Source: Craspedostauros australis (Eukaryota; Bacillariophyta; Bacillariophyceae; Mastogloiales; Achnanthaceae). Taken from it: DNA of 64,000 nt. Shown one piece after another: positions 1 to 64,000 of this stretch (its first letter is position 1; every line of letters begins with the position of its first letter). The stretch lies in NCBI GenBank assembly GCA_026770025.1, contig JAMXDE010000005.1, positions 1,116,001 through 1,180,000 on the forward strand. The letters are read 5' to 3'. A program made the translations under genes and the position numbers. The notes beneath the pieces were generated by a model that was not told the origin of the DNA, did no database searches, and saw only the letters and a list, made by a program, of their open reading frames with translations.

Positions 1-479
1 GAAAGTGAAACAGGCAGAAGCAGATAGAGGAGAGACAAGGGAGACAACCCACCAACTTTACCCTTATCCTCATTATCAACATCATCACCAGCAACACCCA
101 AGCCACTTCCTTCGCCAGTGTTGTCAGCGCCACCAGCGCCGCCGCCATTGCCACCATCACCAAAACAGCATCACCAACACCATCGTTCGTCTTTGAGGAG
201 GGGGAGTCCACCCTTTTTCAGAGTTTGTAGAAGTAGCACACGCTGAGTATCGTTGGTAAAACAGAATAGATTGGACCATTTCGGCGCAACAAGAGGCATC
301 TTGCCCAACAGCGCGACTACCAACAGCTCCAATTCAAACAGCTCCAACAACAGGAGGCAACTGCACCAAATAGATCAGCTTCGCCACTTCCTGTCGAGCC
401 GAAAGACCGAAACGCGTTCCTCCAACCAGCAGCCACCCAGCAACCACTCAGAAGCCTCTCACAGGAACATCCAAGGAGC
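1..479. other. Leader/upstream region of the cyclase gene
   Basis: This stretch is rich in CAN/AAC triplets and has several short open frames on both strands, none with recognisable domain content. It precedes the first ATG of the cyclase-phosphodiesterase reading frame and most likely holds its promoter and 5' UTR. I see no convincing independent gene. Confidence 0.5.
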
Positions 480-3400
480 ATGTCAGGAGCAACCCGCTCA
501 GCCAACCGACAGACGAATCAACTGGAAGAAGCTCGCACCCAACTTGACGCAGCGGCATCATCACAACCGCAGACGCAGACAGAGCCACAACTACAGACAC
601 AGACACAACCAACAGACGGGAGCTCCCAGTTCCTGTCGCCCAACTACGCACTCAGCAGCAGCACCGCGGATTCCGAAGAGGAGGAGGACACGTGGTCGCA
701 GTCCTCGTCGCATTCCAGCAGCGCGCAGAGCAGCAATAAAGGCACGCGCAGAGCCGGCAATCGCCTCAAGGGCACAAGCGGCGCCACTGGCAGCAGCAGA
801 AGAGTTGTGGGCAAGAACCGATCGACACGTCGCATACACAGCAAAGCAACCAAAGGCAAACCATCCACCATGTCGGTCCTCCCATCCGCTTCCGGGAGAC
901 GAGCGTCTGCTTCCGCCGAGAACAATCCCCGCATGAAGCGAGGCGAGAGCTTCCAAGACGAGACCAGCGCCGCCAACAGAGATGGTGACACCTTCGAGAC
1001 CGGCTCGCAGAACATCCGCTGGGCCCAGAAGCTGGTCCTTGCGACCATCGTCGGGATTGGCATCCTGTGCTGCATCAGCACCTATGTCATCCTCACACGC
1101 AAAGAAAACGACGAGTTTGAAGATTCGGTACGTTGGCATCCCGCGTGTGAATGAATGTGTTTGCATCGACGTTGCTATCTTGGGAGAAAGGTCCATCATC
1201 ACCAGGGGTTTGCTTGGGCGCATGTATCCGGTTTTGGGGCTATCTGGATCATCGCTCTGGTTGACATGACAGAACATTGCTTGACAACAGTCTTGGAAGT
1301 TCATTTCGCATTCCCATTATCACTTGTGGAGTTCTCGTCCGTGAATGCCTCTTTGGGTCGTGGCATGACTTGTGCGATGGTATTCACTCACCTCATTTCG
1401 TGTCCAATCTCGTGCCCAATCTCGTGTCCAATCTAACCTCCATCTTTCCCTCATGTGACATTACACCTTCTCATGCAACGCAATACAATGTAATGCCCCA
1501 TCCTTCCATCATTCTCCGACTTTAACCCACTATCCATGCTCTGCTGCTTCCATCTTCCCACCACAGTTCGAGGATGCATCAGAAACCTTCTTTTCGACGT
1601 CGCACATTTACGCAAGCACGATCATGTCCTCGCTGACGACGATGAGCACAACAACAACGTCGTTTGCCGTGGATACGAATGTAACGTGGCCGTTCGTGCA
1701 CCTGCCTCATTTCCGGCAAAGTTCGGAGAGCTTGTTCAACATCATCCCCCGACAATCCAATGGCGATTCCGACCAAGATATGTACAAAATCTCCGGTCAC
1801 GACGGCGCACCCATGGAGGTGTTCTATGCGCCGCTGGTGCCGCGTGCCGAGCGACAAAGGTACGAAGCCTGGACCATCGAGAATGAGCATCTGGTGCTCA
1901 CCCAGAATGGTCTGCCTCAAACGACAGCGCAAAAACAGCCGTCCATCACACCATTCATCTTTCGCAAAGAATACACGGATCCCAACACCGGCCAGGTGAG
2001 TGAGTGGGAACCGGTGTATGACGATGGCGGCATCGATTCGTACTTCGCACCCATCTGGGAATCCAACCCTGTCAGGTTGGACTTGGTCAACAACAACCTA
2101 TTTCACGAGCCAGATTTTCAGCGGTACCTGAATCACGTCGTGGAGAACAAGCAGCGATCCATCGTCTCCTTGCAGCAAGTATCAGATCCCATCAAACTGA
2201 TCTTCATGTCAACCATCCTGGACTCGTTCATCGAGGGCGCACAGAAAGTGGTGGCGGTCGATATCATCCGACTCCCGTGGATATCGTTCTTGCAATCGGT
2301 CCTGTCACAAACGTCTTGCATAAAGAACGTGCACGTCGGAATTCAGGACTCCTGCACCAAGAATCAGTATCATTACTATCACATCGACTCAGATTACCGT
2401 GTCACGCAACTGAACATCGAAGAGGAGATCACATCATCGAAGATCAGCAAAACGGAATACCTTCTGACATCCACCGATGGCGATGGCGGGTACTGCCCGA
2501 TCTCCATCTCCATCTTTTCGACAGACGAGCTTGAAGATGACCATGCCAGCATGCAACCGCGAGTGTTCACGGCGGTCGTCGCCTTGCTGTTCGTCGTGCT
2601 GCTGGTTGTGTTCGTGATTTACGATCGCATGTACCAGGAGCAGCAGGACCAGGCCGTGAAGTCTGCTGAACAATCGCACGCCTTCATCAGCTCGCTCTTT
2701 CCCGCGCAATTCAGGGATCGTCTGCTCTTCGGCGGTGCTGCACGCGACAAAAAGCAACGTCGGCAGGAGGCGCATCCAAACAACAATCGCAACGCGTCGC
2801 TGCGAGGCAGCGAACGCGACATTGACGATCCGAACCTTGCGAATGACCACAGCATGGACGAAGACATGATGTCGGATCCGGAGAGCGTGACAAGCAGATT
2901 CCAAGTCAACAAACCCATCGCAGAACTGTTCATTCAATGCACAGTGATGTTTGCGGATATTGCTGGGTACGTGCGACTGTTGCATCGATGAGGAGGAAGA
3001 ATTGCGTGCTGTGCTGTTTCCAATTGTCGCCGTGTGGAACCCACGAAGATGAATAGCGCAACTTGTGTATTGGTGCGTGCTGTCGTGACAACATTCGCAA
3101 GCGCTTCTAGTCTTCACAGCTGCATGATACGCTGCGACGCAACACAATGCACTAACATTCACAATCACACCTGATACTTTTTCTTGCATCATCTTCTTCC
3201 GAATTCCTGCATGCATTTCAATTGCAATGCCGGCTTCAACCTCATGCCCATGGTGATGCCCATTGCTATGCCCAATGGAACTCTTCCACTGCCTCGACCA
3301 CGTTTGGAACACTCGCACGTTCACAGATTCACTGCATGGAGTTCTCAGCGCGAACCAGCCGAAGTCTTCACGTTGCTTGAGTCTGTTTACAGCGCGTTCG

Positions 3401-5364
3401 ATGCTATCGCCAAACGTCAGCAGATCTTCAAGGTCGAAACCATCGGAGATTGTTATGTTGCTGTGGCGGGCTTGCCGGAACGTCGCGAGGACCACGCCGA
3501 GGCGATGGCGAAGTTTGCAAATGCCTGCCGCCGGCGCATGAACCAGGTCGTTAGGAAGCTGGAGGTCATACTGGGACCGGACACGGCAGATCTGTCGATG
3601 AGATTCGGTTTGCATTCTGGACCAGTCACGGCAGGTGTCCTCCGCGGTGACAAGTCCAGGTTCCAACTGTTTGGTGATACTGTGAACACCGCGTGCCGCA
3701 TCGAAAGCACGGGCGCACGAGATCGCATTCACTTGTCGGAGGAGACCGCCAACATTCTCATCGCGAAGGGAATGCGAGACTGGGTGTCACCACGCGATAC
3801 CTTGGTGGAGGTCAAGGGCAAGGGCATGATGCAAACGTGGTGGTTGATCTTCGATCAGACGCAGATCCAGGACCTGCCACCGAGGAGCTCGCGAATGTCC
3901 AACCAAGACGACAAGTTCTCAACCATTCTGAACGGGAACGGCCAAAGCAGCGACGGGGAATTGCAAATTGACTTCGTCGAGGATTCGTCAGCCGATGGCA
4001 GCGACTATGATGGTGACAGCCTGGATAGCAGCGACGAATCGTCTTCGTCGTCTGCGAACTCGATGCTCTCGAATGACAGCATCGATGAGAAGACAATGCG
4101 GCTGATCGAATGGAACGTGGACATCATGGCGCAGCAACTCAAGAAAATCACGGCCATGCGAGAAGAGATCGGCGGAGGCATGCCCGACGATGTTGATGAA
4201 TTGATCATCGAGGTGGAAGGTGACACCGTCCTGGACGAGGTGCGGGAGATCATCAACCTCTCGACGCAAACCAAGCAGTACAAGCACGATCCGGACGACA
4301 TCGACCTGGGAGAAGCCGTCGTCGATCAGCTGCAGCAGTACGTGGAGGAGATCAGCAAGATGTACCGAGACAACCCGTTCCACTCCTTTGAGCATGCCAG
4401 CCACGTCACGCAGTCGGTGGCGAAGCTCATGGCGCGCGTGGTGACACCAGACTCCATCGACTACGAAGTCATGCGTTACAAGAAGCAGACGGGGGAAGCG
4501 CAGCTGCACGAATACACGTACGGCATCACGTCGGATCCTTTGATCCACTTCGCGTGCATCTACTCCGCGTTGATTCACGATGTGGATCACTCCGGATTGC
4601 CCAACGCCAACCTCATCGAATGCAACCAAGAACTCGCAGATCGCTACAAGAAGAAGAGCGTTGCAGAACAGAATTCTGTTGACCTGAGCTGGGAGCTGCT
4701 CATGGAACCGAGATTCGTCGATCTGCGCGGTTGCATTTACATGGATCAGGAGGAGATGGATCGCTTCCGCCAGCTGGTGGTGAACTCCGTCATGGCAACA
4801 GACATCGCCGACAAGGAGCTGGGGGCGTTGCGCCGCAAGCGGTGGGAGACGGCCTTCGACCAATCCGCGCTGCCCAGCGACACCCTGGAGCTGCAGCGGG
4901 ACAGCGTTAACCGGAAGGCGACGATCGTGATCGAGCACTTGATCCAGGCCTCGGATGTATCCCACACGATGCAGCACTGGCACGTGTATCGCAAGTGGAA
5001 CGAGAAGTTGTTCCACGAGATGTACAGAGCGTACACGGAAGGAAAGAGCGAGAAAGACCCGTCGATTGGCTGGTACGAAGGCGAGCTGGGCTTCTTCGAC
5101 TTTTACATCATCCCGCTGGCGAAGAAGCTGAAGGAATGCGGTTGCTTTGGCGTCTCGAGCGACGAGTATCTGAACTATGCCACTGCCAACCGAAGCGAAT
5201 GGCAGCTGAAGGGATGGGAGATTGTGCGCGGGTACATGACGAAGTACCGGCACTCCATACCCGCACCAGTGACTTCGCAGCGGCAGTCCAGCAACGACAA
5301 GTTGGGATCGCGGGATCTGGTGAGCTTCCTCATGGCGGGACACAATCAGCAACAGAAGAAGTGA
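480..5364 (+). CDS. Receptor-type class III nucleotidyl cyclase fused to 3',5'-cyclic nucleotide phosphodiesterase
   Basis: Three exons (480-1127, 1567-2966, 3327-5364) give about 1361 residues. Both introns start GTACGT and end CAG (phases 0 and 2), and the second join restores the cyclase motif FADIAGFT. Order: Ser/Gln-rich cytosolic N-terminus; TM1 ~183-205; a ~340-residue loop, probably extracytoplasmic; TM2 ~547-569; class III cyclase ~670-865; acidic linker; PDEase I domain ~1029-1330 with FHSFEHASHV and HDVDH metal ligands. Metal aspartates are visible in FADIAG and TIGDCYVA. The Glu in KVETIGD is the residue type that guanylyl cyclases use for GTP, so cGMP is the inferred product. The protein would make and destroy a cyclic nucleotide at the plasma membrane. 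The start is the first in-frame ATG; an upstream exon cannot be excluded. The loop shows no domain I recognise, so the ligand is unknown. Confidence 0.92.
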
Positions 5365-6063
5365 AGTATTGTGCGGACGAGTAGAACTGAGAGCGGCGGC
5401 AGGACAACGACAGGGGAAGAGATGCCTGCGAGAACAGCTTGGTTCAAGGAACGTGAGAGTTGAGTGACGGCGATAATCCATGCACACGGTTGTGATGGTC
5501 CCGTGGGCGTCCACGCTGTGTTGTATTCGCAAAAGGAATGCAGCATGGTATAAGATTCTCTGCAGAGAGTACAGGCATGGTAGACGATAATAGAGAGAAT
5601 GTGTACAAACAAGTCGACCCTACACGTTCGCGTGAACAGTATTGTTGTGCTCTGCGTTTAGCGAGAGGAGAACATCCTCATGATCACATGGCAAAGAAGA
5701 TTTGGAGGAAGAGGAAGAGCCATCGATTGTTGGCGAATGTCGTGTTGTCGTCGGAGGGAAAGTCTGGGGTATGTGTGTGTTTGTTGCCGTCAAGGGGGAG
5801 GGAGGGCCGCATCAGAACACGAGCAAAGAGCAAAGAGCAAAGAGCCAAGAGCAAAGAGCAAACAGACATGCGAAAGAGAGCACCTTGTGCAGATGATACA
5901 ACACAAACATCCTCCACAAACAAACAGAGAGTCGAGAAACTGAATATTGTGTTATACTATTTGCAGATCGTAATGCACAGTGCACAGACCAACAACCAAC
6001 TGAACTTGCCCCACGGCCGTGCATGGTAATACTACGGCTACCGGTGCGCGTGCAAGGTGCAAC
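5365..6063. other. Intergenic region with short AGAGCAA tandem repeat
   Basis: This lies between the cyclase stop and the next ATG. Around 5821-5862 there is an imperfect AGAGCAA-type heptamer array. Short open frames here are repeats or low complexity. It probably contains the cyclase 3' UTR and the promoter of the next gene. Confidence 0.6.
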
Positions 6064-8540
6064 ATGAACGATCCCACAGCACAGGCTACCGTGGTTGCAC
6101 CCGACAATGACGGCGTCACGACGACCACTAGCGATGCGGCATGCGCTAGCGCACAGGACGAAAGCAATTCAGCAACTCCGACAACTGATAGCGTGGATAC
6201 TCCACGTTGCGATCGTGTTGCAGCACGGACCGATGAGGATGGACACAGCACACAAGGCACCTCATGCAAACGAGTCATCACTCAATCACAACACGAAGAT
6301 TCCAATGCAAAACCAGCTCCAGCAACTCCAGCGACATTGATTGACTTGACGGCCGACAACTCGCAACCAAGCCAAGGGAACCAAGATCTCCACAGCAAAC
6401 GACGACAACGACGATCCCCGCGGCTTCGCGACGAAGAACGGATGGCCGCAATCCAAGCATTTCGCTATCAACGCCATTCTTTGCGCGTTTCCGCGTCCGA
6501 AGTGGCCGCCTTGACTGGATTCCATCCGTACCGTCGCCTTCCGGCCACCATGTTGGATCATGTCTACCAGGGACGCACAGGAGACATGCTGAGAGCACAC
6601 GACGCCAAGCTGCTCATGATCGACCTGGTTTCGAAGGAAGAGGCCTTGCTCCAGGTCGCCGAGAAGGCGGGCAAGGCCGTCAAGAAATCCATCCAGGCGG
6701 CTCTGGCAGTCGAGAAAGGCAAGCGAAAGGTGTCATCGTCGGATGCGGTCCAAAAGATGAAGGCCAAGATCATGGAAGAGGCCAAGCGAACGAAGGTGCT
6801 AAACAAGCGGGAGATCCGGCAACTGCAAGAGGGAACACGTGAAGCCATCAACACGGGCTTCGGCAACTGCTGGGAGGACAAGGCATTGGATGAGTATGAA
6901 AAGATGTGCGGTGAGCAAGTCGAAGAACGCAACGCAGAGCTTCGCACATGGCCGTTCCGTGTCCAAAACGCCAACGATGGTAAAACCGACGGAGATGGAG
7001 AGGGTGAGGCCCAGCTGCAGAAGACCGCCGTGCCCATATGTCCTGCGTACGTCCATCGTAGACTGCAAACGACGGAACAGACTGACGCAGGGGAATGGAA
7101 GAAAGTCACTCCAAGCCAGTCGACGTTGGCGAGGACCAAGCATGTCATGAACCAACCGACAGCACAGAAGAAGATCGACACACACTGTCTCATCAGCTTC
7201 CAAAACCCGACCAACAAGCCGCTGACACAGCGAAGCAGGTGAAAGACGAACCGCGCGCAACTCCTACCGTTTCTTCTGCAGAAACGAGCAGTGGATCACA
7301 GTCCAACACAAACGCGAGCACCGAACTCCCTTACTTCTCAATCCGAGGCGCTGTGGATGGTGTGCGCGGCGAACTCCAACCAAATCTGATGGTCATTGAA
7401 CGCAAGGAGGGCCGCGGTGAAGCTTTGAGCATGGATACGGGTGTCGACACGGGTGGAGGCTCGGGCATGGTGACCAAAGTGAATGGAGACAGCTTTGATG
7501 ACGACAACGATGACGACGAAAGCTGGGTGTTCAAGAGAGTCGTTGTGGAATGCAAGCATCGCGTGGAACGAATCAGGCCGCAACCTCCGCTCTATGAACA
7601 AATCCAAACGACGATCTACTGCCTGATGTATGATGCAGATGATGCGGACATTATCCAGGTGCTTCGCAAGCGCAAGAAGAGACGCAAGCGTATTCAACGA
7701 GGCACTGCCGCACCTGCAACTGCACCTACTGCTGGCGGTGGTATTGTAACAGGGGATGGTGCCAGTAGCGAAACCACCAACGGCGGAAATGACCCATCCA
7801 AGGATACGGCTTCTACGAAGGCCGCGGACAAAGCAAGAAGTGTTGGATCTGATGCACACGAGAAGAAAGAGCATTGTGGGAAGCAACATCAATTATCTGA
7901 AGGCACCTCAAGAGAACCATGCCTTTCTGGCTCGAACGACGAGGAGGCGAAGACTTCTGATGCCTGCGGGCAAGCTACGAAGGCGCATGCTGAAGAGCAA
8001 GAGGATGACATGATGAGCAGCAATGCGGCGACAGAAACATTAGACACGCAGGCTTCACGCTCTGGCGAAAATTCATCAAAAGCAGAGCAAAGCGGAACGA
8101 AGGCGGAGGGGTTGAGCACGAAGCGGAGGGAAGACGGCACGAAGGCAGTTGTCGATGGCAGTACCAACAACAACAGCCATGTTGAGAAGAATCCGGACAA
8201 AGGTAAAGATGCCGCCAACGACAGCGACGATGACGATGACAATGACGATGCATCGATCGAAATCGCGGTGAGCCGAATGAACTTAGACGACAGGGTCACG
8301 CAACATCGATCCAATTGGAATGCCACAGTCCTGCCCCGTCTCCGCGATTGGGTGGATGCGGTGTACAGTATCCGGCAAGATGACAGCAAACGTTACCAAC
8401 TCCTCCGGTGCATGGCGGAACCAACCGATTTGGTGAGCGCATGGAATGTCGTCTTCCAGGAATGTCCATGGTTACGACATTGCGATACGTGTTACAATAG
8501 AGATGCCAAAGCGGCACGCGAGATGGAAATGGACGATTAA
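6064..8540 (+). CDS. YqaJ-like PD-(D/E)XK nuclease-domain protein
   Basis: Two overlapping frames join through a candidate 44-nt intron (7047-7090, GTACGT...CAG, phase 2), giving about 810 residues. An upstream TGA at 7083 in the second frame means that frame must be entered after it. Residues ~142-156 read SASEVAALTGFHPYR and ~267-280 contain GN.WEDKALDEYEK, matching the N-terminal half of YqaJ/lambda-exonuclease-like recombinase nucleases. After a long Ser/Thr/acidic insert come VIERKEG (~427), VVECKH (~478) and YEQIQTTIYCLMYD (~495), which resemble the D/E-x-K core and the Q-containing helix. The N-terminus (~1-130) and an insert (~540-720) are low complexity and probably disordered. I chose the ATG at 6064 because the open frame upstream lacks an earlier ATG. 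DNA end processing is inferred. A frameshift instead of a tiny intron is possible. Confidence 0.68.
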
Positions 8541-8619
8541 AGTACTCTACTATCAGCAGAAGAACTGCAAATAGCTGCAGTTGATTTGAGTGTGTGCCAG
8601 TGTTCATGATAGAACCCAC

Positions 8620-9735
8620 TCAACTCGCTTCCGCCATCTTCGCGCCGTTGATCATGTCTGCCATTGACTTCATGGCAGCCCGATGTCCCGTCTTGGTCAT
8701 GACAATGACGCTGCACAGAGGCGTTTCCTCCATCCCAAATGTTTTGGGCAGCTCCACGTCGAAGGTGAATTCCGCATGCTGGGCGAACATCTCGTCATCG
8801 AAGAACTTGTAGGCCGTCGTCTGCGCCATGCGGTACGTGGGTGCGATGCGCACGAAGGCGCCAAAGTTCAATGCCTTGCGAGCATCCTCCCCACCATCGG
8901 CATTGTCCACCGCCCAATCCATGTCCAGAACCAGCTGCTGATGCAGCACCTCCACAACTTCCAACGGCATGTTGACCATGCGCCCGTGCAGCAGAAACCC
9001 GGCGGGTCGTTTCGTTTTGCCGGACAATACCGTCTGCAGCTCCTTCTTGCGGTCGTCGGGGCAGTGGTCGAGGCAGATGGATTTGAGCGTCTGTATGCAA
9101 TCGTGCTTTTGGTAAGTGGTGACATTGAGGACGGACGCAAATCCAAAGACGTTGCCATCGACATCGCCTTCTGTGCTAACGACTGTACCCACGCTGATGT
9201 TTTCGATCATGAGATCGGACAAGGGAGAGGACGTCGCGCTGTACAGCGGACTGCTCGAGGTGAGCAACGTCTTGAGGCCATGAAAGTATTTCTCATCCAT
9301 GTCGCAAAAGGTGAATTCGACCTGAATGATTTCGGGGCCCGATGACTTCTGTTTCTGCTTCTTCTTTCTCTTTCCGGTCTGTGGCTGCTTGTCTTGCTTC
9401 GTGACGGCGCCGCCCTTGCCTTTGCTCGGTTTTTCCTGTTTGGCTTTTTTCTTTTTTGGATTGGAGACTTGTGCAGCATTTGCTGGGCGCTTGGATCCGG
9501 CTGGTTTCTGGTCAGCGCTGCCGTCCTCTTCGCCGTCGTCGTCTTCCTCTTCGCTGCTCGTGTCATCCGAATCGGAAATGTCAGGATTCCTCATCAACGC
9601 TCCCTCAAGGATGAGATCATCGTCCTCCTCCGACGACACGGAGTCATCGCTGTCGTCTCCGTCGTCGTTCTTGTTGTTCGGAAGCCGCGCAACTCCTTCG
9701 GCCGTTTCTTCATCTGCCTTCTCCTTGCCTGTCAT
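8620..9735 (-). CDS. BCP1: BCCIP/Bcp1-family protein
   Basis: An intron-less frame of 371 residues. Residues 1-130 are very acidic then Lys-rich (KKKKAK, KRKKKQKQK), with nuclear-localisation-like stretches. The folded part (~133-365) carries BCCIP-family features: EFTFCDMDEKYFHGLKTLL near its start, LSDLMIENISVGTVV, a FLLHGRMVNMPLEVVEVLHQQL segment, and a C-terminal strand with CSVIVMTKTGHRAAM. Family members act in ribosomal protein uL14 (Rpl23) chaperoning and nuclear export in yeast, and in BRCA2/p21-linked functions in animals. A ribosome-biogenesis role is the conservative inference. Its 3' end faces the upstream nuclease gene with only ~80 bp between stops, so the two are convergent. 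Confidence 0.87.
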   Translation of the reverse strand: MTGKEKADEETAEGVARLPNNKNDDGDDSDDSVSSEEDDDLILEGALMRNPDISDSDDTSSEEEDDDGEEDGSADQKPAGSKRPANAAQVSNPKKKKAKQEKPSKGKGGAVTKQDKQPQTGKRKKKQKQKSSGPEIIQVEFTFCDMDEKYFHGLKTLLTSSSPLYSATSSPLSDLMIENISVGTVVSTEGDVDGNVFGFASVLNVTTYQKHDCIQTLKSICLDHCPDDRKKELQTVLSGKTKRPAGFLLHGRMVNMPLEVVEVLHQQLVLDMDWAVDNADGGEDARKALNFGAFVRIAPTYRMAQTTAYKFFDDEMFAQHAEFTFDVELPKTFGMEETPLCSVIVMTKTGHRAAMKSMADMINGAKMAEAS

Positions 9736-10135
9736 TGTTCTTCTTCGATTTGAGGTCGTTGCTCTGTTGTTCTCCTTCGGCTCGCAGCTTCGCTTCAGAG
9801 CTACGTTGGGACAAGCGGGTGGCGTGACGAATGTGACGAATGTGACGTATGTTGCGATAGTTGCAACACGAGTAGATAGGGTTCTGGACTTCCTTCTGGG
9901 ATGTGCCTTGCAGCATCAGTACCGGCGTCAACATCATCGGCATCGTCGTCGTCCCTGGTGTCGCAGTTGACGATGTCCACGGAGATACTTTTTGGCGACT
10001 TGTTTTCCACGATTTTGCGCGCAAAATGGAAGATGGGTGGTTGGCCTCCCAGTTTTCTTCAATTGACTAGTTGGAACAACACGGATGAATGTGCAGTCCC
10101 GTTTTGGTTTTGGCGCCATTTCCGACTCGTGTGAC
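9710..10135 (-). other. Possible frame-broken minus-strand ORF upstream of the BCCIP gene
   Basis: Three minus-strand frames take turns looking coding-like. One starts with MAPKPKRDCTFIRVVP near 10120. A second runs through KIVENKSPKSISVDIVNC into a run of Asp. A third ends in a charged Ser/Lys/Gln tail that stops at 9710, overlapping the BCCIP start. No intron with usable length joins them. It may be a decayed or mis-assembled small gene, upstream ORFs in the BCCIP leader, or chance. I cannot name a function. Confidence 0.25.
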
Positions 10136-10492
10136 CATCGAAGCACGTTCCAAACGCAAACGAAGACCGTGACACAACACCAACGTTTCATTCTTTTCTC
10201 CTTGTCTCGTCGCACGGAACTGCCACCACCAACGGATGGCTGTCATCCTGATTCTGCGGCGATGGTAGGATGAACCGTGTGGAAGTTGCATCTCTTTGGC
10301 ACAAGAGGGGAGTTGTCATAATGGCACAAGGCAGAACAGAACACGGGTATGAGAGAGTAACTGTCAAGTGGGACTTCAGAGTGCGCTTGTGACACAAACA
10401 GAAGCGAAATAGAGATAGAGGCAGAGGCAGCGGAACAGCGCGGAGAGAAGGCTTGGACACACCATTCGTCCACACATACGATCAGGTCAATC

Positions 10493-11638
10493 ATGAGCAC
10501 CACCGAGGAGAAGAAAGATTCCGTCCCGGACATCGAGGATCTGCATCGCGGTGCGCTGAAGGACGCCTCGTCGTCCTACATCGACCCGGTGACCGGATTC
10601 ACGTGCTTCACAGAACTTCTGCATCTGAAGCGCGGCACGTGCTGCGGCAACAACTGCCGCCACTGTCCGTACGGATGGGAGGAAGTGCCGAATCAATCGA
10701 GGCCAGCCAAACTGCGGTCCGGTGACTATGAAGCAGCGCAGAAGATGGTGCAGAACATCATCGATGGCAACTCGCACTTGAATGAGCTGGACGTGTTGAA
10801 GGCGAACGGGACGGCCCCGCCTGAGATTGCTGATGATGATGCTTGTGCCGCTGGCAGCGCTACGCCAAGGACCTCAAAGGCTTCATGCTGCGACACGCAT
10901 GCGCGCAAAGCAACCGCCCCACCGCGGTCCAAGGCTGAGAAATCGACGAAGATCAAAATTGACGAACCTCCCTTCAAGCGAACAACGCCGAAGAACGTGC
11001 CGTACACCCGGTCTGGCGACAAGGGGACATCCATGCTGCTAACCGGAGAACGCCGACGAAAGGATGATCCCAACTTCGAGGCATTGGGATCCGTCGATGA
11101 AGTGTGCTGCGTTGTCGGTGTCGTGTACGCGCATCTGGATGATGACGAGGACTACGGGCCGTTGCAGGATCAGCTCTTGGATGTCATGAGCAGGCTCTTC
11201 GATGTTGGCAGTCATGTTGCGAAGCCACGGTTCGTCGCCGACGATGGAAAGGAGTTCGTCGCCAACGGAGTCGGGGATGGTATCAGCCCGGAACTGACGG
11301 AGCAACTGGAAGGGTGGATCAACGCCATGACTGATGAGATGCCCGAACTCACCTCCTTCATCCTTCCCACCGGTGCAAAAGCTGCGTCGCATCTACATGT
11401 TGCCAGAACAGTCTGCCGTCGCACAGAACGCCGCATGATCGAGCTCGTTGACGACAAGACGTGTGATCCCAATGCCCTGCAGTACGTCAACCGGTTATCG
11501 GACTACTTCTTCACTGCGGCTCGGTGGGTCAACTACTGCGAAGGCGTGCCAGAAATACAGTACCAGCGCAAATTGCATTCCACACAACGGCAGCGCATCG
11601 TTCGGAGTTTGCAAAAGGAAAAGAAGGACGACGACTAA
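10493..11638 (+). CDS. DUF5522-cob(I)alamin adenosyltransferase (PduO/MMAB type) fusion
   Basis: A single frame of 381 residues with two parts. Residues ~18-64 hold [20 protein letters not shown] followed by a Cys cluster (C50, C51, C55, C58; [12 protein letters not shown]), the signature of the DUF5522 family, a probable metal-binding motif. After a linker, residues ~165-370 form a PduO/MMAB adenosyltransferase: [18 protein letters not shown] is the N-terminal ATP-binding motif, EALGSVDEV follows, and [12 protein letters not shown] and [15 protein letters not shown] are the C-terminal helices. The enzyme transfers the 5'-deoxyadenosyl group of ATP to cob(I)alamin, giving coenzyme B12 for methylmalonyl-CoA mutase, normally in mitochondria. 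No clear presequence is visible. The TAA stop (11636-11638) overlaps the target duplication of the adjacent transposable element. Confidence 0.92.
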
Positions 11639-11646
11639 ATCTGAAT
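11637..11646 (+). repeat. 10-bp target-site duplication, left copy
   Basis: AAATCTGAAT is repeated perfectly at 13309-13318 and brackets the element at 11647-13308. The first two bases are the last two of the TAA stop codon of the adenosyltransferase gene. Confidence 0.92.
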
Positions 11647-11706
11647 GAGGAAATTCACTCACCAGGTCGTTTTGGAGGCCAAAGTCCACTAACCAGGTCG
11701 TTTTGG
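11647..11706 (+). repeat. Left 60-bp terminal inverted repeat
   Basis: It matches the reverse complement of 13249-13308 at 59 of 60 positions (CTCACC here versus CTAACC there). It contains ACCAGGTCGTTTTGG twice, spaced by a GGCCAAAGTCC segment. Confidence 0.92.
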
Positions 11707-13248
11707 TATTGGCCAATCACAATGGCCGGAATTTTGGCCGGCGCGTCCCTGTGACAACGGCGAAAATAATAATTTAGCCACGAAGCCAACACAAACATTT
11801 CACTGCAGAACAGTGGAAAGTAGTCTAGTTTATGATGTTGTCGATGAATCCTGTTGAGCAGAGGGTCAAACCAGCTATTATCGATTGCATACTAACATCA
11901 GCCATTGGCATGTACCTACCTTGGAACAGCTACATCCAACTGCAAGGAGATTCAGATTACATTTAGTCAGTTCATGTGCTGTCATTCGGTCACTGTGTGT
12001 AATGCGTTGGTCATATGTGCATGCAAAATGTCAATCACAATCAGATCCGACCTGGCGCCCACTTCCAAAACACTCCAAAGGATCTGGTCACGAAGTATGA
12101 GGTCTTAGATCCGTCTGGAAGGTAGTCAAATCTGAGAATCAAGATTTCGAGTGGTGCTGTGGGTGACAGTACTGCGAGCTACGCACCATACTGTGCAGTA
12201 GATTGTCAAAATGTGCAGATAAAATGTCAATCGCAATCGAATCCAACCTGGCGCGCACTTACAACACACTCCAAAGGATCTGGCCACGAAGTATGAGGTC
12301 TCCAGTCTATCTGGAAGGTAGTCAAATCTGAGAATCAAGATTTCAAGTGGAACATTGCGTCTTGTGAGGTAGATGGAGCACCGGACTGTCACCCACAGCA
12401 CCACTCGAAATCTTGATTCTCAGATTTGACTACCTTCCAGATAGACTGGAGACCTCATACTTCGTGGCCAGATCCTTTGGAGTGTGTTGTAAGTGCGCGC
12501 CAGGTTGGATTCGATTGCGATTGACATTTTATCTGCACATTTTGACAATCTACTGCACAGTATGGTGCGTAGCTCGCAGTACTGTCACCCACAGCACCAC
12601 TCGAAATCTTGATTCTCAGATTTGACTACCTTCCAGACGGATCTAAGACCTCATGCTTCGTGAACAGATCCTTTGGGGTGTGTTGTAAGTGCGCGTCGGG
12701 TTGGATTTCATTGCGATTGACGTTTTATATGCAAATTTTGACAATCTACTGTACAGTACGGTGTGTAGCTCATAGTACTGTCACCCACACTACATGATAT
12801 CTAGATTCTCAGATATGGATGCCTTCCAGATGGACTGGAGACCTCATACTTCGTGAATGTACTCGTTGAGGTGTTCTCGGAGTGGTGGCATTGTTGTAAT
12901 CAAGTATGCTTGACATTTTGTATGCACATATGACCAACATAGTACACACAGTGACCGAACGGTATCATGAGAACTGGCTATATGAGATTTATCACTCGTT
13001 GCAGCTGGATCTGGACCGTCCCAAGGTAGGTACATGCCCATGACCGATGTCAGTATGTAATATAGTTGGTTTAACCCTCTCCTCGTCTTCTGCAGAACAG
13101 GATTCATCAACACCATCAAAAACTGGAGTACTCTACACTACTCGACAGGGACACGGTTGATGTGTTTACTTCACAGCTAAATTAATATTTTCGATGTTGT
13201 CGTAAAGACACGCCGGCCATTTCAGTCATCCAATCATCGTGTCGGGCA

Positions 13249-13308
13249 CCAAAACGACCTGGTTAGTGGACTTTGGCCTCCAAAACGACCTGGTTAGTGA
13301 ATTTCCTC
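13249..13308 (-). repeat. Right 60-bp terminal inverted repeat
   Basis: Reverse-complement partner of 11647-11706, immediately followed by the second AAATCTGAAT target duplication (13309-13318). A short unique stretch then leads to the next gene's stop codon. Confidence 0.92.
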
Positions 13309-13485
13309 AAATCTGAATACAAGTATGGTTGGATAAGTACGCTGGATACCGTGGTGTACCATTGCTCTACCAATACAGTGACAGACTAACGTTCTCTACT
13401 GATGCATTCTCTACCTTATGCACATCATAGAACCAAGGGCCACATGTGTTCCGTTGAGCAAAGGCCCGCTTGTCTGTTCCTGCAC

Positions 13486-15036
13486 CTAGAACACCGTCCC
13501 CTTGCTCCATTGCACCACCGTCGTCGGTGTTTCCCCGCGTGTTCCGTACAGCTTGTCAACGAATAGGGCATGGTCATCATCCACGCCGCAGGCTTGCAGT
13601 TGGAATGCCAATCGGCGACATTCATCATCCGCGCTGCCCTTCGCTCCACTGGTTTCCAATTCACCATCCAACAGTTGAACATGGCAATCGAATTGCCCAA
13701 GTTCCAGACCAGCGAGTTCCTCCAAAGCGACAATGATCTGCACGATTGCATGGGAATCTTGATTCACGCTGGCGGCAGCTGTGCCAGACTCATTCTCGAT
13801 CATCCGACACGCTGGCACGCCCAGCAATCGACAGACCATGCTTGTTGCTGCCGAAATGAGGAGGGAGGTCGGATATGGATCGTCGTTGTTGATACTGTTC
13901 ACATTGGCGAGGTCTTGCGCAACGATCCTTCGCATGACGATGCATTTGTTGGTTTGAAACGAATGAATATGCGCAGCCGATACCTTGCGGGTGGCGCTGA
14001 GCGCGAAGTCTTCATCAATATGCCAGCGACTTCCCGTGTGCGCTTGTGAACTCGTATTGCTTGCCACAGTACGAGCATTTGAGGACGATCCCAACTGCTG
14101 CAACAGCGCATCAACGTCGTATCCAGCATTCTGCAAGGCGCTCAATAGAAGAATTTGGATCTCATCGCGCACGACCTCCTCCGCAAATGATATCAGCTTG
14201 CGGTCTTCCTCCGTTGTTGCATCAGAAGCAGAGCCTGCGTTGGTTTGCTGCGATAGCCGCAGCGCGGTGGCGCACAGTTCATGCACGGCGCGAGATTCGA
14301 AGTACATGTTGCTTGATGCGTCATCGCCGGACACAAGACCATGATCCTGACACCATGTCTGAATGGAACCGACCCCCACGTACTGCGGACGTTGCGACAG
14401 GCCTATCACGGCATCGCGCAGCTCATCTTGCGGCAGCACGTCGTCGTCATCTGGACACTTCGCAACGGCATTTGACCAGAAGTTGGCGTTGGCGAATCCG
14501 ATCATGCCAAATTCGCCCTGACGGAATGCCTCCTTGCGATGCACCAGAGCATGCGTGTACGTGGCGAAGGTGCGTGCTGGGACCGAAGTTGTGCCATATG
14601 TGGATGGACCATGCGCAAAGTGGATGTCATCCGGCCAAGACATGGGCGTGATGAGGTTGTGGCATTCGTCCGTGTAACCGTGACCAAGCAGAACCAACGC
14701 CATGGCGATGCGGCCGAATTCTCGTTGTCGGCGTGTGCTGTCAGCGTCATTCAAGGTTTGGGATTGCCATGATTGTGGCAATGACGACGGCGACGATGTG
14801 AAGGTGCTTGTCCCTGTCTCATCCGGGAAGAGTTCGTTCAGCGCGAAAGGTACATCATCGATCACCCTTTGCAACTCATCGCATGGTGCTTGCCTCGCTT
14901 CCTTCTGACGAATGCCCTTGAGTTCTTCGAGAGATTGGTAGTGCAATGATGGAAAGGCATGATTTCCCATCAACGGCCAATGGATGGTGGTGAACGTCGA
15001 TGGAAATAGTGGAGGCAGCGAGACTGTCGCCTTCAT
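13486..15036 (-). CDS. Uncharacterised protein with DECHNLITP motif
   Basis: An uninterrupted frame of 516 residues that I cannot assign to a named family. A conserved-looking core at ~110-210 contains LLGHGYTDECHNLITPMSWP, then FATYTHALVHRKEAFRQGEFG and FANANFWSNAV. The His, Asp/Glu and Cys residues there (GHGYTDECH, HALVHRKE) could bind a metal or form an active site. The middle (~270-400) is helical, with EEVVRDEIQILLLSALQNAGYD. The C-terminal third is Ser/Asp-rich. No signal peptide or membrane segment is evident. It is read away from the palindromic element, its 3' end lying ~170 bp from that element's right border, and is divergent from the YIP1 gene. Coding status is supported by length and composition; function is open. 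Confidence 0.7.
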   Translation of the reverse strand: MKATVSLPPLFPSTFTTIHWPLMGNHAFPSLHYQSLEELKGIRQKEARQAPCDELQRVIDDVPFALNELFPDETGTSTFTSSPSSLPQSWQSQTLNDADSTRRQREFGRIAMALVLLGHGYTDECHNLITPMSWPDDIHFAHGPSTYGTTSVPARTFATYTHALVHRKEAFRQGEFGMIGFANANFWSNAVAKCPDDDDVLPQDELRDAVIGLSQRPQYVGVGSIQTWCQDHGLVSGDDASSNMYFESRAVHELCATALRLSQQTNAGSASDATTEEDRKLISFAEEVVRDEIQILLLSALQNAGYDVDALLQQLGSSSNARTVASNTSSQAHTGSRWHIDEDFALSATRKVSAAHIHSFQTNKCIVMRRIVAQDLANVNSINNDDPYPTSLLISAATSMVCRLLGVPACRMIENESGTAAASVNQDSHAIVQIIVALEELAGLELGQFDCHVQLLDGELETSGAKGSADDECRRLAFQLQACGVDDDHALFVDKLYGTRGETPTTVVQWSKGTVF

Positions 15037-15578
15037 CTTGCACAGATGTTAGTGATGGAACGTGCGCAAGTTGCACAGTTGATTGTGTCGCTGGTGGCAG
15101 ATTGTCACATTCTTGGGATGGAGTCGTACGTACCACCACATGTTCGCTGGACTGGTCATAGCACCACACAGACAGAATCATGGGCGTCGCCTTGCGCATT
15201 CATTTTGGCGCGAAAATGGAAGTCTGTTCTTCATTCGACCTTTTGTCGACTCAATCGAATAACGCGGACTTCGAATCTTGCTGCTTCGGGATTGGGCAAC
15301 GGTCATTGGGTTTTGCGACCAGTACAACCACGAAGAGCGCCGAATGGCACGAGCTGACCGCGAAGAGAAGCACACGATTACTCGCAGCAACAGACGCGAA
15401 ATCGAACCGACACAACAAACATCCGCAGGTCCAACAGGAACTGCAAGTCCAGCTACAACTGCACCTGCATCCTCTGCAACGCATACGACTACAACTGCGA
15501 ACGCAACAACTGCATCAGGCAACGAAGGAAAAGAAGAGCAACACCGTAGACTCTCCCTGCAGAGACAATCAAGACAGA

Positions 15579-17192
15579 ATGGCGAGCAGACCTCCAACAT
15601 CGACGGATGACTTCTTCACCAACAACGGATCTCCGCCGAAGACGATGGCAAGACTCAGAACCAACCGACGAGGGGCTCCTCCTCCTCCACCGCCCAAGCC
15701 TGCATCGGCGACAGGTGGTGCCGCAGCTGCTGCTTCTCCTGCAAGCAAACCCGCCAGGAGCGCAGTGGGAGCTTCAGCAGGAAGAACGGCTGCATCAGGT
15801 TCCATGGGAATGACCGCCAAGTCCACAACCTCGCCGACGCGCAGAGGACCAGCTGCGCGTCGAGCGGCTGCAAGAGGTGCTGCAGGCACAACTGCGAGCA
15901 CAGGTGCAACAGGAGCAGCAACGGCTGGTGCAAGTACGAAGGCCCGAACGTTGCCGACCATGAAGAGGGCACCAGCGGCGACGAACCGTCCTGTTGGAAA
16001 CTACTACCTCAGCACAACCAACGCAGGCAGCAGCAACAGCAGCAGTCAGGCTGCGTCCACAACAGCCACGACTGCGACCGCGTCATCTTCTGCCATGGAT
16101 TGGACGACGCCAGCGGCGGCTCCTGCTGCCACGCCACGTGCAGAAGCGTCTTCAACAACGTCGACGTACAACTCGTGGGCGGCTCCCGCACCGGCTCAAG
16201 GCTCCATAAATGCGACCTCCGCAACCACAAATGCGCCAACTGCCTCTTCGAATGATTGGTTCACCCCGAGTGCGGCATCATCATCGGCAACAGCACCAGG
16301 AAACAACGGAGCATATGGCGCACAGATGAACAGCGCTTCGCAATTCGGATCCAATGGCCAGGGCGCCAACGCAAATGCGACAGCACAGGGCAACACTCAT
16401 TTCACGAACCCCGCAGGGTCTGCTGCGACCACCACCGCAAGCAACAGCGCCAGCAACGGCTTCAACTACTCCGGATATGGCAATGGCATGAACCCCATGA
16501 TGCAAGGGTCGATGGATCAGAACAATGCTAACGCGGTCAGCGGCCAACAATCGAACAACGGCACGAACATCATGCAGCCGCAGATGTTCATTCCAGACCC
16601 GTCCTCCGTGTCACAATCCGGCGGGTCGACGTCGATGGAGGACTTTGGGAACGAACCGCCTCTGCTGGAGGAGCTGGGCATCTTCATTCCTCACATCGTG
16701 GAAAAGACCAAGGCGGTGGTCGTCCCATTCGAAAAGTTCGGAGGTCATCAAATTGACCCTGCCACCATCACCAAGGACGCTGACATGGCCGGTCCATTGG
16801 CGTTTGCGATCCTGCTGGGTTTCGAAATGAGCCTCACAGGCAAGCTGCAGTTCGGGTACATCTACGGCTTCGGCCTCTTCGGCTGTCTCAGCATGACGCT
16901 CGTCATCAACCTCATGTCGCCGACGGAACCCGTGTCGTTCTGGACGGTCACGAGCATACTGGGATACGCCCTCATTCCCATCAACGTTCTGGCGCTCGTC
17001 AAGATCGTCGTCATGAACCTGATCCAGTTGCAGACGTTGGGGAGGATACTCGGTCTGCTGGCGGTCGGTTGGTCCACCACAGCCTCGACGCGGTTGCTCG
17101 AGATTGGGTGCGGCATGCGGGACCAGCGGTATCTGGTGGCCTACCCCATCGCCTTGATATACTCCGCCTTTGTTCTCATTACCATCTTCTAA
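15579..17192 (+). CDS. YIP1/YIPF-family Golgi-ER membrane protein
   Basis: From the ATG at 15579 the frame gives 537 residues. The same frame is open upstream to 15180, but that extension is Gln/His/Leu low complexity and looks like leader, so I prefer MASRPPTSTDD as the start. Residues 1-360 are Ala/Thr/Ser/Gln/Asn-rich with a Pro run near 30 and look disordered. The C-terminal ~180 residues are the Yip1 domain: PPLLEELGIFIPHIVEKTKAV leads into membrane helices beginning DADMAGPLAFAILLGFEMSL (~400), then GYIYGFGLFGC, the LGYALIPINVLALVKIV segment, and two last helices ending at ITIF. Family members bind Rab/Ypt GTPases and act in vesicle traffic between ER and Golgi. The long low-complexity N-terminus is unusual compared with the ~250-residue family norm. 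Confidence 0.86.
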   Translation: MASRPPTSTDDFFTNNGSPPKTMARLRTNRRGAPPPPPPKPASATGGAAAAASPASKPARSAVGASAGRTAASGSMGMTAKSTTSPTRRGPAARRAAARGAAGTTASTGATGAATAGASTKARTLPTMKRAPAATNRPVGNYYLSTTNAGSSNSSSQAASTTATTATASSSAMDWTTPAAAPAATPRAEASSTTSTYNSWAAPAPAQGSINATSATTNAPTASSNDWFTPSAASSSATAPGNNGAYGAQMNSASQFGSNGQGANANATAQGNTHFTNPAGSAATTTASNSASNGFNYSGYGNGMNPMMQGSMDQNNANAVSGQQSNNGTNIMQPQMFIPDPSSVSQSGGSTSMEDFGNEPPLLEELGIFIPHIVEKTKAVVVPFEKFGGHQIDPATITKDADMAGPLAFAILLGFEMSLTGKLQFGYIYGFGLFGCLSMTLVINLMSPTEPVSFWTVTSILGYALIPINVLALVKIVVMNLIQLQTLGRILGLLAVGWSTTASTRLLEIGCGMRDQRYLVAYPIALIYSAFVLITIF

Positions 17193-17642
17193 AACGGACT
17201 GGAGTCTTGGTGGTGCTGGAGGTACCATGCATATGTACGTGCATTCCCACATACGGGCCATTGAGCTTGGCGGAACACGTGGTACTATAATATTCTATTA
17301 TACAAGAGAGTAATGGCAAGCGATGTCACAAACATGGTGATCCCACAACAGACATCTTTCCGTACGCATTGTGAGAAGGGAATCCACGGTGCGTGCCAGC
17401 ATGGATAGAACGCGAATTTTCGATGCCAACAGAGCAGAGAGACAGAGAAACAATCGAATCTTCCACGACAAGAACGACCATCCGTATCCGCCTCCACCAA
17501 CTTCGCCGATCTTCGTACTCACAGTCGTACATAAATACCCAACGCTGAGGAGGAGTCCCTCATGCGCAAGATTCATCGGATACAATCCGAAGATGCGGGA
17601 AGCGGATGGAGAACTAAGTGCAGCTCCACACATGGTGGTCGA
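17193..17642. other. Intergenic region
   Basis: It contains the 3' flank of the YIP1-like gene. I see no supportable gene. Confidence 0.5.
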
Positions 17643-18431
17643 TTAGAGAACAAGCATTTGGCATGAGTACCGCACCACCCATTTCGCTGAAAGTTGAAGA
17701 CCAAATTCCGGCAATGGTTCACGAACCATCACCAGAAGTTCCATCTTGGTCTTGTCCGTATCGTTGTTGCAGCCATGCCAGGAGGAGTTATCGGTCACGC
17801 CCACATGCAACACACGCAGGTACGGCACAACCTCTTCCATTGTGAACACCGTACGCGTGCGGTGGTCACATGGCGGTGTATCTTGGGTCGGACGTAGTTC
17901 CAGCTCTTCTCCATCCACCTTTCTCTCTTGCTTCGTTCCATCTTTGTTGTATCTGCACACGCTCTGAGCACCTTCTCTACTTCTGGCACAGCATTCGATG
18001 TCGGAGATGTTTGGCAAAGATCCTTGCTGTTCTTGGGCTGCGTGTCTGCCGGAACAGATACCTACCAACGCACGTGAGGACATGTGTGCTGGGAACATCT
18101 TGGAACGGTCTCTCGATTGGACGCGCCCCTTTCCGCAGAAAGGTCTTCGATGAAATGGAACACCTGCCTTTCCGCCTCCTTTTGCGGACTACTAGCGCGT
18201 GGTAGCGACCACACGCGCGGCACCGCAAGCACACATGCGGCGTCATCTTGCTTCTGCTCCAAAAGGCCCAACGCATGATTGCCCAGGCAGTGCGCCTTGT
18301 TGCGTCCTGTCCAACACGTATTTTTCTATCGTGCCAAAACAACTCAGCACATTGGCTGTTTCCGTTACCAACCGCGGAAGAATCTGGTTGCGATGTGTCA
18401 TCTGCGACACGAATGAACCAATCACATCCAT
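17643..18431 (-). other. Possible minus-strand gene with a frame break
   Basis: Starting at an ATG at 18431, about 50 residues read like protein (MDVIGSFVSQMTHRN, then ETANVLSCFGTIEKYVLDRTQQ). A +1 shift near 18290 continues as HALGLLEQKQDDAACVLAVP through FHFIEDLSAERG. A third frame from ~17990 to 17643 carries a protein-like tail with MEEVVPYLRVLHVGVTDNSS and LVMVREPLPEFGLQLSAKW. A GTGCGT site near 18069 and an AG near 17988 could be an intron. The first break has no room for one, so it would be a real frameshift, an assembly error, or a sign that the region is not a gene. Family unknown. Confidence 0.35.
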
Positions 18432-19723
18432 TCATGGAAGATTCATCAACGATTCTGCGTTAAACAAAACTTCCTCCCAAAATGTGGCAAACGCTTCTTG
18501 CGGGGTACAGAAATGCACAAGGACAATGACGGAGATGGAGCTGTTGTGGCGCAGAGTGGGAGATTTGCGTGCGGCCGCTGGCTTTTGTCATGGCAAAGGC
18601 AACGAACGCTGATACCGAACGAAGGTGGTTGTTGTCGTTGGCGGCGGTGAGCTTGTGAAGCGCAAAGGTGGAGGGACAAATCGAAGCGAGATCAAGCAAG
18701 CGAAGTGCTGGGGCGTTGCGCGCACTTGGCAGCGACGGATTGTGACCAGTCTCCGTTTCCACATCATCGCCATTCCTCGCTTGTCTTGTTTCTGCTGCAT
18801 CACATCAGTGCTCCGCGAAACAACAGGAGCTGCTCGGCACAGGCACCACCGGCTGCATCCAACACAACAGACCAGCGGCAGCGTCGGCAGCAGTCGGCAG
18901 CAGTCGGTAGCAGTCGCACACACAAAAGGTCGTACGACACAGGGCAGACAGAGCGAGAGTATCCCTTTCTGTGTGAGGCACCATTCGTTCATTCACTCAT
19001 CTGTTCATTTCTCCACTTCCAACGATAGAGCCATAGCATCAGAAACAGCAACAGCGGCAGCAACAGTGTCAGAGACAAGAAGGATCGGAAGGACGCGCGC
19101 GTGTGGAGCACCGTGATCCTTTTCGTGCAAGCAACAGCAGACGCACGCATCAACAAGCGGAGAAAGACAGGCAACGGCTAAGATTCGGTATCATACCGTA
19201 CCATACCTTCCTGTTGGAACCAAGGGGACGCACGTCAGCAATTGAGAACATATAATACATCGCCGATCATCGACACTCTGCAAAACGGTACCATCTGACA
19301 AGAAGCCCGTCAGCGTACTCCACTCGAGTGCATAGCATAGCATAGCATAGCATACCACACCTGAGCATCGATCAAAGGTCTCAAGAGCCGGTGAGAAAGC
19401 GAGCACCCAGCAGTTCCGGTCTGGCGTTCCTTCAAGATTCACCATTGCCTGGAGCCTGCGGACAGAAACAGCAGCAGTTGGACCATTGCGGACAGCAACG
19501 CCTGCGTGGGGTGTCAAAGAAAGGCAGGAGGAGCACCTCAGCACCCCCGGATACTGCAAGATTCGCTTGTGCGCAGTATTGGCAATCATTCTCGACAGGC
19601 ACAAGCAGATACGAGCGCAACACTGCACTCATATTTTATATTGCTGAGAGTATCCAAGCTGACGTTGAAGAGCAAGGCGGTAGGAGGACACATCCACATA
19701 TCCACTGAATTGCCACGTGAACC
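18432..19723. other. Gene-free interval with short simple repeats
   Basis: It includes a GTCGGCAGCA-type short repeat near 18880-18915 and an ATAGC pentamer array near 19330-19352. Open frames are short and without domain signals. It should hold the promoter of the gene at 19724 (its 5' leader has several short upstream frames). Confidence 0.5.
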
Positions 19724-20584
19724 ATGGGGTGCTCCAACTCGACGCTGCAACAGACTTCCGTGACATCGGACAACTACGTCCCAATCATCAAGGAGTTGTC
19801 GCGCCCCATCAAGATACTGCCGGGAGAGCCTTCCCTCGTGCTGTTCCACGAGAACGATGTCTCGTCAGACGATCAGATACACTTCGCCATCCAAAAGACG
19901 AACCGCAACCAAACGGGGGACAGCTTCCGCGTCATGAACCAAGGCGGCGACATCGACTTTGACATGGGCAGCTGGAACGAGGGCAGGCACCTGTTCGTGG
20001 AACCGATCTACAAGTTCGGCGGTCCCCGCATGAGCCTCGAGGGTACCACGGGGGTGTACCAGGGTGACGCGGCCCTGCCCGTGGCCTACTGGACCCGCGA
20101 TGTGGCAAGGGGGAAGAACCACTTCAAGATACTGCGGGAGAAGCCCGTTTACTCCAACCAGGCCAAGGCCTTCACCATCGCGGGTCGCGATCAGAAGGAT
20201 GTACCCATCAAGACGGCCACGCCCTTCGTCGGACGCACCAGCGTCGACTTTTACTCATACGCCAACGTCGTCTTTGACAGGGACACCAAGATCGCTTCGA
20301 TCAAGGTCTACGGCGCACCCAAATGCAAGAACGGCGTGCCGTTGTACCAGATGCATCAGGCGACCGAATTCACGTGGGTGCTGTATCGTTTCAGTCACGA
20401 CGAGGAGAGGTACACGGTCTGCGCGGTCTTTAAGAAGGTCGTCGGCAAGAGGAAGGAGCTTCCGCTCTACGAGACTGTCATCGCGCCGCACGTCGATCCC
20501 GTCTTCATTCTGTGTCTTGGCTCCATCCTGGATTCCTACTGGACGTATCGCCTCAAGAAGCCCAGGCTCAAGCTGTTTGGATGA
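19724..20584 (+). CDS. N-myristoylated/palmitoylated LOR- or scramblase-like protein (tentative)
   Basis: A 286-residue intron-less frame. It begins MGCSNS, a good N-myristoylation sequence (Gly2, Ser6) with an adjacent Cys3 for palmitoylation, so a membrane-anchored peripheral protein is likely. The body alternates short beta-rich segments (for example FRVMNQGGDIDFDMGSW, HFKILREKP, VDFYSYANVVFDRDTKIASI). It ends with an acidic-to-hydrophobic helix DPVFILCLGSILDSYW. That plan, a 12-stranded barrel around a hydrophobic C-terminal helix, is seen in Tubby-like, LURP-one-related and phospholipid scramblase proteins. The family link is by pattern only. Codon use is strongly C/G-ending, suggesting good expression. 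Confidence 0.6.
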   Translation: MGCSNSTLQQTSVTSDNYVPIIKELSRPIKILPGEPSLVLFHENDVSSDDQIHFAIQKTNRNQTGDSFRVMNQGGDIDFDMGSWNEGRHLFVEPIYKFGGPRMSLEGTTGVYQGDAALPVAYWTRDVARGKNHFKILREKPVYSNQAKAFTIAGRDQKDVPIKTATPFVGRTSVDFYSYANVVFDRDTKIASIKVYGAPKCKNGVPLYQMHQATEFTWVLYRFSHDEERYTVCAVFKKVVGKRKELPLYETVIAPHVDPVFILCLGSILDSYWTYRLKKPRLKLFG

Positions 20585-21870
20585 AGCCCCGTGCCTGTTC
20601 GGATGCACATCATGCAACCGCGCAGTCAAGTGAAACGAAGTAGGAATTGGCACGTACGAACGTTAGGAAGTACAAACACCACCAACCGACACAACACGCC
20701 AATCACCCCGCTCTGCGAAGAGAGAGAGAGAGAGAGAGGTGGATCCACGATGAAGCTGCCAAGTCGGTTCTGGCCAGGGGCAAGAAGGGGGAAACGCGTT
20801 GTGGACGAGACCACGGAGGACGGTGTGTGGGAAGCAGGATGAGAGAAGTCCTGAAGGACAACGCCACACTCCGAGCGCCCCCACAATCGCGCTGTGTAAG
20901 CACATGGAATGCAAAGCGCCGCGAATCCACAAACAAGATGCCGTGTGCTGTTCCGTTGCCGTTTCAACGGAGCAACCGCAAGCATCTGGTGCGTCACCTC
21001 ACAGCATCAAAAGCACCCTCCACCAACGTGCGTTCACCTGGCTTCATCTTGGTCCCCCCCACATCCAAAACATGGAATCAACAACGAAGATGGACAAGGC
21101 AATGAGATGAGATGGGATGAAATGTATCGTCACAACGCAACACATGCTCTGTCCATCCAAAATGATCGAAGCGTCGATCAACACAACTGTTCAAAGGAAT
21201 GTAACACTACTCTACCATGTATAGTACATACATATACAATCTGTTATCACCATTGTACTCTACTCATTTGATGTTGCGCTCAGTATCCATTCATGCATTC
21301 TTTCGAGAACGATTCTGAAGCACTTGGCTCTACTCTACATCGAACTGCAAAGACTCCGACGCGTCTTTTCGCACAGTCTGGCCATCTGTACGTCTACGTT
21401 GGTGACGGAAGTTTCCGAACTCCTTCTTTGGCTTCGTTCGCAGATGGTGACGTCAGCTTGGTCAACATGTTTGGGGCCATCCAGTGAATTCAGGGATAGA
21501 GAAAAGGGGTGTCATGTGAATGGGGGTGAAACACGTCACAAAGATCGCGACCTTCAATTTCGGTCGCCGAAAACGAAGCACGCGACACGGCGCTCATCGC
21601 GACACAACACGGGAGCGCAGATCACCATCACAATCGCTGTCTCTTGACATCATCAACGATCTCCATCACCAGCATCAATCATCACTCGACAGATCCGCAG
21701 ATTCGCCAACCTTAATCGAGGCACGTCTTCATCACATTCTCACGTTCATCTCCAGACCCACAGAGTTGAGAAAGACGAAGCATCCTCTCTTGCATCCAAT
21801 TGCTTGTTGCAGTTTCCATCCTCCATCAGCAGACCAGCATCCGCAGTGACCAAGCTCAACAGACATCATT
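20585..21870. other. Gene-free interval
   Basis: It contains an (AG)n tract near 20718-20737 and scattered short frames, most without an ATG. It holds the 3' end of the previous gene and the promoter and leader of the plastid TPR gene. I see nothing else supportable. Confidence 0.5.
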
Positions 21871-22998
21871 ATGTCCTCCACCAAGAAGAACAGCGCACTC
21901 CTGGTCGCCATTGCATGGTGCATGGCCGCATCGACAACACAGGCCTTCGTGGTGCAACCGCAAGCCGGCACCAATCTCCAAAGCGCCTCAGGTATTCGCA
22001 CGAACATCCCACCGCACAGAGCCGGATCCGTCGTTCAGATGACGAGCGAGGAGATCCCGCAATTGACGAGCTTCCGTGAGGCCGAGATTCTGGGTCTGCG
22101 ATTCATGCAGGAAGGCAACTTTCAGTCGGCGCTGGATGGTAGGTCTCTCATCGTGTGTCTCCTTTTCTTGCGTTGGTGTTGGTGTTGGTGTGCATGAGCG
22201 TTATTATTCATTTGCTTTTCCAAGTGGTGTTCGTATCGAGCCACATGAACATGAAGTTGCTTGTAGAGTACCATCTCATTCATGACACTCTGTACTGACA
22301 ACAACGACAACAACAACTACATTCCGCAACATATGCTTCATGCTCCATTCTACACGCTCTGCTGAACTCCGATATCCCTACACACTCACGCTTCGACCAC
22401 AGCCTTTGAGAAAGGAATGAAATTGCCAGGAAGCCGTCCCGACATTGTGCGAACCAAGAGCCTGGCAGGCCCAAGCCCCGTCGGAGGATCCTACGGTGGA
22501 ACGGAAAGCAAGAAGGTTCTCGCATTGGACGACTTTGAATTGCAGGCCGCGCACTACAACATGGCGTGCGCCCATTCCAGATTAGGCAATCTCGATGAGG
22601 TACGTTCTGCCTTCTTTCATTCCTTGGTGATGATGATGATTGCCATGATGCATGGCATGACTACGAGTAGATACGTGTTTCGCACTATCTCTTGCTTCCC
22701 TCTGCAGCACCATTGCCTGGTGCATCTATTTTCTCACCTTCCGAACGAACGGTCAAACCACAATTGTATCCATTTTAATACCGCCGTTGCACTGAAATGC
22801 GCTGAATTGCACTGCACTGCAATACAGTCAATAGCCAACCTGGCCAAAGCATTCGAGAATGGATTCGATAATTACACGACGGTCCGTGGCGATCCAGATC
22901 TTGACCCCATTAAGTCGGAGGCGGATTTTGCCAAGCTCATGGAGACCTACGAATCACAGAAGGCGTTCAATCCGTTCGGTTTCTTTGGAAAGAAGTAG
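21871..22998 (+). CDS. Plastid-targeted TPR-like protein
   Basis: Three exons, 21871-22138, 22403-22599 and 22828-22998, give 211 residues. The introns are 264 nt (GTAGGT...CAG, phase 1) and 228 nt (GTACGT...CAG, phase 0). The N-terminus has a signal peptide ending STTQA|FVVQP, with Phe at the junction, the bipartite plastid signature of red-lineage algae. The mature part holds a split tetratricopeptide pattern: LGLRFMQEGNFQSALDAFEKGMKLPG across the first splice join, then AAHYNMACAHSRLGNLDE across the second into LAKAFENGF, followed by DPDLDPIKSEADFAKLME. This repeat plus the DPDL tail is common in small plastid and cyanobacterial TPR proteins that help assemble complexes. The precise partner is unknown. 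Confidence 0.8.
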
Positions 22999-24151
22999 AG
23001 CTGACTGGATATGCCGTTGCATGCATGTGGATGTGCGCCCGTGCGAATGAGTCTGCATGCAATGTACCAATATACTCATAATCAATACGGTATGGCGTAG
23101 AATGTCATGGAAACGAAACCAATCAAACCACAGCGAACACGATACCAACGTCTCATCACAACACGAAATTCAATGCAGGGAGCATCGACGGGTGCTCTCT
23201 GAATCTGTCAATGCCACATGACGCCATGCACAGCAAGGAAGGAGGGAGGGAGAGAGTGTTTATGTCGTTCAGGATGAGGGTGATGTTTGTCCACACACGC
23301 AGATGCAGCAATTCGTTGAAATGAGCAAATGGAAACAGGCCGACAGGCGCATGTTGTGAGTACGTGCACACTCTCGAACGACGCACCAGCCGAGAACAAA
23401 GACGTATCGGTCAGCCTCGAAGCGATGACACGAAGCAACAGTCTCCATTGGAGGATTCTGTCCAAACATTCAGTAAAGAACCAAGCTATCATACACTCCA
23501 ACGTACTCTCCCCACGACACAATTGATACGAGAAGAGCGAGGCACATTGTCGGGTGGGATGGCACACGAGACTGCTTTCACACGCACGGATGCTGCTCGA
23601 GGTTGCATGCTTGAATAGCTTCAATGGAATGGACGATTTTCTGTACTTGCATTACTCTGCGCTTGCTTCCCATCAACTTGCATCTCTCCTCGAAATCGTA
23701 CAAGTATCACATCACGACGTCGATTGCACAATTTGCGTTGCAGGACCGGCACCATCGGCATCAGCCTGTCACAGAATGTGAGAGTACTCTGCGTGAGGTT
23801 CTTTTTCGAAATTGCGCCGCGTCAGACCTCCAACCGACCAGAGCACGCCATTTTTTGTGGGAGGATGACTTGAAGAAGCCTCAAATTGTGACACCTCCAA
23901 CGGCTTTCGCCACATTGAACCAAACGCCAAACCTGGAGCAGCAACACCATCGGCAGCGAACATGAAGGAGGGCGAAGGATGTCACCATGCCATACTCTGA
24001 CCATACCTTGCATCATCAACAACAGTTGCCGAAGCATCAGCCGTCTCTTTCAACTGGAAATCGAGGATAGCTGAGTATCGAGAGCGTACAATAGAGTACT
24101 CAGAGAGTGTAGAGCGCCTCCTTGTGCAAGCACAATCGGACGATCACAACC
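22999..24151. other. Gene-free interval
   Basis: Both strands have only short frames with no repeated or conserved motif. The stretch before 24152 is probably the promoter and leader of the DUF445 gene. Confidence 0.5.
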
Positions 24152-25675
24152 ATGTTGCGTTGCACAGGTAGCATCGGTCGGGTTGCGACACGCCGTCGCC
24201 TCCATCACCACATTCCGAAGTCTTCCACCATGGGTCGGATACCAGCGGTCGCGAACACAATGCTGGCATCCACCACCAGAGGAATGCGTCACACAATCAC
24301 CAAACGAATGAAGGCATCCACGTCTTCGTCGCCGTCGTCATCGGCATCGGCGCAGGCCAAGAAGAAGAGCGCCTGGAGCATCATCCGATCACGACCCATC
24401 GAGTACGCCTCCATCCCCTGCGTGGCGGCCTTCGTCGGCATCATGACGAACTGGATGGGCGTCAAGATGCTGTTCTACCCCATCGAGTACATCGGTACCA
24501 GCTGGCACCGCCAGAAGGACTCGCCCTACGGATTCTTCGGTTGGCAGGGCGTCGTGCCCACCAAGACCGAGATGATGGCCCAGCGTCTCGTCAAGATCGT
24601 CACGCGGCGGTTGCTCAGCCTCGAGGAGGCCTTCAGGCGGTTGGATCCCTCCACCTTGAGCCAGCTGCTGATGCCGGCCATCGACACGGCCGTGCAACGC
24701 GATTGCGGCGAGTATTGGGCGGTGGTGCTTCGCCCTGTCCTGCCCCTGTTGTTACCTCACATCCTCAGCGCGCTGCAGGATGAAATCGACCAAGTGCTCG
24801 ATCTGGATCAGGTCGTGCTATCGGCATTTGTTCGCGACAAGGAGGTGCTGGTGGATCTGTTCCAAAAAGTCGGCAGGGTGGAGCTCGAGTTCCTCGTCAA
24901 TTCTGGTTTCGGTTTTGGTTTCGTCCTGGGGTTGGGTCAGATGGCGGCATGGGCAGTGAGGCCTGTGCCATGGACCTTGCCGGCGGCCGGCGCGTTGGTC
25001 GGATACGTCACCAATTGGATCGCCATCAAGCTGCTCTTCGAACCAGCGGAACCCGTCAACGTCGCCGATCTCTTCGTCGTGCAAGGGTTGTTTGAGAGTC
25101 GTCAGATCGAGGTGTCGGATGAGTTTGGTGACTTCATGGAAAAGCGGGTGCTCAACTCCACATCTCTCCTCAAGGATCTGTCGGACGGCGAAGATCAGGG
25201 TGAGCTCTTTCGCTTCCTGCGCAGGCAGCTGCCTTTCCCCATCCCAGCGCACATCCTGAAAGCAGCGGTTTCTGCCGTCGCTGAGGTTGCCAGCAACCCG
25301 TCGCAACATCCCGAGCTGCACCAGTACGTGTCAAAGCGTCTGGACATCAGCGAGACGTTGGCCAGCCGGCTGAAGGTCCTGTCGCCCACCGACTTTGAGG
25401 ACTTGCTGCACCCTGTCTTCCAAGAGGATGAAATCACGTTGATCGCGACCGGCGGCGTCCTGGGTCTCGTCGCTGGTGCCATGCAAACGAGGTTGGGATG
25501 GGGCGGTCCCGGAGCAACACGCAAGGCGCTCATGACCATCGTGGGGACTCTGGCCGCGTCTGCAGGATTCTACTTGCATCAAAAGTACGAGGAGGAGCAG
25601 GATGAACCATTGGTATCCACCGCGCGGCCGCAACTGCGCAGAAGAGAAACCATCATCAGGCCTGCGCCGACTTGA
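24152..25675 (+). CDS. DUF445-family membrane protein
   Basis: The first true ATG of this frame is at 24152, giving 507 residues. The N-terminus is Arg/His/Ser-rich with few acidic residues (~1-75), like an organellar presequence, most simply mitochondrial. Two copies of the DUF445 hallmark follow: IPCVAAFVGIMTNWMGVKML at ~87 and ALVGYVTNWIAIKLLFEP at ~279. Each is a membrane hairpin followed by an aromatic/charged motif (FGWQGVVPTKTEMMAQRL and VVQGLFESRQIEVS). A further membrane segment lies at ~430-475. Bacterial members (YheB-like) are membrane proteins of unclear function, and eukaryotic copies are common in algae. No introns. The GC-rich third positions suggest a well-expressed host gene. 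Confidence 0.85.
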   Translation: MLRCTGSIGRVATRRRLHHHIPKSSTMGRIPAVANTMLASTTRGMRHTITKRMKASTSSSPSSSASAQAKKKSAWSIIRSRPIEYASIPCVAAFVGIMTNWMGVKMLFYPIEYIGTSWHRQKDSPYGFFGWQGVVPTKTEMMAQRLVKIVTRRLLSLEEAFRRLDPSTLSQLLMPAIDTAVQRDCGEYWAVVLRPVLPLLLPHILSALQDEIDQVLDLDQVVLSAFVRDKEVLVDLFQKVGRVELEFLVNSGFGFGFVLGLGQMAAWAVRPVPWTLPAAGALVGYVTNWIAIKLLFEPAEPVNVADLFVVQGLFESRQIEVSDEFGDFMEKRVLNSTSLLKDLSDGEDQGELFRFLRRQLPFPIPAHILKAAVSAVAEVASNPSQHPELHQYVSKRLDISETLASRLKVLSPTDFEDLLHPVFQEDEITLIATGGVLGLVAGAMQTRLGWGGPGATRKALMTIVGTLAASAGFYLHQKYEEEQDEPLVSTARPQLRRRETIIRPAPT

Positions 25676-28113
25676 CCGCTCTCGCAAGACGGATAGAACT
25701 TTCATCCAGCACGTACAAGCTGTCTATCGTTGATTGCTATTAGTTGGATTGTAGGGGGTAGTGGATTGGTTTGGATTGGATTGGAGTGGAGTGGACTGAT
25801 GTCGACCACAGTTTCTCTTTTCTAGCTCTCTAGATTATGTGTTGAAGACTGGCGCATTCACGAGCAAACAATGCGGGATTGGAGGGTCTGCCATGTGTGC
25901 GTTGACACGACAACCACCACAAAAACGAAGGCACCAAGAAACAAAACGAATGCGTGCAACGCATCAAGAGAGAGGACCGAACAAACAGATCTTCTTGAGG
26001 CCGCAGAAATGCGAGTATCTCACAAAACAGTCACCGCTGACCAAGAGAGACACTGCTCATGACACCTCAACACAACATGAAGAGATGGTGAAGAAGCATA
26101 ATACGATGAGGGTTAGAGCCGGAGAGATCATGTTTCTGCCGGCGCTCATAATCATGTGAACCATTGCGCACAAGTCACTTTCCATGCCGCGACATCACCA
26201 GGACGGCATGGGCAGCAAGCAAGCAATCTCCTTTGGCCACCATCCGCAGAGCTTCTGGAAAGTTGAGATGTGCTGATCAACTGACCGTCATTGCTGGCCA
26301 TTGCGAAACAATAGAATAGAGCAGAATAGAACCGTGTGGATCAACATGAACAGCAAGTGAGCAAGTAAGTCGACAGTGTGCATTTTGTAGTACGAGTATG
26401 CAGCGCATGCAATCTGGCTGTGTTCATGCTGTACGACATGCCTCTCTGTTCTGTTTCTCTGTTTACGAGCCTCTGCATCATCACACAAGACGTCACCACA
26501 CTCCGCTTCACACAAAACACAGCAACATCCATGAAGACGATTGATTGTTTCCATTGATTGACAAATTGGTCGCTTGGTTCCATCCTTCCTGTCGATGACT
26601 AAATGACATAGCACTGGGTTCTGATTCACCATGACTGCCAAAGCACGCTTCGTACGTGCGTATCTTGAGGAGACAAGACAGCGATGGAACCAGCCAACCA
26701 CTTCAACAATCAATGAGAAACATGCAAAGCAATCAGTCAATCTCCGGACCTTGTGATGGGACGATGTCGCAATTGCGATGATGCAGATGGTGTTGTCAGT
26801 AGATGGACTCAACCTGCTGAGAGGCACACCAGCTCCGTCACTGGCATCGGCGACACATGGATCCAACAATAACAGTGAAGATTTTCCGCCTAGGAAGTGC
26901 CGTCTGAAAGCGATGGATGTTCCAATCCTTTCGGGAGAGATGTGGTCGGTGGGTTTCAGGGTGAGGTGGAATCCCGATTCACACCATTGATTCCTTCGTG
27001 CACGCCTTCTTCCTCTTCGTTCAAACAAAATGTTTGCGTCCAAAAAATGGATGACGCGAAGAATGGAGGGTGACGCGTCGCAAGTCATCGTTGGGTCGGT
27101 TCCATTACATCCATGGGATACCACGCGCATGTATCTGGCTGGATTGGCTCCATCGTGCGCCTGCAACACTGAGTGTTGGAGGATCATGAATTATGGATCG
27201 GAAAGAGTCTGAGTTTGGGATCCTTGCGCTGACGCCAGTGTCGGTGCAGCGGTTGTTGTTCGCAGAATGCTCATTTTCGATTGCGATGAGGTGGCAGTAG
27301 GTGTGTGGTTTCTCGACTCCGCTCACACCTTGACTCACTGAAAACTCCATACGGTCGTTCCTTTGTTGCTCTCCACCTTCACCATACCTCCGAACACACT
27401 CCACACCACAGAAGACTGCATAGATGCAAGAAACACGCGCGTACGACGAGAAGGGAACGTAGCTGAAACAGAATAGAATGGACTAACTGACATGATAGAT
27501 CATACAATATACTACATCGATAGATAGCACGACAGACAACTCCTTCGAGGCTCCAGTCCAAGTGTTGCAGCCCTTGCAGCATGCTCATGTACCGTTTGAG
27601 ACGACATCGTATCGTTGCGATTGGGTCCAACAAACGCAAACCACGCGAAATCGAAAGCAACCCGGATGTACAGTCTGTAACTATTCGCCAATCCCGAACG
27701 TGACTGAAGTCAGATGCCATGGAGAAGCGAACACCAATATTATTTATCAACAAATGGCCATCGTGCTTCTCTATTTTCGGTCATTCTTGTGGTTGACTTG
27801 TCAGTCATGAAAACGCAAAAGGAGAAGAATCAAAAGATCGAAAGCGTCGCCATCGTTGCGAACATCAACATCTCCGCATCGGCATCACTGCAGCAGCAGA
27901 CGTCTCCGTTTCTGTGAGATCCTTCGCCCTGTATCATTCATGTGACCCAAAAGAGAGGAGGTTCGTCCGACGCCACCACCTTCATCAACATCCTTCGTTC
28001 AATCAATCTATCTATCCACCTCTTGATACATCCAACACAAGTCACAACACGATCGCATCGAGCAACGCCTGCTTTACGAAACATTCGCCCGTTTACCATT
28101 CTACCGAACGACG
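25676..28113. other. Long interval with one weak minus-strand ORF (26288-27187)
   Basis: The only sizeable frame is 299 codons on the minus strand at 26288-27187. It starts at an ATG and ends in a hydrophobic stretch (LLAHLLFMLIHTVLFCSILLF is the tail pattern). It is rich in Cys, His and Arg, has no repeated or conserved-looking motif, and its codon use is unlike the neighbouring genes, so I give it about 0.2 as a gene. The rest shows no supportable feature. The end before 28114 is probably the next promoter. Confidence 0.4.
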
Positions 28114-28809
28114 ATGAAGCTCAGAAGTCCCATGACGAAGACCCTCCTGCTGATCCTGCTCCTCGCAGCGTCTGTGGCATCCGTGGTATCGGCATCGCAA
28201 GCCGAGACGAGAACGGCAGCTGCCGCCGCATCTGTGGATGATGGCTGCAAACGGAAGGCCTTCAAGACGCAGTGCCACGGCCAGGTCAACGCCATCCAAC
28301 GTGGCGGCGCCAAGGTCATGCTGGGCAAGGAACGTCCACCATCGCCTCCGCTGACACCCATGCAGCGCGTCTCACGCGCGATGGAGAACTACATCGAGAG
28401 CACAATGTACAGCAAGGAGCGGATCCCCAAGTCCATCGGCGACGCCGAATGGAACGGCTTCCTCAGCGGCTGGATGCTCGTCGTGCTGCCCATCCCGCTG
28501 CCGATCATCCTTCTCATCCTGTGCGCCAACATCCTCGTGCTGCTGTCCTCCAAGTGGACGGAGCTCATCAAGGCCAAGTACCTCGTGGGATTCCGTCACG
28601 GTGCCATGTCCATGGCGGTCCTGCTCTTCGAATTGGAGAAGATGCAGGCCGCCACAACCGACCATCAGGTCTTCGCGTCGCGCATCGCCATGATGGGCGT
28701 CAACCTTGCCATCACCCTCTTCTTTGGTCAGGCGGGAGATTTTCAGATCACGAGGTCGTTCATGGACTTCGCCACCTTTGCGACTCTTATTTACATCATC
28801 AGCCGTTGA
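28114..28809 (+). CDS. Secretory-pathway multi-pass membrane protein, unknown
   Basis: A 231-residue intron-less frame. Residues 1-28 form a clear signal peptide (TLLLILLLAASVASVVSAS). After a basic/Pro segment comes a conserved-looking GDAEWNGFLSGWM and a strong membrane span with internal Pro residues (LVVLPIPLPIILLILCANILV, ~125-150). Weaker hydrophobic segments follow at ~165-180 (GAMSMAVLLFE), ~195-210 (AMMGVNLAITLFFG) and the C-terminal FATFATLIYIIS. Third codon positions are C/G-rich, supporting a real gene. I recognise no family. It could enter the plastid by the ER route, but there is no Phe after the likely cleavage site. Confidence 0.7.
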   Translation: MKLRSPMTKTLLLILLLAASVASVVSASQAETRTAAAAASVDDGCKRKAFKTQCHGQVNAIQRGGAKVMLGKERPPSPPLTPMQRVSRAMENYIESTMYSKERIPKSIGDAEWNGFLSGWMLVVLPIPLPIILLILCANILVLLSSKWTELIKAKYLVGFRHGAMSMAVLLFELEKMQAATTDHQVFASRIAMMGVNLAITLFFGQAGDFQITRSFMDFATFATLIYIISR

Positions 28810-29520
28810 TTGTCAACGGTGCCACGATGAGCAGCAATTGTGCAATGTATTGAAGGTGGGCGGGCGGAGTCACTGGCTGACGGGCATGCCAACTGGCCAG
28901 TTGTCTGGCTTCGATCTGCATTTGTGAGGGGGAACGGTCATTTATGCACCTAAATGCAAATGTGAACGTATACGTGAATGTGGAGACGAACGTGTCTCTC
29001 CACGATCCTGGGTCCGTGCACCATACTCTACGAATATGCCTGCGTACTCTGTGGTACTGCCCGCAGCTCTCAGCCAATTCGATGCTCCACCACCGCACGA
29101 CAACAGCGAGGGAGAATGGATGGCGCACAGCACAGCGAGTCAAGCGGTGACTGATACGGGAGCAGTATGGTGGCAGAGGACAGTACAACAAGCCATCACG
29201 AGACAATGTGTTTAATGCATGAATAACTTCAATGGTATTTGTCTTAGTCTTTTGCGAGTACGGGTGTTAAACTATGGGATTTCCTGCTCCCTCTCACTTA
29301 AAACGTAGCAGAGTTTGAGTTGGTTTGCGTCGCTTCCGCTCAGACACGGTGCACAAGGGCTCGCACCGTTTCCCTATAGCAGCGTTCGTTGTGGCAGTAG
29401 AGAATAAGAGTACTTTGATTGTTACTTGTCGGGTTTCGCAGACAATTACAAATCCCCTATTGCACAACGCAAGCATGCCTTCACCTCTCCAGTTGACGTG
29501 ATCACCAACCCTTGAAAGAA
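28810..29520. other. Intergenic region between convergent genes
   Basis: It lies between the stop of the membrane-protein gene and the stop of the UreD-UreF gene on the other strand, so it should carry both 3' UTRs. Short frames only. Confidence 0.55.
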
Positions 29521-31446
29521 TCAGGACCGAAACAACCTGGTCTGTAGGATCTCATGACATGGATGGATGGTCTCGATGACAGGAGCACTGGCACCTGCCG
29601 CCTCGACAGGGTCGCCGTCACATGCGCGGATCGCCCTCTGGCTTGAACGATATCCATCTTCCACGGCTTCGTCTATCGTCGACAGCATGCGCACGCCGGC
29701 CAATGGACCGATCAATGCCAAACGGACAGTGGCGGAGATCATATCCCGCGCTGCACAGAATCCCAACAACCGGCATACCTCTTCCTCGGGCATCTCCAAG
29801 CAGGCTCCCGTGGCACCAAAGACGGGTGCGAGGTGACTGTCATGTCCTTGCAATACGTCCAGAAACATTGCGTGCCGGCCGCCGCTGTCGCCGTCCGCGT
29901 CGGATTCCAGCAACTGTTTGGCAACCCGTGCCAGCGACTTGCCTTGATCAAGCGACGCAAAGCACGCAACTTGATTGCATCCAATCACCGCCTGGACTTG
30001 AGCCTGCAACATCAGCCATCGTTGAACGAAGGCATCGAAATCCTCGTTGGCGGTGCCATCGGCGATCAACTGATATCCTTCCATGATGAATGGGACATTG
30101 GCTTGAATGAAGGAGAGCGTCGCTGCATGGATGAAATTCTTCACATCGTCTTCGGTGCGCAAGAGCTGCAATTGTGCTGCGGCTTCAATACCTGCCGAAT
30201 GGGCGAAGCTGCCGGTGGGAAGACCTGAGTCCGCCAGCATCCACGCCTTCCACGACAACGTTTGTGGCTGAGACGATGTCGACGGCGATGTCGATGGTGA
30301 TTGGTCTTCTACATCGGCTCCCTCCGTTTGTGATGCTGTCTCGGCCACTGATTTCAACGCAACCCGCGATCGCGGCAACCAAACTTCGTTCGGGACATCT
30401 CGTCGATCCTTACGTGGAATCTCCGACCGCGTTGCCCGGATGCGATCCTTGTAAAATTGCAGACCGAATTGGGATTCCAACGGTTGTAAACAATGATGGA
30501 AGATGCGGTACAGGTCTTCATTGGTGTCGGCAGCGAAGCGCACCACATGGGCATCTTGGTGGTCGGTTGCTACCTTGCTGAATCCCATGAGCACGCGCCC
30601 AGATAGACCCAGATCAATTGGCTGCGTGGCGATACCGCGGGTTCTCGTGTACTGTGCCGCCAGATCTGCCTGGAGCTGCTGGCATGCTTCGATGACATCG
30701 TCCGCCCTGTCACCGTACAGGATCATGGACGCGAATGTGTTGACCTTCCGAACTCCCATGGGATCGGCCGAGTTGTGTGACATCAACCCTGTGTAGTCCA
30801 TCAGGACAGAATCGGCTATGAACGGAATGTCGGATGCGGCATCGATGGTTGTAGATGGAAGCACGCCACTATCACTGCCGTTGTGAGTCTCACTGTTAAT
30901 CGCATCGTTCCAATTCAACGACGTCTGGGATGACAGATAGTTGAAGTCCCATCTTTCGCCGTTGCGGTATCTGCCTGACGAGAACCAGTCGATCATGACC
31001 AATGAGCTGTCCGGATGCACGTGCACATTCTGACGCTGGATGAAAGAGCTGGACGCAAACAACGCGCACGGATCGGGTGCCCACACGAGGAAGGAATCGC
31101 TGTGCAACGTCGCATTCATGGTGGCTTTGCAGGTCTGATCCGTGTTGGGCGTGTAGATGCGGTTGGATCCCTGCGTGGTGACTCCCAAAGTGGCACCGTG
31201 CTCCACATCGATGGACAACGTTGCGGAGTCACCTTGCAGCATGCCAGCCCCGTAGTTGCTCAACGAGCACACGGCGGCGCCTGCATTCTTGACGCTGGAC
31301 TTGTGCAGCGGGAGCAGTCGCGTCGGCGCCTTGTGGCTGACCTGCGTAAGCCGTGTGGTGAGGGATTTCGCAAGCTTCCCGGATCGTTGTTCGGCGCTCG
31401 CGGTCAGTCGCCCCACTCCGTGCTTCACTGCTTGGTGATACGCCAT
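29521..31446 (-). CDS. UreD-UreF fusion, urease nickel-insertion chaperone
   Basis: From the ATG at 31446 the frame encodes 641 residues. The frame is open further upstream to 31782, but that part has no ATG and would add a membrane segment foreign to this family. Residues ~40-370 are UreD/UreH: THKAP-like LLPLHK, then SLSNYGAGMLQGDSATLSI, EHGATLGVTTQGSNRIY and WFSSGRYRNGERWDF. A Ser/Thr/Gln linker (~370-393) leads to UreF (~395-641): AWMLADSGLPTGSFAHSAGIE, the family's signature; FIQANVPFIMEGY; GHDSHLAPVFGATGACLEM; and a tail ISATVRLALIGPLAG. Both normally act together with UreG in a (UreD-UreF-UreG)2 complex that delivers Ni2+ to apo-urease. Fusion would enforce 1:1 stoichiometry. No UreG or urease is in this window. 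Confidence 0.92.
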   Translation of the reverse strand: MAYHQAVKHGVGRLTASAEQRSGKLAKSLTTRLTQVSHKAPTRLLPLHKSSVKNAGAAVCSLSNYGAGMLQGDSATLSIDVEHGATLGVTTQGSNRIYTPNTDQTCKATMNATLHSDSFLVWAPDPCALFASSSFIQRQNVHVHPDSSLVMIDWFSSGRYRNGERWDFNYLSSQTSLNWNDAINSETHNGSDSGVLPSTTIDAASDIPFIADSVLMDYTGLMSHNSADPMGVRKVNTFASMILYGDRADDVIEACQQLQADLAAQYTRTRGIATQPIDLGLSGRVLMGFSKVATDHQDAHVVRFAADTNEDLYRIFHHCLQPLESQFGLQFYKDRIRATRSEIPRKDRRDVPNEVWLPRSRVALKSVAETASQTEGADVEDQSPSTSPSTSSQPQTLSWKAWMLADSGLPTGSFAHSAGIEAAAQLQLLRTEDDVKNFIHAATLSFIQANVPFIMEGYQLIADGTANEDFDAFVQRWLMLQAQVQAVIGCNQVACFASLDQGKSLARVAKQLLESDADGDSGGRHAMFLDVLQGHDSHLAPVFGATGACLEMPEEEVCRLLGFCAARDMISATVRLALIGPLAGVRMLSTIDEAVEDGYRSSQRAIRACDGDPVEAAGASAPVIETIHPCHEILQTRLFRS

Positions 31447-31879
31447 GTCCTGTCTTCTCTTGCTCTCTAGGACTGCACACTCAATAGAAGACTGTACGTG
31501 GACTTGTGTCTCCGTGTATCCGTGTGGGTCAACGTACGGATAGCGCGTTCGTGGATGCCTCGTCGCAGCGTGGGCGTGTGTTTCCACGATTCTTGGTGTT
31601 GCTCTTTGTGACGCGGCGACAACAAAAGCAACCAGAACAACCAGAACAACCAGAACAAGAAGCCAAAGTTCCCATCTCGTCCACCGAAGATCTTTCTTCG
31701 GAGAAAAGATCGTATCTTTCCAATCATCAACCTTTGGCTTGCGGGAAGATGCGTCTCCATCATCCCCAACAAGGATGATCACGGTGCTGACACATCTTCT
31801 ACATAGGCGCGATGCCTCTCATATGTGTTGCTATTCCAATATCATATTATATTATACTCTAGGGCATGCGTGAACGCCA
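31447..31879. other. Intergenic region
   Basis: It contains the leader of the UreD-UreF gene and the 3' flank of the palmitoyltransferase gene, with an AT-rich TATA-like tract near 31842-31858. No gene seen. Confidence 0.55.
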
Positions 31880-33748
31880 TCACCGGTGCTCATCGCGCGC
31901 CTTCTCTCTCATCAATCTATCCGGCATTGTGTACCCCATGACCCTGTCGTGATCTTCAAAGATGGGATCAATGGGAAAAGGCCACGTCCAATACCCTTGG
32001 ACTCCAAAGATGTCCTTCAGTTCCATCGGCTCTTCATCTGCCTTATGCACAGTATTGTCGGCCTTCTTTTTCAACCGATCGATGGTCCCCACACCCGTCA
32101 TAATTCCAAACGTCACGTTCATCAGCATCGATGATGTGAACAGCAGCGTGAACAGACAGATTGCTGACATGACTCGGACCAGCTGCATCAGCAGGAAGGT
32201 GAATTCACACTGCTCATCTGTGCATCCGAAGTAATTTACGGCGAATACGATCAACGCGTAGGTACATCCTGTCCAGGTGTAACATAGGAACAGGACGAAG
32301 TGTTCTGTCGTACCAGTATGGTCGGGTGGCAAGGTGAATAGAATGCCATGCGTTCCATTGCGTTGACGGCATTGTTTGTGTCGAAAGAGGATTGGAGTGA
32401 ATGAGGGTGGTGGAGCTGTGAGAAACATAGTGCGCAAAATATTATATTTGGCAGCTCAATGTGGCACGATCTGATGCAAATGCAACACTTCATTGCACCT
32501 TGCTCAAACCATGGCACAGCTCTCCTTCGCCTTCTATTTTTTCCCCCAAAATGCATCTTTGTACTTACTCAGGTTTCCAGCTCCAACGCAACTGTAACAG
32601 AATTGAACATTGTGCAGTCGCTCGGTTGCGATCATGATGGCATGGATACAGCAACGGACGAGGAGAGAGCAAGCAAAAGATGAGATTTTGCATGTCTGCA
32701 TCAATGAAATGCCAGTCTGTGTTGGTGAGCATCATGCTGTCATCGCACTCAAGCGATACGTAGTATAGTCAAACCATCAGTGAAAAGTGATACAAAGCAG
32801 GGCGTGGTCACAGATACCCACACCATTCACTTCACAAGTCCACTTACTTGTTCATCCACGGACAGTGATCTGTGAGAGTGCCAGTGGTGCGGTGTTGTGA
32901 GTGTAAGGGTGTACGGTATATCCATGGTGTGAATCAATAATACGCAACCGTGACAAGAGTACAGAATAGAAGATGCGTGAGATGAATTGGTTCAGAGTGC
33001 AGCACACGTTGAATGGAAGCGACGACTCCAGTCGCATGCAGAGTCGCTCGAACACCATCAAGAACACCCAAATCGAGTAATCAGAGTCTGCTCCCACTGA
33101 AAAGAGTGCATTCGAGAGAATGGTGTTGTACTCACGATCCATCCTGCTGATACACCGATTGCAAATTCGACAATGATGCGACGTGGGCGGTTTGTAGGTC
33201 TGACAATGACTGCACATGGCGTGCGTTGTGATGCCCTGCTTGAATAATATAGGCGGTGGCACTGCCTCCTTGGGAATCGAACCCGGATCCGTGAAGGTCG
33301 TCTTGGCATGGCACGCCAACGCCATGGCGCAGATTGTGCAGTATCCCATCGCCACGTTGTTGCGCAGGTGGTTGTGCTCGGCAAGCAAGGTGATGGTCAA
33401 GCAGGAGTATCCCACCAGCACCCACACCGTCGAACTCATTATGGCTCCCACCTGATCGCGGTAATTCATCCAGGTTCCGTCACGTTCCTCCGTTCCGATG
33501 GAGCAACGCCAAGGCTGATCATTGAACGTGTCCTCATAATACACGACGTCATTGTCATCGCTCATGACCCCTTTGGAGTACCCGGCAGTGGCAATCGTAT
33601 CGCAGCAGGTTGCCGCCTGCGAGTATATTCTGTACGCCAACGATCTTCGATCCGATTTGTTGTCTTCTCCATCATCGCCAGATGCCGATGGAGCATTCAT
33701 GTCCATGGCAAAGTTTCCCTGCAAGATGAATCGCAGTGTTGAATGCAT
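31880..33748 (-). CDS. DHHC-type protein S-acyltransferase with microexons
   Basis: Four exons on the minus strand: 33748-33136, 32869-32848 (22 nt), 32591-32569 (23 nt) and 32304-31880. Introns are 266, 256 and 264 nt with GTGAGT, GTAAGT and GTAAGT donors and CAG acceptors. The joins are frame-exact and give 360 residues. They restore the Cys-rich domain CSHCQTYKPPTSHHCRICNRC (~177-198), then RMDHHCPWMNNC and VGAGNLKHFVLF. The catalytic DHHC Cys (~208) is encoded on the first microexon. Membrane spans lie at ~105-125, before the Cys-rich domain, and twice after it (VLFLCYTWTGCTYALIVFAV; MSAICLFTLLFTSSMLM). The enzyme transfers palmitate from acyl-CoA to protein cysteines, normally at Golgi or plasma membrane. 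A later ATG (MDMNAP, 33706) is an alternative start, because the first 14 codons contain an acceptor-like CAG. Confidence 0.93.
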
Positions 33749-34971
33749 TGGAGAAGTTTGATGCCACGAACGTCACATGATCAGTTGTTTGTGAATTGTG
33801 GTGGTATGGCGATGCAGCCGTTGGTTGGCCCAGTGCATGGCCCAGGGCATGGCCCATCGCGATGACATGAAAGGAAACGCAGATTGTGAGCATTGGAATG
33901 AAAGAATGAAGGCACAACCTCCTTGCGCATCATGCACAAACGGGGAGTGCACACGACAGCAACACCTGAACCACCCACTGAAGCTACTGCAGCTACGGTT
34001 TGTGCTGTACACTGTCACTCAACTTACATTGGCGCCACTTCGTTTTCTTGCGGCAGCCCCGTTGCCCCGGGACCGTCCACCGAACAACGGCGTTGCCTCC
34101 GCTTCGCTGAATGCCATTCTTCTCCTGCTGTCGTTCTCGTTGTTGATTCAAAGAAGCTGTCCCTGCTCAATGTTCACGCCAGATTGAATAGCCTGCGAGG
34201 AGTACGACCTATGTAGGTATCCCACTTGTCGACATCCATTCACCCTCTGTGTTGCATACGTAGTCTGTAGAGTCATCCATGCATGTCCTGCCTCCAATCA
34301 ATGCGTCAATGCACATCTCTTGATACAACCACGAGGAAGGCAACCACATCAAGTTTCCACCTTCCATCATTGTTTTCGTGTGTCGTGTGCCCTGTTGTTC
34401 CGTGTTTGAGACAGCGTTGGCTTTGATTCTTGCTTTTCGACCAAAACCTCTGTTCTCAACATAACCGTAATGTAACGGTATCTTCAGAATCGTGAGCCTT
34501 GACTCCATTGACCGTTTCGCGTTGACTCCAGGTGGTCGTTCTGTGCATCTGTTTTCATGACGTTCTACGAAACTAATCAAGTACAAATGAACGGGATTGC
34601 TCCTTCTTGGAAGTGGTCGATCCTTTTTGTTCAACTTGCGTCTTTGTGGGGAGGAGCACGCGCAACAACAGGAAACTGCGCGAACGGAAGGACCAACAAG
34701 AGGATCGCTGCCAAGGGAGAGACGAGAGAGAGAAGGATCACCAACGTCTTGATGGCACCAAAAGGCCGCGCGTGGATGTGGAGAGTGCGTCCGCCAACAG
34801 CGACGGCATCGCGGTGCGGGTAGCTCGTGCGGTGGCAAACCAAACACAGGCAAGTGTCACGCCCAATAGCAGCACCACAGACAGCGATACTCTCACGCAG
34901 CACGTCATCAAGACATCACCAACACATACACACACCCATCAAACCAAGATAGCACCGTACTCGTATCCACC
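33749..34971. other. Gene-free interval
   Basis: Several frames of 90-210 codons exist on both strands (for example 34209-34853 minus, 33923-34216 plus), but they overlap each other and show no domain, membrane pattern or codon bias like the neighbours. CACACA tracts occur at ~34920-34936. It contains divergent promoters for the palmitoyltransferase and the plastid protein. Confidence 0.5.
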
Positions 34972-36068
34972 ATGAAGGTCGCCGCCGCTCTCCTCGTTTC
35001 TGCCTCCGCCGTTTCGGCTTTCGCCCCAGCCACCTTCGGCGTCCGATGTATGTGCAACAATCAACAACACACAGACAGACACGCAAGCATCATGTCAGGC
35101 CTGCTTGGATTGCTGGGATGGATGGATTGTTGGAATGGATGGATGGATGGATGGAGCAGTTCCGCCGCTGATGTTGGAGGCTTTGGCCCCTCCGCTGATT
35201 TCGTTGGTTTGGGATTCATCGGCAAGAAAGGATCAAGGTCTGCGTAACGAACGATGACTATAAGAGGTCTATGCTGGGACGAATGCATGTCAGGGTGCGA
35301 ATCACAGCAACAACCCTGTCCAAGCACGCTGCTGTCCACCAGACATGCCGTGACACGATTTCCACGCCGCAGAAGAATGGAGTGGACTGCCAACAACAGT
35401 TCGCTGCGCCACTCTGTGTCCACTGTTGATCCTGTTGATGCTTTCCCCACGACTCTATTCCGCTTCACAGGCCACCATCATCATCATGCACCAAACCTCC
35501 CATTCCTTCCCTCGCCCAATCACCCATCAAGCGACATCTCACCTTCTCTCCCCTGCTCTCTCCCTCACACAATCTCCACGCGATGTGTACGCGATGTTCA
35601 TGCGATGTTCATACAGCCACCGCACTCAACGCCGAGTACGACCTGGACTTCGGAAAGAAGAACAGCTACGTCCCAGCCAGTGCCGGTGACGGTGGCCAAG
35701 GACAGTTCGGTGCCGTCTCTCCAAATGACTGGCGCGTCCCAGGAACCTCCCCAGTGGGCGAGTCCTCCTACGCCGGCGCCCCAGATGGAGGCGACGAGCC
35801 ATGGTTCTCTGAGGCTGTCTCCACCGTCTCCCTTGACCTCGAGAAGGCCGAGGAGACCATGAAGGCATTCACCAAGGAGGTTGCCGCCTTCAAGATCGAC
35901 TCCTTCATCGACGAGACCGGTCTCAAGGGAGACAAGCAGGCTGTCATGGACGAATTCATCGGCGCCCTGGGATACGACAAGTTCCTCGAGTCCTCCAACA
36001 AGCAGCTCATCAAGGCATGGAAGAACATGGGCAAGTCCCTTCCAGGAGACAAGGCTGAGGCGAAGTAA
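34972..36068 (+). CDS. Small plastid-targeted protein, probably abundant
   Basis: Exons 34972-35047 and 35617-36068 join in phase 1 (GTATGT...CAG, 569-nt intron) to give 175 residues. The first exon is a textbook bipartite plastid leader: MKVAAALLVSASAVSAFAPA, with cleavage expected before Phe. The mature part is acidic and ~150 residues long. It has a Gly/Ser/Pro-rich start (LDFGKKNSYVP, GDGGQGQFG, SPNDWRVPGTSPVG), then amphipathic helices (VSLDLEKAEETMKAFTKEV, DKQAVMDEFIGALGYDKFLE), and no membrane span. Codons are almost all C-ending, typical of highly expressed photosynthesis genes. A soluble plastid or photosystem-associated subunit is plausible, but I do not recognise the family. The intron carries a (GGAT)n run near 35120-35155. 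Confidence 0.82.
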
Positions 36069-37014
36069 GCACTCCAACCAGCCTACCCCTTCTCTACCTT
36101 CGATCCTCTCCATCTCTGCAACAACAATGCACGAGTATGATGACTTATCATGCCTACTTACTTTCTTACTTACTTACTTACGATTCTAGATGGAGAGAAA
36201 CGAGGGTAACGTCAATTTCAACCGACTCTTCCAGTGCACGAACATGACTACTGTACCATACCAACGAAGAAGCAACGTGGAGTAAAATGTGCATCCAGAG
36301 AAATCGATCGGAACTGATGGGATTTGTGAAGGGATGCTGGGTATCGTTCTTTGTTGTGTCCATACGTACAATCTTGGATGTAACAAGGAAAGGAGGCAAC
36401 AATCAGGAGCATTCATGTATTGCATGATTGAAAGCTTCCTTGGCTTTCCTGTGCGCAAGCAATGGGACGGCCACGGCCAGCATCACTTTGCGTTTCCGAA
36501 CATGGTGTCTGTGATTGAATGAACATGCAAGCGTTGACCTACATACCATACAAACCGCACAGGTCACGAAGGCACGCGCATGCATGGAACTCAATCAATC
36601 ATCCTGCAATAACACATAGAAACTGCACAATACACAGGGCCAAAAGCATTCATATCGTCTTTATATACTAATACTATTCTGGGGCTCATCTGTAGAATCA
36701 AGCAGAGCACTGCAGAATTCCATGCCACGATGTCTTTGGCATACGGTGCTGTAGTAATGCTAAACTTTGATGGAGTGATACCGCATGGTACATGATCTGA
36801 TGGGGACCCACAAACGAACAAACAGCTCCAGCGTACAGTCACAATTCTCACGCGCAGATGATATTCTCTTTCTTTGGGGGTTCAGTCCTTTGCTCGACAT
36901 TGGCCTCTCCTCTGTTGAGTTCATACGAACAGGATTCTCCAGAGAGCAATTGATCCGGGTCCATTCCTCTTTCCGTCTTTCGTTTCACCTCTCGCTCTCA
37001 TTTTCAGTCTCCGT
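36069..37014. other. Intergenic region between convergent genes
   Basis: It holds the 3' ends of the plastid protein and phosphomannose isomerase genes, with a CTTA repeat near 36160-36180. Frames are short. No gene seen. Confidence 0.55.
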
Positions 37015-38725
37015 CTATCCGAGCATAGGAAGGCCATGATTGATGAACTTGCCTCCCTTACTATCGACCAGGCTCGATTGAGCAGGCGACGAGGTGGGCA
37101 TGCCCATGTACGGCATGGGTGAAGACGGGACGGTGATGTTGTGACTGCTGCTGCCAAAGTCTTCACGATTGACCGTGGTCGGGCTGTCGATGTGGCAATT
37201 CTTGTGCGCAAGGGCAACCTTGAGGGCTCCGCGACGATGCTCGGCAACCTCAAAGGTGAGGCCGGGCGAGTCCTTCGGCCAGTAGAATGACTTGCCTGGC
37301 CTCACCTGATCTCCGTCGATCATGCCTGCACCTTCGAGAATGATCATGATCGAGGGGACGCCCGGGTTCTTGTATTCCAGCGTCTCACCTGGATCGACCT
37401 TGATCATGATGACCTCGAATTCTGGCACTGGTGGCGTGTATCGGATCACTCGTCCTGTCTCCGACAATGGGGTTCCGGCCTCGATCGTAGGTCCGCCCAT
37501 ACTGTACGTCAACATGCCAACAAGATTCGACACATCCTTGAACTTGGGCGTGAGTCCGGCTCGGACCTGCGTGGTGAAACGCACGGAATCCACATTGTAT
37601 TGCATACATCGTATTGATACGTTCGTTGGTTGGATCGTAAGTTGATTCATCCATTTGCGCATCCAGTTTGATGTTTCGATGAATAGGCATGCGGAGGGAG
37701 AGAGAGAGAGAGTGAGTGAAAATCATGAAGCAACAGAATAATAGATGGAGAAGAACACGAGTTGTTGTGAGATGAGTGGACTACACAACAACCAAGATCA
37801 ATCAGTATACTTGTCGAGCAACAGCAACAGCAGCAGCAACAACAATGACCCATACGAATCCCACATGAAGACTTACCACGTTGTCACTGCAGGCCATGCA
37901 CTCGATGATTTCTCCCGCGACGTAGGCATGCGGTTCGTTGGCTGCCATGAAGAAGGATTCACCAGGAGCGATGAGGAGGTAGTTGAGGAAGAGCGGAGAC
38001 ATGGCACCTGGATCCCCCGGGAACTGCTGCGACAGACGCAGAATGGCGCGGGCGCACTTGCGTTCCCACGCTGGCTCGTCATGAGGATGTCTGTGCATGC
38101 TGGACTGCTCGGCCTGCAATCGCACGAGCAGCAGCTTGAGGTTGCGCTCGCTGACCTTGGGATCGCACGACATGAAGGACTGGAAGAGCCTGCGCAAGGC
38201 ATTCTTTTGCGACTCGTGATCGCTGGAGAGGAAGATGGCGAGCTTGGCTTCTTCGGAGATGCAGGCGGCGAATTCGGGATGCTTCTTGATGAGCAGCGAT
38301 ATCTCCTCGAGCCGTCGGAAGCCGCACATGGCCTCGAAGGGCGTCAGCGCGATGGCCATCTCCGGCTTGTGGTTGGAATCGCCGTAGGCCTGCGGGTTCT
38401 CTTCGTGCAGGCGCTGGGCGATGTCCTTGTCCGGATGGGCCTGGATGGACAGGGCCTTGCCGGCACTCAGCACCTTGAAGAGAAAGGGCAAGTCGTCCCC
38501 GATGGTGTCGCGCAAGGGTTGCCCCGTCTCCGTGAGCTTGGCAGGTCCCTTCTCGTGCGTTCCGATCCACAGCTCGGCGTAGGGCGTGTCGGGATCGACC
38601 TCATCGAGCGTCTTGTTCTCCAAGGCGTACCTTGCCACGCGGGAGTCCAAACCGCGGATGCCCCATGCGTAATCCTTCACGACGGGTTCGATCGGCTTCA
38701 AAGTCTTTTCCTTTGAGTCTGTCAT
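37015..38725 (-). CDS. Type I mannose-6-phosphate isomerase
   Basis: Exons 38725-37877 and 37566-37015 flank a 310-nt intron (GTAAGT...CAG, phase 0). They give 466 residues, a normal length for eukaryotic type I enzymes. Zinc ligands are visible: Gln95 and His97 in SIQAHPDK, Glu122 in HKPEMAIAL and His266 in EPHAYVAGEIIECMACSDNV. The splice join completes the catalytic VVRAGLTPKFKDV with Arg285. The C-terminal jelly-roll half includes RYTPPVPEFEV and PSIMIILEGAG. The enzyme interconverts fructose-6-phosphate and mannose-6-phosphate, supplying GDP-mannose for glycosylation and mannose-rich wall or storage polymers. No targeting peptide is visible, so it is cytosolic. Confidence 0.96.
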
Positions 38726-39431
38726 TGTTCTGTCTTTCTATTCCTTTCCTTCTATCTTTTGCTATCCTTTGCTTTGCTTCGCCTTACGCGTCGCTGTATT
38801 GTGTTATTCGATTTTGTGTTGTGAGCGGGAAATGAGTTTGTGCAATGATGCTCATGTGATGGGTTTGCTTCTCTCTCCTTCGCTCCCTTTGATGGCTGAT
38901 GCTTCACGCCGTTGGTCACAAGCGGGAGAAGAGGTCGCAGGTGTCACAGACTCTTCGCACCCCAATGACTCCGCGTGTTTCAGCAACTCGCTCACCTGCG
39001 AGCAACGTGATTCCCGTTTGCGTTCTTGGCAAAGAGGGCGAAAAAGGCGAAGCTAGCCGAAAGAGCGGTTGGAGATTTTTCTCCAATCTCATGTCAGCCT
39101 TCGACGCAGCTGGTTAGCATGATAATATTCTATGAGCTAGAGACGACTCCACCAGTCCTCTCTCTCTCTCTCTCTCTTCTGACTACTATATTCAACATAT
39201 TACCAGGAGGCCGACCCTGTCACGTCTACGTAAGAGTTCTTCATTGTTGGACATCCATATTACATTAATTCTATCGTTGCATCGATACAGTTATCACATT
39301 TGTTACATTCGTCAATGCCATGTGTGCGGTGGTCCCATCTTGCTCTGACGAGGCGAACAAATCAATCGCATCATGTTGTGCTTTCCAGGTTGGTCTCTCA
39401 CTGTGACAGCATCGTGGCCTCGCACGCTGTT
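38726..39431. other. Intergenic region with (CT)n tract
   Basis: Upstream of the isomerase and downstream of the J-like gene. A (CT)n microsatellite lies at ~39158-39177 and there are CTTTG-rich tracts near 38760-38780. No gene seen. Confidence 0.5.
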
Positions 39432-41024
39432 TCATTCCGGAAAGAGCTGGACATTCCACAGGCTGTTCCATGTCTGGTACAGATAAAAGTCCTTGTTCGC
39501 GTCGTTATCTTTGTTGGCAGGTGCGGGACATTCACCATGGATGGTATCGTACAGATACGAGAGATTACCGCACAGCATCGATTCCGACTCGTCCTGCTTT
39601 TTTGGACAGCTGCGCTGGGGCGAATCAGCCAGATTGTCTCGAATGGTATCGCGTTCGCCATCGGGCTCTCTCTCCGACGGACACATGAGACAGGGATTGC
39701 AGTTGCGGGCATCGTCCATGCTGTCCGACGATTCCAAATCCTCGGACGTCACGCTGACGATGGATCGTTGGTTGCCCAGCGGATCCTTGTACACCTTTTC
39801 CGTCTTGACCAGCTTGCGTCCGTTGAGGATGCGCGATGTGACGAAGACGGTGGCACCATCCGCATCCTTGTGCGACGTGCCGTTCCACGCGTGGTTGGCC
39901 GCGCGTTCGATGGGCAACCATGTGAAGATGGGCAGCTGATCCCGCGGTGGCACTGGGAAGATATGCGAGCCAAACACCTGCTGAAAGACAACGAAGGGAT
40001 CCGTGAAGGGTTGCCACTTGCGGGCCTGCATCATGAGCGACAGCGGTCCTCCGAAGAGCCTGTTGGTTTCGTGCTCGGTGAAGTGCTCCTCTGGCCCGTC
40101 GGTACTGTCCGAGCTCGTCGAGGGCACGACGAGGGAACCAAGGTGATCGGGCTGGTCGTCGTGCGACCCGCAACTAAACATGTTGAACGAGACGGACCGA
40201 TCACAACCCTTGTCTTCCAGCTTGATCGTCTCGTCTTCGCTGTCCGAATCCGAGAAGGAATGCGACGACACGCTTGCCAACGCAGGTGGTCGACTGGTGC
40301 TGTAGTCAAGATGGGCACGCATATCAGCGTGATGGTCGTCGTCATTGTCGTTGTTGTCGCTGTTGCCATTGTGCATGGTGTTCGTCTTGGTTGTGCGGTT
40401 GCTGTAATCCTTCGTGAACAAGCTGTCCTCGTTGCACATGTACGCCGAACCTCTGTTCTGATTCATGTTGAGCATGGCGGACAGGTTCATGTTCATGCTG
40501 CTGCGACGTCCGACGCGGCTGGCGTGCTCAAAGACCTTCTCGCCACCAACAAACATGACACCCTTCGGCAATCCATCATTCAAACTCCCTTCTTCCTTCT
40601 CCTTGAGCAGCAGGTCCAGCCGCGATCTGAACTCCTTCTCGATCAGCGTTTCGTAACAAGCGGCGACGACCACGAAGACTTGCCATCGTCGTTGGCGTTC
40701 GGAGTCCGACAAGCCGCCCCTCCCAATGTGGTGAAACAAGGCCAGCCGGCGGTACGATTGGCGAATCTCGGACGGCGTCGCATCCCTGCGAATCTGCAGC
40801 ACGTGGTAGGGATTCACGGGTTCCGCAGGTTGCTGTCGATGCAGGGGGAGGTGAGAGGAGGTTGGCTGCGGCGATGATTGCGACGTTACGGTGGATGATG
40901 TTGAGGACAAGATGGACGGTCTGCGATGCGCCGCTGCCTTGCTCATCGCCCCCTGTCGTCCGATGGGCGACGTTGGAGGCTGTTCGTACATCGAGACGTT
41001 GGCTATGGATGGGTCGGTCCGCAT
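39432..41024 (-). CDS. J-like protein lacking the HPD motif, DNAJB-like C-terminus
   Basis: An intron-less frame of 530 residues. Residues 71-130 follow the J-domain pattern: NPYHVLQIRRDATPSEIRQSYRRLAL, a loop, and a final helix VVVAACYETL. The loop reads FHHIGRGG where HPD should be. Without HPD it should not stimulate Hsp70 ATPase in the usual way. A Ser/Asn/Asp-rich middle (~165-310) follows. Then DPFVVFQQVFGSHIFP (~360) and SRILNGRKLVKTEKVYKDPLG (~425), which resemble the DPF...FG and 'R.ING.K..T' strands of DNAJB6-type proteins. A role as a J-like co-chaperone, scaffold or regulator is inferred. The poly-Gln/Ser head is probably disordered. Confidence 0.72.
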   Translation of the reverse strand: MRTDPSIANVSMYEQPPTSPIGRQGAMSKAAAHRRPSILSSTSSTVTSQSSPQPTSSHLPLHRQQPAEPVNPYHVLQIRRDATPSEIRQSYRRLALFHHIGRGGLSDSERQRRWQVFVVVAACYETLIEKEFRSRLDLLLKEKEEGSLNDGLPKGVMFVGGEKVFEHASRVGRRSSMNMNLSAMLNMNQNRGSAYMCNEDSLFTKDYSNRTTKTNTMHNGNSDNNDNDDDHHADMRAHLDYSTSRPPALASVSSHSFSDSDSEDETIKLEDKGCDRSVSFNMFSCGSHDDQPDHLGSLVVPSTSSDSTDGPEEHFTEHETNRLFGGPLSLMMQARKWQPFTDPFVVFQQVFGSHIFPVPPRDQLPIFTWLPIERAANHAWNGTSHKDADGATVFVTSRILNGRKLVKTEKVYKDPLGNQRSIVSVTSEDLESSDSMDDARNCNPCLMCPSEREPDGERDTIRDNLADSPQRSCPKKQDESESMLCGNLSYLYDTIHGECPAPANKDNDANKDFYLYQTWNSLWNVQLFPE

Positions 41025-42400
41025 GTTGTTTTGGTTGTTGTTAGGAGTGTGATTGTTGTGATTGTTGCGATTGTTGGCAGTGTGCGAGTATTACATGTAA
41101 CAGTGGTAGTGTTTCGCAAGACATGCACAGGGTTAGTCGGCTGATCGATCGGTCGATTGATCGTCTTATCTTGTCACGTCGCAGTTCGTCAGGCTCCGCT
41201 TCACGTCAGTGTGATGTTTGGCTGGAGAGAGAGTTTGTCAACTGAACTCAAACCAGATGGACGCTCCTGTTGATGCCTGCCGCTTTTGATGTGTTCTGCT
41301 TTTGCTGATGGCAATGGTAATGGTGATAGCGATGGTGATCGAGACAGTCCGCTCTTGCCACAGTGCTTGCCGATGTCGGTAGAGGCCTGTGATCAAGCAA
41401 CCAGCCCCGCCTCGGACCGAGACCATTGAACACCATCACCACCAACATCACAACCACCACCGTGGCCTCCACCAAAACACAGAAACACAAGTTTTCGCAC
41501 AACCACAATCAACTTCTCGCGCCAACATCACGAACACGGGGATCGAAGGATGTTTTCACTTCGGGACTCGAAACTCTGCGAGTCGTACCGTGCCATCCAA
41601 CGGCAAGCGTGGATTGGTCTGAGACACTCCAACGAGCTGGCAACGGCTATTTCGGGTAACCAGCTCTGAATAAAGATCAATATCTCAACGGGCGTCAACT
41701 GACATCAGAGTCGTTCGGGTCATTGTCGTTGAGAAAATTAGTCTCGTTTTTTTGCTGTGGGCGATTTGTGTTGGTGGGAATGTTGGTTGCGATTCGGCTT
41801 GGACAGTTGTACGCGGAAATTTTCATAACGTGTTTTGGCACGATGGAGCCGCCTGGCATCGGTTCGCGCTCTCTTTTCCGCTTTGGGAGCCTTACCTTGG
41901 CTTCCTTCCTGGTGACGTTCTTGTTCTTGTTGTTGGTGTATTGGTTGATGCGTTTGGTGCTTCTGGTGCTGTTCCTTGCACATCGCGCTCGATGGATCAT
42001 GGGGGTTCTTTGCCTTGCGCTTCCTGTTGCTTTTTTTGCGGCTTTGATGCGGCTGTCGCAATGGTGGTGGTTGTGTTGCCAGAGAGGCAATGTTCTTGTT
42101 CCACAACTCCGTAGGTATCGTAGTTCCTGTTGTCGTTTGTGCCTCTTGTGTCTTTTGGTTTTCGTCCTTCTGCTTCGGCTGTCACGTTGCGCTTCTTTCT
42201 CTCCTCTGTTGTTTCCGTTTTCTGGTCGAGCATCGCGACCCAACCTGACCCAATTCATGCGCATAAAGTTGGTTGGAACGGCTAACTCGCGCACATCAAA
42301 CGGCATGATCAGACATACAAAGGACATGGATGCGACGGTTCAGAAAGAATCGGCGAGGCATGCTTAGAATTTGAAATGCACCATTCCAAAAATGAATCTT
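41025..42400. other. Interval with ambiguous ORFs at 41695-42367
   Basis: 41040-41100 is GTT-rich leader of the J-like gene. At 41695-42367 both strands are open. On minus there is a 210-codon ATG frame rich in Lys, Arg, Asn and Gln, and two other minus frames are also open and basic. On plus there is a 214-codon hydrophobic frame that is the mirror of the basic codons. A small basic minus-strand protein is the likelier reading, but three open frames suggest repetitive composition rather than selection. Confidence 0.3.
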
Positions 42401-42710
42401 GGATAGACGTTATAAAACGTTAACACAATGGTTTCGAACTATCGAATCGAGCAGAAAAATCAAGAAATGTACGACTCCACTTCACGGTGTTGGGCTGGAC
42501 GCACTCACATCATCAAAGCTGATCGTATCCGTCTCGCGTTGGCTACAGCCGCAATTGGTGATGGTGCAGAACGTGCCTCATTGATGGGCACTTCCACAAG
42601 CAACAGGCAGCTTGTGATGATCGATGTGCTGGGCCAAAGCCGAATACGATATAGTAGTGTATCAGGCTTGGTACAGCGTCATTGTTGACCCAATATCTTT
42701 CAACGGGCAG

Positions 42711-44746
42711 TGTTAGGAATGAAGCCAATGCTGCCAAGGCTGTTGCTGCTGCAACGCCGATCAAATATGTCACAGTGTCAGTCCCAGACAGCCTTGACTG
42801 TTCTGGCCTTTGGTCTTTCTCTTGCCTGCAGCAGGAACATCAGCATTTGGGGGCTTGTCCATTATTAGAACGAAATCGAAGATGGGATTCCGCACCGAAA
42901 CGTAGAGTGATCAGATCGTTGTTGGGGTGAGGATGAGCATTGTTATTAGAGTGTTATTCGTATGAGTGGTTGGATGCAGTCGAGCTCACAAGATTGTATT
43001 CTTGGAACTGTGGGCATGAGATAGACATGACATGTTCTCATGCAATTGGAAGCAGAATTAACACAGAGACAACATGACAAATGTGTGTGTTACTGCGTGA
43101 AGCAGAGTTGGCAGAAGTCAATGAACAAAACACCGCAATATCCCATTTTGTGAATTACGTCTTCTCACAATGTTGCTAGTAGTACGATCACACGATTGAT
43201 CGTATTCACTTGAGAAGGTCTTGGTAAGATTCGCACGTGTCGCACCCAAGATCCAAGTCTGTCCTGATTGGGCAGAGCGGTTCATCTTGGCAAGAAATAT
43301 CAGTATCGTGAGAGTGTGATGTGTGATTGACGGGAAAACGGTTCTTGCGACGCGTGTCGAGATGTACATGTGTGTATATGTCGAGATGTACGTGTATATG
43401 TGCATCGTTCACCTGCTACTCTCTAATACGCACTTGGACGGAATAACTACATTCGTGCCAATAGTATATTGTGATTCGTCAGAATTACAGTGGAAATGGA
43501 ACACAAGAAAATGAGCAGAATTTCTGGAGAGAATTTGCAGTCAACAGTGTCTGAGAGAATCAGGAACATCGTCCGTCCATCCATCAATGGTACCGAGAGA
43601 ATCTCGAGGTACTTCCCAACTAAACCTCAGATGACGATATCATCTGACAGACTACTGCATCACCAATGGAACATGACATCTGGAGAGCAGAAGGACGCCT
43701 ACTAACGTTGACAGGATGTCATCGTGTCACCATGTCAACATCTGTCTCCAAGTCAGAGCAGGAGGCGAAGATGCAATGACCCATGAAGATCATGGATACT
43801 GAAGGTGAACTTCAAATGGTAAGTACTCATGGAGTAGGAACCAGTACTGAATGAACGGAGTGTCAAATGCGGAGCACGCATCAAACACGGAGTATCGTGT
43901 AGCACGAGCACACAATGTTGAGAGAGAGAGAGAGAGAATACAGAGAGGAGCAAAAGAACGTCTCACGTACCGACTCATAGTCGGAGACTGAATCTACGAA
44001 ACAGATTGAAGCGCCAAGAGCATCGGGCAAGAGAGCTGGTGTACACCGAGAGGATCGGAGTAGCCAACTAATGAAATAGCAAACGAACGACTATCAACCA
44101 ACACCACCTTCCACGATCATAGGTTACCGTGAGCAGAACTTGCCAACACTCCCTGGTGTTCATCATGCCATGTCTCATGCATCCTCATGTGTATTCCATC
44201 ATGTCCTCATCATGACATCTCATTGTGCATGTCAGCTCACTTGTTGTCATATACATTCATGTGGTACATTTCCACAGTCATGCATCCATCTCATCACAGG
44301 TTTTGCTCTGATCCATGACATCTTGGTTCCACCTGTGTGATGATTGATGTCATCATTGATTGCTTTTTTGAATGGTTCTGATTGTTCAATCATATAAATA
44401 GTCTTGTCCGACAAAGATATGTGTTACATCTTCCAGATGTTGGTTTCTGTTTCTCAGATGTGATGCAGCTCCTTACCCATTGCCCTGCAACCTTTCTCCT
44501 ATGATGTCGTTGATTGATTTGTCAAGTTGTCATGTTTGATGTTGGGACATCCTGTCTTGCGTTGCCATGGTTTCTCTTGATTCATGGAGGACAGGCTGTT
44601 TTTCTTGGTAAGACTGAGATCAGTCATGGTTGCGTTGGGTCAAGGGTGTGATCGGCAAGAGTCGATTTTGTTCAGTCATGATTGATATGATTGGGAGGTG
44701 CGGCAATCGTGGGTATGTTGCAAAGTTGTATCCCCAATTCCTAACA
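42711..44746. other. Candidate element bounded by TGTTAGGAAT inverted termini
   Basis: TGTTAGGAAT at 42711-42720 and ATTCCTAACA at 44737-44746 are perfect 10-bp inverted ends of the TG...CA type. They are flanked by GGCAG (42706-42710) and GGTAG (44747-44751), a 5-bp direct repeat with one mismatch. Inside are no long frames. It could be a large solo LTR or a non-autonomous element, but inverted 10-mers 2 kb apart may also be chance. Confidence 0.35.
42865..43352 (-). repeat. Diverged copy of an LTR-like repeat (inverse of 58773-59251)
   Basis: Its reverse complement aligns along ~480 bp with 58773-59251. For example GTAGTACGATCACACGATTG and CAAGATCCAAGTCTGTCCTG are shared exactly; identity is roughly nine-tenths in the best part by eye. 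It ends at ...CGTCGCAAGAACCG, the sequence that is interrupted by the young copia element in the other copy. Confidence 0.82.
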
Positions 44747-46786
44747 GGTAGGATGAAGAAACGATGTCACACAGCTGACATGGCCCTGCACTGATTGACT
44801 TTGTTCAGTGCTTGAGGGCGGATGTTGATCCTTGCTCCTTACTCTCTTCATATGCTGTTGCATTGTAGTGTCAATCATAACAGCTCAGCATTCAGTTGAG
44901 GTTGAGATGACAATGCAGCAGTGGCTGAGGTTGGAGTTCACCCTCGGATTCCCTGCTTGAGTTGAAGTAAGTTGGATATGTGTGCCATGACCAAAACAAC
45001 ACTGTAGTGGTCATAGGCATGGAGGGAATCGAGGAATGATGCAGCAGGGAGGATTTGAGGAGCATCTAATTCCCAAGGCAGAATGGAATCAGGTTGGTCA
45101 TGGCATTGAGTCAGCACTGATCCGTGAATGGGAAAAGAGAAAGGTGGAGAAAAGATTTTGTAGTCGATCAAGTCGGAAGGCTTCGCGCCAAAAGCGAGAA
45201 TCTCAGACATCGGTGGAGGACACCATGTTTTGCTGATAGTCTGTCCCCAATTGAATCTCAACTATTGATATCCATGGTGAGTTTTGTTTCACGGTGTTCT
45301 TAGTGCACCTTCCTTCAAAGGAAGATCGGGGGGGTCAGAGGGCCCCAATTCTTCCTTCAAAGGAAGCCTTCCTTTGAAGGAAGAATTTTGGCCTCTCAGG
45401 AGGGGTCAAAATCCCAAAAAAACAGACCCCAACGCAAACATGACACCCCACTGCGTCAAAACAACACGGTTTTTGCGTTACGCGATACATACGGACGTTG
45501 CAACCGCAAATTCACTTCTGGTTGCTGTGCTTTACAGACTAGTGCCAAAATTGAAGCACACTCATGCAGCACTTGACGCGAGCATGTATTTTATACGATT
45601 GCATCCAACGCTTCGATGCCAATGGCAGTTGCTCCACTGTATTCTTAATATGAAACTTATTCAACATTGTTGGTAGTTATGCATTGATTGTCATCGTATC
45701 ATCATTATTTTGACGTTTACATTGCGGCAGTTTGCGTCTAGAGAGCGTCTACCTGAATCATTTCTCTTCGCGGTTCTTCGTGTTGTTGTGTGGCATCCTT
45801 GTGCTGATCGTCGGTGTTGGTGTCGAGTCGTGCCTTTTGGTGGTTGGTTGTTGCGAAGTGGGTTTTGTATCACCAATCGACGGACAGACCTCGGCCGTCG
45901 AAGATGAGGCTTGGATCCTGTGTGTGGAACATGTGGATGTCTATGGACTTGACAAAGTTTTGTAATACAGTGGAGGAGATACATGTGCCACACATGATCT
46001 TCTTTCGTGCGTGTCTCAAACAAGCCTCGTACAATTACCGTTGTTCTGTCATCGCTTTGCTCAGTGTTCGATCCCTTGTGTCCGTTGTTTTCACCGGCGG
46101 TTAACGGCGATGATTTGACGTTACGATGCCAACTCTTCTGTATTCGAGGTCCATTCTGTCACCGGTACACGTTCGACACGGATGACAAACAGCATCAGCC
46201 AATCAAACGAATTCTGGGTCGCGCATCCACTTTTCGCCGTTCTCCGGAGCTGCCTCCATCTTGTGCAAAAATCCAACACATCCGCCTTTCGGCATCCAAC
46301 GCAACAAGCCAAGTCAATGCGTGAGGACGAGCAGGCACAACTGCACCGTACTCAGTCTGCAAATGACAATGGGGGAATCAATCCAGACTCTGCAAGGACC
46401 GCACCTGCCATGCCCGTATTGCACCAACGATCAGTCCAATGCAAAATCCAACTGTGCAGATGTAACCACCATGAAAATCTTGGTGGATGGATGAGAGGAC
46501 GTTGTTGCAGTTGTTCATTTGAGGCATCGATAGAGAAATAAGCGAAAGGTGCAAGAATGCCGCATGTTTGCATGTTGGATACCGGCTGTGTGTGGACGAC
46601 ACAAGTCATTGCAACAACTCTGATCATAATTAAAATGCAAAGATTAGATTACCTCCTTGGCATCTGCGCCGTAGGCGCTTTTCTCCGCCTCTTTGCAACT
46701 TCCTACCGTGCGGGAAGAGAGCACGGAATCTGTAGTACATAATTGATATGCATCATGACACTGGACGAGCTCCCTCGGCGACCCTG
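43353..46786. other. Gene-poor interval
   Basis: Short, AT- and TG-rich frames only. A GTCGAGATGTAC-type duplicated segment lies at ~43357-43400, a (GA)n tract at ~43920-43938, and TCAT-rich low complexity at ~44130-44340. No supportable gene. Confidence 0.45.
45347..45387. repeat. Perfect 20-bp inverted repeat with 1-nt spacer
   Basis: 45347-45366 is the exact reverse complement of 45368-45387, separated by a single C. A further copy of the core CTTCCTTCAAAGGAAG lies at 45309-45324. The flanks carry GGGGGGTCAGAGGGCCCC-like and CCTCTCAGGAGGGGTC segments. It may be the end or centre of a foldback element. Confidence 0.8.
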
Positions 46787-47808
46787 CTAACTTCCACCGG
46801 GATCGGGCTGGGCGTGCTGCTTGTATTGAATCCAGCGGAGCAATGTACCATGGGCAATCAGCTCCGCCAATATTCGTGCAGCCTGCTCCAGCCAAACCGC
46901 AGCCTGTTGCACCAGCGCCTCCCTTCCTGGAGCTGTGCGGACCATCCGCTCGTGGCTTGGCTGAACTTCCTCGAGGCGACGCCGAACTGAAGCTACTCGC
47001 TGCTGCAAAGCTTGCTCGATTTCGGCTTCGGCCGAGTCTTCTTGATGAAACTGCGCTTCGTTCCGAAGCTGCCATTGCTCCCACGCTATTTTCCAGATTC
47101 GTCGAATGAGTTGTGCTGACCACTTTCTGGCCGTTTTTCCGTGTCCTGACTTTTCAGAAATTGACCTTGGAGGATACTCCATTGTTCGGAGAGCAAACCC
47201 TTTCGCAAGGCCGTCGCTCCTATGGACTGCTGGCTTCCTACCGCTGTCTGCATGCCCACACTCATATCCGCCGGACGCAACAGGACCATGCCGCTGATTT
47301 GGCTGCACAGCACCGAAACTATCGCCTGCATGACGCCGGGGCTTGTGGGATATTTCTGCATCCAGCCGCGTATGCTTGCCGCGTGCCTGGTCGCCGCTTG
47401 CACTCTCGCACGGTCTCTGCACTCCCAAAAGTGCTCACTGCTCTCCCGTTCCCCACAATTGGGACACTTATCGGAGTCGTGCAGGCCCCATCGCTTCATG
47501 CGTTGGCCTGCAGCCGCCTCTCCGGCTATGAGCTTGATTGAGAGAATCTTCTTTGTGTGGTCAAGGCCTTGCAACGCTCCCGCGACGGCTGCCCAATGTA
47601 CCTGGTCGCCGTGATGGAGCACTCGCCTTGCCTGCAGGACCCCAATGGCCTCCTGGGCTGCGTGCCGCTCCGAAACACTGGCAAACCGTACCGACATCAG
47701 CTTGGACTGACGATGGAATGACACTTGCTCCCCATATATATAGCCCCTGTAGACGTGCTCCTCTGGCAAGGACACTCTTGCTGCGCCCGCCAGACGACCC
47801 ACCTCCAC
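46787..47808 (-). pseudogene. Frameshifted C-terminal fragment of a non-LTR-type retroelement protein
   Basis: On the minus strand, 47808-47086 encodes a zinc-binding segment of the zf-RVT kind: SIKLIAGEAAAGQRMKRWGL followed by CPNCGE...SSEHFWECR (C-x2-C...H...C), then a helical tail to LLSEQWSILQGQF. A second frame, 47428-46787, continues the same tail after about 47130: ARKWSAQLIRRIWKIAWEQW, LRNEAQF and a coiled stretch with ALQQRVASVRRRLEEV. This order is typical downstream of the reverse transcriptase in LINE-like proteins. The RT itself is absent and the frame is broken, so it is a dead fragment. No host role is suggested. Confidence 0.55.
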
Positions 47809-49144
47809 ATTGACATTCCAACAACTATGGATGAGCAGGACGCATCAAAGGAATAAAGTTGGAGGTTCCTACAAAGTTTGAGGTTGAAAGACTGCCTGGA
47901 AAGTGTTGACAGAAAGGAACAAGCGGAGGACAATCGGTTTCCGAGGGATGGTGAAGCACCTATCACATGACTTTGGCTGGTGTGGTGGTGCATATGAACA
48001 TCCACCACATCGCCAACCCACCCATGCAAGCTATGTGAAGCATCAAGCCAGGAATGGGATGGAGAAGTGGGGATTGGATTTATTGAATGGAAGAGGTTGC
48101 AATCGATCAAATGCAGCAAATGCATGTTATTGACATGAAAGACAATTGACAATGGCACCAGCATCAGGATGGATTGAATTGCAGAGATGCAACTTGGGGC
48201 AATTTGGGATACATCGGGGTGTCCTCAATACCTCAGGTACTGAGGTGTGCTGCATGAGGAGAACTGACATGGTTGCGAGCAAGAGATATGATCCAGCACA
48301 GCAGCCGCCTCCGGATCGACCTTCATTGCCAAACATGTTGGTTTTCAACTGTGTGCTGACAATGTGCACTGAATCGAGATACAACTGTGCATGCTTGCCA
48401 GGGATGGATACACATGGGCTATATGGAGACAATGTGGCACCCAGGTGGAATGACATGATGGCGCACATCATCTTGTATGGCGAAGTGATGGCAATATGAT
48501 GCCCTCCATAGTTTGGGGGAGCACACAATCACACAATATCAACAAAAATGATGTTAAATCTAAAGTCAATTTCAATGTAACTTCAATATTCCTATACATC
48601 GCCAGTGAGGTGTTCACAAGGCACACTTCTTCTCCTTTTCGAATGATCTGGTGCTGCTACATAGGATGATAGGCGCTTTTTGGATGGATTGCAATGTTGT
48701 TCTGGACCGAACTGTCCCACACACCACAGGTTCCGCACTGGAGCACCAAACCTCAACAACAAGTGCTATTGGTATGACAAAAGTCTGGTGCATCATAAGA
48801 TCGATGTAATGTAATGTAATGTAATGTGACAGAACCATGGATGTGATGAAGTGTGGGTGGATGGAGATGTGATGACGCAATGGACATGATGTCATGTGAG
48901 TGGATGTGGGTGGATGCGACAGTGAACGAAATGTGATGCAGTGCCAATGTGATGCAGATGCAATCGTACAATGGATGAGGACGCCAGAACAATGCAATAC
49001 AGATTCGACAGTCCAATGGATATGATGTGGCACGTATGCCACAGAGCAAAGGATGTCATCCAAAATAGATATCATGAGGCAACACATGTGATTTGCGGTG
49101 AGTGCATGCAAACGCCTCGGTGTAAAGGATGTGATTTGGAGTGA
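47809..49144. other. Gene-poor interval grading into the satellite
   Basis: Frames near 48127-48528 occur on both strands but lack ATG context or domains. A TGTAA pentamer array lies at ~48806-48829. From ~48830 on, isolated degenerate satellite monomers appear (for example ATTCGACAGTCCAATGGAT near 49002). Confidence 0.5.
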
Positions 49145-52100
49145 GTGGATGCATATGCTGACTCTACAGTCGAATGCGTGTCATCTGGAGTGAGTGGGCA
49201 AGCAGTCGACAGTCCAATGGATGTGGCTTGGCGCGAGTGCTGGTGGATGTGCCAGTCGGATGGTTGTAACTTGGTGGGAGTGGATGTGGATTCGACAGTC
49301 CAGTTGGTGTGGCTGGGTGCGACTGGGTGTGGATTCGACAGTCCAGTTGGTGCGACTGGATGCGGATTCGACAGATCAGTTGGTGTGGCTTGGTGAGAGT
49401 GGGTGTGGATTCGACAGTCCAGTTGGTGAGAGTGGATATGAATTCGACAGTCCAGTTGGTGTGGCTGGGTGCGACTGGGTGTGGATTCAACAGATCAGTT
49501 GGTGTGGCTTGGTGAGAGTGGGTGTGGATTCGACAGTCGAGTTGGTGAGAGTGGATATGAATTCGACAGTCCAGTTGGTGTGGCTGGGTGCGACTGGGTG
49601 TGGATTCGACAGTCCAGTTGGTGAGAGTGGATATGAATTCGACAGTCCAGTTGGTGTGGCTGGGTGCGACTGGGTGTGGATTCGACAGTCCAGTTGGTGC
49701 GACTGGGTGTGGATTCAACAGATCAGTTGGTGTGGCTTGGTGAGAGTGGGTGTGGATTCAACAGATCAGTTGGTGTGGCTTGGTGAGAGTGGGTGTGGAT
49801 TCGACAGTCGAGTTGGTGAGAGTGGATATGAATTCGACAGTCCAATTGGTGTGGCTTGGTACGACTGGGTGTGGATTCGACAGTCGAGTTGGTGAGAGTG
49901 GATATGAATTCGACAGTCCAGTTGGTGTGGCTGGGTGCGACTGGGTGTGGATTCGACAGTCCAGTTGGTGAGAGTGGATATGAATTCGACAGTCCAGTTG
50001 GTGTGGCTGGGTGCGACTGGGTGTGGATTCAACAGATCAGTTGGTGTGGCTTGGTGAGAGTGGGTGTGGATTCGACAGTCCAGTTGGTGCGACTGGGTGT
50101 GGATTCAACAGATCAGTTGGTGTGGCTTGGTGAGAGTGGGTGTGGATTCGACAGTCGAGTTGGTGAGAGTGGATATGAATTCGACAGTCCAATTGGTGTG
50201 GCTTGGTACGACTGGGTGTGGATTCGACAGTCGAGTTGGTGAGAGTGGATATGAATTCGACAGTCCAGTTGGTGTGGCTGGGTGCGACTGGGTGTGGATT
50301 CGACAGTCCAGTTGGTGAGAGTGGATATGAATTCGACAGTCCAGTTGGTGTGGCTGGGTGCGACTGGGTGTGGATTCGACAGTCCAGTTGGTGCGACTGG
50401 GTGTGGATTCAACAGATCAGTTGGTGTGGCTTGGTGAGAGTGGGTGTGGATTCAACAGATCAGTTGGTGTGGCTTGGTGAGAGTGGGTGTGGATTCGACA
50501 GTCGAGTTGGTGAGAGTGGATATGAATTCGACAGTCCAATTGGTGTGGCTTGGTACGACTGGGTGTGGATTCGACAGTCGAGTTGGTGAGAGTGGATATG
50601 AATTCGACAGTCCAGTTGGTGTGGCTGGGTGCGACTGGGTGTGGATTCGACAGTCCAGTTGGTGAGAGTGGATATGAATTCGACAGTCCAGTTGGTGTGG
50701 CTGGGTGCGACTGGGTGTGGATTCGACAGTCCAGTTGGTGCGACTGGGTGTGGATTCAACAGATCAGTTGGTGTGGCTTGGTGAGAGTGGGTGTGGATTC
50801 AACAGATCAGTTGGTGTGGCTTGGTGAGAGTGGGTGTGGATTCGACAGTCGAGTTGGTGAGAGTGGATATGAATTCGACAGTCCAATTGGTGTGGCTTGG
50901 TACGACTGGGTGTGGATTCGACAGTCGAGTTGGTGAGAGTGGATATGAATTCGACAGTCCAGTTGGTGTGGCTGGGTGCGACTGGGTGTGGATTCGACAG
51001 TCCAGTTGGTGAGAGTGGATATGAATTCGACAGTCCAGTTGGTGTGGCTGGGTGCGACTGGGTGTGGATTCAACAGATCAGTTGGTGTGGCTTGGTGAGA
51101 GTGGGTGTGGATTCGACAGTCCAGTTGGTGCGACTGGGTGTGGATTCAACAGATCAGTTGGTGTGGCTTGGTGAGAGTGGGTGTGGATTCGACAGTCGAG
51201 TTGGTGAGAGTGGATATGAATTCGACAGTCCAATTGGTGTGGCTTGGTACGACTGGGTGTGGATTCGACAGTCGAGTTGGTGAGAGTGGATATGAATTCG
51301 ACAGTCCAGTTGGTGTGGCTGGGTGCGACTGGGTGTGGATTCGACAGTCCAGTTGGTGAGAGTGGATATGAATTCGACAGTCCAGTTGGTGTGGCTGGGT
51401 GCGACTGGGTGTGGATTCGACAGTCCAGTTGGTGCGACTGGGTGTGGATTCAACAGATCAGTTGGTGTGGCTTGGTGAGAGTGGGTGTGGATTCAACAGA
51501 TCAGTTGGTGTGGCTTGGTGAGAGTGGGTGTGGATTCGACAGTCGAGTTGGTGAGAGTGGATATGAATTCGACAGTCCAATTGGTGTGGCTTGGTACGAC
51601 TGGGTGTGGATTCGACAGTCGAGTTGGTGAGAGTGGATATGAATTCGACAGTCCAGTTGGTGTGGCTGGGTGCGACTGGGTGTGGATTCGACAGTCCAGT
51701 TGGTGAGAGTGGATATGAATTCGACAGTCCAGTTGGTGTGGCTGGGTGCGACTGGGTGTGGATTCAACAGATCAGTTGGTGTGGCTTGGTGAGAGTGGGT
51801 GTGGATTCGACAGTCGAGTTGGTGAGAGTGGATATGAATTCGACAGTCCAGTTGGTGTGGCTGGGTGCGACTGGGTGTGGATTCGACAGTCCAGTTGGTG
51901 CGACTGGGTGTGGATTCAACAGATCAGTTGGTGTGGCTTGGTGCGACTGGGTGTGGATTCGACAGTCCAGTTGGTGCGACTGGGTGTGGATTCAACAGAT
52001 CAGTTGGTGTGGCTTGGTACGACTGGGTGTGGATTCAACAGTCGAGTTGGTGAGAGTGGATATGAATTCGACAGTCCAGTTGGTGTGGCTGGGTGCGACT

Positions 52101-52236
52101 GGGTGTGGATTCAACAGATCAGTGGGTGTGGCTTGGTGAGAGTGGGTGTGGATTCGACAGTCGAGTTGGTGAGAGTGGATATGAATTCGACAGTCCAGTT
52201 GGTGTGGCTGGGTGCGACTGGGTGTGGATTTATTAG
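49145..52236 (+). repeat. Tandem satellite of 33/43-bp monomers in a 347-bp higher-order repeat
   Basis: Monomers share ATTCGACAGTCCAGTTGGTG and come in ~33-bp and ~43-bp forms. The variant TCCAATTGGT recurs at 49841, 50188, 50535, 50882, 51229 and 51576, exactly 347 bp apart each time; 347 equals five 43s plus four 33s. Two arrangements of monomers inside the 347-bp unit alternate in the order A, B, B, A, B, A. The left flank (48830-49280) carries older, degenerate monomers, while the centre is nearly uniform. Open frames inside are by-products of monomer length and are not counted as genes. Confidence 0.95.
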
Positions 52237-52372
52237 CGCACGCTAAATCTCTAACAATAGCGACACCCGTCGACCAATCAGAAATCTCCACTTTTCTTAC
52301 CTTTTCCGTTCCGAACGGAAATTTTGGTCGAAAATCCGTTGTGTCAGATTTGTGTCGCATTTCGCGTCGCAA
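52237..52372 (+). repeat. Probable 5' portion of the second copia element's LTR
   Basis: This unique stretch lies between the satellite and the young copia element. It ends GCGTCGCAA, which matches the site in the reverse-complement repeat copy near 43345 (CGCGTCGCAAGAACC). It begins near TTAGCGCACGCTAA, a small inverted repeat. It is assigned as the left part of an LTR split by the insertion; the left edge is uncertain. Confidence 0.5.
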
Positions 52373-52547
52373 CAAACCAGGATATGTATGAAACCGTTGA
52401 AACGGCGTTACACGATAGCCGCCACTACCAATCATGGACGACACAGCAATGAGACAACAACATGGACGCATACGACATCGATGAGACTCATAATCTGCAT
52501 CTTTACTCTTTTTCACTCTAAATCAGTTTCACGTGTGTCGTAACTTG
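52373..52547 (+). repeat. 5' LTR of copia element 1
   Basis: 175 bp, identical to 58594-58768. It contains a CCGTT-GA-AACGG hairpin near its start. The 4-bp GCAA target duplication precedes it. The sequence after it (GTTTATCATTCTCATCC) is where a primer-binding site would be; I could not match it to a specific tRNA. Confidence 0.93.
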
Positions 52548-53025
52548 GTTTATCATTCTCATCCGCTCATGCGGGCATGTGCGAGCGTGTAGGGACCGCC
52601 TGAAGAGGCGACGATAATACTGGGACCCCGCTCCGAGGGTGGACCGTCACCAAGCCGGCACTGCTTGTGCTGTGCTGCATCCTCTTTGACCATGGTGTGC
52701 TGATGCAGAGTGACCGGCATCAGCGGGATGCAATCTCACCGTTCGCGTTGCGAGGTGTTGATGACACTGGTGGACGCACCGACCGTGGGTCACACGGAAA
52801 TCCCTACTGAGACACACGCTGTCATCAGCGTAAAGATCGTGTGCCTTATTGCCCGGTCTGTGCTTCTCATCGCGGATCCACACCACGAAAACACACGTTG
52901 AAACGCTTTTTCACGTCGAAAACACACCATGTCCCAGTGTGATTTTCTTGACAACACAATCTCCCTCTCCCTTCACTACTTCTCTCTCATCCTCATCAAC
53001 CACATCATACACGAACATCAACAAC

Positions 53026-54519
53026 ATGGCAGCCGCTGCAAACCCCAACGTCAACGAGATACGTGACTATTGCAAGAACATACTCAGCTTCCCCGATGAT
53101 GACATCGTCGATGCTTTGGAGGATCAAGGTTTGACCAAATTCGACGATTTTCTCTCCATCACCGACGAAGGCGTTACTGCCCTGTGCAAGCGCATCTGTG
53201 ACGGTAGCGGATTTATCGAAAATCCTGCATACAAGGCGGGAGCCAAGGGCAACACACCACCGCAAATCAAGGATCCAGGCATCAGCGTTGGTTGGGTTCA
53301 TGAAACGAAACTGCGCCAACTTCGCTATGCACGATTCCACTTTCAACGCATTCAACGTCCTTTCACGGCGGCAGAGGCACCCATGGATCGCCTCGTTGCG
53401 CTATGGGAACTCTTCCTTGAGGAACAACGCATCAAGAAGGAAACCGAGATGGACATGCCAGAACGGCTGGTCAAAGTGGACCGTGTCCGTGACAGCCTCG
53501 AAGACATTCAGAACTACTTGGAGAACACACATGGTGCACTCGACACTCCACTTTCCTATGTGATCCGTGAGGATGCACGTAAACCCGAAGACCGCACACC
53601 GGCCATCAACGACGGATTTGGTGTACCCACCATGAAGGAGGAGCTCATTGACCGAGCCATTCATGAAGGCATCCGCTACGACGCTGACAATGCCAAAGTG
53701 TGGCAGGTGGTTCGTCATGTCACTCACGGCGGACCTGCATGGGCTTGGGTCCAAGGCTTCGAGCGCGCACGCAATGGTCGTGCCGCATTCATTGCTCTCA
53801 AGGAACACTATCACGGCGACTCCTTTCAGGCGCGCACCAAGGCAGCAGCATCCAAGACGATTGCAACCAGCTTCTATGACGGCAAGTCACGTCAGTTTTC
53901 ATTCGAACGATACGCACAGATCATGAAAGGCGCGTTCGAGGACATGGCACGATGCGGTGAACCGTTGGTGAACGCGGCGAAAGTGCGCCACTTCCTCGAT
54001 GGTATCCATGATTCTCGTCTCGACAGCGCATGCGTTGCTATCAAGATCAATGAAGCTCTTCGTGAAGACTTGCCCGGGGCCATCAATGTCCTGAGCGAAG
54101 TCATTGATCACAAACAAATCGCATCACCCAGACGCTCCATTGGCTCGATGGACCGCAGTAAAGGTGGTCGTGGCAACCGGAATGGAACACCAAGCAAGGG
54201 TGGTCGCGGAGGTCAAGGCAAACCCAAGAAGTATGATCCAAACATGGTCATCACTGATCGCCACTACTCACCCGACGAGTGGTCGGTCATGTCATCCGCA
54301 CAGAAGACCAAGGCACTTGAGATGCGTGCTGAACGAGACAAGCGCCGTGGGGTCATGTCGGTGGGCAGGAGCACGCCATCCAAACGTCCTCATGAAGAGA
54401 CCGATGGGCACTATGGGCCACGCGATGCGGCTAATCAAGGCGGTAATCCATCTGGCACCAACAATCAGGCTGGAATCGGCAGTATGGCCACCCGCCGCAA
54501 CCAGCAAGGACGTTCCTGA
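53026..54519 (+). CDS. Copia element 1 Gag
   Basis: From the ATG at 53026 there are 497 residues. The N-terminal ~60 residues look like a SAM-type helical domain (DIVDALEDQGLTKFDDFLSI). The capsid-like centre is helical, with TAAEAPMDRLVALWELFLEEQ and AFIALKEHYHGDSF. The C-terminus is Gly/Arg/Lys-rich (GGRGNRNGTPSKGGRGGQGK) and probably binds RNA. No CCHC zinc knuckle is present. It ends at TGA (54517-54519) in the same frame as Pol. The protein would form the particle shell. Confidence 0.9.
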   Translation: MAAAANPNVNEIRDYCKNILSFPDDDIVDALEDQGLTKFDDFLSITDEGVTALCKRICDGSGFIENPAYKAGAKGNTPPQIKDPGISVGWVHETKLRQLRYARFHFQRIQRPFTAAEAPMDRLVALWELFLEEQRIKKETEMDMPERLVKVDRVRDSLEDIQNYLENTHGALDTPLSYVIREDARKPEDRTPAINDGFGVPTMKEELIDRAIHEGIRYDADNAKVWQVVRHVTHGGPAWAWVQGFERARNGRAAFIALKEHYHGDSFQARTKAAASKTIATSFYDGKSRQFSFERYAQIMKGAFEDMARCGEPLVNAAKVRHFLDGIHDSRLDSACVAIKINEALREDLPGAINVLSEVIDHKQIASPRRSIGSMDRSKGGRGNRNGTPSKGGRGGQGKPKKYDPNMVITDRHYSPDEWSVMSSAQKTKALEMRAERDKRRGVMSVGRSTPSKRPHEETDGHYGPRDAANQGGNPSGTNNQAGIGSMATRRNQQGRS

Positions 54520-54561
54520 CCACAAAGTCGCATTCGACGGCTCACATCCGTCGGCGTGTCT
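54520..54561 (+). promoter_or_regulatory. In-frame Gag-Pol junction after UGA
   Basis: Between the Gag TGA (54517-54519) and the first Pol ATG (54562) the frame stays open with no other stop, so reading UGA as sense would yield a continuous Gag-Pol. The context is TCC TGA CCA. No obvious pseudoknot was worked out by eye. Confidence 0.5.
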
Positions 54562-57500
54562 ATGTCAACTGATACCCCACGGGCAGAGCTGGACTCACAT
54601 GCGGATACATGCTGTTTTGGTGACACTGCGTACATTGTGCATCAGACCGACCAAACCGTCACTGCAACTCCCTTTATTGACTCACTTGGGTCCATCGATA
54701 ATGCACCAATCGTCACAGCTGCGATAGCATACGATGATCCAATTACATATCAAACATTCATTCTTTTCTTTCCACAATCGATCTACTTTCCTCGTCTTGA
54801 ACATCCTTTATTGTGCCCAAACCAAATGAGGGCTGCGGGTATAGTCGTGAATGATGTTCCTCTGCTCATGATCAAGGAGCACGAACGGAAGCCGGAAGAC
54901 CACTCTGTGGTCTCATCCGACGACGACCTACACATCCCTCTACGATTGCAAGGCACTGTATCCTACTTCCACATGAGAAAGCCAACACAACAAGAAGTCC
55001 AGTCCGATCGTGACTGTATACACATCATGATGACGCAAGAGGCCACATGGGACCCCTCCCAGTGGTCGTCAGGGGACGACGAAGACGCCATCCGTGCGTC
55101 TCTCTCATCACAACGAACCATATCGTCCATCAACATCCGTGGCACACACACGTCCAATCGAAAGGGGACTATCACGCCTGACGTCCTCGCACAACGCTGG
55201 CGCATTGGAACGGAAGCCGCATCACGTACCCTTGACGCAACAACACAGTTGGCCATTCGCGACTTTCGTCACTCATCAGGAACACGTCGCCTCAATCCAT
55301 ACGCCATGCAACTACGATACCGTCGACTCAACACCCAACTCTATGCCGACACCATGCACGCAAAGACCAAGTCGATTCGTGGCAACAAATGCGCCATGAT
55401 CTATTGCACACCGTTTCACTGGGTCCGGGTGTACCCAATGGCGGAACGCAAGGAAGCACATCGCACACTCGACGAACTGTTCCGTGACCACGGCATCCCA
55501 CATACCATCATCCCAGACAACGCCAAAGAGCTCGTAGCCGGCGAATTCCGTCGCAAGCTACACAAAGCACAAGTATCCATCCGACCAATCGAAGCATATA
55601 TCCACAATCAGAACAAAGCAGAAGCAACCATCCGTGAGCTTCGACGCCATTATCGACGGCTGATGACCTCGACCGATACACCAGAATACTTGTGGGACTA
55701 CTGCTTCGAGTACTGTGCCGAGATTCGCAGTCACACTGCACTCGCCATCCATGATCTTCACGGCGAGACACCGGCCACCATCTTGTCCGGTGACACTGCT
55801 GACATCTCTCACATTGCTGAATTTGGTTGGTTTGACTTTGTGTGGTATATCAACATCCAGGATGCATCCATGAATGTCAAGCAACTTGGTCGATACCTTG
55901 GGCCAAGTCGCTCTGTTGGTGATGCAATGTGCTCGTACATCCTCACTGCCAACGGCATTGTTGTCTCCAAATCATCTGTTTTGCCTCTTTCTCACGACGA
56001 TACACACAGCGACGTCATCACACATAAATGCAATGAATTCATGGACACACTTCGATCCAAATGGAAGCAACGAATGGAAGGCATCACAATCGACGACGAC
56101 GGCGACGACGTTGACGATACTGCAGCAGACATCGCCATCCTGCAGAATACTGAACCACTGGAACCAATCGTGGAGCCAGACGATGTCGACAGTGCAACCT
56201 TCGACAAATACATCGCAACCAAAGTCATTCTACCGACAGGGGACGAAATGCAACATGGAACAGTCAAACAACGCAAACGAGACACAGAAGGCAACCTCAT
56301 CGGCCGCTCTCATCCGAATCCTATGCTTGACACCGCCCAATACGAAGTCGAATTCCTTGACGGACATCACGAGGTGTTCAGCGCCAACCAAATTGCGGAG
56401 AACATCTACGCGCGCATCGATGACGACGTATACACGACTGTGCTGATGGACGAAATCATCGATCACAAACGCTTGCCCTCTGTTTCTTCTCCTTCTCCTC
56501 ATTCTAAATCCACAAAAGGCTGGAAGCTCTGCATCCGATGGAAGGATGGGTCCACATCATGGATTCACCTACGCGACGCAAAAGAAGCCGACCCAGTACG
56601 CGTTGCCGAATACGCTGCAGACAATAAACTCATCAACGAACCTGCATTCAAGTGGTGGGTACCACACACCCTACGCAAACGACAACGCATCATCATGGCA
56701 ACGAAGCGGCGACACGTCCGAAAGAACGAGATGTTTGGTGTGGAGCTCCCTACATCAGTGCGCCACGCACTCGCAATCGACGCGGCTACAGGCACGGATC
56801 TATGGCGACAGGCCATCGCGAAAGAAATGAAGGCCGTGCGACCAGCATTCGACATCAAGGAACTGGATACTCCCGATCCTGTGGGCTACCAATACATGGA
56901 ATGCCACATGATATTCGCCGTCAAGGTGGACCTCACAAGAAAAGCGCGACTTGTCGCTGGGGGACACATGACGGAGACACCTGCAACGATCACATACGCG
57001 AGTGTGGTGTCACGCGAAAGCGTACGCATTGCGTTCTTAATCGCCGCACTCAACGATCTGGATATCCTCGCCGCGGATGTTCAGAACGCATACCTTAATG
57101 CACCATGTCGAGAACGCATTTACACACGATGTGGTCCGGAGTTCGGATCCGATCAGGGGAAGATTGCAATCATTTGTCGGGCCCTATACGGATTGAAGTC
57201 GAGTGGAGCAGCATGGAGAGCACACTTGGCAGAGACACTGCGCGATTCGTTGGGATTCACATCCTGCCGTGCCGACAGCGATGTCTGGATGAAGCCTGCA
57301 GTTGCGAGCGATGGGTCAGAATATTACGAATACGTGCTCGTGTACACCGACGATATCCTTGCTGTATCCAAACAACCGCGACGCATCCTTGATGCGATTG
57401 ACTCACACTTTTTCCTCAAACCGAGTTCCATTGGCCCTCCAACAACATATCTTGGATCCACCATCTCACAATTCCACCTCACTGCCGATCCATCACGTCC

Positions 57501-58422
57501 CAAATGGAGCATGGGCTCACAAGAGTACATCAAGTCTGCTCTCAAGATCGTCATCAAATACCTCAACGACCACAATTTGCGACTCAAAACGAAAGCACCC
57601 AGCGTCCTACCGAACAAGTACCGACCAGAATTGGACGGGTCACAACTGTGTGATGCTGAACAAACGACATTCTATCAGCAACTGATCGGCATCCTGCGAT
57701 GGACGGTTGAGCTCGGGCGCATTGACATTTGCTGCGAGACCTCGATGATGGCATCGTACTGTGTCGCGCCACGAATTGGTCACTTGCATGCTCTCTTTCA
57801 TATGTTCGCATACCTCAAATCTCACGATCGTTCTCGCCTTGTTTTTGACGATGCATACATTGACAAACCGCCTGTGATGCAACCTAACTGGAACGATTTC
57901 TACCCTGACGCTCATGAGCAACTGCCTGCTGACATGCCACCGCCGCGCGGAAGGGAGGTTCAAATGACGTGCTTTGTTGATGCTGATCATGCAGGTGACC
58001 GCGTCACGCGACGTTCACGCACTGGTGTGCTTTTATTCATGAATACGTCACCGATACTGTGGTACAGCAAGAAACAGAACAGCATTGAGACATCCACATT
58101 CGGCAGCGAATTCACGGCGCTCAAGGTCGCAACCGAGATCATCATCGGCATAAGATACAAGCTCCGCATGATGGGCATTCCGTTGGATGGCCCGGCGGAT
58201 GTACGGGTCGACAATCAGAGTGTGGTGTACAACTCCTCACTACCAGAATCACAATTGCGGAAGAAAGCCAATGCCATCGCATATCACTTCGTTCGAGAAA
58301 GCATCGCCGCGGGCATCCTGGTGGTCCAACATGAACCATCGGAAACCAATCTATCCGATATGCTCACGAAACAACAACAAGGACCGAGACGAAAAGAACA
58401 AGCACAACGGGTCCTCTTCTGA
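54562..58422 (+). CDS. Copia element 1 Pol (protease-integrase-RT-RNase H)
   Basis: About 1286 residues from the ATG at 54562. Protease: ELDSHADTC near residue 10, using DSHA where DSGA is more common. Integrase: catalytic Asp in YADTMHAKTKS (~263), Asp in IPDNAKEL (~317) and Glu in QNKAEATIREL (~353). An acidic linker follows. Reverse transcriptase: VDLTRKARLVAGGH (~795), AADVQNAYLNAP, ALYGLKSSGAAW and the YTDD catalytic box (~928). RNase H: VDADHAG (~1138), SSxE-like FGSEFTALK and VDNQSV. All key residues are present, so the polyprotein could be active. Confidence 0.95.
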   Translation: MSTDTPRAELDSHADTCCFGDTAYIVHQTDQTVTATPFIDSLGSIDNAPIVTAAIAYDDPITYQTFILFFPQSIYFPRLEHPLLCPNQMRAAGIVVNDVPLLMIKEHERKPEDHSVVSSDDDLHIPLRLQGTVSYFHMRKPTQQEVQSDRDCIHIMMTQEATWDPSQWSSGDDEDAIRASLSSQRTISSINIRGTHTSNRKGTITPDVLAQRWRIGTEAASRTLDATTQLAIRDFRHSSGTRRLNPYAMQLRYRRLNTQLYADTMHAKTKSIRGNKCAMIYCTPFHWVRVYPMAERKEAHRTLDELFRDHGIPHTIIPDNAKELVAGEFRRKLHKAQVSIRPIEAYIHNQNKAEATIRELRRHYRRLMTSTDTPEYLWDYCFEYCAEIRSHTALAIHDLHGETPATILSGDTADISHIAEFGWFDFVWYINIQDASMNVKQLGRYLGPSRSVGDAMCSYILTANGIVVSKSSVLPLSHDDTHSDVITHKCNEFMDTLRSKWKQRMEGITIDDDGDDVDDTAADIAILQNTEPLEPIVEPDDVDSATFDKYIATKVILPTGDEMQHGTVKQRKRDTEGNLIGRSHPNPMLDTAQYEVEFLDGHHEVFSANQIAENIYARIDDDVYTTVLMDEIIDHKRLPSVSSPSPHSKSTKGWKLCIRWKDGSTSWIHLRDAKEADPVRVAEYAADNKLINEPAFKWWVPHTLRKRQRIIMATKRRHVRKNEMFGVELPTSVRHALAIDAATGTDLWRQAIAKEMKAVRPAFDIKELDTPDPVGYQYMECHMIFAVKVDLTRKARLVAGGHMTETPATITYASVVSRESVRIAFLIAALNDLDILAADVQNAYLNAPCRERIYTRCGPEFGSDQGKIAIICRALYGLKSSGAAWRAHLAETLRDSLGFTSCRADSDVWMKPAVASDGSEYYEYVLVYTDDILAVSKQPRRILDAIDSHFFLKPSSIGPPTTYLGSTISQFHLTADPSRPKWSMGSQEYIKSALKIVIKYLNDHNLRLKTKAPSVLPNKYRPELDGSQLCDAEQTTFYQQLIGILRWTVELGRIDICCETSMMASYCVAPRIGHLHALFHMFAYLKSHDRSRLVFDDAYIDKPPVMQPNWNDFYPDAHEQLPADMPPPRGREVQMTCFVDADHAGDRVTRRSRTGVLLFMNTSPILWYSKKQNSIETSTFGSEFTALKVATEIIIGIRYKLRMMGIPLDGPADVRVDNQSVVYNSSLPESQLRKKANAIAYHFVRESIAAGILVVQHEPSETNLSDMLTKQQQGPRRKEQAQRVLF

Positions 58423-58585
58423 CCTCGGCGCTGCGCAATAGTACCCATGGATGGTCAGTCATGGGCTCTGCTCATGACTGGTGGGGTGAGCGCCCTGTGG
58501 TGTCCACATGTGGGGCATGCAGCAGGTACATCCCGAATGCAACCAAAATGTGACAATACGACGGCTAGCACAGCCACCGCGCATC

Positions 58586-58592
58586 GAGGGGA
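58586..58592 (+). promoter_or_regulatory. Polypurine tract of copia element 1
   Basis: GAGGGGA lies one base before the 3' LTR start, the expected position of the plus-strand primer for reverse transcription. Confidence 0.7.
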
Positions 58593-58593
58593 C

Positions 58594-58768
58594 CAAACCA
58601 GGATATGTATGAAACCGTTGAAACGGCGTTACACGATAGCCGCCACTACCAATCATGGACGACACAGCAATGAGACAACAACATGGACGCATACGACATC
58701 GATGAGACTCATAATCTGCATCTTTACTCTTTTTCACTCTAAATCAGTTTCACGTGTGTCGTAACTTG
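58594..58768 (+). repeat. 3' LTR of copia element 1
   Basis: 175 bp, identical to 52373-52547. It is followed directly by GCAA and then by sequence that continues the interrupted LTR-like repeat. Confidence 0.93.
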
Positions 58769-58772
58769 GCAA

Positions 58773-59253
58773 GAATCGTTTTCCCTCAATCACAGATCCA
58801 AAAATGTCGCGGAAATTGATTTCTTGCCAAGATGAGCCAATCTGCCCAATCAGGACAGACTTGGATCTTGGGTGTGACACGTGCGAATCTTGCCATGACC
58901 TTCTCAAGTGAATACGATCAATCGTGTGATCGTACTACTAGCAACATCGTGAGAAGACGTAATTCGCAACACGGGCTATCGCGGTGTTTTGTTCATTGAC
59001 TTTTGCACCTCATCTTCACGCAGTAACACGCACATTTGCCGTGTTGTCTCCGTGTTAATTTCACTTGCAATTTGCATGAGACCTGTCATGTCTCTCTCAT
59101 GCTCACAGTTCCAAGATAACAATCTTGTGAGCTCGACTGCATCCATACTACCATATGAATAACACTCTAATACAAACACTCATCCTCACCCCAACAACGA
59201 TCTGATCACTCTACGTTTCGGTGCGGAATCCCATCTTCGATTTCGTTCTAACA
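58773..59253 (+). repeat. Right part of the 5' LTR of copia element 2
   Basis: It matches the reverse complement of 42865-43352 for about 480 bp. It ends TTCTAACA, a canonical CA terminus, about 320 nt before the Gag start of element 2, so a 5' LTR position fits. Its left part appears to lie at ~52237-52372, displaced by element 1. Confidence 0.65.
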
Positions 59254-59573
59254 GATTAACAGTCGCAAGCTTTCACCTACTGAATTGATTGCGTGACAAT
59301 CCATCCATCCTTCATCCCTCGTCCATCCACGAGCGATCCCTTCACCTTCCATCACGTGACGACGTGATTTCGGCTTCCCTTCGGCTTTCTTGCATTCGCA
59401 GAACGCTCTCCTTTCGGTTCCCCTGCTGAGTTCGGGCCTTCCCACTCAGCCATCCAAGACTTCCTGCAGCACCCTCCCGCACCAGAAGACGATTCAGTCA
59501 GTGCACTCCAGCCTCGGCTACCCTTCATCCTCCAGCATCCGCATCCACTCTCTCCATCCATCCATCGCCAATC

Positions 59574-62500
59574 ATGTCGACTCCTGAGATGGACCTCGCC
59601 ACCTTGGATCACATCGTTGGTGTCATCGGCATCCCTTCGGACTCCACTCCTCGCGACATCATCGCCCATGCGGACATCGTCAGCCCTCTTGACCTTGTCT
59701 CGCTCACCGAAGATGATCTTCGCAGCTTCCAACTTCGCGATGAGAACGATGATGGCGAAACCATCGTCGCCGTGCTCGGAGTGAACCACATCCGCAAGAT
59801 CCTCAACCTTGGCAAGTGATATCTCACCCAAGCCATCCTCGACGACAATACCTGGAACGATCTCGATCGTACCTCGTTCATGGCGTTCACAGCCGAGCAG
59901 AACAACCCTTCCCTTCCGTCTTCGCACTCGCATTCGACTGCAAGCTCTCCCATTCCGTCTCCAATGGGCATGGGCCACCACACCACCACTCCAGCATCCG
60001 CATTCCGTCCGGTGCCTGAAGAACCTCCGCATGTGAACTTCGCATTCGATCCTTCGGCTTCGGTGCCTGATCCTGTCTTCCCGCAACCGCCTGTGACTCC
60101 ATCCATGGCACCCTCTTCCAACTTCCAAGGTGTCCAAGCCATGGAGCTTCCAGCTGACTACGTCAAGGAGTTCAGCAAGGCGACCAAGCGAGAGAGTCTG
60201 TCGCTCCCAACACTGAAGGACGACAAACACTTCCTCACCTTCATGCGGACCTTCGAGACTCTTTCCTTCTCCCATGGACTCAACCACCATCTCGATATGG
60301 ACTTCATGCCGGCACCCAAGGACGAGGCCTTCTTCGCGAGCCAGAATTGCTACCTCTTCGCCGTGCTCACTGAGCATGTCAAGACTTCCAAGAGTCGGCG
60401 CATCATCCGTGCCTACAAGAAGTCCTGCGATGGTCATGCGGCCTACGCCGACCTCGTTGACAGCTACACCAGTGGCGTCGTCGGCGAGACTCTGTCCATC
60501 AAATACACAGACACCATCGTCGCCTTCCGTCTGGACCAGACTTGGACCAAGACCCGCGAGCAATTCCTCGATGCCTGGGAAACCAAGCTCGATGACATCG
60601 AAGAGCTCGATGATGCATGTGTCGATGAGGCGGTCAAGCAGCAATGGTTGCGCACCGCCATCGGTCCCGATGTCGACTTGACTCGGGCTTACACCAACGT
60701 GAAGTCCAACTCCCGCCAACGTCACAAGCAATCTCGCGGCTTCATCAAGGTTGGTGTCTCCTTCGAAGACCTCCTCGAGTTCGTTCGAGATGAGGCACAA
60801 TCCCTCGACGCCAACCAGCCTCGCACCACATCTCGGCGCAAGGTCAACAATGCCAAGACAGGCGGCTCTGCTGGCAAAGGCAATGGCAAGGACTACGCCA
60901 AGGACGACCGTCGTTCCATTCCCAATGATGAATGGCGTGAGATGTCCAAGGACCAACGCAAGGCATTCCTCGAAGCAAAGGGAAAGTGGCGCAAGAACAA
61001 GGGCAAAGGAAAGGCTGACTCCCACCGAGCTGCCAACAACGCTGCCACATCTTCGGGCACCACCGACACTCCTTCCGCAACTCCATCCGCTGGTAACACG
61101 GACTCTTCCAAGGCTGGTGACCAGTCCACTGCCATCGATCGCCTTCTTGCACAGACCAAGTCCACCTCTTCGTCTGACGATACTCCTCAACTGGTCTACA
61201 AGGGCCAGACCTGGCGCCTTGCCAACTCCACGGTGGTCCGGTACAGCTTCAACAAGCTCGTCAAGGACCATTCTGGCTCTCTCGTCGACAGCGGTGCCAA
61301 TGGTGGCTTGGCTGGCGATGACGTCCTCGTTCTCTGCAAGACAGGACACACCGCCGACGTCAGTGGCATTGGCGACTCCGCCATCGCCAACCTCGACATC
61401 GGTACGGTTGCTGGTCTCATCCAGACCACCGAAGGGCCCATCATTGGTAAATTCCACCAATATGCGCTCTACGGAAAGGGCAAGACCATCCATTCATCCA
61501 ACCAGCTTGGTGCCTTCGGAATGGATGTCAACGAACGCCCACGGAATCTCCCTGGAGGTCGCCAGACCATCATCACACCAGGAGGCCACATCATCCCACT
61601 GGCTGTCCGGCAAGGCCTGTCCTACATGGACATGGCCAAGCCCACCCGCTCCGAACTCGACAAGTATCCACATGTCGACTTCACCGCGGACGATGAATGG
61701 GACCCTTCTTCCCTCGACCAGGAGATGAACCTCGACGACGTCGACGATGATGACGCCGCAGCACTCCAGCGCCGCGAGAACAACTCTACCGTTCTCACGG
61801 CCTACACTGGTGCTCGCCAAGCCGACATCGCTGACAACCCGGGCAGCATCATTGCCACTCGCAAGCCTGCCGACTACGAGGCTCTCCGACCCCACTTCGG
61901 CTGGATTCCAGCTCGTCGCGTTCGCGACACTCTTCGGTGTACCTTTCAATGGTACCGTACCGCCGAGCGCTTCTCCATGCGCAAGCATTTCAAGTCTCGG
62001 TTCCCAGCGGCCAACGTCGACCGTCTCCATGAGACGGTTGCGATGGATACGCTCTTCTCCGATACCCCTGCTCACGACGACGGGGTTCCCGGCCATGGCG
62101 GCTGCACCATGCTTCAGGTGTACGTCGCCCTCGACTCTCGGTTCACGGCCGGCTTTCCCATGCCATCCGAGAGCCGCATCTCCGACACTCTCCGTGACTT
62201 CATCCGACGCCACGGGGCTCCTGACCTACTGATGTCCGACAACGCCAAGGCGCAGATCGGTAACAAGGTTATGGAGATCCTCCGGCAGTATCACATCCGT
62301 GATCACCAGAGTGAGCCGGAACATCAACACCAGAACGGCGCGGAACGCCGGATCCAGGATATCAAACGCACAACCAACGGTGTGATGGATCGCACGGGTA
62401 CTCCCGACCACTTCTGGCTGATCTGCACGCTCTATGTGGTTGATCTCTTCAATCACATCGCGCAGGTCACCGCTGGCTCCATCACCCCCCTTCAAGCCAC

Positions 62501-64000
62501 CTTCGGACAGCGACCGGACATCTCCAAGTTCCTGTCCTACCGATGGTGGCAGCCTGTCTACTACCGGGTTGACAACCCCACCTTCCCCAGCCAGTCCAAG
62601 GAGCGCAGTGGACGCTGGGCCGGTCCCTGCCTTCACAAAGGCGATGATCTTACCTTCTGGGTCCTCGACGACGAGACCCAACGACTTCTTCCTTGGTCTG
62701 CCATCCGACCTGCCGACGACTCTGCCACCCGCAATCTTCGTGCGGACTTCCCCTTCCCCATTGTTGGGGAGGACAATGACTCTGATGCCATGAATGTGGC
62801 GAATGGGGAGCCAGACGACGACATCTCCGTCCCTCCTGACTCCGACCCCATCGTACACTCCCTCGCCGATTCCATCCTGGCTGACCGCCGCGGCACAGAC
62901 CCTGAAACAGTGGGGAATGCCAAGGTCCACATCCCGAAGTTCTCTCCCGAGGATCTTGTTGGGATGACCTTCATCCACGAGAAGGATGGCCAGCAAGTCA
63001 AAGCGGAGGTGGTGCAAAAGGTCAATGACCTTGACGCAGCCAACCACCAACGCATCAAGATGCTACTCGCACTGGCTGATGGGGAGACGCATGACCTCAT
63101 TTCCTACGTTGAGCTCGCCGACATCATCGAACGGCAACAGGAGCACAACGACGACCCTGACGCCAAGTGGGAGTTCGACTCCATCATCGGACACGAGGGT
63201 CCCCTCTCATCTTCCTCTCCCTCCTACAAGGGATCCAGTTTCAACGTCATCGTGAAATGGGGAGACGGCTCCACCTCCACTGAACCCCTCTCCATCATGA
63301 TTCAGGATGATCCTGTCTCTTGCGCTGCCTACGGCCGCCGCCACGAGCTGCTCGACGAGCCTGGCTGGAAGCGCCTCAAGCGCCTCGCCATCCGCACCCA
63401 TCGTCTCGAGCGCCAGGTCCACAAATCCAAGACCTTCAACCACGCTCCCACCTTCCAGTTCGGCGTCCAAGTCCCCCGCAACCACAAAGAAGCGCTGCGA
63501 CTCGACGACAAGAACGGCAACTCCCTTTGGGCCGACGCCGAGAAGAAGGAGATGGACCAACTCTTCGGGTACCACACCTTCAAGTCTCTTGGCAAAGGCG
63601 CCCCTGTCCCTTCCGGCTTCCAGAAGATCCGCCTCCAATGGGTCTATGCTGTGAAGCATGACCTCCGTCACAAGGCGCGCTGCGTCGCTGGTGGTCACCT
63701 CACCGACCCCTGCAAGGATGCATCCTACGCAGGTGTGGTCAGTCTTCGCTCTCTCCGCCTCTCCCTCCTCGCCGGCGAACTCAACGGCATTCCAACATGG
63801 GTTGGAGACATCGGCAATGCGTATCTTGAGGCCTTCACTCAAGAACGCATCTGCTTCATCGCTGGTGACGAATTCGGTGACTTCGCTGGTCATACCATGC
63901 AGATAGTCAAGGCACTCTACGGCCTGCGCACATCGGGCGCCCGGTTCCATGAGGCTCTCGCCGACACCCTTCGCGACATGGGTTTCCTTCAATGCCGCTC
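59574..64000 (+). CDS. Copia element 2 Gag-Pol, partial, with one internal UGA
   Basis: One frame runs from the ATG at 59574 to the window end, broken only by TGA at 59817-59819 after 81 codons; the next ATG in frame is 59880. The frame has no stop after 59819. Gag: helical N-terminus (MSTPEMDLATLDHIVGVIG), a Pro/Ser linker, capsid-like region (~60130-60780) and a Lys/Gly-rich tail. Protease: SLVDSGANGGLAG near 61285. Integrase: AMDTLFSD (~62041), SDNAKAQIG (~62238) and HQNGAERRIQDIK (~62330). Reverse transcriptase starts ~63500 with QWVYAVKHDLRHKARCVAGG, WVGDIGNAYLEAF and ALYGLRTSGARF; the catalytic YxDD box lies beyond the window. The UGA may be an inactivating mutation or a recoded stop. 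Confidence 0.9.

Follow-up and report, generated by a model that had tools for sequence, protein, structure and literature searches.

The gene that we call A, on the minus strand of the window (the whole 64,000-nt stretch of Craspedostauros australis DNA analysed here), very probably encodes a functional DHHC protein S-acyltransferase whose catalytic signature, judged from sequence, is carried on two microexons whose splicing is most likely constitutive. Gene A has five exons (Table 1), and its joined coding sequence of 1143 nt runs without an internal stop into a protein of 380 residues. The predicted protein matches the Pfam DHHC family (PF01529) with 108.8 bits (E 2.8e-31), passing the cut-off of 28.7, and among proteins of solved structure human DHHC20 comes closest (E 6.5e-20), to which it aligns without gaps through MDHHCPW.NNCVG..N.K.F and with the Asp-His-His-Cys and the Cys-rich zinc pattern intact. 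A TDPG motif is present, and GTIDR stands roughly at what is presumably the expected C-terminal TTxE site. Human ZDHHC20 (PDB 6bml) and ZDHHC9 (8hf3) likewise combine the Cys-rich domain with the DHHCPW.NNCVG..N...F motif, and the protein itself is ordinary; what distinguishes gene A from the known DHHC enzymes is that the DNA from D to K of DHHCPWMNNCVGAGNLK is spread over four exons. A microexon has been defined as an internal exon of 51 nt or less, as given in the part of the source available to us (PMC12409088), and both small exons of gene A have the size and the splice sites (22 and 23 nt, AG|exon|GTAAGT) of that class. Exons this small easily escape gene finders, and an annotation that lacked them would show a broken or inactive enzyme.

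The initial annotation of this region had built the DHHC signature from exons of 22 and 23 nt separated by three introns of about 260 nt with CAG acceptors, in a frame that closes exactly, and all of this agrees with our gene model. Its junctions, 33136|32869, 32848|32591 and 32569|32304, are correct to the base, and its statement that the active-site Cys depends on inclusion of the 22-nt exon holds, as the Cys codon lies on microexon 3. Its range began at an ATG at 33748, which by the present model falls inside intron 1, and we have moved the start to exon 1. This upstream 90-nt exon is likely the better start of the coding sequence, since a putative acceptor stands in gene C at the position corresponding to the start of gene A exon 2. 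Directly downstream of gene A on the same strand lies a 753-aa open frame (29521-31782) in which two urease accessory domains, UreD (133.8 bits) and UreF (61.6 bits), occur together.

Table 1. Exons and introns of gene A in window coordinates, and the DHHC loci of the genome
Feature	Position	Strand	Description
Exon 1	34028..34117	(-)	90 nt, MAFSEAEATPLFGG...GAN; donor GTAAGTTG, phase 0 into exon 2; probable CDS start, predicted
Intron 1	33719..34027	(-)	309 nt, GTAAGT...TTGCAG; contains ATG at 33748 (model)
Exon 2	33136..33718	(-)	583 nt; encodes the N-terminal region and the bulk of the Cys-rich domain, up to ...ISRMD + C
Intron 2	32870..33135	(-)	266 nt, phase 1 at D|HHC; donor GTGAGT, CAG acceptor; 0 in-frame stops
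Microexon 3	32848..32869	(-)	22 nt, (C)AT CAC TGT CCG TGG ATG AAC AA = HHCPWMN + N; holds the catalytic Cys
Intron 3	32592..32847	(-)	256 nt, phase 2 at N|N; donor GTAAGT, CAG acceptor; gene A only
Microexon 4	32569..32591	(-)	23 nt, CVGAGNL + one base of the K codon
Intron 4	32305..32568	(-)	264 nt, phase 1 at L|K; donor GTAAGT, CAG acceptor; position common to gene B (C33)
Exon 5	31880..32304	(-)	425 nt including stop; KHFVLFL... to ...ARDEHR*
DHHC loci 1-8			A (window), B (C33), C (C3:1313k), D (C1:43k), E (C4), F (C6), G (C1:1735k), H (C15)
DHHC loci 9-16			I (C32), J (C17), K (C12), M (C8), N (C3:1022k), O (C68), P (C9:1152k), L036 (C9:1134k)

Sister genes and selection on gene A

The genome (74.8 Mb in 90 contigs) holds 21 Pfam DHHC matches, which we grouped into 16 loci. 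In gene B (modelled extent C33:200054-201107) RMDHHCPWMNNCVGAANL lies on one exon and an intron follows at L|K in phase 1, while in gene C (modelled extent C3:1313673-1312357) HHCPWMNNCVGVANMKHFF lies on one exon and the intron is at D|HHC, also in phase 1. The sequence of microexon 3 is uninterrupted with its adjoining coding DNA in both. Contiguous sister DNA covers each of the gene A junctions (D|HHC in B, N|N in B and C, L|K in C), and the three junctions are verified by it. When splice choices were filtered for the expected motif, a GTRAGT donor that restores it was available in 8/8 sister genes with an intron in this stretch; it was the sole option in E, H and I, and 1 to 4 others existed in B, C, D, F and G.

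Over the 16 codons from HHC to K, genes A and B differ by 8 synonymous changes and 1 nonsynonymous change, and genes A and C by 10 and 3, respectively. Across 268 aligned codons the A-B comparison gives a dN of 0.33 and a dS of about 1.9, the latter near saturation (for A-C, dS is infinite). The low level of nonsynonymous relative to synonymous change between A and B indicates that gene A, including its motif codons, is under purifying selection.

Splicing outcomes and the question of regulation

Loss of either microexon alone shifts the frame, as had been claimed for this gene: the computed product meets a stop at 231 codons when the 22-nt exon is skipped and at 261 codons when the 23-nt exon is skipped. 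Two further outcomes were absent from the initial annotation. Skipping both microexons together removes 45 nt, keeps the frame and gives 365 residues joined as RMD-Q-HFVLF, with exactly HHCPWMNNCVGAGNL, the active site, lost; and retention of intron 2 leaves a frame open to 318 codons that lacks DHHC. Retention of intron 3 or intron 4 brings a stop at 232 or 250 codons, respectively. The donors follow a clear consensus: 12 of the 12 listed from the modelled introns of the family are GTRAGT, four of them from gene A, and this hexamer, which occurs at 0.32 per kb of strand in the window, stands directly after exon 2 and after each of the two microexons. In introns 2-4 pyrimidines make up only 53-63% of the 19 nt that precede the CAG, and few clear branch-point-like motifs are present. 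The donors had been described as good, which is borne out (GTGAGT, GTAAGT and GTAAGT); the acceptors are CAG but, with tracts only moderately rich in pyrimidine, are not evidently strong. We infer constitutive inclusion of the microexons on two grounds: the donors fit the consensus, and each of the mis-spliced forms computed lacks either the active site or almost all of the protein beyond it.

It had also been proposed that the microexons act as an on/off switch for a palmitoyltransferase. In such a scheme the enzyme would be turned on or off according to conditions, depending on whether the microexons are included or skipped or intron 2 is retained, and the computed forms lend themselves to it: the single skips truncate the protein, the double skip yields an in-frame product without its active site, intron 2 is open and the acceptor tracts are only moderately rich in pyrimidine. 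The accessible part of a study in Phaeodactylum describes extensive intron retention and exon skipping (PMC5859163), and such splicing in a diatom makes regulation in gene A conceivable. We nevertheless regard a regulated switch as unlikely, and the proposal as unsupported, because the donors match the consensus and intron gain and loss among sister genes would explain the microexons. The lengths of 22 and 23 nt are not multiples of 3, unlike those of the usual animal microexons described in the available part of PMC8831610, the in-frame sum of 45 nt would arise by prior chance in 1 of 3 cases, and in gene B no microexons are needed for the same motif. The open intron 2, with its 88 open codons, has a chance of about 8.5% at the pooled stop content of the four introns of gene A, and we dismissed any special meaning for it. 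Mis-splicing of gene A would abolish activity, but regulation does not follow from that. Constitutive splicing remains our preferred reading; the frame-shifting microexons could still serve unproductive splicing.

The regulated neuronal microexons of animals are likewise very small and their skipping alters protein function, but they are usually in-frame multiples of 3 (PMC8831610, in the part available), whereas in gene A only the sum of 45 nt is. The conserved microexons of plants in the same source are likewise tiny exons within conserved protein motifs; constitutively spliced examples are described there, about half of plant microexons are not multiples of three, and for over 72% of 69 constitutive microexons a flanking intron is spliced late. 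That study concerns exons of 1-15 nt in plants and one green alga, as opposed to the 22 and 23 nt of gene A, and its main text contains none of the words 'DHHC', 'palmitoyl' or 'diatom'. The literature found for microexons in diatoms or in palmitoyltransferases was unrelated, judged by title.

Origin of the microexons

We infer that the microexons of gene A can be accounted for by ordinary intron turnover among sister genes. In a tree of 15 DHHC genes, drawn without L036 and with a bootstrap not fully settled, A, B and C form one clade (support 100/97) with D and F as the nearest genes (88/88), and within the clade B pairs with C (94/96). The phase-1 intron at D|HHC occurs in A, C and D, the intron at L|K in A and B, and the intron at N|N in A alone. 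On the simplest reading, the ancestor of A, B and C carried introns at D|HHC, as gene D also does, and at L|K, flanking one exon of 45 nt. Gain of the N|N intron in gene A (or its loss in B and C) would then have split this exon into 22 and 23 nt, while the D|HHC intron would have disappeared from gene B and the L|K intron from gene C. The pairing of B with C implies that the L|K intron shared by A and B requires either this loss in C or two gains. On this account the sister genes form a natural series in which a catalytic motif is cut into microexons through intron gain and loss. Duplicated gene copies in plants may keep or lose a microexon, according to the part of PMC8831610 available to us; from similarly partial sources, intron positions in plant PAT genes are reportedly not conserved (PMC3796536), and a U12 intron is reported in ZDHHC8 (PMC2831892).

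Could the extra introns instead stem from a mobile intron family (introners)? The three introns are of like length (256-266 nt) and lie near one another, as such a family might produce, but we consider this origin very improbable. Introns 3 and 4, the two covered by the copy search, each had 1 match in the 74.8-Mb genome DNA, namely itself, in a search that skips very common words; having no other match, they do not look like members of a recent mobile family. The introns of sister genes in the motif, moreover, vary from 169 to 563 nt, which also speaks against introners.

That the microexons are not real at all, being a decaying copy or a chance match of exons, is scarcely credible even though very short exons are easily mis-called: gene A is under purifying selection, its 380-residue frame is intact, and the best splice solution reaches 17/18 identities to the sister gene as against at most 7/18 in 300 shuffles. 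These figures come from the 831-nt interval between exons 2 and 5, in which we enumerated all AG|exon|GT pairs summing to 45 nt, or a single exon of 45 nt, with a first exon of 6-39 nt and gaps of at least 50 nt. The real interval gave 9 stop-free solutions, the best being the one with 17/18 identities to the gene B peptide, and the 300 dinucleotide shuffles gave best solutions of 2 to 7 of 18, where the fixed flank supplies 2/18 in every case. The shuffle test and the purifying selection together led us to reject an origin by chance or as a pseudogene.

Introns in the DHHC motif across the family

Gene A is not the only member of its family with introns in the motif. Placed on common coordinates by hand alignment and counted in nt from the first His of HCxxCxxC, intron positions fall at 40 (A, C, D), 41 (E), 44 (I), 47 (F), 52 (G), 62 (A), 67 (H) and 85 (A, B), which is 8 positions inside 46 nt of motif, in 9/15 modelled DHHC genes. 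Locus L036 has, by reading only, a matching exon end and an acceptor near 44, and in genes J, K, M, N, O and P the motif is uninterrupted. In D, E, G and H the modelled frames, which span 476 to 625 codons when measured from the preceding stop, show no other intron; the poorly conserved C-terminal part might hide some, and introns upstream of the frames were sought in A, B and C only. In a scan simulation the chance that 8 of 11 to 14 random positions fall in one 46-nt window was 0.00035 to 0.0026; this figure presupposes that the domain has 3 to 6 more intron positions, an estimate based on where exons end in I, N and P, and that all positions are independent, although a single old intron may underlie both 40 and 41. 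Beyond this genome, 46 pattern matches in the viral_contigs collection included no relative, and 17 pattern matches in the genome_contigs collection included 3 (L040-L042). In 3/3 of these no intron breaks the stretch between the D of DHHC and the F that follows NxK, so the cluster is not seen there, and L042 seems to be interrupted further upstream, before its CHHC. The contigs that carry the DHHC genes L040-L042 are eukaryote-like and had been assigned to bacterial genome bins, and the frames of L041 and L042 have in-frame stops that would fit a ciliate-like code.

The cluster, as seen in one genome, may stem from a single old intron that slid, from gains that recurred, or from selection. 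We find it doubtful that introns in this lineage have repeatedly landed in, or slid within, the DHHC motif. If it were, an intron kept in the motif would ensure that an unspliced or mis-spliced message encodes no active enzyme, and the most extreme example would be gene A, which has three motif introns and whose double skip stays in frame. A family-wide clustering of introns in the motif would also bear on how random intron placement and retention are in conserved motifs.

Elsewhere in the window, a tandem repeat array occupies 49271-52128 (a 347-nt unit in 8.2 copies with 91% matches and smaller sub-units inside), GC skew is strong across 48001-52000, and Copia-type retroelement frames follow on the plus strand at 52849-58422, with an RVT_2 match of 62.4 bits in a 1288-aa frame. 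The genome also holds 88 matches to the silicon transporter family PF03842, of which 28 are near full-length without an internal stop, and this abundance suggests a silica-using stramenopile, either a diatom or a parmalean. Sources available to us in part give 3-5 silicon transporters for most diatom species (PMC10700740) and more than 30 for some diatoms or Parmales (PMC13403384). Several of the PF03842 matches here lie close together on one contig; examples of the matches are C11:710408-712021, C9:2024068-2025684 and C2:977655-1028778.
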